Assembly: GCA_021323395.1 (NCBI GenBank)
Contig: JAJONL010000009.1
Location: 2,391-42,114 of the forward strand
Direction of reading: 5' to 3'
Source of the DNA: Nitrospira sp.
Lineage (GTDB): Bacteria; Nitrospirota; Nitrospiria; Nitrospirales; Nitrospiraceae
Length of the DNA: 39,724 bases
Shown here: one piece after another, positions 1-39,724 of the stretch
Layout of the letters: each line of letters starts with the position of its first letter
Numbering within the stretch: the stretch's first letter is position 1
Made by a program: the position numbers and the translations under genes
Notes under the pieces: model-generated
Told to the model about the DNA's origin: nothing
Database searches by the model: none
Seen by the model: the letters and a program-made list of their open reading frames with translations, nothing else

Positions 1-1
1 T

Positions 2-133
2 GAGCAAGTCACTCCGGGGGGATCTGTCGCTGAGGTGGAATCGCGGGACACGAAAGCGGGATTCGGCATTGTAGGATCGGCCGGCAAGACAATGCGTTTG
101 AGATGGGGGGCAGTGGGATTGTTGTCGAACTGA
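2..133 (+). CDS. Possible C-terminal fragment of an unrecognised protein (open at left edge)
   Basis: A reading frame is open from the window edge and gives 43 residues before a TGA at 131-133. The translation is Gly/Val/Ser-rich and matches no family I know. No start can be judged because the frame enters from outside the window. It could be the tail of a real gene or a chance opening. Confidence 0.25.
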   Translation, partial: EQVTPGGSVAEVESRDTKAGFGIVGSAGKTMRLRWGAVGLLSN

Positions 134-222
134 GGCTGACAAGGTAATGGGCAGCCTATTCCACAGGTGAGTAAGCCGCGCACGTTACTTTGTCCTGCTT
201 AAAAACCGCTCCCTGACTCATC

Positions 223-399
223 ATGCATCCGTGGACCCTGCATGCGTACCGTGTCGCGATCTTGGCTTTGTCCCTTCCCTTGCTCCATACGGGCATAGAC
301 ACGGAGCTAAAAGTTCTGGTTTGGATTGTTTCCCAGGCACTGCGCTACGAGAAAGGTGAAGGGAAGAAACGGCGATCAAAAGAAAAGTTCCGGAAGTGA
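223..399 (+). CDS. Possible 58-residue protein, unrecognised
   Basis: ATG at 223 opens a 58-codon frame with a hydrophobic N-terminal half (one possible membrane segment, about residues 10-22) and a strongly basic C-terminal tail rich in Lys and Arg. No Shine-Dalgarno sequence precedes the ATG. The rest of the 134-461 gap shows nothing else I can name. It may be a small membrane protein or chance. Confidence 0.2.
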   Translation: MHPWTLHAYRVAILALSLPLLHTGIDTELKVLVWIVSQALRYEKGEGKKRRSKEKFRK

Positions 400-461
400 T
401 GCGCGAGATATCGCCGTGAAATATAAACGATCAGGCTTCCATCTGACTCCAGTGAGTCTTT

Positions 462-1373
462 CTACAGCCGCTTCACAGCCCGCACTCCGATGACCAGCTC
501 ATAGTCCCGATCCCAATGGTCGAGTTCCTCTTGAGATAATTCAGTGGAAAGGAGGCCCTCCAAACTCGCCATCGCAGACAAAGCATTGCCATAGGTCTTC
601 ACCGTTACCTCCTCCGGCTGAAAAAACTTTTCCACCAGTAGTTTTATCGACAACGAGGTGAATCTCCAGTAATCACCCCAATTATCCATATCATAACGGG
701 ATACTTGGCTTATACCGGGCACGACTATCAGCACGACGCCTCCCGGTTTCAGTATGCGTTCGAGAGTCATGAGGGCCGCTCGCACATCAAAAATGACGTG
801 GAGGGTGAAGGTGAGAATGGCACAGTCGAAGATGGCGGAGGGAATGTGGTCGGCCTTGGTCAGATCAGCCTGAATGGTCACGCCCGAGCATCCGGGAAAA
901 CCCAGCACATCGGATGCGGTGACCCTATTGCCGCCAAACAGGCGGGTATAGCGGTCATCTGCGATCTCCAGCACTCGCCCTCGAATATCGCGCTGATACT
1001 CTGCCAAAAAGTGCTTCTCAGTGTAATAACGGTTGATGGGTTGCCCGGCCTGCCAACCAAAATCGCGCCGGAGAGGGTGTATTCGGCGCAACGAGTTGCC
1101 CCACGTCCAATCTAGGCCCAGCCCACCAGACTCGCCTAGCAAGGTGACTCGAGCTTGTTGATACAGCTGCTCTCCCAGCATCCGCCGAGCCAGTGTTTTA
1201 AATGGCCACGCGAATGCGGAGACGATCTGAGACTGAAGCGCGATCGTTCCGTTTGTCCTAGACTTATGCGACCAGTGCCACAGGCGAGATCCCACTATCC
1301 CCTCAAGATCAAGAGCATGAAGACAGCGAGAAGACCTGCCATTTGTCGATCTGTCTCCTGTCCTGCATCCCAT
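462..1373 (-). CDS. Class I SAM-dependent methyltransferase
   Basis: This is a SAM-dependent methyltransferase of the Methyltransf_11 type. The Rossmann part starts near residue 132 with VLEIADDRYT, a variant of motif I seen in methyltransferases of polysaccharide gene clusters. An ILTFTLHVIFDVRAAL stretch and the post-motif ILKPGG(V) strand follow. The C-terminal region, with its DYWRFT segment and final VRAVK, fits the same subfamily. The substrate cannot be told. The family core begins around residues 90-110, so the first 64 residues are doubtful. The next in-frame ATG, at 1181, may be the true start. No gene lies close on the same strand, so it is probably a single transcription unit. Confidence 0.85.
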   Translation of the reverse strand: MGCRTGDRSTNGRSSRCLHALDLEGIVGSRLWHWSHKSRTNGTIALQSQIVSAFAWPFKTLARRMLGEQLYQQARVTLLGESGGLGLDWTWGNSLRRIHPLRRDFGWQAGQPINRYYTEKHFLAEYQRDIRGRVLEIADDRYTRLFGGNRVTASDVLGFPGCSGVTIQADLTKADHIPSAIFDCAILTFTLHVIFDVRAALMTLERILKPGGVVLIVVPGISQVSRYDMDNWGDYWRFTSLSIKLLVEKFFQPEEVTVKTYGNALSAMASLEGLLSTELSQEELDHWDRDYELVIGVRAVKRL

Positions 1374-1591
1374 AGTCTACTCTCGCCGTTCACTTCGAGA
1401 AGATAGGAAAACCCCTAGCTCACTGCCTCCCCGCCATTCTCTGAAAAAGAGGAAACACCTGCTCGCCATCAATTCATGTGATGCTGAAGGTCGGTGAATA
1501 CTTGGAGACGAACTACAAGGAACAGCGGCCAAGACGGCTGAGATTCAAAGAGACGGTAGGCCTTGAGAATACTTACCTAGGAGTCTATTCC

Positions 1592-1649
1592 GCTTTGAGA
1601 GGCCGACGTGTTAGGCTCCCGCTTTGAGAGGCCGACGTGTTAGGCTCCC
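1592..1649. repeat. 29-bp perfect tandem duplication
   Basis: The unit beginning gctttgagaggccgacgtgt occurs twice head to tail, at 1592-1620 and 1621-1649, without mismatch. Two copies without spacers rule out a CRISPR. It lies directly before the truncated gene at 1668, and its second copy puts an in-frame TAG (1641-1643) upstream of that gene's first Met. A 48-codon frame at 1481-1627 runs through the first copy, but I have no support for it as a gene. Nothing else is recognisable between 1374 and 1667. Confidence 0.95.
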
Positions 1650-1667
1650 CCAGGAACCGCTCGGTTC

Positions 1668-2916
1668 ATGTCCCTGGAAACGGCAGGACGGGCCTTCATC
1701 GGCTTGGCGTTCGCCTTGCTGGGAGGCGGCGTGATTGTCTTGCATGCAGCATTACATCAGCGTTGGTCACCTTGGCCCCTCCTCACGTTCTTCTTCCTCT
1801 ACAATAGTGTTTTTCTTTGGGGGTTCCTCAATTATCTGTTTGGACTCGGGCTGGCGCTGCTCATCTGCGCACTCTGGATGGTGCTCCGCGATCGTTCCGC
1901 CGCCCTGCTCGTTCCATTATTTTCAGTATTGGCCGTTGTCCTGTTCTTCGCCCATCTCTTCGCCTTCGGCTGCTTCGCCATGATCGTGCTGTCATATGAA
2001 TTCGGGCAATGGTGGCGTCACCGTCGCGACCCTGTTCGATTAATCGACCTTCCTGGATGGAAAGCCGTTCCTTCCATCCTATTGCCACTCATTCTCCTGA
2101 TACAGTCCCAGACGTTCAGGGTCAGTTCAGACGATTACCCGTTATGGCTCAGGGGCTCGCCTCCGCCACCGGCGGTCACCTACATCGCCATCAATGGCGA
2201 AACTCGAAGCCCTGAAAGGGACCATCCGAACAGAGCACCAACTCCTGGATCGCTTGACGGCGCTCATGCTGATCGGCCTGATCGGAATTGGGTTGGTTCT
2301 TCGTCGTTGCTCTTTCTTGCCGTCGATGTATTTTCCACTCGGCGTCACTGCGCTGGTCGCTGTGGCGATGCCCAATACCGTCGGTACCACCGCGATGGTC
2401 GATATTCGGGTGCCGATCGTTTTCGTTCTGCTTATCACGGATCACTGGCGTGAAACGGATCATCACTACCGTCAGTTCGTGCAGGCTCTGGACCGGCTGC
2501 CTCAAGGAACCCGCCTATTTTCGGCCATCAAACTCTCATCTCATGATGCCTACAGTCCTGCGGAAGGCATGGTTCCGGAACCCATGCCGATGGAGCATCT
2601 ATCCTGCTGGGGTATTATCCGGCGATCAGCGTTCGTCTCGAATCTTTTTACCGCCCCGGGCCAACAGCCCGTGCAAGTTACGCCCGCGTTTCGTGCTTTG
2701 CTGACGATAGAAGAATTCCTCGGTCAAGGGCAATCGATTCCCTGGGACCGCATTAGTGCCCAATATGACTATGCGGTCTTCCGGCGCACACAACGGTTGA
2801 GGCCCCCCGTGCCGGTAACGTTTATTCCATTCGCGTCCGGTGAAGAGTTTCAGTTTTACCGAATCGACGGACAGGATCCGAGTGACTCTCCAGCGACGAC
2901 AACAACCCAGAAGTGA
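1668..2916 (+). pseudogene. Broken multi-spanning membrane protein gene (5'-truncated, frameshifted)
   Basis: Two frames together make one protein. The first, from 1668, gives several hydrophobic helices, with WPLLTFFFLYN and FLWGFLNYLFGLGLALL. The second takes over at about 2190, begins MAKLEALKGT, adds more helices, and runs to 2916 with a soluble tail. The hand-over is a one-base frame change near TACATCGCCATCAATGGCG (2181-2199). The start is also abnormal: an in-frame stop at 1641 and a tandem duplication lie where the N-terminal helices of this family should be. The family resembles large integral membrane proteins found with glycosyltransferases (about 500 residues), and its role is unknown. 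A sequencing error could explain the frameshift but not the missing N-terminus. Confidence 0.75.
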
Positions 2917-3796
2917 TGCGCCGCGTCTGGAAATGCTCCTGCCCTGTAGACCACATATTTCGGGGGTCAACCAACGGAGAGAAAGCAGCCTTTAGTTGTG
3001 CACTCCGAATCAGGTCGACCTTGAAACAAAACGAGTCCAACATCTATCTCTCATGGGGCCAGCCACTGCGGTGGATTTAATGCAAAGTGGACAAGACGTC
3101 GAGACCGTCGGCAGCACCTGCAATGAGGATGATGAGGGGACATTGAAGCGCATACCCAGCTCTTCGACGAAAGCTCGGGGGCGTTGTCCGCAGTCTTCCC
3201 TCGGTCCTTTTTAGTGCTTACACACCCTTTAATAATTCAGGCTTCGATGCCACCCAGATGGAAGCACTTTGACGCCGATCATACTAAAATTGTGCTCCCC
3301 CCTCGCCCGTGATCCAAATCTCTTCTCCATTCCGGTGACTCTCCGGATAGTCGTAGGAATACCGTCGCCACGATGGGCGAGTTCTGCCTTAGCACTGTTT
3401 CATCTTGCAGATATCGATCCCGCTCTCAACGAAAGTGTAGTGCCGGCCGTGGTTCATTCCAAAAAACATGACTGTGAAGCCGACTACGACAATCCATTAT
3501 CGACACAAGATCCTCGTGCTGTACAGGTTCGACCGAGATCTTTGTCCTCAAACAATTCAAAGCCGTTCTGCCGATGAACTGCAATATACAGGGCCGAGAC
3601 CTTCGAGAGTGCATCGCTAGGGACTGAGGCTTGACTCGTCGGAACTCAGAGCCACCGAGGACTCCAACGACAGCATATCCGAGGCGAACACCCAAAAGTC
3701 GTGGGCGCGCCACAGTCTCCCTTCGCAAAAATACTTCCGGAATCTGGAAGATAAACATTCCCTCCTCCAGTCGCTCGCGGTACAACGATAGTGAGA
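2917..3796. other. Region without a recognisable gene
   Basis: Both strands carry only short frames with odd composition and no family resemblance. None has a convincing ribosome-binding site or pairs with a neighbour. I read it as non-coding or decayed DNA. No repeat, tRNA or clear terminator stands out. Confidence 0.5.
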
Positions 3797-3808
3797 ATTG
3801 ATATCAAT
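3797..3808. promoter_or_regulatory. Perfect palindrome ATTGATATCAAT, possible operator
   Basis: A 12-bp perfect dyad sits in an AT-rich island (gagaattgatatcaatatta) about 50 bp before the first small ORF of the cysteine-rich cluster. The island resembles GATAAT-type arrays bound by Fur-family regulators, which would suit genes for metal-binding miniproteins. That link is inference; a 12-bp palindrome in AT-rich DNA can also occur by chance. Confidence 0.4.
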
Positions 3809-3857
3809 ATTAACGTCCACCCTGTTCCGATTCTTCAAACACGAAGGTACTGAACCA

Positions 3858-4001
3858 ATGTTTACGTCCCTCGCTCGAAGAAAATCCCACACTGATTATG
3901 CCCATCAGTCGGGATGGACAGCGTGGACGGACCCGCTGGATGGAGACGGCAATGCTTCATCGGCCGTCTCCGTCCAACGGCTTCCTAACGAGGCAATATG
4001 A
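3858..4001 (+). CDS. Small hypothetical protein, 47 residues
   Basis: ATG at 3858 has GAAGG about 10 bases upstream. The frame ends in TGA at 3999-4001, where ATGA overlaps a possible upstream start (3998) of the next gene. The product is hydrophilic, rich in Ser, Asp and Trp, without a known domain. The four-base overlap and common orientation suggest it is co-translated with the zinc-ribbon gene, but coding potential is weak. Confidence 0.35.
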   Translation: MFTSLARRKSHTDYAHQSGWTAWTDPLDGDGNASSAVSVQRLPNEAI

Positions 4002-4018
4002 GCAGAAGGAGTAAGTTT

Positions 4019-4219
4019 ATGAGCTGTTTTCGATGTGGAGGGTATCTGGCTATCGAGCCTTCGATCGATTTCTACAATCCCGAGGGGCAATGGAGATGTA
4101 TCAATTGTGGGGCGCATCTCCCATTTCATTCATCGACTTCAAAAGCATTGTCACGGAAACCGTCACGCACCACTTTCAAACTATCCACTGACGAAATTTC
4201 AACCCCAAGCCCAGCTTAG
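4019..4219 (+). CDS. Small zinc-ribbon protein, 66 residues
   Basis: The product begins MSCFRCGG and carries a second CINCGA pair at about residues 27-32, giving a CxxC-x(~20)-CxxC zinc ribbon. The tail is Ser/Thr/Lys-rich and probably disordered. I chose ATG 4019 over the in-frame ATG at 3998 because AAGGAG (4008-4013) is ideally spaced before 4019. Similar cysteine-rich miniproteins are, as I remember, common in Nitrospira, but none has an assigned function that I know. It is the first of three small same-strand genes that probably form one transcript. Confidence 0.7.
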   Translation: MSCFRCGGYLAIEPSIDFYNPEGQWRCINCGAHLPFHSSTSKALSRKPSRTTFKLSTDEISTPSPA

Positions 4220-4319
4220 CTTCCCACCAGGGAGGCGTTGTAGACAGCGTTATTGGACAAAACATTTCTCTCAAACCCAGCCGTTCAAACCAAGGATGCT
4301 CGCGAAGGAAGTGGAGACT

Positions 4320-4538
4320 ATGCACTCTCTAAAACAAGACAACGGGCGCCCCACACTCAATACATGCACGTGCGGGAAGGTGCATTTCACCTACGGCATG
4401 ATAACGTTCCATTTTGAAGCCCATGAATTCACCTTGTTCGCGGGCGCGGTGGCGCGATTGTTCGCGCAGTATCAGCAAATATATGGTGCCGAAGCGTCCC
4501 ACTCGACATCATCAGTCCACAATGGGAGTTGCCACTAA
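4320..4538 (+). CDS. Small hypothetical protein with an N-terminal CxC motif, 72 residues
   Basis: The product starts MHSLKQDN and has CTCGKVHFTYG near residues 16-26, then a phenylalanine-rich segment (ITFHFEAHEF) and a helix ending in LFAQYQQIYG. ATG 4320 is preceded by GAAGGAAG at good distance; an upstream in-frame ATG at 4293 lacks this. The two Cys and several His could bind a metal, but no full site is visible. It ends 14 bases before the next zinc-ribbon gene. No function can be given. Confidence 0.62.
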   Translation: MHSLKQDNGRPTLNTCTCGKVHFTYGMITFHFEAHEFTLFAGAVARLFAQYQQIYGAEASHSTSSVHNGSCH

Positions 4539-4552
4539 TCAAGGAGCCTGTC

Positions 4553-4957
4553 ATGAAAGCGTATGAATGTCCAAGTTGTAGGAGCCTAAGTCTCATTCCC
4601 ACAGGAGGTTTTCTATGCTGTGGACAGTGCGGTTATGCCATTACGGCCGTCGCCCTCGCTGCAGAGCAACGCTTCCGGCAAGGGACATTGAAAAACCACA
4701 AGTCACGACAGCCGACGTGGCGCAACATGCTCAGGCATTACCGAAAAGCTTATGAAGCAAGTGGAGTGAGTAATCTGTCTGCCAGGCGTATCGCAAACGT
4801 GTCGGCTTATAATCCTCACGGCTCTCGCCACAGGGGTAAGTCAAGAGGGAAGCCACACGTATATATCCAAACAGATGCGATCTTTATCGAATCAGATACA
4901 CTGTCGCCTATCAGACGAAGCCGCTATCTGGACGGTTTATATTCATTCAACACATGA
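4553..4957 (+). CDS. Zinc-ribbon protein with basic tail, 134 residues
   Basis: The start at 4553 follows AAGGAG with a five-base spacer, better than the in-frame ATG at 4529. The N-terminus holds CPSC at about residues 5-8 and CCGQC at about 23-27, a two-knuckle zinc ribbon with an aliphatic helix after it. The remaining ~100 residues are basic and low in hydrophobics, with no domain I recognise, and could contact nucleic acid. It is the last clear member of the cysteine-rich run. Its family and function are unknown to me. Confidence 0.75.
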   Translation: MKAYECPSCRSLSLIPTGGFLCCGQCGYAITAVALAAEQRFRQGTLKNHKSRQPTWRNMLRHYRKAYEASGVSNLSARRIANVSAYNPHGSRHRGKSRGKPHVYIQTDAIFIESDTLSPIRRSRYLDGLYSFNT

Positions 4958-5077
4958 AAAAACCTGATGTTTGTAGTGTCAAGATAAGAGAAAGGCTGTT
5001 GGTACGGGTTTTGCTGATACCCAGGAGCATGACGCAGGAACGTAGAAATCGCTGGTTGATCAGAGGAGGATCACATC

Positions 5078-5155
5078 ATGCTCTGGGCCATCGCAATAAT
5101 GGGAACCTATGTGGCAGGAATCTATCTCATTCGCCTGGTATGGTGGCAGGAATAG
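5078..5155 (+). CDS. Tiny single-span membrane peptide, 25 residues
   Basis: ATG 5078 is preceded by a strong Shine-Dalgarno sequence, AGAGGAGGA, with a spacer of about seven bases. The peptide is MLWAIAIMGTYVAGIYLIRL plus VWWQE, a nearly perfect transmembrane helix with one Arg near its C-end and a Trp-Trp anchor. Size and layout resemble the small membrane subunits of respiratory complexes or transporters, but no partner gene is adjacent. Codon evidence is too short to prove expression. Confidence 0.45.
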   Translation: MLWAIAIMGTYVAGIYLIRLVWWQE

Positions 5156-5231
5156 CGCTTGCTCCTTGACACTGGAACGCCATCTTCGGCGCAAGCGTTT
5201 CGCACACCGCCCGCAGGACAGGAGGGCCGAC

Positions 5232-5357
5232 ATGTTACAGCATCCGTTCGAACTCTTAACCATGCCTTACCGGGAACGGTTGAATTATATGAGAGGACGT
5301 CGTGTCCTTGCGAAGAGCACTCGACTTGAGCAATTCAAGACATTCCCGCGTGCGTGA
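5232..5357 (+). CDS. Small basic protein, 41 residues
   Basis: ATG 5232 follows GGAGGG at a short distance. The product (MLQHPFELLTMPYRERL and onward) is basic and helical, with the feel of a small DNA- or RNA-associated or regulatory protein, but has no motif. It follows the tiny membrane peptide by 76 bases on the same strand. Confidence 0.38.
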   Translation: MLQHPFELLTMPYRERLNYMRGRRVLAKSTRLEQFKTFPRA

Positions 5358-5489
5358 GTCAACGGGATTGTGTGGACCGACTCTAGCCATTCGCCACGCC
5401 AGTGTGAAAGATGGCAATTGCCGCACGTCAATGGAGTGGTTCAGAGTGTCCGTTGCTGTATGCGCAATCGTTGTCGCGAAACGCGGACG

Positions 5490-5936
5490 TCATCGTCCAC
5501 CGAATGACCGTACGTACATCAGTACCTGCCAGGCCTCTTCTTCGGTCAAGACCAAGGGAATAAATGGGGCCATGTCAGTTCCCGGGCTCCCGTTTTTTAG
5601 GATCCAGAATAACTCGCCATCCGTCCTCGCCTGTTGCCACATCCTGTCGGTAAAATTCCTCGGCAAGGGTCCTTTGAAGGTGGAATAGTCCAGGTCCATG
5701 CCCAGTCCCTTTCCATCTGCTCCATGGCAGGCGCGACAAAATGCCTTTCCTTCGAAAAGAGCCCTTCCCTTCTCAATGACCTCCGTGGTGGCCGGCAAGG
5801 GGTTCGTCACTGCTCGGGCCGCTTCGATTTGATCGATTGGCACCCGCTGACGCAAAACTTCCGAATCTGCGGACCAAGCCAAGGCCACCATCCCCGTCAG
5901 CATCACCGCAATAGGACCGAGCCACCCGCCCCGCAT
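5490..5936 (-). CDS. Secreted monohaem cytochrome c (class I type)
   Basis: The 148-residue product has a signal peptide (about residues 1-22, ending near AWSA) and one haem site, CRACH, at about residues 67-71, followed by GADGKG. A Met in GTDMAPF is a likely sixth ligand. The C-terminal LMYVRSFGG is the usual last helix of this fold. It should carry electrons in the periplasm. ATG 5936 is preceded by GAAGGAAG. It lies 80 bp downstream of the DUF1264 lipoprotein gene on the same strand, so the three genes may share a transcript. Its redox partner cannot be told. Confidence 0.93.
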   Translation of the reverse strand: MRGGWLGPIAVMLTGMVALAWSADSEVLRQRVPIDQIEAARAVTNPLPATTEVIEKGRALFEGKAFCRACHGADGKGLGMDLDYSTFKGPLPRNFTDRMWQQARTDGELFWILKNGSPGTDMAPFIPLVLTEEEAWQVLMYVRSFGGR

Positions 5937-6016
5937 TCATCTTCCTTCAACACAGTGTGACGGCGGAGGCGGCGCCAGATGCGCCCCCTCCACCTGGTCG
6001 AGCTACGACCGGCGAC

Positions 6017-6568
6017 CTATTCGGTCCGATGCTTGTGACCAACCGATTGCGGATGCCCCACCTCACCATTCGGCGCCCTGGCTCCATTCGGCCACAGATG
6101 GAAGATGATGCCATCTGTCTTAGCCGCAACGGCAGCCACTTCCTTCGCCTGGGCCTCCGGCATATCGAGGATTTGAACCCGTCCAGTGGCAATCTCAACT
6201 TCATGATCATGGTAGTACTTGTTCCACGCTTCCAATGGAACATGGGCGCGAGAAACTGATTTCGCCACAAAATATTCGATGTCCGTCAGTAAGGCGTTGG
6301 CATCCGTCGATTCGAATAACAGACATTGCAATATTTCCGGCGAAATCGATTTGCAGTAGTGATGGTACGGACCATGCACCGAACCATCCTCGAACTTATG
6401 CGGAGCCATGACGTGAATCGTATACCCCTGCGCCGGTGTCGCCACGCTCTTTGCGGCAGCGGCCGGAGCCGCGGTCGAGGAAGGTTTCACTCCGTGAGAG
6501 GTGTCAGCACAACCAGCGACTATCAGCGCAGCCGCACAGAATCCGATGACCCCGATCGCACTTCGCAT
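6017..6568 (-). CDS. DUF1264 family lipoprotein
   Basis: The N-terminus is a lipoprotein signal with lipobox VAGC near residues 17-20, then an Ala/Pro-rich linker. The rest, from about residue 50, is a DUF1264 domain: IHVMAPHKFEDG, HHYCK, LLFES and the histidine-rich end VGHKHRTE. Plant members are called oil-body-associated proteins; no bacterial biochemistry is known to me. The many conserved His residues and a Cys could bind a metal. ATG 6568 has an AAGGAGG ribosome site. It is a paralogue of the gene just upstream, and from about residue 48 to the end the two products are close to identical in plan, which indicates local duplication. Confidence 0.92.
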   Translation of the reverse strand: MRSAIGVIGFCAAALIVAGCADTSHGVKPSSTAAPAAAAKSVATPAQGYTIHVMAPHKFEDGSVHGPYHHYCKSISPEILQCLLFESTDANALLTDIEYFVAKSVSRAHVPLEAWNKYYHDHEVEIATGRVQILDMPEAQAKEVAAVAAKTDGIIFHLWPNGARAPNGEVGHPQSVGHKHRTE

Positions 6569-6613
6569 AGTGGCCTCCTTAAAATTGAGCTACGGCATTC
6601 ATGCATGACAACG

Positions 6614-7120
6614 TTATTCCGTCCGATGCTTGTGGCCGACCGACTGCGGATGCCCCACCGACCCATCAGGCGCTTTGGCGTCCTTCGGCCACAGATGAAA
6701 TATGATGCCGTCTGTCTTGGCTGCAGCCGCCGCCACTTCCTTGGCCTGCGCTTCCGGCATGTCGAGGACCTGCACACGCCCGGTAGCAATTTCCACTTCG
6801 TGATCGTGATAGAACTTGTTCCAGACATCCACAGGCACGGCGGATCGAGACAGAGGCTTGGCTACGAAATACTCGATGTCGGTCAAGATTGCGTTGGGAT
6901 TAGTCGATTCAAACAACAGGCACTGGAGGACTTCCGGTTTGATGGCTTTGCAGTAGTGATGAAACGGGCCTGCCACCGACCCATCTTCCATCTTGTGAGG
7001 CGCCATGACATGGATATCAAATCCGTCGGCCGGACCGGGCTTCATATCCGCGGCATATGCAGGGACGCCGATGCCAAAGGCGAACGCAGTTGCACCGAGC
7101 ACACAAAGATTTTTGAGCAT
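6614..7120 (-). CDS. DUF1264 family secreted protein
   Basis: The product starts MLKNLCVLG and has a cleavable signal peptide ending near AYAA. The DUF1264 domain follows with IHVMAPHKMEDG, HHYCK, CLLFES, HDHEVEIATGRV, IIFHLWP and VGHKHRTE. ATG 7120 was chosen because AGGAGGCGG precedes it; the frame runs upstream to 7210 but that part has no signal and no family match. It is the first of two DUF1264 genes, 45 bp apart, with a cytochrome c gene third. It differs from its paralogue by being soluble rather than lipid-anchored. Confidence 0.93.
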   Translation of the reverse strand: MLKNLCVLGATAFAFGIGVPAYAADMKPGPADGFDIHVMAPHKMEDGSVAGPFHHYCKAIKPEVLQCLLFESTNPNAILTDIEYFVAKPLSRSAVPVDVWNKFYHDHEVEIATGRVQVLDMPEAQAKEVAAAAAKTDGIIFHLWPKDAKAPDGSVGHPQSVGHKHRTE

Positions 7121-7217
7121 GTACCGCCTCCTGGTTGTGGTGTAAACGAGTCTCTCAATGGTTCCCAAATTCGAGCTGACCCCCAGCCCGTGAGAGCCCT
7201 GGCCCAGCACAAAGGAT

Positions 7218-7490
7218 TCATACTTTATTGAGATAAGGCGGGATCGTGAACCGTATGGGCGCTCCAGTCAATGCTTTGAGAAATGTGACGAGATCAACCT
7301 TGTTCTTCCGCCGGCAGTTGCCACCTCCCACCCAGTGGATGTTTGTCGCGCATCAGCGAATCCGGTTCCAGGTCGTGACAGAAGACGCAAGAAATCGTGT
7401 TATTCATGGAAAGGCTCCCGTCAATTGCAGTTGCTTCCCGAGTTCGATTTTCGCAGCGTGGCGGAGATTTGACGGGCGTACCGAAAACTC
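7218..7490 (-). pseudogene. Remnant of a MauG/CcpA-type cytochrome c peroxidase gene
   Basis: Three reading frames in a row give pieces of one family. One has KIELGKQL, typical just before the first haem site. The next has NNTISCVFCHDL, with the haem motif CVFCH. The last has DLVTFLKALTGAP and ends in TGA at 7218-7220, typical of the C-terminus. About 250 residues between haem 1 and the C-terminal helix are missing, and at least two frame changes are needed. The gene is certainly non-functional as it stands. From 7491 to 7827 I see no further recognisable part of it and no other gene. Confidence 0.68.
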
Positions 7491-7827
7491 TGGGCGGAAA
7501 CGGGCCGATATACGACACGGTCATCCCATCAACGTGACGGCGCCGTGGGGACATTGGCCGAACGGCGAAGCCTCCCCAAACATATTCACAACCCCAACCG
7601 CATCGATGAATAACGGGTCATGATCGAGCGTGACGGCAAGACATACGCCCATAGAGAGAAACTCCTGCGTGAGCTGCGTCAGATCGCACCAGAGATGCTT
7701 GCGAATGATGGCGGCATTGTACGCAAGATGGCGTGTTTGGTCGAGACTTCCACTTGAAGAACACTGGATGGAATGCAGGGGGTGGAATGTACTGTTACGC
7801 GCGAGCACTCTTCGAGGGTGTCGGATT

Positions 7828-8427
7828 TCAGGGCTTACGAATCGTGGATCGCATGAGGCTGTCGGCTTGCGGCGGAAGAAACCCTTGATACCCTTGATGA
7901 CGTTCGGCTAGCTCAAGCACCGAAAAGGGCTGACCATCGACCATTTCAGGGGCCGTAAAAATCTGTCTCAACATCCCCCCACGAGCGCCCACGATCTCTC
8001 CGGCGAACACCACACCTTTCGCCTTCAGCTTGAGGATAGCCTGCTCAATGTCTTCTACCCGCACCGCCACGTGATGAAATACCTGATCGCCGAATTTCTG
8101 CACCCAACGAGGAATGATGCTCGTCCTGCCGCGAGCGTCCGGATACGCCTGATCCACAAACAGCGCCGGATAGCCGACTCGGCGGTACACCTTCGCAAAC
8201 CAATCTTCATACTGCAGCGTCTCGTCGTATCCATAACCCAATTTCGTAAACTCCTCCGCTCGCTGATCGATATCCATGGTACGAATAGTGAGGTGGTCCA
8301 TCACGGGAACAAATCCTACCCCAGCCTCATCCAGCGCACGTTGAAGCACCCGGGCTGCATTGTTGCGTGCCACAAATTCTCCGGTCATGCGAGTTATCAC
8401 AGCATCAAGCTCAGCTGTTTGCCCCAT
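7828..8427 (-). CDS. VOC-superfamily (glyoxalase/dioxygenase fold) protein, probable lysine-catabolism enzyme
   Basis: The 199-residue product has two VOC half-domains. DHLTIRT (His45) opens the first, FHHVAVRV (His118/119) the second, and FSVLEL (Glu172) closes the site. This gives a His-His-Glu metal triad as in 4-hydroxyphenylpyruvate dioxygenase and the DUF1338/HglS 2-oxoadipate dioxygenases, although HglS is more than twice as long. The start overlaps the end of the aldehyde dehydrogenase gene by 17 bases, so translation is probably coupled. Beside lysine-degrading enzymes it could act on an aminoadipate- or oxoadipate-derived compound. That role is inference; the fold assignment is fairly sure. 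Confidence 0.85.
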
Positions 8428-9997
8428 GGTTTCCTCCCTCGCCCTGCCCGAATGTCACGCCCTGCGCCAGCGGTAATTCGGTTCCCCAATTGATCGTGTT
8501 GGTCTGGCGACGCATGTAGGCCTTCCAGGCATCGGAGCCCGCTTCGCGTCCCCCACCGGTAGCCTTTTCTCCACCGAACGCTCCGCCGATCTCTGCGCCG
8601 GACGTGCCGATATTGATATTGGCAATGCCGCAATCGCTTCCTATCGCGGACAAGAACTGCTCACTGTGCCGAAGGTGCATGGTAAACAGAGCAGAGGACA
8701 GGCCTTGGGGGACAGCGTTGTGCAGCTGGATCGCTTCGTCTAGAGTACGATACGTGATCACATAGAGAATTGGCGCAAAGGTTTCGCGCTGCACGACATT
8801 CCAATGATTTTGCGCCCGCACGATCGTCGGTTCGACAAAATGCCCTGGACGAGAGAGGACACGCCCTCCACATAGTATTTCACCACCTTCCAGCTTGATC
8901 TCTTCAAGAGCGGCTCGATACCCTTGTACTGCCTCGGCATCGATAAGCGGGCCCATCAACACTCCCGGATGGAGCGGGTCGCCGACCGCCACCTGCGCAT
9001 AGGCAGCGAGGAGTGGCGGCATCAGCTTCGCGTACTGTGACTCATGCACGATCAGCCGCCTGGTGCTGGTGCAGCGCTGTCCCGCCGTGCCGACTGCGCC
9101 GAAGACAATCGCCCTGGTGGCCAATTCGAGATCGGCGGTTTCGTCTACGATAACCGCATTATTTCCGCTCAGCTCCAAAAGGCTTCGCCCCAGACGATGC
9201 CCGACCACTTCAGCTACACGCTTTCCGACCGGAACCGATCCCGTGAATGAGATCAGCGGCAATCGCTCGTCCCGAACCATATGCTCAGCCATTTCGACAC
9301 GGTCCGTCGTAAAGAGCGCGAATACCCCCGGATATCCGGCATCGTTCAAAACGCGATTGCAGAGATGCTGGACTGCCAGTGCGCAGAGGGGTGCCTTCGG
9401 GGAGGGCTTCCACAACACCGTATTTCCGGCCACGGCCGCGATAAAGGCATTCCAGGCCCAGACCGCCACAGGGAAATTGAAGGCCGTGATGACACCCACG
9501 ACGCCCAACGGGTGCCATTGCTCATACATGCGATGCCGGGCCCGCTCCGAATGCATGGTCTGCCCGTACAACATGCGGGACAAACCCACGGCAAAATCCG
9601 CCATATCGATCATTTCCTGCACTTCTCCATCGCCCTCGGATTTGATCTTGCCGACTTCCAGTGAGACCAAGGTGCCTAACGCGTCTTTCTTCTCTCTCAA
9701 CGCCTCCGCGACAAGACGAATGATCTCGCCCCGTTTGGGGGCCGGCACCAGCCGCCAGGAGGCCTGTACCTTCTGAGAACCGGCGATGAGGGTCTCATAG
9801 TCCGTTTGGGCGCAGCCATACACATGTGCCAGTGGCTCACCGGTGGCGGGATTGCGCGACTCCACGACACCAGCGTTCCTGCTAGGCGTCCAGGTGGCTG
9901 ATGAAAGGCATCCGCCCGACTGCTCCGCAGTCAGTCCTAGAGCCTTAAAAATTTCCTGCGTGGTCAGCATGTCGTTAAGATCTAAAACAGTCTCCAA
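8411..9997 (-). CDS. Aldehyde dehydrogenase, ALDH7 type (2-aminoadipate-6-semialdehyde dehydrogenase)
   Basis: This is a full-length NAD-dependent aldehyde dehydrogenase of about 520 residues. Visible are the oxyanion Asn in TAFNFPV (about 174), the NAD site [10 protein letters not shown], the general base in LLELSGNN (Glu275), and the catalytic Cys309 in [12 protein letters not shown]. The GQRCTSTRR context and the C-terminal [19 protein letters not shown] are typical of ALDH7A1/antiquitin. That enzyme oxidises aminoadipate semialdehyde, in equilibrium with piperideine-6-carboxylate, to 2-aminoadipate. The listed start is TTG 9997, 14 bases after AGGAGGT. ATG 9970, which begins the conserved [12 protein letters not shown], is an alternative. 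Position between a lysine-dehydrogenase-like gene and a VOC gene, with overlaps at both ends, supports a lysine-catabolic role. Confidence 0.93.
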
Positions 9998-11066
9998 ATC
10001 GATTATTGAGGACCTCCTGCAATGAAAATTGCTCCTGCGTCACAAAGCCATGATAGTCGGCCGGTTTGGCCATGACCAGATCAACGACGCAACAGAGCGA
10101 GGACGCGGTCGTGACCTGAATAGCGGACCAGAGACGCCCGAGAATCGTCCGCGGGTAGACCTTCTTCACATAGGTCTCCTCGAACAACTCCCCCTGCCTG
10201 GTCCCAGTCACGGCAGCGTAGATCAGTACGACATCTTGATGAGTCTGCGGGATAGCCCTTTCCAGAATTCGTTTGAGCGTCACTCGGTCCTCGTTTAGCT
10301 TGAGATCTTTCATGAGAAAGTGGATTTTCTCGCAATGCCCGGGGTATCGAAGCGTCTTGTAGTTCATGAACTGGACTCGTCCACGATAGGTATCCGCCAA
10401 TGTGCCCAGCCCTCCGGAGGTGTTGAACGCCTCGTACAGCAGACCGTCCAGTTCAATCGTTTCGTAACCTTCCAATGGTTGGAGTTGCACCTCCCGTCCG
10501 CTTTCGATCCCGACACAGGCATTGCCGTACTCATTGATCAATCCGTCGGTGGACCAGGTGAGAGAATACTTCAACGCATTGCTTGGGTGAACCGGCAAGG
10601 CGCCCACTCGCATCTTCACGCTGTCGATGGTTTCAAAATGGCCGATGAGGTCGTTCGTGACGATGCTGATGAACCCGGGAGCTAGGCCGCATTGTGGAAT
10701 GAACACGCGATCCGACGCTTCGCTGATCACTCTGACGCGGCCGGTCACGGCAACATCTTCCGTCAGATCGAAGTAATGTAAGCGATGGCTCCGTGCGATT
10801 TCCGCGACAACCGGGTTGCAGAAGTAGGGAAGACTGGAGATGACGGCATCAAAGTGATGCGCCGCCACATACTGTGCGACCGAGTCGGGCCGGCGGACAT
10901 CCAAGGCATAGGGAGTGACGGTCGAAAGCGCTAATTCGTCGACGAGCCGCTTGGGAGCATCCAGGGTCAGATCAGCCAGATGAACCCGATACCGCCCCAC
11001 CGCTGACAGCAGCCCGGCGATGAGAGAACCGATTTTCCCAGCTCCAAGCACTAAGACCTGAGGCAT
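9975..11066 (-). CDS. Saccharopine dehydrogenase / L-lysine 6-dehydrogenase family protein
   Basis: The 363-residue product opens with a Rossmann fold ([14 protein letters not shown], residues 4-17), followed by acidic-ended strands and [13 protein letters not shown] catalytic-domain segment, [13 protein letters not shown], lies near residue 145. The length matches L-lysine 6-dehydrogenases (about 385 residues) and the reductase half of saccharopine dehydrogenases. Either would form aminoadipate semialdehyde, the substrate of the next enzyme. Its stop lies 23 bases inside the aldehyde dehydrogenase frame. It follows the PSP1 gene by 94 bp on the same strand. The semialdehyde-forming role is well supported by context, but the choice between the two reactions is not. 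Confidence 0.86.
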
Positions 11067-11160
11067 CCGTCACCTCAAGATGAGTATACTCCTTCAAGAC
11101 AGAGAAGCCTGTTTTCCGTAAATTTGTGCGGAGACGAGCGAGAATGTCTGGATCGGTCGG

Positions 11161-11928
11161 TCAGGACGACGCCCCAGGGGAACGGGAAGGGGTAATCAGC
11201 GGTTGTGATCGTAACGTCGAGGGAGAAAGGGGTTGATTGTCCATGGCCTCGAATAACAGGCAGCATTTGAGGCGACCACATACGCCGAGCAATTTGGGGT
11301 CATCGACCGGAAGACCGAGTAGTCGCGCCTGCTTGACGGTGACAGGTTTAACCTCCGTCAGGAAGCTGGCACAACAGAGCACGAGGCCGCAAGTATCGAT
11401 ACCCCCCAGTCGGCTCGCTTCGTCACGCGCGCCCACTTGGCGCATTTCAATCCGACCACCGAACCGGCGCGCCAACATCCGGACCAATTCTCGGAAATCA
11501 ATACGGTCATCAGCAGTGTATACGAATGTCATTTGTCGGCGGTGAAACGAGCAAAACACTTCCACCAGCTTCATCTTCAACCCAAGCGCCGCCGCCTGTT
11601 CCCGGCAGGCCTTCATTCCTTCAGCCGCGAGCCGCTCGTAACGATCAATAGCAGCGGCGTCCTCCTCAGTCGCTTTTCGGGAAATCGGCTGGATCACACG
11701 CATGGGCGGGATGAACGGCATGACCTGAGGGGCTCCATAGACCACCCCATAACTCAATTCTCCGGCGACCGCGAGCAGCACCCGATCTCCGATAGCGAGT
11801 GGAGCCTCCCCGGCGTCGAACTTCTTGATCTCACCGCGGTCCCGGATTTTAACCCCCACCACTCGGATGGAGGACGGATACGGCTTAGCGAGCTCTTGGG
11901 CAAGCAGACTGTCGATCATGGAGGGCAT
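11161..11928 (-). CDS. PSP1-domain protein, RicT/YaaT-like
   Basis: The 255-residue product begins with the PSP1 N-terminal beta domain (VVGVKIRDRGEIKKFD), has a central KLVEVFCSFHRRQMTFVYTA segment, and ends in cysteine motifs CGLVLCCASFL and CGRLKCCLLFE. These are diagnostic for the RicT/YaaT family. In Bacillus, RicT with RicA and RicF carries Fe-S clusters and helps RNase Y choose mRNAs; in other phyla the role is less clear. The tail after residue 235 is Ser/Pro-rich and probably disordered. It starts the minus-strand run that leads into the lysine genes, but nothing known links the functions. Confidence 0.93.
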   Translation of the reverse strand: MPSMIDSLLAQELAKPYPSSIRVVGVKIRDRGEIKKFDAGEAPLAIGDRVLLAVAGELSYGVVYGAPQVMPFIPPMRVIQPISRKATEEDAAAIDRYERLAAEGMKACREQAAALGLKMKLVEVFCSFHRRQMTFVYTADDRIDFRELVRMLARRFGGRIEMRQVGARDEASRLGGIDTCGLVLCCASFLTEVKPVTVKQARLLGLPVDDPKLLGVCGRLKCCLLFEAMDNQPLSPSTLRSQPLITPSRSPGASS

Positions 11929-12164
11929 ACTACACCATCTGCTGTTTGGATTGGAATCCTAGGAATCTACTGGTGTCCATGAAGCATTTCGATGATTTAC
12001 GAGCAATTCAAAGCATCACATTGCATCGATCCACCTCACAACTATTTGATTGCACTATATTTTTTAACGGGAAGCCGAAACGAAAAATATGGTAGGCTAC
12101 TCGGGGAGCAGGATGGAACTCAGGCTCCCTTCATCATTGATCTAGTTGATCTAAGAGGGATACG

Positions 12165-12410
12165 GTGCGAATACCAAATAAGGTCATCCTTCCCTTCGGC
12201 TACCACATCATGATTCGGCAAGTCACGGATTCGGAAATGGACCGACAGGACGCAAACGCCGACGGGATCTGGGACAACGAAGCGAAAACGATCTATATCC
12301 GCAAGCGACTTCCCGTCACACGACGGAGATACATTCTCGCCCATGAACTAGGCCATGCGTGGCTCGACTGGCAGCATCGCTATTTGGATGACGGAAAAGC
12401 TCGCACTTAG
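12165..12410 (+). CDS. Stand-alone ImmA/IrrE-like zinc metallopeptidase, 81 residues
   Basis: The product contains a zinc peptidase motif, HELGHAW (residues 60-66), on a helix after a short beta region (KTIYIRKRLP). This is the layout of ImmA/IrrE minimal gluzincins, which cleave repressors or act in toxin-antitoxin and phage-defence settings. It is shorter than usual (ImmA about 130 or more) and ends soon after the HExxH helix, so the third zinc ligand is not obvious. No antitoxin-like HTH gene is adjacent. Upstream (12030-12110) is AT-rich but no clear promoter can be assigned. Confidence 0.78.
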   Translation: MRIPNKVILPFGYHIMIRQVTDSEMDRQDANADGIWDNEAKTIYIRKRLPVTRRRYILAHELGHAWLDWQHRYLDDGKART

Positions 12411-12450
12411 GCTATCTTCTAGACTATCTTCCCAATCAAGCATTGGCACG

Positions 12451-12963
12451 TCACTGCTGAGGAATCCTCTCGGAACCCCGGCGGCTCGTCCGTCTCCGAG
12501 CAAGCCGAATAATTTCTTTCCATTCTTCTTGCCGCACGGGCTGTACCGACAAGCGAGACCCCTTTCGGAGCAACTCCATGCGTTTCAGGCCGACCTGCTT
12601 GCGCAATAGATCCAACGGCACCGGTACGGTAAACTGACGGACAAATCGCACATCCACCATATCCCATCGAGGCTGGTCAGGATGGCTCGATGGGTCGTAA
12701 TGGGCATCCCCCCTATCGAACTGGGTCGCGTCGGGATAGGCCGCCTTGACCACCTCGGCCACCCCTACTACCGACGGCGGGTCCGCATTGCTGTGATAGA
12801 ACAACACCTGATCTCCGATTTGCATCGCCCGCAAGAAATTGCGGGCTTGATAGTTCCGCACCCCGTCCCAGGCCGTGGTCTGTTTCGGCGCTCGAGCCAA
12901 ATCATGGATCGAGAACGCCTCCGGTTCGGATTTCAGCAACCAATATCGTCGTCGCTCGGTCAT
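12451..12963 (-). CDS. EVE domain protein
   Basis: The 170-residue product is an EVE domain of the thymocyte-nuclear-protein-1/YTH-like fold. It begins YWLLKSEP, continues with TAWDGVRNYQARNFLRAM and GDQVLFYHSN, and has WDMVDVRFV later; all are family hallmarks. EVE proteins bind modified bases in DNA or RNA; in bacteria they are often linked to modification-dependent restriction, but none of that surrounds it here. ATG 12963 has an excellent AGGAGGAA ribosome site. The last 15 residues are basic and non-conserved. Confidence 0.95.
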   Translation of the reverse strand: MTERRRYWLLKSEPEAFSIHDLARAPKQTTAWDGVRNYQARNFLRAMQIGDQVLFYHSNADPPSVVGVAEVVKAAYPDATQFDRGDAHYDPSSHPDQPRWDMVDVRFVRQFTVPVPLDLLRKQVGLKRMELLRKGSRLSVQPVRQEEWKEIIRLARRRTSRRGSERIPQQ

Positions 12964-12980
12964 GCATTCCTCCTGCCCAC

Positions 12981-13009
12981 TTGGCGTCCCGCAGGCCTCA
13001 GTGTATGCT
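12981..13009 (+). promoter_or_regulatory. Sigma-70-type promoter for the YdcF gene
   Basis: A TTGGCG (-35) at 12981-12986 is followed after 17 bases by TATGCT (-10) at 13004-13009. Transcription would start near 13016, leaving a leader of about 30 bases with AGGAG before ATG 13045. The placement is good; the boxes match consensus at four of six positions each. Confidence 0.6.
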
Positions 13010-13044
13010 GAGCACCTCTATCCGCCCAACATCCAGGAGCACCG

Positions 13045-13857
13045 ATGGAGCTGACCCATCTGTGGTTTGGTCTCTACAAAGCCGCAAAATATGCTCTGTA
13101 TCCATTGTCGTGGATTGCCATCGCAGGGCTACTGACCTTGTTAGCAGCCTGGCTTCCCGCGACACCCAGGCGAACTGCCTGGGTGAGGCGCCTCGCCTTC
13201 TGCACGCTGCTGCTTCTGTTACTGACGGCCACACCAATGCTTTCCACCACCTATATCGCATGGTTGGAAAGCTGGTATCCACCGTTTCAGGTCGCATCGA
13301 CGTCCAAAGTCGACGCCATCGTCGTGCTGGCGGGAGGCGTTTTTGAGAAGGGGTCCCTCAGGCCGGACCATGACGTCTCGGATGCCTCGCGCCAGCGTAC
13401 GGCCTGTGGGGCCGACTTGTGGCTCCAGGGCCTTGCTCCGAAGATGTTGCTCACGGGGGGAATCGCCAATGTGTCTCAAACGGGCCCCCGGGAGTCCCAC
13501 GAGATGAAACGCTGGGCGGTACGCCTCGGCGTGCCGGAATCAGCCATCATCGTGGAGGACCGGTCCAAGACGACCTACGAAAATGCGGTCCAAAGCAAGG
13601 CGGTTCTTGGAGCAGGTCACATTCTGCTGGTGACCGCCGCCTATCACCTTCCACGCGCCGTAGGTCTATTCGAACAACAAGGCCTTATCGTGACGCCGGT
13701 CGCCTGCGGCTATGAAGCGAAACATACCTCGGCACAAGCCTGGGCACAGAGTACCCTCTTCGACTTCTTGCCTAGCGCCAAAGCCTTGCTCCTCACGACG
13801 CAGGCCGTCGAGGAGGTAGCCGGAATGCTGATCTACCGGATCGCTGGAAAGATGTAA
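13045..13857 (+). CDS. YdcF/SanA/ElyC family (DUF218) membrane protein
   Basis: The 270-residue product has two N-terminal membrane helices (about residues 19-37 and 48-66), then a DUF218 domain. This shows VDAIVVLAGG, a SRQRTACGADLWLQG helix, LTGG, the acidic VEDRSKTTYENA motif and VTAAYHLPRAVGLFE. Relatives ElyC and SanA act on envelope integrity and undecaprenyl-linked precursors in enterobacteria; the chemistry is not settled. It ends six bases from a convergent sugar-dehydrogenase gene. ATG 13045 has an AGGAG site. Confidence 0.93.
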   Translation: MELTHLWFGLYKAAKYALYPLSWIAIAGLLTLLAAWLPATPRRTAWVRRLAFCTLLLLLLTATPMLSTTYIAWLESWYPPFQVASTSKVDAIVVLAGGVFEKGSLRPDHDVSDASRQRTACGADLWLQGLAPKMLLTGGIANVSQTGPRESHEMKRWAVRLGVPESAIIVEDRSKTTYENAVQSKAVLGAGHILLVTAAYHLPRAVGLFEQQGLIVTPVACGYEAKHTSAQAWAQSTLFDFLPSAKALLLTTQAVEEVAGMLIYRIAGKM

Positions 13858-13863
13858 CGTCGC

Positions 13864-15042
13864 CTAACGGCTTGGCTCGATTCGATAGATGCCTCCCCCA
13901 TGATCCACCACATAGATTTCGCCGGCTTCATCTTCTCCGAAGGAAGAAATCCGAAGACCGGTTCGAAGTAACACTGGCGGGGGCTCCAACCGTGAAGGGG
14001 CCTCGGCTTCGGCTCGTCCCCAGAAAATTTCTCCACCACAGTAATCCCCATAGAGATATAGCCCCTGTAGCGAAGGCTGGCTCGGACCCCGGTATACATA
14101 TCCCCCGGTAATCGAACAGCGTCCCGATTCATGGCTATATTCAAAGACGGGAGAACGGAGCTCAGATCCAGCGCAGTCCGTCTGGGGAAGAAAACAATGT
14201 CTCCCTTCCATACGACGCCAGCCATAATTCCCTCCTCGGACAACCACATCGACCTCTTCCCAGGCGTACTGCCCCACGTCGCCGACCCACAGCGCACCGG
14301 TTTCACGGTCGAACGAAAACCGCCAAGGATTGCGTAGGCCAAGGGCATAGACCTCCGGACGACCGCCGCCAGACGTGAAGGGATTGTCGGCAGGAATCGC
14401 GTAGGGCTCCTCCCGATCCACATCAAGACGGAGAATCTTTCCCAGCAGATCGTGTGGATTCTGCCCGCGATCGTTCGGGTCGCCACGACCACCTCCATCG
14501 CCCCGCCCGATGTACAGTGCGCCGTCCGGCCCGAACGCGATCATGCCGCCATTGTGATTGGCATAGGGTTGCGGCACACTGATCACGACGCGCTCTCGTC
14601 GATCAGCCTGGTCGGCTTTGACCCCACGCCGATATTCCGCTACGACCGTCGCGCCATTCGGTTGTCTGGTATAACTCACAAAGAACCGACCGTTACGCGC
14701 ATAGTTCGGATGAAAGGCCAGTCCGAGCAGCCCGCGCTCTCCTCCAGCCCATACCAAGTCACTGATGTCCAGAAAGGGGATTGATTGCAGGGTTCCCTGC
14801 GTCAAGATACGGATGCGTCCGGCTTGCTCCACGACGAAGAGACGTCCGCTGCCATCACCTGCATGAGTAAGGTACAGCGGCTGCACGAGACCTGTGGTGA
14901 TGATCGGCCTTATCGTGAGAAAAGGCGGGCTGGACAGTTCATTCGACTGACTCTGGGCACGTCCGTCTGAAAAGCCGGCAGCCACCACGATGGCGACGAG
15001 AAGCAGAGTCAAGCCACGCAGCCGAAATCCGGTCGCTCGCAT
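13864..15042 (-). CDS. PQQ-dependent sugar dehydrogenase (GSDH/YliI-type beta-propeller)
   Basis: The 392-residue product has a signal peptide (to about residue 29) and a six-bladed propeller of the glucose/sorbosone dehydrogenase family. Seen are PLYLTHAGDGSGRLFVVEQ, GERGLLGLAFHPNY, NHNGGMIAFGPDGALYIGRGDGG and LRNPWRFSFDRETGALWVGDVGQ. The NHNGG His and the arginines around LRNPWR are where these enzymes hold PQQ. It should oxidise aldose sugars in the periplasm, but many members have unknown substrates. Cys pairs in the last third may form disulfides. It starts three bases after the stop of the hypothetical gene upstream. Confidence 0.93.
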   Translation of the reverse strand: MRATGFRLRGLTLLLVAIVVAAGFSDGRAQSQSNELSSPPFLTIRPIITTGLVQPLYLTHAGDGSGRLFVVEQAGRIRILTQGTLQSIPFLDISDLVWAGGERGLLGLAFHPNYARNGRFFVSYTRQPNGATVVAEYRRGVKADQADRRERVVISVPQPYANHNGGMIAFGPDGALYIGRGDGGGRGDPNDRGQNPHDLLGKILRLDVDREEPYAIPADNPFTSGGGRPEVYALGLRNPWRFSFDRETGALWVGDVGQYAWEEVDVVVRGGNYGWRRMEGRHCFLPQTDCAGSELRSPVFEYSHESGRCSITGGYVYRGPSQPSLQGLYLYGDYCGGEIFWGRAEAEAPSRLEPPPVLLRTGLRISSFGEDEAGEIYVVDHGGGIYRIEPSR

Positions 15043-15045
15043 GAA

Positions 15046-15417
15046 TCAGTCTCCCGGTGGTTCGCGTTCGAGATATTCGATCACCGAGGCATAGGTCAAT
15101 TCTCGGATGCGCGCTTTGGACGGACCTGGCGGGTCGAGGTTGCCTTCAAGCCAGACGCGTTCGGCAATCTGCGCGCGGCCTTCATTACAGCGACGCCACA
15201 TCTCGTGCAACAGTTCGATCGGGAGACCGACTTGCACTCCTTCCGACTCGATACGGTCATCCAGAATGGCGAGCAAGTCGGCAATGGCATGATCCGGCTG
15301 GTACGGCGGTGAAGAAAAGCCAAACGCCTGTTGGGCCTGCGACTCTTGGCGAGCCTGCTCGACCAGGTCGTGCATGTACTCCTTGAGCAGCCCGATAATG
15401 TGACCTGATAAACGCAT
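15046..15417 (-). CDS. Hypothetical protein, 123 residues
   Basis: The product is acidic and helical with no signal peptide, membrane segment or familiar motif. It opens MRLSGHIIGLLKEYMHDLVEQ and ends YASVIEYLEREPPGD. It is probably cytosolic and precedes the sugar dehydrogenase gene by three bases, so both are likely on one mRNA. A weak promoter (TTGCTC-16-GATACT) ends just before the ATG, which would give a very short leader. I cannot assign a function. Confidence 0.75.
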   Translation of the reverse strand: MRLSGHIIGLLKEYMHDLVEQARQESQAQQAFGFSSPPYQPDHAIADLLAILDDRIESEGVQVGLPIELLHEMWRRCNEGRAQIAERVWLEGNLDPPGPSKARIRELTYASVIEYLEREPPGD

Positions 15418-15477
15418 CAGCGACAGAGTATCCGCAACATTCTCTTCGGAGCAAGGTATGTTTCGCCGATATCCCGG

Positions 15478-15507
15478 TTGACCACCGATTCGCTGGTTCT
15501 CTATGAT
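15478..15507 (+). promoter_or_regulatory. Sigma-70-type promoter for the cysteine-cluster protein gene
   Basis: TTGACC at 15478-15483 and TATGAT at 15502-15507 are separated by 18 bases, each matching consensus at five of six positions. The predicted transcript starts near 15514. This argues against translation from the in-frame TTG at 15478 and for GTG 15574. Confidence 0.75.
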
Positions 15508-15573
15508 AGCGACTGCTGGCAGCCCGCCGGGCGCCCTCCCCGAGCAGGGCCACCGAACCGACGATCAGGATCC

Positions 15574-16368
15574 GTGAGTAACCAAACCGTCGTTGAACAT
15601 TTTGAGGTTTCCCTGCAAACCCCGAGCGGGGAGGTCACCACAGCCGTCGGAGTACCGACAAGCTTCGTGCCAATCACGGCCATTCTCCCGCTCATGCGCA
15701 GCCTCGGTGAAGAGGCTCAGGCATTGGAACAACGGCGATTACTCGAAACCAGCCGGACCGTCTCCTGTCAGAAGGGTTGCGCAGCCTGTTGTCGCATGCT
15801 GGTGCCGATCTCCGCACCGGAAGCGTTCGCATTGGCGAATGTGATCGAACGGTCGGAACGGGATGAACGGGCTCGACTCCTGGCGCAACTCGACCTCGCC
15901 AACCAACGCTTGGCCAAGGCCGGCTTGCTGAAACAACTGATTGCGCTGTCCGAATCCACACATCCGGTCACAGACGAGGCGATGGAACCGTTCAATCGGG
16001 CCTATTATGCGCTCCGGATGCCTTGCCCTTTCCTAGACAACGAAGTCTGTACCATTTATGAGGCTCGCCCCGCAGCCTGTCGCGAGCTTGCCGTCACCTC
16101 GCCGGCCGCCGATTGTCAGGACATGACGAATGCGGCGATCCAACCGGTACCCGTCGCCGTTCGGATCAGCACGACGTTGAGTTTGCTCTGGGCGGACCTG
16201 ACGGGGACTGCCCCCCGTCTCATCCCGCTCCCGCTGGCCGTCGATTGGGCGACCAAACACCAGACCGAACAGACGCAAAAATGGGCCGGCACGGAACTAT
16301 TCGAGAAGGCCATGGATAAAATCTGGCAGTATCTGAGCCGGCAAAAGACACGCCGCAGCAGCCCATGA
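15574..16368 (+). CDS. YkgJ-type cysteine cluster protein (possible zinc- or Fe-S-binding)
   Basis: The 264-residue product has the family hallmark CQKGCAACC (residues 65-73) and further cysteines in MPCPFL, VCTIYEARPAACRE and DCQDM. These define the CxxCxxxCC zinc- or iron-binding cluster of UPF0153/YkgJ. The function of the family is unknown. GTG 15574 is favoured because CAGGA lies before it and a strong promoter covers the upstream extension. The stop region overlaps the frame of the ThrH gene, whose ATG follows 36 bases later, so the two are likely co-transcribed. Confidence 0.92.
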   Translation: MSNQTVVEHFEVSLQTPSGEVTTAVGVPTSFVPITAILPLMRSLGEEAQALEQRRLLETSRTVSCQKGCAACCRMLVPISAPEAFALANVIERSERDERARLLAQLDLANQRLAKAGLLKQLIALSESTHPVTDEAMEPFNRAYYALRMPCPFLDNEVCTIYEARPAACRELAVTSPAADCQDMTNAAIQPVPVAVRISTTLSLLWADLTGTAPRLIPLPLAVDWATKHQTEQTQKWAGTELFEKAMDKIWQYLSRQKTRRSSP

Positions 16369-16403
16369 AGGGCACGCATTCCGTACTTTCCAAAGGAGAG
16401 TTC

Positions 16404-17021
16404 ATGCAGAATCCCGTGATCGTGTGCCTCGACCTTGAGGGCGTGCTCGTGCCTGAAATTTGGGTGAATTTTGCCATCAAGGCCGGGATCGAGGAACTCA
16501 AAATTACAACCAGAGAAATGCCCGACTACGATGCCCTGATGACGCGGAGGTTGAAAATTCTCGACCATCATGGATTCACCCTCGCCGACATTCAAGCGGT
16601 GATCGACGCCATGGGCCCGCTGGAAGGTGCGACCGAATTTGTCGCCTGGCTGCGTGAACGGACGCAGGTGATCATTCTGTCCGACACGTTCTATGAATTC
16701 GCCTTCCCGTTGATGCGGCAATTGGGCTATCCGACGATTTTTTGCAATCAACTGGAGATTGCATCAAACGGCCGCATCGTGCATTACAAACTCCGTCAGC
16801 CCAACCAAAAGAAACATGCGGTCGCCGCACTCAAGAATCTCAATTTCTTCGTCATGGCTGCCGGCGACGCCTACAACGACACCGCCATGTTGGGAGAGGC
16901 CCATGCCGGGTTCTTCTTTCGCCCGCCCGACCATTTGCCGAAAGAATTTCCTCAGTTTCCGGTGACGCACACCTATGCCGAGCTGCAAGCGTGCTTCGCA
17001 CAGGCAGGGGATTTGAGGTAG
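16404..17021 (+). CDS. thrH: Phosphoserine phosphatase / homoserine phosphotransferase ThrH
   Basis: The 205-residue product is a HAD-superfamily enzyme. Motif I is the ThrH variant CLDLEGVLVPE, motif II is IILSDTFYEF, and motif IV is AAGDAYNDTAML. ThrH dephosphorylates phosphoserine and can pass the phosphate to homoserine, tying serine and threonine synthesis together. ATG 16404 has AAAGGAG with good spacing; the in-frame ATG at 16365 has none. It is followed by a GC-rich hairpin. Confidence 0.95.
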   Translation: MQNPVIVCLDLEGVLVPEIWVNFAIKAGIEELKITTREMPDYDALMTRRLKILDHHGFTLADIQAVIDAMGPLEGATEFVAWLRERTQVIILSDTFYEFAFPLMRQLGYPTIFCNQLEIASNGRIVHYKLRQPNQKKHAVAALKNLNFFVMAAGDAYNDTAMLGEAHAGFFFRPPDHLPKEFPQFPVTHTYAELQACFAQAGDLR

Positions 17022-17040
17022 CTTTCAGCTTCTAAAAGAC

Positions 17041-17070
17041 TCCTCCCCTTTGTAAGGGGGGGGTTGGGAG
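17041..17070. terminator. Hairpin between convergent genes, possible bidirectional terminator
   Basis: CCCCTT (17045-17050) pairs with AAGGGG (17054-17059) around a TGT loop; outer CTCC and GGAG can extend it. It stands between the end of thrH and the convergent end of recQ. There is no clean T-tract, so termination efficiency is uncertain; it may instead be a copy of a dispersed hairpin repeat. Confidence 0.55.
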
Positions 17071-17097
17071 AGGTAGCCGGGCTGGAAAAAAGGCGGC

Positions 17098-18975
17098 CTA
17101 GGCGGGCTCGTCGTTCACCACCCCCAGCACCCGTCGACCGTACCGTTCCACCTTCACCTCACCGATCCCTGGAATGTTCAACAGAGCCGCGAGTGTGCCG
17201 GGCTTGTAGCCGGCAATAGTGCGCAGAGTCTTGTCGTGGAAAATCACAAAGGGCGCGACTCCTTCTTCCTCCGCCAGTTCCAGTCGTAACCGACGAAGAC
17301 GTTCAAACAGCAGCGGATCTGCCGGGGACGTTTGCGGAAGAGCTACAGACCGATTGCCTTTTCCAGACTGCGACGAGGGCGCTTCATTCGGGATAGGCTT
17401 CGCGGCTTTGTTCAGCCCTACCCGACCCGCCTCCTGCAGAAGGTCCTGCCCCGACCGCGTCAGATCGAGGGTGGGATATTCCAGGCCTTCGACACGAACA
17501 TGCCCTGCGTCGATCAAGTCTTTGACCACACCCGTCATAGCCGTCTTCGACCGGCCTTGATACGCCCCATAACTCGGACAGCCTTCCGCTCCATAGGCGA
17601 GCAGCACTTTCGAACGACTGCCGCGTAATAGATCGACGATCCGGCTCAGGCCGAATCGACCTCCGCACCAGGAGACCGCCGTCAAGACAGCCATCGCGCA
17701 AGCGGCTTCATCATCCTGTGCCGCTCCTCCAGCCTGAGAGGGAGGGGCACATCGGTCGCAGAGGCCGCAGGGCCCCAAGGCTCGTTCGGCGTCATCACTG
17801 AAATAGTCCAGGATGGCCAGCTGTCGGCAGGTCGGCACAGAGACATACTCAATCAAGTCTTGGAGCAGGGTCTTCATTCGACGGACGCGGTCTGAATGGC
17901 CTGGCTCCTTGGAGGCTTGCTGAATGAAATATTCCTGCGTGGCAAGGTCACGCTCATGGAACAATAAGACGCAGGCGGCTGCTTGTCCGTCACGTCCGGC
18001 ACGGCCGACTTCTTGGTAATAGGCCTCCAGGCTCCCCGGGATGTCGAAATGGACAACCAGCCGAACGTCCGACTTATCGATCCCCATCCCGAACGCGTTC
18101 GTCGCCGCGAGAATCCGTACCGCCCCCGATCGAAATTCGTCATGAACGAGGCGCCGTTCCTCATCCGACAGCCCAGCATGGTAGTACCCCACTGAGGGAT
18201 ACGACTGTCCCAGCCATGTCGCCACCTCCTCCACCGCGCGACGGGTGGCGCAATAGACCAGAACCGTGCCCGTCTCAAACCCGCGTAACAGCCGATCCAA
18301 GGCAGCAAGTTTTTCCTGGCGCGAGCGGCATACACGGACCGAGAGGGCAAGATTAGACCGGCGAAACCCTGTGACCAATCGAAGCGGGTCGCGAAGCGAC
18401 AACCGCTCGCACAGGTCCGCTTGCACGCGCGCCGTGGCGGTGGCCGTCAAGGCGAGGCAGGGGGGATTGTCGAGCGCCCCGCGCAGACGACCGATGTTCA
18501 GGTAGTCAGGCCTGAAATCGTGGCCCCACTGAGAGATACAGTGGGCTTCGTCCACCACCAGCACGGACACCCAGAGTGACCGCAGAAGATGGAGGAACCG
18601 CTCATGCTGCATCCGTTCCGGCGCCAGATACAGCAATTGGAGCCGCCGCAGCTTGAGATCGAGCACCACACGATCTCGTTCAGGTTCTGACAGGCCGGAG
18701 TGAAAGGCCGCCGCGGCGATCTTGTGCGTTCGCAAACTGTTGACCTGATCTTGCATCAGCGCGATGAGTGGAGAAACCACCAGGGTCAGTCCGGGCAAGA
18801 GGGTGGCCGGCAATTGGTAGCACAGAGACTTTCCCTGGCCGGTCGGCATGACAGCCATGGCGTCACGACGGGACAACACGGCCTCGATCACCTCGCGCTG
18901 TCCGGGCCGGAAGGCGGAGAATCCAAACTGCTGGTGGAGCTGTCTGGTCAGATCGTCCACGGTGGGGATAGGCAC
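17098..18975 (-). CDS. recQ: ATP-dependent DNA helicase RecQ
   Basis: All RecQ parts are present: the FGFSAFRPGQREVI Q-motif region, Walker A MPTGQGKSLCYQ, the DEAH box VVDEAHCISQWGHDFRPDY, motif III ALTATAT, motif VI QEVGRAGRDG, zinc cysteines around CGLCDRC, a winged-helix region and a C-terminal HRDC domain. It unwinds DNA 3' to 5' in recombination and fork repair. The frame stays open upstream to 19182, but residues there are encoded by a palindromic repeat and match no RecQ. I therefore take GTG 18975 (or GTG 18960) as the start; an extended -10 box just upstream agrees. Neither GTG has a clear ribosome site, so the start stays uncertain. Confidence 0.94.
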   Translation of the reverse strand: MPIPTVDDLTRQLHQQFGFSAFRPGQREVIEAVLSRRDAMAVMPTGQGKSLCYQLPATLLPGLTLVVSPLIALMQDQVNSLRTHKIAAAAFHSGLSEPERDRVVLDLKLRRLQLLYLAPERMQHERFLHLLRSLWVSVLVVDEAHCISQWGHDFRPDYLNIGRLRGALDNPPCLALTATATARVQADLCERLSLRDPLRLVTGFRRSNLALSVRVCRSRQEKLAALDRLLRGFETGTVLVYCATRRAVEEVATWLGQSYPSVGYYHAGLSDEERRLVHDEFRSGAVRILAATNAFGMGIDKSDVRLVVHFDIPGSLEAYYQEVGRAGRDGQAAACVLLFHERDLATQEYFIQQASKEPGHSDRVRRMKTLLQDLIEYVSVPTCRQLAILDYFSDDAERALGPCGLCDRCAPPSQAGGAAQDDEAACAMAVLTAVSWCGGRFGLSRIVDLLRGSRSKVLLAYGAEGCPSYGAYQGRSKTAMTGVVKDLIDAGHVRVEGLEYPTLDLTRSGQDLLQEAGRVGLNKAAKPIPNEAPSSQSGKGNRSVALPQTSPADPLLFERLRRLRLELAEEEGVAPFVIFHDKTLRTIAGYKPGTLAALLNIPGIGEVKVERYGRRVLGVVNDEPA

Positions 18976-19007
18976 AAACGGATGTGGTGGGGAATAGGCA
19001 TCGGCCG

Positions 19008-19016
19008 AGTATAACA
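19008..19016 (-). promoter_or_regulatory. Extended -10 promoter for recQ, supplied by the repeat end
   Basis: On the minus strand TGTTATACT fits the extended -10 consensus TGnTATAAT in all but one base. It overlaps the terminus of the palindromic repeat. The transcript would start near 19001, 25 to 40 bases before the GTG candidates. No good -35 box is visible, which extended -10 promoters can tolerate. Confidence 0.5.
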
Positions 19017-19138
19017 GGATGCGGAAAAAGTCCGCCAGCGGCGTTCTCGCCTCGTTCAGACCCTCAACGTACCGCAAGGGTACGCCTCGGATCTTCACTC
19101 GCTGCGGCCTTGCTGGACGGCCTTTTTGCGAATCCTGC
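19012..19138. repeat. Palindromic intergenic repeat (REP/MITE-like), about 125 bp
   Basis: The ends are imperfect inverted repeats of about 25 bases: CAGGATGCGGAAAAAGTCCG at the left and, inverted, CAGGATTCGCAAAAAGGCCG at the right. The centre carries GTACCGCAAGGGTAC, itself a hairpin. I remember closely similar elements in large numbers between genes of Nitrospira genomes, but this needs a search. It is open in the recQ frame and so mimics an N-terminal extension. A second element with matching ends lies at 28134-28200. Confidence 0.82.
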
Positions 19139-19240
19139 GCCTTTTCCCGCAGCTTGCTAAACGAGCGATCGATTTCGGGCAAGCCGGCGGCTCATCCCCG
19201 TCAGATTCCCGCTCGATTCATCACGACCACTCAGAATAAG

Positions 19241-19271
19241 AACCCCCGCCGAGGGTCGCCCGGCGGGGGTT
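19241..19271 (-). terminator. Rho-independent terminator of the secreted-protein gene
   Basis: AACCCCCGCCG (19241-19251) and CGGCGGGGGTT (19261-19271) form an 11-bp perfect stem with a 9-base loop. On the minus strand it is followed by TTCTTATTCTG. It lies 60 bases after the stop of the 19333 gene. Confidence 0.9.
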
Positions 19272-19332
19272 CACATCTCGAGGCTGGCGGGGGATTTCCC
19301 TTGTGCGCCTCGCAATTTTGCTGGAACAGTCG

Positions 19333-19761
19333 CTACGGCGCGGTGTAGCTGCCGTACTTGGGCACGGTTTCGCACCCAGGTCCTTGATCCTGATTCGCCA
19401 CACACAAATGGCGCAACGCCCCCTGCGCGGATAGGCGAGCCTCTTTGTGCTGGCGAGACTTGCCGTAGTCCACGGCCAGTCTCAATTGGCGCAGGGCCGG
19501 GGCGCCGACGCCGGCGGACTGAGCCTTGCTGAGCCCGTCCTGCAATTTCGCCGTGGCGCTATCGATGACGGACCGGTCGGATCCCCATCGCTTCGTGACA
19601 TCGACGGTGGTTCTTTTACCGAGACCTGGCGCATCGGTCAGCTCCACAATGGCATCGTTCACTGCTTGAATCGCATCCGCGACCTGAGCCTGCGCGATGA
19701 CCGGCTGGCTGCCGATCGCCAACGCGGCGACACCCAGTGTCAGTGTGAGAAGTTTTTTCAT
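19333..19761 (-). CDS. Small secreted hypothetical protein
   Basis: The 142-residue product has a clear signal peptide (MKKLLTLTLGVAALAIGSQP, cleavage near VIAQA). The mature part is helical and Ala/Gln-rich, with one Cys pair near the end (LCVANQDQGPGCE) that could form a disulfide. It is probably periplasmic. ATG 19761 follows AAGGAGA. A strong terminator follows it and a hairpin repeat precedes it, so it is a gene of its own. No family is known to me. Confidence 0.85.
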   Translation of the reverse strand: MKKLLTLTLGVAALAIGSQPVIAQAQVADAIQAVNDAIVELTDAPGLGKRTTVDVTKRWGSDRSVIDSATAKLQDGLSKAQSAGVGAPALRQLRLAVDYGKSRQHKEARLSAQGALRHLCVANQDQGPGCETVPKYGSYTAP

Positions 19762-19784
19762 CGTGATCTCCTTTGTCTTGCTTC

Positions 19785-19826
19785 AGCTATCAGCCCACAG
19801 CGTCCAGCAGCTGATGGCTGATAGCT
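19785..19826. repeat. Inverted repeat AGCTATCAGCC / GGCTGATAGCT
   Basis: An 11-bp perfect inverted repeat (19785-19795 and 19816-19826) with a 20-base loop lies between the porin and the small secreted-protein gene. Further partial copies of the AGCTGATGGCTGATAGCT motif overlap it. There is no T-tract after it, so it is more like a dispersed REP hairpin than a classical terminator; it may still stabilise or end the porin mRNA. Confidence 0.6.
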
Positions 19827-19845
19827 ATGAGCTGAAGGCTTCTCC

Positions 19846-21516
19846 CTAGAAGTTCATCCACAGTGACATGTAGGCCCAGTGCTGATTGACCTGCTGATTC
19901 AAGGTGCTGGTCAAATAGCCGCCGCTGAAAATCGTGCCGTAGGTGGCTTGGAGGGCCACTTTCCCGTCGGCGAACATTCTGGTGTAGGCCACGTCGATTT
20001 CGTCACCGATGTGCGTCTTGGTGTTGTTGGGATTTGAAAACACGTAACAGCCCTGTGCCCCTCGATACCAGCAGTCCTTGGAATTGGCCAGGTTCAGATT
20101 CGTGTACCACAATTCGATATGGTCACGAGCTGAAGGACGGGCCTGCAAGTTGACTGAGGGAGACAACATGTTCTTCCAGGCTTGCACGTCCATGTAACCC
20201 ATGTGGATGTGGTTCGTCGGAAAGAAGTTTTCAAATGTGTTGGCCGTCTTACAGGAACCGGGCGTCGCGCCGCAGGTGTTGTTGCGGCTGTCACCGGACG
20301 CATAATCGAGGTTGAAGGCGATACGCGTCTTCCAGGCCGTGTCATAGAACGTATAGCCGATCCAGTTTCTGGTTGCCCAGGCATTGATGTGCAAACACTT
20401 CTGATCACCGACGCAAGCGCCTGCCTGTCCCATCTGACCAAACTGATAGGCGATTTCATTCTGGAAGTCGAACCCGCCTTTTCTCACTTCGATCCGATTG
20501 CCGATCATGTGGCGGGTCTGGTTGGCATGTTTGGCCGTTCCGAGACCAAACGCCTGATTGCCCACGCCGGCCACGGCCGATGACCCGTAGTTATTTTTGT
20601 AATAGACATAGAAGGGCTCGATGACCATGCCAGGGATGGACTTGATCTGGTTGTAGAAGATAAACATGTCGGCATCGCGGTTGGCATCGCTGCCGCTCGC
20701 ATTGCCTGCAATATTGGCGGATCCGCTGCCGACCGCCGCCGCCTGGTTGAGGTCGGATTCGGAATTCCGGAACCAGCCGAAATAGCTGTCCCAGTTCTTG
20801 GTCTGGTAAGCGAACATCACACCGTCATGGGAATAGCCGGTGTTGGCCCAGTCGAAGTGACCGAAGAGTGAGTGATTGCCGAAAATCACGTATTGACGAC
20901 CGACCTTCATGCTTAAGCCCTGGACATCAGCGAGATTCCTGACCAGCATGTAGGCCGCACGGACGCCCAATCGGCAGGCTCCGGTCGCGGTGGCCGAACA
21001 GTTGTGATTCAGCGGGTCGCCGCCGTTCCCTGCATTGGTTGCGGTACCGTTGCCGCCCCATGTCGCACTGTCGATGATTTCCACGTAAAAGTTAACATCG
21101 GGGGAGAGGTCATAGCCGATGCCCAACCGCATCCACTGTTGCACGAAGAAATCGTTGCCCTTGTTTCCTCCGCCCGCCGCGTTTCCTCTTGTCCCAAACG
21201 TATTACAAGACCCGTTCGCGTTGATTTGCATGCCGAAGCAGGTGTTGTTCCGCATTTCCGGGCGCACACGCAGGTCGGCGCGCATCCAGAGATTCTTCAC
21301 GTCGAAGTTCCGGCCGATGACCGGATCGTAGCTTTCGTAGGCTTCTTTTTGCGGCATGTTGCGAGGGATGGCGGGAAGGTTGGTGATACGTTCGCCCGGG
21401 GGAAGTTCGAATCCGGCAAAAGCCGGGAGGGAGAGACACTGCAGAGCGGTCACTGCCGCAGCGCCAAAGATGGTGGCCAACCGGCCCCACCTGGTCCGTC
21501 CATGGATGCGTTTCAT
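19846..21516 (-). CDS. Outer-membrane porin, alginate-export (AlgE-like) family
   Basis: The 556-residue product has a long signal peptide ending near AFAG, then a beta-barrel rich in alternating aromatic and polar residues, and ends in the barrel-type aromatic WMNF. LWMRADLRVRPEMR and QQWMRLGIGYDLSPDVNFYVEI are typical of the alginate-export domain porins found in Nitrospira. It probably passes small anionic solutes across the outer membrane. Unusually for a porin, it holds five closely spaced cysteine pairs, for example CVGDQKC and CGATPGSC. ATG 21516 has an AGGAGGAA site; the frame extends upstream without support. Confidence 0.9.
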   Translation of the reverse strand: MKRIHGRTRWGRLATIFGAAAVTALQCLSLPAFAGFELPPGERITNLPAIPRNMPQKEAYESYDPVIGRNFDVKNLWMRADLRVRPEMRNNTCFGMQINANGSCNTFGTRGNAAGGGNKGNDFFVQQWMRLGIGYDLSPDVNFYVEIIDSATWGGNGTATNAGNGGDPLNHNCSATATGACRLGVRAAYMLVRNLADVQGLSMKVGRQYVIFGNHSLFGHFDWANTGYSHDGVMFAYQTKNWDSYFGWFRNSESDLNQAAAVGSGSANIAGNASGSDANRDADMFIFYNQIKSIPGMVIEPFYVYYKNNYGSSAVAGVGNQAFGLGTAKHANQTRHMIGNRIEVRKGGFDFQNEIAYQFGQMGQAGACVGDQKCLHINAWATRNWIGYTFYDTAWKTRIAFNLDYASGDSRNNTCGATPGSCKTANTFENFFPTNHIHMGYMDVQAWKNMLSPSVNLQARPSARDHIELWYTNLNLANSKDCWYRGAQGCYVFSNPNNTKTHIGDEIDVAYTRMFADGKVALQATYGTIFSGGYLTSTLNQQVNQHWAYMSLWMNF

Positions 21517-21644
21517 AGCGTTCCTCCTGTGAATTGGATGGCAACCCATTGTGTACCCACTCACTCCGGGTGCCGTCTGTACATCCAACCGCTATTGCAC
21601 TGTGAGTCCAAACTCTTGCGTGCGGGTCTTAATTGGCCAGACCC

Positions 21645-21660
21645 GATGGTGCCCACCATC
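21645..21660. promoter_or_regulatory. Dyad GATGGTG-CC-CACCATC upstream of the porin gene
   Basis: Seven-base perfect arms around a two-base centre lie about 130 bases before the porin start. The loop is too small for a stable hairpin, so a dimeric repressor or activator site is more likely. No regulator gene is nearby to match it. Confidence 0.35.
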
Positions 21661-21768
21661 CGGCCTCGACGCGTGCGTCAATGTGAAGCACGCTCCCCGC
21701 ACAGTAAGGTCTTGCCTGTTGACTCTGGTCACCTCCCTTCACAGTCGTAGAGCGATCGTAAAATGGTA

Positions 21769-22068
21769 TTAGGCCTGCTTGGGCAAACCCGATTCCTCTG
21801 CCCGCTGCTCTACGCCCGATGTTGCGTGATTGATTTCCTCTTCCGCTTCTTTCATCGAAGATTCGAAGTCCTGCTCCACCATCTTCATCTCCTGCTGAAT
21901 CATGTTGAGTTCAGGCTCAACGGTCTTCTTCAGGTCGTCCGCCGTCTCTTTGAATCCTTTCACCGCCTTGCCGACCTGGCGGCCGATCTCAGGCAATTGC
22001 TTGGGCCCGAACAATAAGAAGGCGATCACGAGGATGATGAGAATTTCTCCAGCGCCAAGGCCGAACAT
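21769..22068 (-). CDS. Sec-independent translocase subunit, TatA/TatB type
   Basis: The 99-residue product has the TatA plan. An N-terminal membrane helix (GAGEILIILVIAFLLFGP) carries a Glu at position 8, a hinge FGPKQLPEIGRQVGK and an amphipathic helix follow, and then an acidic, Glu/Lys-rich coiled tail, longer than in typical TatA. It helps move folded twin-arginine substrates across the inner membrane. It lies 92 bp after another TatA-type gene. The long acidic tail leaves open whether it works as TatB. No tatC is in the window. Confidence 0.92.
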   Translation of the reverse strand: MFGLGAGEILIILVIAFLLFGPKQLPEIGRQVGKAVKGFKETADDLKKTVEPELNMIQQEMKMVEQDFESSMKEAEEEINHATSGVEQRAEESGLPKQA

Positions 22069-22160
22069 GGTGTTCCGTGCTGAGGTGGAAGCTCAAAAAC
22101 CGAGCAACGCGACCCGTGGGTCAGATTACCGGCTTCAGGCCCTGCCCTCAGTCCCGCAAG

Positions 22161-22445
22161 TTACCCCTGCGTCGTCCGTGGCGGTGGAGCCGCATCGGCC
22201 TGCTGCGCAGGCGGCGGTGTGGCCGACTGTCCGGTTTGCGGGATCTGTGCCGACGGCTGAGCCGCATGAGGGTCTGCCTCAGTGGCCGTCACATCGATGG
22301 CATCCGCCTCGTGGACAGATTTCTTGAACCCCTTGATTGCTTTACCTAATCCTTCTCCGAGCTGAGGAATTTTCCCCGCACCGAAAATAATCAGTACGAT
22401 GACGAGGATCAGCAGCAGCTCCATCCAGCCGAACGAACCAAACAT
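22161..22445 (-). CDS. tatA: Sec-independent translocase subunit TatA
   Basis: The 94-residue product has a membrane helix ([16 protein letters not shown]) with the conserved early Glu, the hinge [22 protein letters not shown], and a Pro/Gln/Ala-rich unstructured tail. This is a standard TatA. ATG 22445 follows AAGGAG. It heads a two-gene minus-strand unit, with a possible promoter about 185 bases upstream. Confidence 0.93.
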
Positions 22446-22626
22446 GGTACTGTATGCTCCTTGTTACAGCTGTGCGATTATTCGCACGACATACGTGCAT
22501 GTACGTGCGACCGACGAATCAGTTTCGTGAAGAGAGGCCTGAGATGACCGTGACTGCGAGACCGCGTTCTGTCGGTTGTCGTGATGCGAGGACAATAGAC
22601 TGGTCTCCCTTGGTAAATCGCGGGAA

Positions 22627-22655
22627 AGGCTATAGAAATGTAATTAATTAGTCAA
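22627..22655 (-). promoter_or_regulatory. Possible sigma-70 promoter upstream of the Tat genes
   Basis: On the minus strand TTGACT (22650-22655) is followed after 15 bases by TATAGC or after 17 by TAGCCT, in a very AT-rich stretch. The -35 box is good and the -10 box poor or misplaced. It lies between the MidA-like gene and tatA, where a promoter is expected; nothing else stands out in 22446-22725. Confidence 0.4.
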
Positions 22656-22725
22656 GCTTTTTCTCCTCCATATATCGCTGTTGCCCCTGATACGCAAGCA
22701 AGGATCACAATCTTACGTATGCCTC

Positions 22726-24210
22726 TTACGGCCGAAATGAAAAATGATAATACTCGACGGGGCTCGGCGGCGCCCCAAGCGCCATCAACCAGGCTTCACG
22801 TTCATACCCCAAGTCCTCCAGGGCGCTCTGCGCCTGGCTCAACTCCTCCTCCGTCACATACGCGATCGTATCGGGAATCCCGTTCGGTTTGAGGGACAGG
22901 AGAGTGCCCTGCGCCGCTTCACGTGCTTCTGCCGGCATTTCACTACGTAGCGGAAACTCAATCTTTCGCTGGTAGGGACTCTCGTAGCTGTCGTTCAGCG
23001 CGCGAATAGTCTGCACCGTAAGCCGGTCTAACTCCCAGGGCTGGACTTTGGAATTGACCATCGGATGGCAAGCCAGGAGATCCATGAGCGTCATGACATT
23101 GGTCCCGAGCCGGCTCCCGACGAATTCCCGCTGAGTCTCAATCGTGATCGCCGCCACCCCGAGGTGCTTGGCCACCGCTTGAAGCAGAGCCAGGTTCACC
23201 ATGAAACTATACTGTCCGCCGAATTGGCCGTAACAGGGCTTGTCCGGATCGTTCAGCACCGCAAGGTCGGCCGTACCGGCATCGAAACTACTGAATCCTA
23301 CCGCATCAGGCGCCAGCACTCGCTTGGCCTCCTTGATGGATGCGCAGGCGCCGAGATTGACCGGCACGAGGACTTCGTCATTGATCGCCCTCAAAAACTC
23401 GGTGATGGTTTTCCGGTAGGGAATGTCTTTCCACTCAACCTTGTGATACTCGCGTTCCCAGATCAGGTCGTCCAGAAAGGGAGGAAATGGCTTGAGTCGC
23501 TCGATGTCTTTGGCCTCGAAGGCGCGGACGAACCCGGACCAGTCCGCGATCGCCGCCGCCTTGCGTTCGTTGAGATTCGGTCTGAGATGCTCCTCTTCGT
23601 AGTCGGCTCCCTTCTTGGCCAGGAGCTTGGTCGCCAGTTCGTTCCAGAGTTCATTGCAGAAAATACGATCGATCGAGCCGTCGGCAATGGTCGACAACTT
23701 TTCCACCTCGGCGCAGAGCGATTCGACTTTTGCCAGATGGGGAGCCAGGTCGGGATGGGCACGGGCTCGCTCTAAGGCGTGAGCCTGCGAATCAACCAAC
23801 ACATAACGAATGCGCGGATAGACTTGGCCTGCCTTGTCGAGCCGTTGTACATGGCTCAGGAAACAAGCGGCAAGATTCCCGTTGCCAGGCCCCCATTCCA
23901 TCACCGTCAAGGCGACCTGGGGCTGGGTGTCCGTGGACGGCGTCGCCGCCTGTCCGTTGGATGCCCCGCGTTTTCCGGCGGCTTTCTTGTCACGCTTCAT
24001 GACGTGCTCGTAATAGTCGGTCGCCAGGGCATGCGCCAGCCGGTAGTCTGCCGAGGTAAAGGTTTGATAGAAACTCCGCTGCTGATCGCCCCGCAATTGA
24101 TAGAACAGCACATTGATATGCGCTTGCCATTGGTCGACCGGCTTATACTCTCCCAAAGGTTGCGGCAACGCATCGGGATCGTCCACCTGAGCCATGAGTT
24201 GTTGTTCCAT
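22726..24210 (-). CDS. MidA/NDUFAF7-like SAM-dependent methyltransferase
   Basis: The 494-residue product belongs to the COG1565/PF02636 methyltransferases. The SAM site VMEWGPGNGNLAACFL lies near residue 120, IRYVLVDSQAHALERA holds the acidic ribose-binding residue, and FCNELWNELATKLL follows. In mitochondria the relative NDUFAF7 dimethylates an arginine of complex I; bacterial substrates are mostly unknown. Protein methylation of a respiratory subunit is a reasonable guess only. ATG 24210 has GAGGGGG before it. The central part (about residues 200-300) is an insert rich in charged residues. Confidence 0.9.
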   Translation of the reverse strand: MEQQLMAQVDDPDALPQPLGEYKPVDQWQAHINVLFYQLRGDQQRSFYQTFTSADYRLAHALATDYYEHVMKRDKKAAGKRGASNGQAATPSTDTQPQVALTVMEWGPGNGNLAACFLSHVQRLDKAGQVYPRIRYVLVDSQAHALERARAHPDLAPHLAKVESLCAEVEKLSTIADGSIDRIFCNELWNELATKLLAKKGADYEEEHLRPNLNERKAAAIADWSGFVRAFEAKDIERLKPFPPFLDDLIWEREYHKVEWKDIPYRKTITEFLRAINDEVLVPVNLGACASIKEAKRVLAPDAVGFSSFDAGTADLAVLNDPDKPCYGQFGGQYSFMVNLALLQAVAKHLGVAAITIETQREFVGSRLGTNVMTLMDLLACHPMVNSKVQPWELDRLTVQTIRALNDSYESPYQRKIEFPLRSEMPAEAREAAQGTLLSLKPNGIPDTIAYVTEEELSQAQSALEDLGYEREAWLMALGAPPSPVEYYHFSFRP

Positions 24211-24339
24211 TGCATCCCCCTCTGAAAAGGGAGAATTTTACCAGGAAGCAAATTTCACCCGCAACTCGCTCAGCGATGACCTCCCACTCTCCTGAGCCGT
24301 TTCTTGACAGACCTGCCGGGCGGCGTGTAGCAAGAAAGG

Positions 24340-24915
24340 ATGCGTCAGTGGAGCGCGCTCATCTGTCTCATCCTCGTTTTCTCCGGGCCGCTGGCGTGGG
24401 CGGAAGATCTTCCTCTAACCCATAACGTGCCGGTCCCGGACTTTCAGAACCGCACTGAACTCCCCAAACCGTATAACTTCGACGCCCCTCCGCAAGGCAT
24501 GTTCCGCAGCATCGTGCTGGCCGAAGGATTCGAGGAAGAACTTGGCTTTCAACTCACGCACGAAATCGTTCCTGTCAGGCCGACCGAGCAGTTCCCTGTC
24601 GGAACCAAACCGGTCTTCATCGTCTTCGAATTGCATCAGCATTACCAATCCTTTCAGGTATTCGGGCTCTGTTACCCGGAGCAAGTGGACGGATTGGATG
24701 GCCATCGGGTGATCGCCGAAGATGCGATGTATATCGCCCTTGAGGATCAAACCGGCTACCTCAAGTTGTTCCCCGCGCAAGGCGGTTGGCAGCCAGGCCG
24801 GTACAAGGTGGAAATCCACGCCGGCGAGCAAGTCAACGACATGAGCCTCATGGGTACCATGCGTTTTACGATTTCGGCAGCGGTGAGCCGTCTGGGCCCG
24901 CACACTTTTCCGTAA
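24340..24915 (+). CDS. Secreted hypothetical protein
   Basis: The 191-residue product has a signal peptide (MRQWSALICLILVFSG, cleavage after AWA) and a mature domain of mostly beta character. FVFELHQHYQSFQVFGLCYPEQ and GGWQPGRYKVEIHAGEQ are the most distinctive parts. The GRYKVEI strand resembles immunoglobulin-like periplasmic domains. The usual ribosome site is replaced by AGAAAGG immediately before the ATG, so the true start could differ. It is divergent from the methyltransferase gene. Function unknown. From 24916 to 25188 I see no gene. Confidence 0.75.
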   Translation: MRQWSALICLILVFSGPLAWAEDLPLTHNVPVPDFQNRTELPKPYNFDAPPQGMFRSIVLAEGFEEELGFQLTHEIVPVRPTEQFPVGTKPVFIVFELHQHYQSFQVFGLCYPEQVDGLDGHRVIAEDAMYIALEDQTGYLKLFPAQGGWQPGRYKVEIHAGEQVNDMSLMGTMRFTISAAVSRLGPHTFP

Positions 24916-25188
24916 GACACACCCCTCGCGCGAACAGATTGACCTCTTCTCACCCCTTGTCTCACCCCTTCGGCGCCATCGCCTGCCGCACACAGCGTGG
25001 GGATAGTCCAGCGTCATTGGGTCCTCGCAGGCCATCCATTAGGGCCGAGGGCCCCGACATTGTTCACCGTGAATACGCTCTGAAGTTGACGAGGAAACCG
25101 GTAGCGGTCTACACTTCGTCTCAGGATAGACTTGTCCACCGGTGATGGAGTTCACCGAGAACCGCCGACGGTGACACCCCTTCGGCTG

Positions 25189-25224
25189 ATAACTCCTACC
25201 AGCGCGTTACGCGGTAGGAGTTAT
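25189..25224 (+). promoter_or_regulatory. Hairpin that encloses the ribosome-binding site of the ABC gene
   Basis: ATAACTCCTACC (25189-25200) and GGTAGGAGTTAT (25213-25224) form a perfect 12-bp stem. The right arm contains TAGGAG, which sits six bases before GTG 25227. When folded, the stem would hide the ribosome site. It could alternatively be the terminator of the gene upstream, but the tail TTGTGG is a poor T-tract. Confidence 0.68.
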
Positions 25225-25226
25225 TT

Positions 25227-26930
25227 GTGGACTTTCCACCTCCCTTCCCAGCCCCCGGTTCTCCGACCTATCCCCAATACCGGCTTACCGGCGTGCTCCG
25301 CGATATCTTCGCGCATCTGAGCTTTCTGCTGAAGACCGAACGATCCATCCTGGGCATCATCGCGTCCTATGCCGTCGCCATCGGTCTCTTCCTGCTCTGC
25401 GTGCCCATCGCGGTCCAGGAGCTGGTCAGCACATTTTCATTCGCCATGGAACCGCGGATGATTTTCACGCTGACGCTGTTCGTGGCCAGTTCTCTGACCG
25501 GCGTCGCAGCGTTCCGTGTGCTGCAGGCGCGTGCGGTAGAGACGCTCCAGCAACGGCTCTATACGAGGGTCGCGCTGAGTTTTACACGTCTCCTCCCTCG
25601 CCTGCGCGATGACACCTTTGCCCCGCAACAAGCCCATCGGTTTATGGAGGCCGACTTGCTGACCCGCGCTCTGGTCGCCATGCTCGCGGACCTCTTTAAT
25701 GTCGCCGTCGTAGGATCCATTGCGATGACCATGCTCGTGTTGTTCCACCCCTATTTCGTCGCCTACATATTGGTGCTGACACTGGGTTTTGTGGGGCTGC
25801 TGACTCTCTTCGGCCGAGGCGGTTTTTTCATCACCTTGGAGATGTCGCGGCTCCATTATGAAATTTTCGGATGGGTTCAGAACATCGCGCACAACCTTCC
25901 CCATCTACGGGCCGCCGGCGACAGCCCCTATCTCCTGGAGCGCACGGATGCGCTGACCCGGACCTATGTCCGAATCCGCCAGCGTCGATCCGACACTCTC
26001 ACAGGAAGACAGTATAAAGCCGCGGCTCTTTGGCAGGTCGTGGGCCATAGCGGCCTGCTGGTGACCGCCGGACTGCTCGTGGTGGACGGAGAACTCACCG
26101 TGGGACAGTTTGCCGCCGCTGAACTGTTGGTGGGCAACCTGCTCCTGAACATGGATACCCTCGCCCGACGTATGGTCGCCATGTTCTTTGCGTTTGTGTC
26201 CTGCCGTGAAATGGCCGGGCTGTTCTCGTTGCCCACGGAGGAGGACGGAACCAAGGAGGACATACCGGCCGCGCAATTCGGTTCATCGGGCATCCGCGTG
26301 AACTGCCGCAACCTGTCATCCCACGCATCGGATGGCGCGCTCATTTTTCAAAATGTGTGCCTTGATGTCGCCCCCGGAGAGAAGGTGGCTGTCTTGTGCC
26401 GCAGCAACCTCGCCAAGAGCGCCCTTGCGAAGATCCTGGCAGGTCTCCACCCCCCGACAAGCGGATTCGTGCGGTACAACGACATGAATCTCGTCGAGGT
26501 CAAACGGGAATCGATCAGTCGCGTACGAGGGCTGGTGCTCGACTCGCAACCCACCTTGCTGGACGGCACGCTGGAAGACAATATCACGCTCGGCCGGCCC
26601 GCTATCGACTATGACGATCTTCAATGGGCGCTCCGATTCGTAGAATTGAACGAGGACATCGACGCGTTGCCGCGCGGTCTGAACACGCCCGTCTCCAGTC
26701 TGGATACCAGCCTCTCCATGAGCCAAATCCTGCGCCTCCTGGTCGCTCGCGCGATCGTGACGCGCCCGCAGCTGCTGGTCTTCGACGGCACGCTTCACAA
26801 CATGCTACCCGCGACACGGGAGGTGCTCCTTCGCCGGCTCTGCGCCAAAGACGAGCTCTGGTCGGTCATTTTTGTATCGAACGATCCGAATTTCTCAACA
26901 CACGTCGACCGGCGGGTGATTGTAGCGTAA
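25227..26930 (+). CDS. ABC exporter-type permease fused to a degenerate ATPase domain
   Basis: The 567-residue product has five or six membrane helices in residues 30-330 and a nucleotide-binding domain in 355-567. The order of the fusion fits ABC exporters, but the ATPase motifs are eroded. The P-loop reads CRSNLAKS (391-398), with all three glycines gone; the signature is LSMSQ (496-500) instead of LSGGQ; Walker B ends FDG (Glu lost, 521); and the switch His is Asn (552). Lys397, Ser398 and the Q-loop Gln441 remain. It should not hydrolyse ATP normally. It may pair with an active partner or have another role. The frame is intact over its whole length, which argues against simple decay. The start is GTG. 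Confidence 0.9.
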   Translation: MDFPPPFPAPGSPTYPQYRLTGVLRDIFAHLSFLLKTERSILGIIASYAVAIGLFLLCVPIAVQELVSTFSFAMEPRMIFTLTLFVASSLTGVAAFRVLQARAVETLQQRLYTRVALSFTRLLPRLRDDTFAPQQAHRFMEADLLTRALVAMLADLFNVAVVGSIAMTMLVLFHPYFVAYILVLTLGFVGLLTLFGRGGFFITLEMSRLHYEIFGWVQNIAHNLPHLRAAGDSPYLLERTDALTRTYVRIRQRRSDTLTGRQYKAAALWQVVGHSGLLVTAGLLVVDGELTVGQFAAAELLVGNLLLNMDTLARRMVAMFFAFVSCREMAGLFSLPTEEDGTKEDIPAAQFGSSGIRVNCRNLSSHASDGALIFQNVCLDVAPGEKVAVLCRSNLAKSALAKILAGLHPPTSGFVRYNDMNLVEVKRESISRVRGLVLDSQPTLLDGTLEDNITLGRPAIDYDDLQWALRFVELNEDIDALPRGLNTPVSSLDTSLSMSQILRLLVARAIVTRPQLLVFDGTLHNMLPATREVLLRRLCAKDELWSVIFVSNDPNFSTHVDRRVIVA

Positions 26931-26949
26931 CCTCTTTTGCTTCGAGGTG

Positions 26950-27598
26950 ATGATGTCGTTGACCTGGGACACAGCGGCGATCTGGATGGGCATGGCGCTG
27001 CTCGCATCGCTCATTTCGGTGCGAATCGGCATTTCTGTGGCCCTGGTCGAAATCTGCGTAGGAATCGTCGGCGGCAATATGCTCGCCATCCAACCTACGC
27101 CGTGGATCGCGTCGTTGGCCGGTTTCGGCAGCGTCGTCCTCACGTTTCTCGCCGGCGCCGAGATCGACCTCGCGGCCATGAAGAATAAATGGGAGGAAGG
27201 CAGGCACGCTGGTGGATATCCATGCCGTTTTTACTGCCTGGCTGTTGATCGTTTTTCTGCTTGGAGTCAAGATCGTTGCAAAATTTGTCGGTGTCTGGCC
27301 CTTGACACATGCCTTTTGTTTTGGGAATCGCGAGGGTCTCTACACCACGTTGCTCATGTCCACCGGCTTGACGTTCGGCACAATCTCGGCGCTCTATGGA
27401 CTGACGCATGGCGTGATCAGCGAGGATCAATATGCAATCCTGGTGGCTGTCGTCATCTGGAGTGCCCTCGTCCCCACGGTCATCGCCGAGCGCTGGTTCG
27501 ATCCTGGACTGACGCCGACTGAAGAGGGCTCAACGGAACAGCCAGGGCTCAACCTGCGCTGCTGCCTCAAGAAACGCCGATTGTCTGATCGACCATGA
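26950..27598 (+). pseudogene. CPA2-type cation/proton antiporter gene with internal deletion
   Basis: The 5' part encodes the first helices of an Na+/H+ or K+/H+ antiporter (GISVALVEICVGIVGG, SVVLTFLAGAEIDL). Near 27197 the family sequence jumps to another frame and to the C-terminal helices (KAGTLVDIHAVFTAWLL, LLMSTGLTFGTISALYGL, SALVPTVIAERWF). About 180 residues, including the helices that carry the ion-binding aspartates, are missing. The deletion and frame change make a working antiporter impossible. It is followed 13 bases later by an intact universal stress protein gene, a pairing common for such antiporters. Confidence 0.82.
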
Positions 27599-27611
27599 AG
27601 GAGGGCTGCCG

Positions 27612-28034
27612 ATGTACCGAACAATTCTCGTGGCCAACGATGGTTCTTCCGGAGCCGGCCGCGCGTTGCTCGCCGCGATCGACCTGGCGAAACGCGACCG
27701 CGCTGAGTTGCACCAGATTTGCGTGGAAGAACACCTTCCTCACTACGCCGCGATCATGGGAGAAGTTATCGAGGCCAAACAAGAAGCCAAGGAATTTTTC
27801 CGGAGAGTCATCGCCGAAGCCGATGCCGCAGCCGAGGCGCACGATGTCCGCCTCACATCACATGTCATCCCAGGCCATGCCGTGGAGACGATCGCCACCT
27901 ACGCGAAAGATCACGGCTTCGATTTGTTGGTCATCGGCTTCACAGGGCACTCGAACATCTACGGACGCATCTGGGGAGGCACATCGCAGAACCTTGTACG
28001 ACTCGCCCCCTGCAGCGTGCTGGTGGTGAAGTGA
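27612..28034 (+). CDS. Universal stress protein (UspA family)
   Basis: The 140-residue product is a single Usp domain: TILVANDGSSGAGRALLAAIDLA at the N-terminus, the VIPGHAVETIATYA helix, and the ATP-binding end GFTGHSNIYGRIWGGTSQNLVRLAPCSVLVVK (key Gly residues 114, 117 and 127-128 region). The GG in place of the usual GS keeps the ATP loop plausible. It follows AAGGAGGG and sits directly after the broken antiporter gene, suggesting a former operon in which the Usp sensed nucleotide or energy state. Confidence 0.93.
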   Translation: MYRTILVANDGSSGAGRALLAAIDLAKRDRAELHQICVEEHLPHYAAIMGEVIEAKQEAKEFFRRVIAEADAAAEAHDVRLTSHVIPGHAVETIATYAKDHGFDLLVIGFTGHSNIYGRIWGGTSQNLVRLAPCSVLVVK

Positions 28035-28133
28035 CACTGCGCTGCGTTCCCGCCTTCGCCATGGTGGAATATACGGTCCATGCGCTCGTGCTGGAGGTCG
28101 GTGGTGGGAGGGAGCCATCTTACCACCCTCCTC

Positions 28134-28200
28134 TAGCAGGATGCCACGTGAGCTGATCACGGCGTCTTGTGCAAGATCGAATTTTTCCACATCCTGCTAT
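28134..28200. repeat. Second palindromic element with the same ends as the recQ repeat
   Basis: TAGCAGGATG (28134-28143) and CATCCTGCTA (28190-28199) are perfect inverted ends of a 66-bp element. Its right end TTTTTCCACATCCTGCTAT matches the recQ-side element end (TTTTTCCGCATCCTGTTAT) in 17 of 19 bases, while the inside is unrelated. It therefore looks like a shortened or diverged member of the same family. It lies in the 410-bp gap between the stress protein and the GT2 gene, which holds no gene I can support. Confidence 0.65.
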
Positions 28201-28363
28201 AAGACGCTGGGAGCCGGCAATCTCTTGGCGGACTGATGGACGGATGTGCCGAGTCTGAGAGACTGCAAACCTGGGAGACTGTCGCTCGGATCCTGGCCAT
28301 CAACGGCAGCGAGCTGAGTTCTAGCCACACACCGAAACACCATTCGATTGAACATGCGCGCGT

Positions 28364-28393
28364 TTGACCATCCCGCTCCGCCTTTTGTAGAAT
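28364..28393 (+). promoter_or_regulatory. Sigma-70-type promoter of the glycosyltransferase operon
   Basis: TTGACC at 28364-28369 and TAGAAT at 28388-28393, 18 bases apart, both match consensus at five of six positions. The transcript would start near 28400, about 45 bases before the GT2 start codon. A GTG at 28401, right at the predicted start, opens a 15-codon frame whose TGA overlaps the GT2 ATG. Confidence 0.72.
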
Positions 28394-28444
28394 GGGCGCC
28401 GTGCATACCGATGAACCCCTGCGTGAAGGAACTCATTCCGCTCC

Positions 28445-29224
28445 ATGACTGTTGTCACCCGCCCATGGGCTTCCGTGGTTATCCCCATCAAGGATGAGCG
28501 CGACAATCTGGTTCCCCTGACTGAGCAACTCGTGAAGGTCCTGGAAAGCCGGGATGAATCGCGATCGGCTCCATTTGAGCTGTTATTCATCGACGATGGC
28601 AGCACCGACGGGAGTTCCGAATTGCTGGACTGTCTTGCCGCCCAACATCCGACAGTCAAAGTCTTTCACTTCGACCGCAATTACGGCCAGTCTGCGGCCT
28701 TCGATGCCGGCTTCAAACAGTCGACCGGTGAGTTGGTGATGACCATCGACGGCGACCTCCAAAATGACCCGGCGGATATTGCCACGCTGCTCCCGCTCAT
28801 TCGGACGTTCGACCTCGTCTGCGGGTGGCGCAAAGACCGGCACGACAATCTCACGCGTAAAGTCTCTTCGCGTATTGCCAACTCCGTTCGGAGCGCAGTC
28901 ACCGGCGATCAGGTGCACGATACGGGTTGCTCGCTGAAGCTGTTCCGCCGTTCTGTCGTCGACAAATTACAGCTCTTCGAAGGCATGCATCGATTCTTTC
29001 CCGCCCTGGCGTTGATGCACGGCTTCGCCGTGGCGGAGGTGCCGGTGCGCCATTACCCCCGCGCCCATGGCACGTCGAAATATGGCGTAGGAAATCGTCT
29101 CTTTAAAGGCCTGTACGACCTGATAGCCGTGCGATGGATGCAACACCGCTGTCTGCGCTACCAGTACCGCACCTCTCCGACGGCCTCACGCGCATCACAG
29201 CCTGTCCCCCCCGCAAGCCTATGA
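28445..29224 (+). CDS. Family 2 glycosyltransferase (dolichol/undecaprenyl-phosphate sugar transferase type)
   Basis: The 259-residue product is a GT-A enzyme. It has SVVIPIKDERDNL, LLFIDDGSTDGSSELL, the DxD-region MTIDGDLQNDP, and VHDTGCSLKLFRRSVV with the RHYPRAHGTSKYGVG tail. It resembles ArnC and DPM1, which load a sugar on a polyprenyl phosphate at the cytoplasmic face. There are no C-terminal membrane helices, unlike ArnC, so the short LAB_N protein encoded next may provide the membrane part. The stop overlaps the next ATG (ATGA). The ribosome site is weak. Confidence 0.95.
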   Translation: MTVVTRPWASVVIPIKDERDNLVPLTEQLVKVLESRDESRSAPFELLFIDDGSTDGSSELLDCLAAQHPTVKVFHFDRNYGQSAAFDAGFKQSTGELVMTIDGDLQNDPADIATLLPLIRTFDLVCGWRKDRHDNLTRKVSSRIANSVRSAVTGDQVHDTGCSLKLFRRSVVDKLQLFEGMHRFFPALALMHGFAVAEVPVRHYPRAHGTSKYGVGNRLFKGLYDLIAVRWMQHRCLRYQYRTSPTASRASQPVPPASL

Positions 29225-29520
29225 CACTCGACACGAGCTGGCTGATCATCGGATTCCTCGGGCAGGGGATCTTTTTCATGCGGTGGGTGGTCCAATGGAT
29301 CGCCTCGGAACGGCACGCACAAAGTCGCGTTCCCACCGCGTTCTGGTATATGAGTTTAATCGGAGGACTTGTCACCCTCGCTTATGCGATCTATCGGAGA
29401 GATCCTGTCTTCATCGCCGGACAAAGCATTGGAAGTGTCGTCTATCTCCGCAACCTCATGCTCATTCACCGTCCCAATCCCGCCGATCACAGCACGGCCT
29501 CACCGACAACAAAACCCTAA
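29221..29520 (+). CDS. Lipid-A-disaccharide synthase N-terminal-domain (LAB_N) membrane protein
   Basis: The 99-residue product has three membrane helices and the LAB_N hallmark: GFLGQGIFFMRWVVQWIASERHAQSRVP, SLIGGLVTLAYAIYRRDPVFIAGQ and YLRNLMLI. The ATG overlaps the GT2 stop, and its TAA overlaps the next ATG (TAATG). Such proteins are found beside GT2 and ArnT-like genes. As EmrE-like small helices they may flip or hold the lipid-linked sugar; this is inference. Confidence 0.93.
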   Translation: MTLDTSWLIIGFLGQGIFFMRWVVQWIASERHAQSRVPTAFWYMSLIGGLVTLAYAIYRRDPVFIAGQSIGSVVYLRNLMLIHRPNPADHSTASPTTKP

Positions 29521-31319
29521 TGGAACCTCTTCTGAACGGACAGCCTTCGCCTCCTCGGGCACCCGCACCGACCACCGGCTCGATTCAACCGCTGACGCTG
29601 ATCCTCCTCCTCGCGATGGCCGCGGTCCTGTTCTTTGTCGGGCTCGGTTCCCTCGGGCTCACGGACCGAGACGAAGGGCGGAACGCCGAAGCCGGCCGCG
29701 AAATGTATGAAACGGGCGACTACATCAGCCCCACCTTCAACTATGAGCCGCGCTTTGCCAAGCCTGTGTTGGTCTATTGGTTGATGACCCTTTCCTATCA
29801 TGCGTTCGGAGTGAGCGAATTCGCGGCGCGGTTTCCCTCAGCCCTCTTCGGTCTCGGGCTCATTCTTCTCCAATATCTTTTCTTGACACGCTGCCGCGGG
29901 CCGGTCATGGGCCTCTTCGGCGCGGCCATGTTATTGCTCAACCTCGAAATCATCGGCCTCGGACGGATGGCCTTGACCGACAGCGTCCTCATTTTCTTTA
30001 CCACCTTGTCGCTCTACGGATTCTGGCTGGGCTTGAACGGCACCGGGCGGGAACGCCACTACATGTGGCTCTTTTACATCGGCATGGCGCTTGGGACCCT
30101 GACGAAAGGTCCAATCGGCTTCCTGATTCCCATGCTCGCCGTGGGGCTGTACCTCTGGTTGACCAAATCATGGTCGCTGTACTGGCGCCGCGGTTTTCCG
30201 CTCGCGGGGCTGCTGGTTTTTCTGGTTCTCGCACTGCCTTGGTATCTCGTAATGCTGAGCATTCACGGCCAGCGATATACGAATTCCGCCCAGGGCGATA
30301 CGGTCGGCCGATTCTTCGGCGCCATGGAGGGACACGGCGGCACCCTGCTGTTTTATCTTCCCGTGTTTCTTATCGGATTTTTCCCTTGGAGCGGCTTGCT
30401 GCCCTACGCTTGGTATCAGGCCTATCGAAGCTGGAAGGAGGCGAGGAAGACAGGCGCGCTCCCGCCTGCCCTCTCTTCGGTTGCCGACGATCCGTCCGTG
30501 CCCCATACACTCGAGTGGTTCGCCGCCATCTGGGTGCTGGGAGGTTTGGTATTTTTCAGCCTCTCCTCCACCCGTTTGCCGCATTACATCGGACCGCTCT
30601 TTCCCGCGGCCGCAATTTTGACCGCCTCCTACTGGAATCGCTGTGTCACAGACCATGCCGCCCCCCACCTGCGCGCCGCCATCCACACGATAACGGCTGT
30701 GGGCTTTATGCTGGCCCTGACGTTCGCCGCGCTCCCGCCCCTCTATGCGCGGTTCGCCGCGAAACTGATCCATGAGTTTCCATTGGCAGGCCAAGTCACA
30801 CTTGGTCCCGGACCCTATACCGTCGCCTCGATTTTTCTCGTGGGGATGGGTCTCGTGGCGTACTTCGGATTCAGCGAGACGAGACGTCCGGCCGCATTCT
30901 GGGCCGCCGGTGGAACATTGGCCCTGGTGGCACTCGCGATCACGCAATTGAGCTTTCCGCTGGTCAATCACTTTGTGATCGAGCCACCGCAGCGACTGGC
31001 GGATGTCGCCGGAGTCAATCTCGGTCCGAACGATCGGCTCATACTCTATGGTCAACCGCGGCCCTCGCTGGTGTTTTACGCCAAACGCAAAGCCATTGTC
31101 GTTCCCAAGAATGAAGAAGCCAATATCAAGCCCTATCTATCCCAGCCGGGACGCACGATGATCCTCTTACCCACGGCGATGAGGGACAGACTCCCCGTGG
31201 AAACGATCGACTACCCGGTTTTACTGGAACGGTATGGATACATCCTGCTGGCCAATCAATCGCTCATCCATGTCCCGGAACAGGGGGAGAAGCCGCCGGT
31301 TCGCATTCCGGGGCACTGA
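29520..31319 (+). CDS. GT83/PMT-type glycosyltransferase (ArnT-like)
   Basis: The 599-residue product is a GT-C integral membrane transferase with about 11 helices. The first periplasmic loop carries LTDRDEGRNAEAGREM with the catalytic Asp/Glu pair, and the RFAKPVLVYW motif follows. The C-terminal periplasmic domain starts near residue 470. It moves a sugar from a polyprenyl carrier to a periplasmic acceptor, such as lipid A or a glycan. Start and stop overlaps place it third in a coupled operon with GT2 and LAB_N, giving loading, flipping and transfer in one unit. The acceptor is not known. The last 15 residues are not conserved. Confidence 0.94.
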   Translation: MEPLLNGQPSPPRAPAPTTGSIQPLTLILLLAMAAVLFFVGLGSLGLTDRDEGRNAEAGREMYETGDYISPTFNYEPRFAKPVLVYWLMTLSYHAFGVSEFAARFPSALFGLGLILLQYLFLTRCRGPVMGLFGAAMLLLNLEIIGLGRMALTDSVLIFFTTLSLYGFWLGLNGTGRERHYMWLFYIGMALGTLTKGPIGFLIPMLAVGLYLWLTKSWSLYWRRGFPLAGLLVFLVLALPWYLVMLSIHGQRYTNSAQGDTVGRFFGAMEGHGGTLLFYLPVFLIGFFPWSGLLPYAWYQAYRSWKEARKTGALPPALSSVADDPSVPHTLEWFAAIWVLGGLVFFSLSSTRLPHYIGPLFPAAAILTASYWNRCVTDHAAPHLRAAIHTITAVGFMLALTFAALPPLYARFAAKLIHEFPLAGQVTLGPGPYTVASIFLVGMGLVAYFGFSETRRPAAFWAAGGTLALVALAITQLSFPLVNHFVIEPPQRLADVAGVNLGPNDRLILYGQPRPSLVFYAKRKAIVVPKNEEANIKPYLSQPGRTMILLPTAMRDRLPVETIDYPVLLERYGYILLANQSLIHVPEQGEKPPVRIPGH

Positions 31320-31333
31320 TGCTGAGGCGTGCC

Positions 31334-32419
31334 TTACTGCAGCGGCACCAGGCCTTTTAGAGCCTGGATTGCTGCCACGGCGGTCAGAGCTCCCGCCGCA
31401 TATAGACTCGCATGGAACCAGGAATGAGGCGCAGCCACGGAGTGCTCAGATGGTTTAGCGGTTCCGCTCCATCGTGCCAGACAAACCAAGCCGGTCAATA
31501 TGATGAGGACCGGCGCGGCAGTCACGACACCCAGCCCCAGCGCTAGGAGACATTCCGAGATTACCATCCTTGCGGGATCGGTGCCGATTGCCGGCGCCCG
31601 ATGTCCTATCAACCGTAACACCAGACTGCCGGCCACGAGCGCCACTCCGGAGGCGAAGAGGATCCCATCCGTCGTGGCGTCGACAATTCGATGTGTCAAC
31701 ACCCAGAACAGGCCTGTGATGAGGACCGTCATCGGCGCGATACGCACGAGGGCCAGCGCGCATGATCGTCTCCACCACCGCAGCGGCTCATTGAAAATCG
31801 CCCCCACCACAAATCCCGTCACCATCCCCGCCACGACATCACTGGGAAAGTGAGATCCTCGCCAGATGCGGCTCCCACCCACCCACGCGGCCACGGCAAA
31901 AGGGACCCACCGCCCCCGTGGCAGAGCGCGAGCCAACACGGTGACCATGGCCAGGATCGCCGCCGTATGGCCGGAAGGAAACGAATCCAGCCCGGAATCC
32001 CATGACGGCCACCATTGCCACCCTCCGGAATGGGTGAGTCGAGGCCGCGGACGGCCGATGATGTGCTTCAGTCCATTGACGACCAGTGCCACCACGCCAT
32101 GGGCCAGCAAACTATCCCGGCCTAGCCGCGTGAGCGACTGGCGCTTAAGGAAGAGACCGGCACCTACTAGTAGGAGGCTGATCGTGACGAGCGTACCGCC
32201 GTTACCCAGCTTCTCACCCACATCCCCGATAGACTGGAGGGCTGACAAATTGTGGGAACGGAGAAACCACAGGATGGGGAGATCGACTTGCAAGAGAGCG
32301 GCGAACGACCCGATCAGCGCAAGCGTAGAAAGGATCACCGCCGGTATCGATGGTCGGACCGGTGGTGGCTCGGGCTGCGGCACGAGCCATGCAGCCCGCC
32401 CGTCACCCAGGTCGGTCAT
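31334..32419 (-). CDS. PAP2-family membrane phosphatase
   Basis: The 361-residue product holds the three PAP2 signatures: KHIIGRPRP, PSGHT and SRIWRGSHFPSDVVAG, on a bundle of membrane helices. Four more helices follow, so it is longer than a plain PAP2 (about 200-240 residues). It removes phosphate from a lipid such as undecaprenyl pyrophosphate or phosphatidic acid on the outer face of the inner membrane. ATG 32419 overlaps the stop of the TolB-like gene by four bases, so translation is coupled. The start TTG at 32428 is the less likely alternative. Confidence 0.93.
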   Translation of the reverse strand: MTDLGDGRAAWLVPQPEPPPVRPSIPAVILSTLALIGSFAALLQVDLPILWFLRSHNLSALQSIGDVGEKLGNGGTLVTISLLLVGAGLFLKRQSLTRLGRDSLLAHGVVALVVNGLKHIIGRPRPRLTHSGGWQWWPSWDSGLDSFPSGHTAAILAMVTVLARALPRGRWVPFAVAAWVGGSRIWRGSHFPSDVVAGMVTGFVVGAIFNEPLRWWRRSCALALVRIAPMTVLITGLFWVLTHRIVDATTDGILFASGVALVAGSLVLRLIGHRAPAIGTDPARMVISECLLALGLGVVTAAPVLIILTGLVCLARWSGTAKPSEHSVAAPHSWFHASLYAAGALTAVAAIQALKGLVPLQ

Positions 32420-33546
32420 GGAACCCAATCGGCGAGAAACACATTGAACTCTCCCCGCTCCTTCGCTCCTCGATCGGACACCCAGACCAGGCGCTTTCCG
32501 TCGGGTGAGAACATGGGGAAGCTGTTGAATTGTCCTTGGAAGGTCAGCCGTTCCAGAGCGGTCCCGTCTTCGTGAATGAGATATAGATGAAACTCCGGTC
32601 GCCCCGATTCATTCCGTGTTTCTACATTCGAGGAAAAGATGAGGCGATGGCCGTCAGGATGGAAGTAAGGGGAAAAGTTCGACGCTCCATTGCGCGTGAC
32701 CTGCTGCTTATTCGACCCGTCGGCGTTCATGACAAAGAGTTCCAGCTGGCCCGGCTCCACCAGGTGTTGACTCAAGAGGGCCTTGTATTGCTCCACTTCC
32801 TCCGGGTTGGTCGGATGCTGCGCGCGGTAGACGATGCGTTTGCTGTCGGGTGAAAAAAATGGGCCGCCGTCGTAGCCGACTTCCTCTGTCAGCCGGCGCG
32901 GATGGGTCCCGTCCAAATCCATCGCGTAGATATTCAAATCGCCGTCGCGCATGGAGGTCCAGACGATGGTCTTTCCGTTGGGAGAAACCGTCGCCTCGGC
33001 ATCGTAACCCGGCGTGCTCGTCAGGCGCTGCGGATCCTGTCCATCGATCCGAACGGAGAACAGATCGTAGTCATCGAGCGCCCATCGATAGGCGCCCTCC
33101 CGTTTTGGCTTTGGCGGACAATTGGGCCCCCTGAGATGAGTGGAGGAGTACAGCACCCGGCGATCGCCTGGGAAAAAGTATCCGCAGGTCGTGGCACCGA
33201 CCCCGGTGCTGACCATCCGGATGGTGTCACTCCCCAGGTCCATGACATACATTTGATAACAACCGAGCGGGAGGTCGCCCGGCTTCAGTGCGGCGGCGAA
33301 CGTATCCTTCATCCAATTGTTGGTGGACTGGAAAATCAGCTTGTTCCCATCGAATGAAAAATAGGCCTCGGCATTTTGGCGTCCGAATGTCAGTTGCCTA
33401 ATGTTCGTGAGGTGCCGCTCGGCCGGTGCCGTCGCCTTCACCGGGACCAAAGCCTGCTTAGGTTCGGCCGCTCCTCCCGGCGTGGTCAGCACGATGCCCC
33501 ACAGCAGCCCCACAATCGCCATGATCAACCGGTTAGTCTGTTTCAA
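32416..33546 (-). CDS. Secreted TolB-like (PD40/WD40-like) beta-propeller protein
   Basis: The 376-residue product has a signal peptide (cleavage after GGAA, about residue 27) and about six PD40 repeats of the type F-SPDG-K-L-W, e.g. FFSPDSKRIVYRAQ, FHPDGHRLIFSS and FSPDGKRLVWVS. This is the TolB C-terminal propeller, without the TolB N-terminal domain or any peptidase domain. It probably binds a partner in the periplasm. Four Cys residues (GCYQM, TTCGYF, PNCPPK) are unusual. The start lies 14 bases inside the M1 peptidase gene and the stop overlaps the PAP2 start. Confidence 0.93.
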   Translation of the reverse strand: MKQTNRLIMAIVGLLWGIVLTTPGGAAEPKQALVPVKATAPAERHLTNIRQLTFGRQNAEAYFSFDGNKLIFQSTNNWMKDTFAAALKPGDLPLGCYQMYVMDLGSDTIRMVSTGVGATTCGYFFPGDRRVLYSSTHLRGPNCPPKPKREGAYRWALDDYDLFSVRIDGQDPQRLTSTPGYDAEATVSPNGKTIVWTSMRDGDLNIYAMDLDGTHPRRLTEEVGYDGGPFFSPDSKRIVYRAQHPTNPEEVEQYKALLSQHLVEPGQLELFVMNADGSNKQQVTRNGASNFSPYFHPDGHRLIFSSNVETRNESGRPEFHLYLIHEDGTALERLTFQGQFNSFPMFSPDGKRLVWVSDRGAKERGEFNVFLADWVP

Positions 33547-35725
33547 ATCGCACCTCTGCGCTCATCATGTCCTCCCAATCTCCGCGCGCCATGACGGCTC
33601 CTTCGTGAAAGATCACATAACTTTGCCATCCATAAAAAAACAAGAGCCGGGCAACTCGACTCAGTGCCTGCGGCGTCACGCCGTAAAGAAACGTAACCAC
33701 GCTGCCTGGATGATCGTCCCGCCGGCAGGAGGCCAACAGCGCCATGGTCGATCCTTCGTAGGTCCGCCCCTCCACAGAAAATCCGTTGTCGGTGAGGCGA
33801 ACGTGATCCCCGCAGTACTGCAGGGCCGTTGCAGCAAACCTGCTTTCGCGAGGATTACCCAATATCAGTAACGATCCTTCCGGCATAGGTGAAGCTGCCG
33901 CTTCCGGCTGAAGCACTGTCGTACGCTGGGCGCCAGACTTCGCCGCCTCCTGAGCGACAATACGTTGGACGATCTCGTCGAACGCATCAGACTGATCGGA
34001 GGGGACAGCCGGGGTTAGGAAGACGGTTCGCAACGGGTCCGTTACATAGAGATTCAACATGGGAGCCATGTCGCTTCGTGCCACGCGGCGAAACAGATGA
34101 TAGTCCGGATCCAGCCGGACAGCCGATGGACGCTCCAAAAGGGGCACGATCACATCTTGTTGTGCGCCGACCATCTGGATACGGACAACCTGCGAGCGGC
34201 CACCGGCCAAGACAAACTCCAACTCAACCGGAACCCGATAGGGTACTCCGCGTTGGGCGACGTGCACCGCCGCTGCGATCGCTCCGGCTTGTCCGGACGT
34301 TCCGTGAACCGGCTGCACGCGCAACCCAGACAAGGCGAGTTCAGGGACGCCTGCCCGTTCGACCCATTGAGAAAAAAACCACCGCAAATCTCGATCTGTC
34401 GCTTCCTGAAAGACCTCCTCCAAATCTTTCCAGTCGACGACCTTGCCAAGATACCGTTCTGGAATACGCTTCAGCGCACGCCAGAAGGCCGGCTCACCTA
34501 TTTCCTGCCTGAGCAGATGAAACACCATGGCTGATTTTTGATAGCCGATGGCATTGTCTTTCTCGTCGCGCTTTTGGGCAAATTTCAGGAGGGGATAATC
34601 GTCGCCCCCATGCACGTAGAGGGAATAACCTAGGAGCATCAACCGCCTCTGTTCGCGGGCCTGCGCTTCGTCGCCGGTGAGTTCATGATAGTAATAGTTT
34701 GAGAGGTACGTGGTCAGACCTTCGACCCAGTTTCCCTGGCTCGTCCGATTAAAAACGCCATTGCCGATCCAGGAATGCACGATTTCGTGTCCCAGGGCGT
34801 AGGGCTGGGTATAGTGGCGCTTGATGACTCCGCTCCCCAACAGCGTGAAGGACGGCATTCCCAATCCACTCGAGAAAAAGTTCTCCACGACGGCAAATTG
34901 TGAAAACGGATAGGGTCCAAGCAGCGGGATATACGCATCAAGGTATCGGGCCGAGGCGTCGAGGTACTCATCGGCAAGCGCAGCCTCTTCAGGAAATAGA
35001 TAGGTGGACAATTGAACCGCCTGACCTGACTTGGCCTGCCACGCGCGAGTCTTCACGACGAAGCGGTTTGCGACAACCGTCAGCGCCTCGCTCATGGAGG
35101 AGACAATCCAGCGTGCAGGATCAGACTGCCGAGTTCCCTGTGTGACGGCAGTCCAGCCATCCGGCACTGCGATCGTCACATCATAGGTGGCCAACGAATC
35201 GTCGAGGTCCGGGTACCACTGGCTTTCGCTGCTGAGGTAGACCCCTTCCGGTCCTATGTGGCCGGACGTCTCACTAGGCGTAACGAAACGAAGGTGCCGG
35301 GGATCTCGGGGGGGATCATCGATCACCCCTCGGTAGGAAAACCTTAGCCGGACCGACCCATCAGGCGCGTTGATGGCAGGCCGCTTCAGAATAATGCGAT
35401 GACGCTCCGGCTGACCGGGCTGGCTCGCCCTCTCAAACGCAAGAGCGGCGGCAGATTCGCAACGGTCCTGACAGGCTGTCAGGTCCTCGATCCGTTCGAG
35501 GCGAAGGGTGGGTGCGAGCGAAAAAGCCATCTCCTCCGCAGCAGTTCCCTGCGCAAGGGTCACTTCATCCGTCGCCATGAGTTGATGAGAATCCGGGAGC
35601 AGCTTCAGTGTCAGCTGATGGTGCGTGATCGTTGGATGGCGAGTACCAGGCTCAGCGACGGCGAGAGCAGGAATCAGCAGGACCACAAGCAGACTGAAAC
35701 GGATGAGGCGATGCAAACAATTCAC
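33533..35725 (-). CDS. Secreted M1-family metallopeptidase
   Basis: The 730-residue product has a signal peptide (about residues 1-24, cleavage near AVA). The catalytic domain holds HEIVHSW (313-319) and NWVEG, with Glu335 18 residues after His317: a full HExxH-x18-E gluzincin site. The substrate-binding motif preceding it is GMPSFTLLGSG rather than GAMEN, so aminopeptidase specificity is not assured. The C-terminal 250 residues contain an LNLYVTDPLRTVFL region and a DUF-like domain not found in short M1 enzymes. It likely trims peptides in the periplasm. It starts 33 bp after the response-regulator gene and overlaps the propeller gene. Confidence 0.93.
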   Translation of the reverse strand: MNCLHRLIRFSLLVVLLIPALAVAEPGTRHPTITHHQLTLKLLPDSHQLMATDEVTLAQGTAAEEMAFSLAPTLRLERIEDLTACQDRCESAAALAFERASQPGQPERHRIILKRPAINAPDGSVRLRFSYRGVIDDPPRDPRHLRFVTPSETSGHIGPEGVYLSSESQWYPDLDDSLATYDVTIAVPDGWTAVTQGTRQSDPARWIVSSMSEALTVVANRFVVKTRAWQAKSGQAVQLSTYLFPEEAALADEYLDASARYLDAYIPLLGPYPFSQFAVVENFFSSGLGMPSFTLLGSGVIKRHYTQPYALGHEIVHSWIGNGVFNRTSQGNWVEGLTTYLSNYYYHELTGDEAQAREQRRLMLLGYSLYVHGGDDYPLLKFAQKRDEKDNAIGYQKSAMVFHLLRQEIGEPAFWRALKRIPERYLGKVVDWKDLEEVFQEATDRDLRWFFSQWVERAGVPELALSGLRVQPVHGTSGQAGAIAAAVHVAQRGVPYRVPVELEFVLAGGRSQVVRIQMVGAQQDVIVPLLERPSAVRLDPDYHLFRRVARSDMAPMLNLYVTDPLRTVFLTPAVPSDQSDAFDEIVQRIVAQEAAKSGAQRTTVLQPEAAASPMPEGSLLILGNPRESRFAATALQYCGDHVRLTDNGFSVEGRTYEGSTMALLASCRRDDHPGSVVTFLYGVTPQALSRVARLLFFYGWQSYVIFHEGAVMARGDWEDMMSAEVRFETD

Positions 35726-35758
35726 CCTTCACCGGCACTCCAAGGTGGACGGTGAAGA

Positions 35759-36541
35759 TTAACACTCCCGGCAGACCATCACAAGCTGGATAGCCATCAA
35801 AGCCCGCTCCAAATCGATAGGCTTGTCCAACACTTCGTGCGGCCCCAACGCCCAGGCCTCGGCCAGCAATGAGTCGTTCTGATGTCCGCTCAAAATGATC
35901 GTCCTTCCGGCATAGTCCCGTTCCTTGAGAGCCTGCAATACTTCCACACCGTTCATCTCCGGCATGACAAGATCCAGGATCAGAAGGTCTGGAGTCGATT
36001 CGGAGATCACCCGAAGCGCCTCACCTCCATCCTTCGCTGACCGGACCTGGTATCCGCGCAGGCTGAGAAATCTGACCAGAAGATCGCGCGCCATCACATC
36101 GTCATCGACCACTAATATCTGTTCGTTCAAAGCCCGATCCGCTTCTACGGAAGGGACGGGCGTGGAGGAGACCTGTCGCCTTGACTGCTGAGCGACGCGA
36201 TGCACCGCGCCAATGAGCACATCCAGAGACAGCCCTTTCCGCAGAAAATCCGTTACTCGCAGCTGTCGAGCCTGATTTTCCTGCTCCTCGGTCGCTCCGC
36301 CGCCGAGAATGATGACCCCTGCACAAGGATCCTGCGTTCGAATGTCTTTGAGCACCGCCAACCCATCCATTTCCGGCATGCGCAAGTCGATAAGCGTCAC
36401 CAGCGGACGAAGTTGCCGAAACAATGCCACTCCCGCTCGGCCACTGGTGGCTGTGCTGACCTGATAGCCTTGACGGGCCAAGGCGACTTCCAGCAAGTCG
36501 CAGTGCAGGCGGTCGTCGTCGATGACCAGTAACGTGCTCAT
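35759..36541 (-). CDS. Double-receiver response regulator (REC-REC), no output domain
   Basis: The 260-residue product is two receiver domains. REC1 has DDD (8-10), Asp52 in LIDLRMPEMDG and Lys102; REC2 has VVDDD (144-148), Asp190 in LILDLVMPEMNG, Ser218 and Lys240. No DNA-binding or enzyme domain follows. REC1 has Gly (IILGGG) where the conserved switch Ser/Thr is found in REC2 (IILSGH), so its signalling may be altered. It could act in phosphotransfer or protein interaction. It begins the operon with the M1 peptidase, TolB-like and PAP2 genes. The promoter is not clear; TTTCTT-17-TATGTT upstream is a weak candidate. Confidence 0.95.
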   Translation of the reverse strand: MSTLLVIDDDRLHCDLLEVALARQGYQVSTATSGRAGVALFRQLRPLVTLIDLRMPEMDGLAVLKDIRTQDPCAGVIILGGGATEEQENQARQLRVTDFLRKGLSLDVLIGAVHRVAQQSRRQVSSTPVPSVEADRALNEQILVVDDDVMARDLLVRFLSLRGYQVRSAKDGGEALRVISESTPDLLILDLVMPEMNGVEVLQALKERDYAGRTIILSGHQNDSLLAEAWALGPHEVLDKPIDLERALMAIQLVMVCREC

Positions 36542-36676
36542 GACATCTTGCTTCTAATAAAAACGCCCGGGTGATGAGGACGCACCATATGCACGATGGA
36601 AAGCCTAACATAGGCCCGGCGAGATGAGAAGAAATTGCAGGAAAGCAATGGGCGATGAATGAAGGTTGCTCAAGAA

Positions 36677-37591
36677 TCAGAACAATGCTTCAACGAATGC
36701 CTTGGCGTCAAAGTCCTGCAGGTCTTCCGCGGCTTCTCCCACTCCAATCAGCCGAACCGGAATTTTCAGGGTATCGGCAATGGCCACGACGATGCCGCCG
36801 CGCGCGGTGCCATCCAGCTTGGTGAGAGCGATTCCGGTCACCCCGACCGCCTCGTGGAACTGTCTCGCTTGGGCGATGGCATTCTGCCCCACCGTGGCAT
36901 CCAGCACCAACAACACTTCATGAGGCGCGCCCTGGCATTCATGCGCGACCACGCGTCTAATTTTTCGCAACTCCTCCATGAGGTTGGTTTTCGTGTGAAG
37001 TCGGCCGGCGGTATCAATCAGCACCACATCTGACCCACGCGCCTTTGCAGCCGTCATGCCGTCATAGGCCACGGCGGCCGGATCGGCCCCCGGCCGATGC
37101 CGAATGACGTCGACTTGGATGCGGTCCGCCCATACCTGGAGTTGATCGATGGCCCCCGCTCGGAAGGTATCACCGGCCACAAGTAACGGCGATTTCCCCT
37201 CATGTCGGAAACGCTGCGTGAGCTTTGCAATAGTCGTGGTCTTGCCGACTCCATTCACACCCACCGCCAAAATCACAAAGGGGCGAGGCGACTGCGCCAC
37301 TAAGCGATCGATTGAAACAGACTGGGTCGGAAGAAGAATGTCCAGGACGGATTGTCGCAGAAGCTCTCGAACCTTGTCGGCTGATGAAAAATTGCCTCCT
37401 CGCATCTGCGCCCGCAACTGCTCCATGACTCGTTCTACAACCGGCAGGCCAAGATCCGCGCTGATCAAGGCCACCTCGAGTTCGTCCAGGAGTGCCGGAT
37501 CGGCCGCGCGTCCCAGCAGCCGGTCGAATTGCCCGGTCACTGCATCGCGTGTTTTTGAAAGGCCGGCACTGAGTTTCTGAAGCCACCCCAC
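36677..37591 (-). CDS. ftsY: Signal recognition particle receptor FtsY
   Basis: The 304-residue product is an SRP-type GTPase with the NG domain. It shows GVNGVGKTTTIAKL (P-loop), DTFRAGAIDQL, DTAGRLHTKTNLM and TKLDGTARGG, then the C-terminal GVGEAAEDLQDFDA. It docks ribosome-SRP complexes at the inner membrane. It has no N-terminal acidic A domain, only a short amphipathic start (MGWLQKLSAGLSKTRD), as in many bacteria. It stands 56 bp after ybeY. Confidence 0.97.
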   Translation of the reverse strand: MGWLQKLSAGLSKTRDAVTGQFDRLLGRAADPALLDELEVALISADLGLPVVERVMEQLRAQMRGGNFSSADKVRELLRQSVLDILLPTQSVSIDRLVAQSPRPFVILAVGVNGVGKTTTIAKLTQRFRHEGKSPLLVAGDTFRAGAIDQLQVWADRIQVDVIRHRPGADPAAVAYDGMTAAKARGSDVVLIDTAGRLHTKTNLMEELRKIRRVVAHECQGAPHEVLLVLDATVGQNAIAQARQFHEAVGVTGIALTKLDGTARGGIVVAIADTLKIPVRLIGVGEAAEDLQDFDAKAFVEALF

Positions 37592-37647
37592 CGTTCACCT
37601 CATCTTCTCTATCGCCTGACGTGATTGAATCTGAAAACGATCGGGTA

Positions 37648-38118
37648 TCATACTCGATCAGAATCAAGTGGCACCAACAGTTGCGGGATTGCACCGATGC
37701 GTCGGAGCAAAGCTCGCTCGCGCCTGGCCATTCGGCGCGCCTCACCCTCCCCTCGCTCGTGATCGTACCCGCACAGATGCAACACTCCGTGAATGAGCAG
37801 TATGACCAGCTCGTGCTCAGCGGGCTGCTGGTGCTCACGGGCTTGGCGGAAGGCTTGAGGGAGAGAAATGACAATGTCACCCAGAAGGTGAGACGGCGGC
37901 CCAGGTCCCTCTCGCGTCGCAAAGGCCAGCACATCCGTGGTTTTATCGCGATGACGAAACCTTCGATTCAGTCGTCGCATCCTGCCATCACCCACGAGTT
38001 CAAGGCTGAGGAACGCGTCGGATTCATCAACCGCGTGGAGAATATGAGCAGCGATTTTGGTTAAGGCACCGCGGCGGAGCGTCCAACGGGTCAGCCGCAT
38101 GCCGATGACCACCGGCAT
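37648..38118 (-). CDS. ybeY: Endoribonuclease YbeY
   Basis: The 156-residue product has the zinc triad HGVLHLCGYDHE (H-x3-H-x5-H) and the upstream motifs LNRRFRHRDKTTDVLAF and LLGDIVISL. It acts in 16S rRNA 3'-end maturation and ribosome quality control. The ATG (38118) overlaps the phoH stop as TAATG, which is why I prefer it to the longer in-frame start at 38136. The phoH-ybeY pair is found in most bacteria. Confidence 0.96.
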   Translation of the reverse strand: MPVVIGMRLTRWTLRRGALTKIAAHILHAVDESDAFLSLELVGDGRMRRLNRRFRHRDKTTDVLAFATREGPGPPSHLLGDIVISLPQAFRQAREHQQPAEHELVILLIHGVLHLCGYDHERGEGEARRMARRERALLRRIGAIPQLLVPLDSDRV

Positions 38119-39170
38119 TAATGCGGTTGGCCCCACGGACCTGTCGAAGGAGAGGTGGAGCGAATAGACTTGGGGTCGGACCGATGGCCCTTCACCGGAG
38201 CTTTTTTAGCCTGAGGGGAAGCCCCAGGGCCAGCATGACGATCGTACGCCTTAATGATTTCCTGGACGAGACGATGCCGCACAACATCCCGCTCGTCGAA
38301 ATAGACAAATTCGATGCCGGCAATGTCCTGGAGAATATCGCGCACTTCGATAAGTCCAGACACACGGTCTGCCGGCAGATCGATCTGCGTAATGTCTCCC
38401 GTCACGACAGCCTTGGAATGGAAGCCTAACCGCGTGAGGAACATTTTCATTTGTTCGGCCGTGGCATTCTGAGCTTCGTCCAAAATCACGAATGAATCAT
38501 TGAGCGTGCGGCCGCGCATGAACGCGAGCGGCGCAATTTCAATATCCCCTCTTTCGATCAGACGGTTGGCCCGCTCCATCTCCATCATATCGAATAAGGC
38601 ATCGTACAGCGGCCTGAGGTACGGATTGACCTTGGCATACATGTCTCCGGGGAGATATCCGAGTTTCTCTCCGGCCTCAACGGCTGGACGGGCTAGAATA
38701 ATGCGGCTGACGTCCTTCTTCATCAGCGCACTCACCGCCATGGCCATGGCCAAATAGGTCTTTCCTGTTCCAGCAGGACCAATGCCGATCACAATGTCGT
38801 GCTTTTCAATGGCGTCAAGATAGTATTTTTGAGTCGGAGTCTTCGGGACAATGAAGCGTTTTTTGGTGACGATCGGTGAAGCGGTGAAAAGTAATTCTTT
38901 GAGAGAGGCGTCCTGGTTGTGTCGCAGAGCGGTCAGTGCATGCGTCACATCGTCCGACCTGAGATCATATCCTTCGTTCGTCAACGAGGCGAGTTCATTG
39001 AGCACTCGTTCCGCCTGCTTTACTGCATCGGACGGGCCCTCTACTGTCACTTCTTCACCCCGCGCCGAGAAACGCACCGCGAACTCTTCCTCGATGAGCT
39101 TGAGGTGGCGGTCGTGGTGGCCAAAAAGGGCTGCGGTGTTTGTGCCTTCTCGAAGTTTGATCTTGCGCAC
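38118..39170 (-). CDS. phoH: PhoH-family ATPase
   Basis: The 350-residue product has a KH-like N-terminal part (about residues 1-90) and the PhoH ATPase: GIGPAGTGKTYLAMA (Walker A), RPAVEAGEKLGYLPGD, and SFVILDEAQNATAEQMKMFLTRLG (Walker B). The C-terminal tail is Lys/Pro/Ser-rich. PhoH proteins are linked to RNA metabolism and act with YbeY. The start is GTG 39170. It heads the phoH-ybeY-ftsY unit, with a good promoter just upstream. Confidence 0.95.
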   Translation of the reverse strand: MRKIKLREGTNTAALFGHHDRHLKLIEEEFAVRFSARGEEVTVEGPSDAVKQAERVLNELASLTNEGYDLRSDDVTHALTALRHNQDASLKELLFTASPIVTKKRFIVPKTPTQKYYLDAIEKHDIVIGIGPAGTGKTYLAMAMAVSALMKKDVSRIILARPAVEAGEKLGYLPGDMYAKVNPYLRPLYDALFDMMEMERANRLIERGDIEIAPLAFMRGRTLNDSFVILDEAQNATAEQMKMFLTRLGFHSKAVVTGDITQIDLPADRVSGLIEVRDILQDIAGIEFVYFDERDVVRHRLVQEIIKAYDRHAGPGASPQAKKAPVKGHRSDPKSIRSTSPSTGPWGQPH

Positions 39171-39209
39171 GCCGGTGTCGAAGGTCCCTTTCGTTAAGAT
39201 GATAGAGAG

Positions 39210-39239
39210 ATTCTAACAAACCGGGAAAGTCAGGAACAA
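39210..39239 (-). promoter_or_regulatory. Sigma-70-type promoter of the phoH-ybeY-ftsY operon
   Basis: On the minus strand TTGTTC (39234-39239) and TAGAAT (39210-39215) are 18 bases apart. The transcript would start near 39203, about 33 bases before GTG 39170. The -10 box matches consensus at five of six positions and the -35 at four. Confidence 0.65.
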
Positions 39240-39284
39240 GATCGTCGGAGGGGGATTATAAATAAATAAGAGACCCCGAACTGG

Positions 39285-39724
39285 CTACCCTTGAGACGGT
39301 GACGATGTCGTAGACTGCGCCGTGGACGGAACCGAGACTTCAAACTCTTGCCATGCCGTGCCGCCTTGCCCATCCTCCGCCATGATCTTCACGCGATGTG
39401 TGCCGGCCAGCCCCGGCGTCACATGCCACGTCACGTGCCCCGTGACCTTGTCGATGGTCATTCCAGGAGGCGCCGTCTCAAGTCCATAGGTGACAGTGTC
39501 CCCATCGTCATCTTTGGCTTGCACGACATACTCGTATCGCTCCTTATTCGTCAGCGCCGCCGGACTCGAGAGAATCTGAGGTGAAGAATTGCCCAAGACG
39601 ATCGGCGTTGAACGAGCCGGTAGGGCAGACGCTTCCTGGTCCCGCGCGATCACTTCGACTGCCACGATATCCTTTCGCCCAAAGCCGGTCGTATCAAGGA
39701 CACTTTCCTCGCCTTCCTTCACCT
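39285..39724 (-). CDS. Partial protein with a putative-Ig (cadherin-like) domain; N-terminus outside the window
   Basis: The frame enters from the right edge, so only the last 145 or so residues are seen. From about residue 45 of the visible part there is a putative-Ig domain (He_PIG type): YEYVVQAKDDDGDTVTYGLE, PPGMTIDKVTGHVTWHV and HRVKIMAEDGQGG. These domains occur in large secreted or surface proteins. A Ser/Thr-rich tail ends the protein. Function cannot be told from this part. Confidence 0.85.
   Translation of the reverse strand, partial: VKEGEESVLDTTGFGRKDIVAVEVIARDQEASALPARSTPIVLGNSSPQILSSPAALTNKERYEYVVQAKDDDGDTVTYGLETAPPGMTIDKVTGHVTWHVTPGLAGTHRVKIMAEDGQGGTAWQEFEVSVPSTAQSTTSSPSQG

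Follow-up and report, generated by a model that had tools for sequence, protein, structure and literature searches.

The Fur regulon, the small RNAs under Fur control and the riboswitches that precede metal-linked genes are the closest described systems to the locus considered here. RyhB, PrrF, NrrF and FsrA are small RNAs controlled by Fur, and Nitrospira, the genus to which the locus belongs, rank among the major nitrite oxidisers and have enzymes rich in iron. Two further Fur-controlled small RNAs are HrrF (PMC4144887) and BrrF (PMC7377471). A literature search on Fur, small RNAs or iron-responsive RNA in Nitrospira found nothing. The locus lies in a 39.7-kb stretch of Nitrospira DNA, the whole of which was analyzed and is referred to as the window, and consists of a cassette of three small cysteine-rich proteins behind a predicted Fur-type promoter box and a structured RNA, with the following features.

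3746 to 3761 (+): motif M16, GGAAGATAAACATTCC, a 16-base imperfect palindrome at about the -35 position
3787 to 3805 (+): Fur-like box, GATAGTGAGAATTGATATC, over the -10 region and taking in most of the palindrome at 3797 to 3808
3797 to 3808: palindrome, ATTGATATCAAT
3805 to 4008 (+): structured leader RNA (model R1), about 200 nt, five helices, 54 pairs
3814 to 3828 with 3915 to 3929 (+): helix P1 of model R1
3831 to 3841 with 3872 to 3881 (+): helix P2 of model R1
3845 to 3855 with 3860 to 3871 (+): helix P3 of model R1
3887 to 3895 with 3905 to 3912 (+): helix P4 of model R1
3933 to 3945 with 3968 to 3980 (+): helix P5 of model R1
4019 to 4219 (+): ribbon 1, 66 aa with two CxxC pairs (CFRCGGYLAIEPSIDFYNPEGQWRCINCG), genus-wide and with a conserved start
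4320 to 4538 (+): CxC protein, 72 aa, CxCG..HF.YG.ITLHFE..EF..FA, with Cys-His at the C-terminus
4553 to 4957 (+): ribbon 2, 134 aa, a conserved 51-aa ribbon and an extension peculiar to the window genome
5078 to 5155 (+): membrane peptide, MLWAIAIMGTYVAGIYLIRLVWWQE, 25 aa, next to the cassette on its downstream side and preceded by a good ribosome site

The stretch at 3805 to 4008, whose DNA is strongly conserved across the genus, corresponds to a conserved structured RNA of no catalogued Rfam family. An alignment of 25 orthologues contained 36 invariant columns, with the C-rich loop of P4 (CCC) and an ACCCG segment invariant, while 22 of the 54 pairs were changed on both sides and the covariation score was reached by none of 500 shuffles. 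When the pairing partner was slid by one to three columns, the share of paired cells fell from 90% to 33-42%, a figure that leans toward the structure as the structure was partly drawn from those same sequences; the changes on both sides are the stronger evidence. The window RNA alone folds identically by energy (z -4.66). A covariance model placed the RNA at the cassette locus in 25 of 29 genus genomes (22 of the 24 good ones), with one extra, degenerate copy in the window's own genome, and in a sample of 296 phylum genomes gave only weak matches outside the genus. Comparison with Rfam 15 revealed nothing above chance at the leader of the window or of eight other orthologous loci.

Within this stretch, the earlier note on this DNA had read a 47-codon frame (3858 to 4001, +) ahead of the ribbons. 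The frame is open with a start in only one of 25 orthologues, that of the window, the others having internal stop codons, no start codon or indels that break the frame; it is thus non-genic, a part of the structured RNA misread as a gene. A start for ribbon 1 at 3998 was likewise rejected, as it is not conserved, unlike the start at 4019 (M-x-C in relatives). The existence of the frame in the window genome could be taken to mean that the conserved stretch is coding sequence or a decaying mobile element and its RNA structure spurious, but its closure in the remaining orthologues, together with the covariation and the collapse of pairing on sliding, renders this hardly credible.

The open frames of ribbon 1, the CxC protein and ribbon 2 were confirmed at the reported positions, each with a plausible ribosome site, and a search of 61 related genomes recovered relatives of each in 27 to 45 of them. 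Their order (ribbon 1, CxC, ribbon 2), which the earlier note had proposed to look for in other Nitrospira, is genus-wide and so is not unique to the window genome. Both ribbons carry two CxxC pairs at zinc-ribbon spacing and are predicted to bind metal, although searches of Pfam and NCBIfam returned sub-threshold matches only. Ribbon 2 is approximately 50-60 aa in relatives versus 134 aa in the window, where a stop codon has apparently been lost. An AhpC/TSA-family (peroxiredoxin-like) gene separates ribbon 1 from the CxC gene in L062, L063, L064, L066, L071 and L074; in the window 100 bases remain at this place, from which we infer that the gene has been lost from the window genome. The CxC protein is found genus-wide and also in other Nitrospirota genera, and a narrow CxC alignment scanned against the genome collection retrieved Nitrospira and Nitrospiraceae records only. 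A weak likeness to DUF6686 (PF20391) was detected for 10 of 16 members (best E 2e-4), but the window protein scored 14.1 bits, below the Pfam cut-off of 23.9, and is much shorter than the 117-position profile. The structure model of the CxC protein from a single sequence was poor, while an alignment-based one was better and comprised three predicted strands plus a long helix, with a core pLDDT >90 and no match in the PDB better than E 1. Downstream, the membrane peptide is 72-96% identical in 25 orthologous loci. Many relatives carry another small membrane-type frame 3' of ribbon 2, for example ...LPVLLSLLVSLLMVLMALLRASFR (L071:2078 region and L092:1417 region, in coordinates with the cassette on the + strand), and convergent with the cassette the window encodes two adjacent DUF1264-type proteins (6017 to 7114, -), one confirmed by Pfam and the other by its likeness to the first.

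At the promoter, the earlier note had drawn attention to a perfect palindrome of Fur-like appearance. The palindrome is present, but it is not conserved, its 10-base core (TTGATATCAA) occurring in only three of the fetched loci; the 12-base palindrome was accordingly ruled out as a conserved operator and is merely the edge of the Fur-like box. The Fur-like character did hold up: GATAGTGAGAATTGATATC shares 14 of 19 positions with the E. coli Fur consensus and is the top-scoring 19-mer of the window, 13 of 19 being reached by only three other 19-mers, one of which overlaps it. At least 13 of 19 positions are kept in 19 of 25 orthologous leaders, and the -10 region under the box is TATAAT-like in relatives. 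The box was lost in one clade (L068, L078, L085 and L091) and scores at most 11 of 19 in L065 and L092. The clade without the box retains M16 and the RNA, which counts against an iron-operon account. From this pattern the cassette promoter box appears to be Fur-type, with Fur as its predicted ligand. A genome search for further sites near metal genes, an avenue that the earlier note had raised, gave a positive result: with up to three mismatches, GATARTGAGAATTGATATC occurs at three sites in the whole 3.5-Mb genome, namely at the cassette locus, upstream of the decayed second copy of the RNA, and directly before a TonB-receptor gene. Both remote sites fall in a single siderophore-type cluster (L134:2020-8712; G000:C25), which contains an ECF sigma factor, the TonB receptor, a weak match to the 67-nt element described below, and SbnA-like, SbnB-like and MFS exporter genes, the latter three named by sequence reading.

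Motif M16 (consensus GGAARRTRARCATTCC) was found in 25 of 29 genus genomes, compared with zero for a reversed-pattern control, and most sites precede a cassette of the window type. Each of the nine other M16 sites examined has a divergent Fur-family gene on one side and iron-uptake genes on the other; TonB-receptor/FecR loci are present at all nine and FecI also at eight. A further M16 site, in L082, is upstream of a paralogous cassette. The divergent Fur-family gene is a candidate for a dedicated regulator that binds M16. In L162 to L170, each M16 site at iron-uptake loci is adjoined by such a gene.

The paralogous cassettes themselves adjoin FecI, FecR, TonB receptors, PepSY proteins, CbiX-like proteins, bacterioferritin (Bfr) or Bfd. 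Pfam was used to check the assignments of Bfr, Bfd, Fur, the ECF sigma factor and AhpC/TSA, and several other neighbour names come from sequence reading. A TonB-receptor plug domain lies within 7 kb of 9 of 16 paralogous cassettes against 0.8 expected (P ~1e-8, a rough value because loci from related genomes were counted as independent). At the genus-type locus itself, iron-uptake genes were not found as close neighbours, although many relatives have a Fur-family gene about 5 kb upstream; it is the operators and the paralogous cassettes, and not the neighbours of the genus-type locus, that supply the link to iron. The earlier suggestion of a metal-linked set of undescribed role can therefore be narrowed: a Fur-type box, M16 at iron-uptake loci, and paralogous cassettes within iron-uptake loci together indicate that the metal concerned is most likely iron. 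A link to zinc or to general metal stress, with Zur-like control, would suit the zinc-ribbon spacing of two of the three proteins and the ZIP transporter near some paralogous cassettes, but we consider it very unlikely, since most of the associated genes serve iron uptake or storage (TonB receptor, FecI/FecR, PepSY, Bfr, Bfd) and the box fits the Fur pattern.

In G033, a sister genus, a Fur-like box before the cassette is followed not by the 200-nt RNA but by a different element of 67 nt, in which GGCCAGAG and then a small hairpin precede GAGCCCA, and GAGCCCA is followed by a terminator hairpin and its T-run.

L090:6531-6597: 67-nt element, with copies in L079, L088, L089, L094, L097, L099, L100 and L172 to L221

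This element also covaries, with a score reached by none of 500 shuffles, and had no match in Rfam up to E 0.5. It occurs in 81 of 246 Nitrospirota genomes at one to six copies each, often with a Fur-like box upstream, and 25 of the 30 best copies examined have an iron-related gene within 1.5 kb. That sister genera carry a different structured element both at the cassette site and ahead of other iron genes speaks for an iron-operon account. The 67-nt element may itself function as an attenuator or a riboswitch.

Taken together, we think it fairly probable, on comparative grounds, that the locus is an operon for iron starvation headed by a structured leader that acts in cis. Under iron-replete conditions, iron-loaded Fur would occupy the box over the -10 region and block transcription, and when iron is short Fur would leave the box and allow transcription, the binding and the direction of control being predicted from established knowledge of Fur. 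A second regulator would probably act at M16 near the -35 position. The transcript would begin with the approximately 200-nt folded RNA, followed by the genes for ribbon 1, a peroxiredoxin-like protein in many relatives, the CxC protein and ribbon 2, and these cysteine-rich proteins may help to handle iron or protect against iron stress. Most likely the RNA would adjust, in cis, expression of the genes behind it. Action in cis is ranked first because the RNA is always directly 5' of the cassette, no intrinsic terminator was seen between it and ribbon 1 when orthologous sequences were read for a hairpin and T-run, and every locus examined retains one or more of the downstream genes. Against this account, G024 has lost the RNA and retained ribbon 2.

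The RNA does not serve ribbon 1 alone, as it is intact in L083, L092, L093 and L068, where ribbon 1 is a pseudogene, and at L064, where ribbon 1 was not found. Such decay would also fit a trans-acting, Fur-controlled small RNA comparable to RyhB, FsrA or PrrF, processed from the cassette transcript or sharing its promoter, and repressing iron-using mRNAs, perhaps through the invariant CCC loop. The Fur-like box at the promoter, the invariant P4 loop and ACCCG segment, the RNA-bearing genomes in which the CxC gene was not found, and the real terminator of the sister-genus RNA at the same place are all in keeping with this proposal. However, the terminator expected of a free-standing transcript was not seen 3' of P5 in the genus, the constant position before the cassette and the persistence of a downstream gene point to action in cis, and the structure is more elaborate than is usual for such RNAs, leaving a trans-acting RNA possible but unlikely. 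As a special case of the cis-acting leader, the RNA could be a riboswitch of a new class with an iron-tied ligand (Fe2+, haem, a siderophore or an Fe-S-related compound). The multi-helix junction, its invariant columns and strong covariation, its 5' leader position before iron-linked genes and the lack of an Rfam match would agree with such a class, but it is confined to one genus in the phylum sample, is essentially a single-copy element in each genome, which most riboswitches are not, and revealed no switching helix, so that we regard this special case as rather doubtful.

A more far-reaching idea, which we put forward as a long shot, is that the ribbon and CxC proteins would be RNA-binding regulators of the 200-nt and 67-nt leaders similar to Com of phage Mu, forming a protein-RNA iron feedback circuit in Nitrospirota. 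Some paralogous cassettes have nearby a small ribbon of a third kind ('COM'), which weakly matches the Mu-like Com zinc ribbon (PF10122; 18.1 bits, E 0.002) but falls below the 22.9 cut-off, and no counterpart was seen at the window cassette.

For the iron-starvation operon that we favour, the resemblance to the Fur regulon lies in the Fur-type box over the -10 region and in the paralogous cassettes inside FecIR/TonB-receptor loci; the operon differs in that it encodes small cysteine-rich proteins behind a structured RNA leader, and in that Fur binding is predicted. With the Fur-controlled small RNAs the window RNA shares a Fur-type promoter and a C-rich loop, whereas it lies directly before protein genes, has no terminator and is more structured; a sequence relation to them was not found in Rfam. 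Like the NiCo, yybP-ykoY and fluoride riboswitches, it forms a structured 5' leader before metal-linked genes, but it is restricted to one genus, has no Rfam match, and ligand binding by it is hypothetical. A fluoride riboswitch occurs elsewhere in the window (25132 to 25205; Rfam RF01734, 55.3 bits). The locus thus yields two structured RNAs absent from Rfam, namely a 200-nt leader specific to the genus and a 67-nt terminator element found across the phylum, as well as a second operator-like motif (M16), while three families of small cysteine-rich proteins can now be annotated as iron-linked, and iron control in nitrite oxidisers becomes directly testable. While the parts are of known kinds (a Fur operon, a structured leader and zinc ribbons), their combination and both RNA elements appear to be new.
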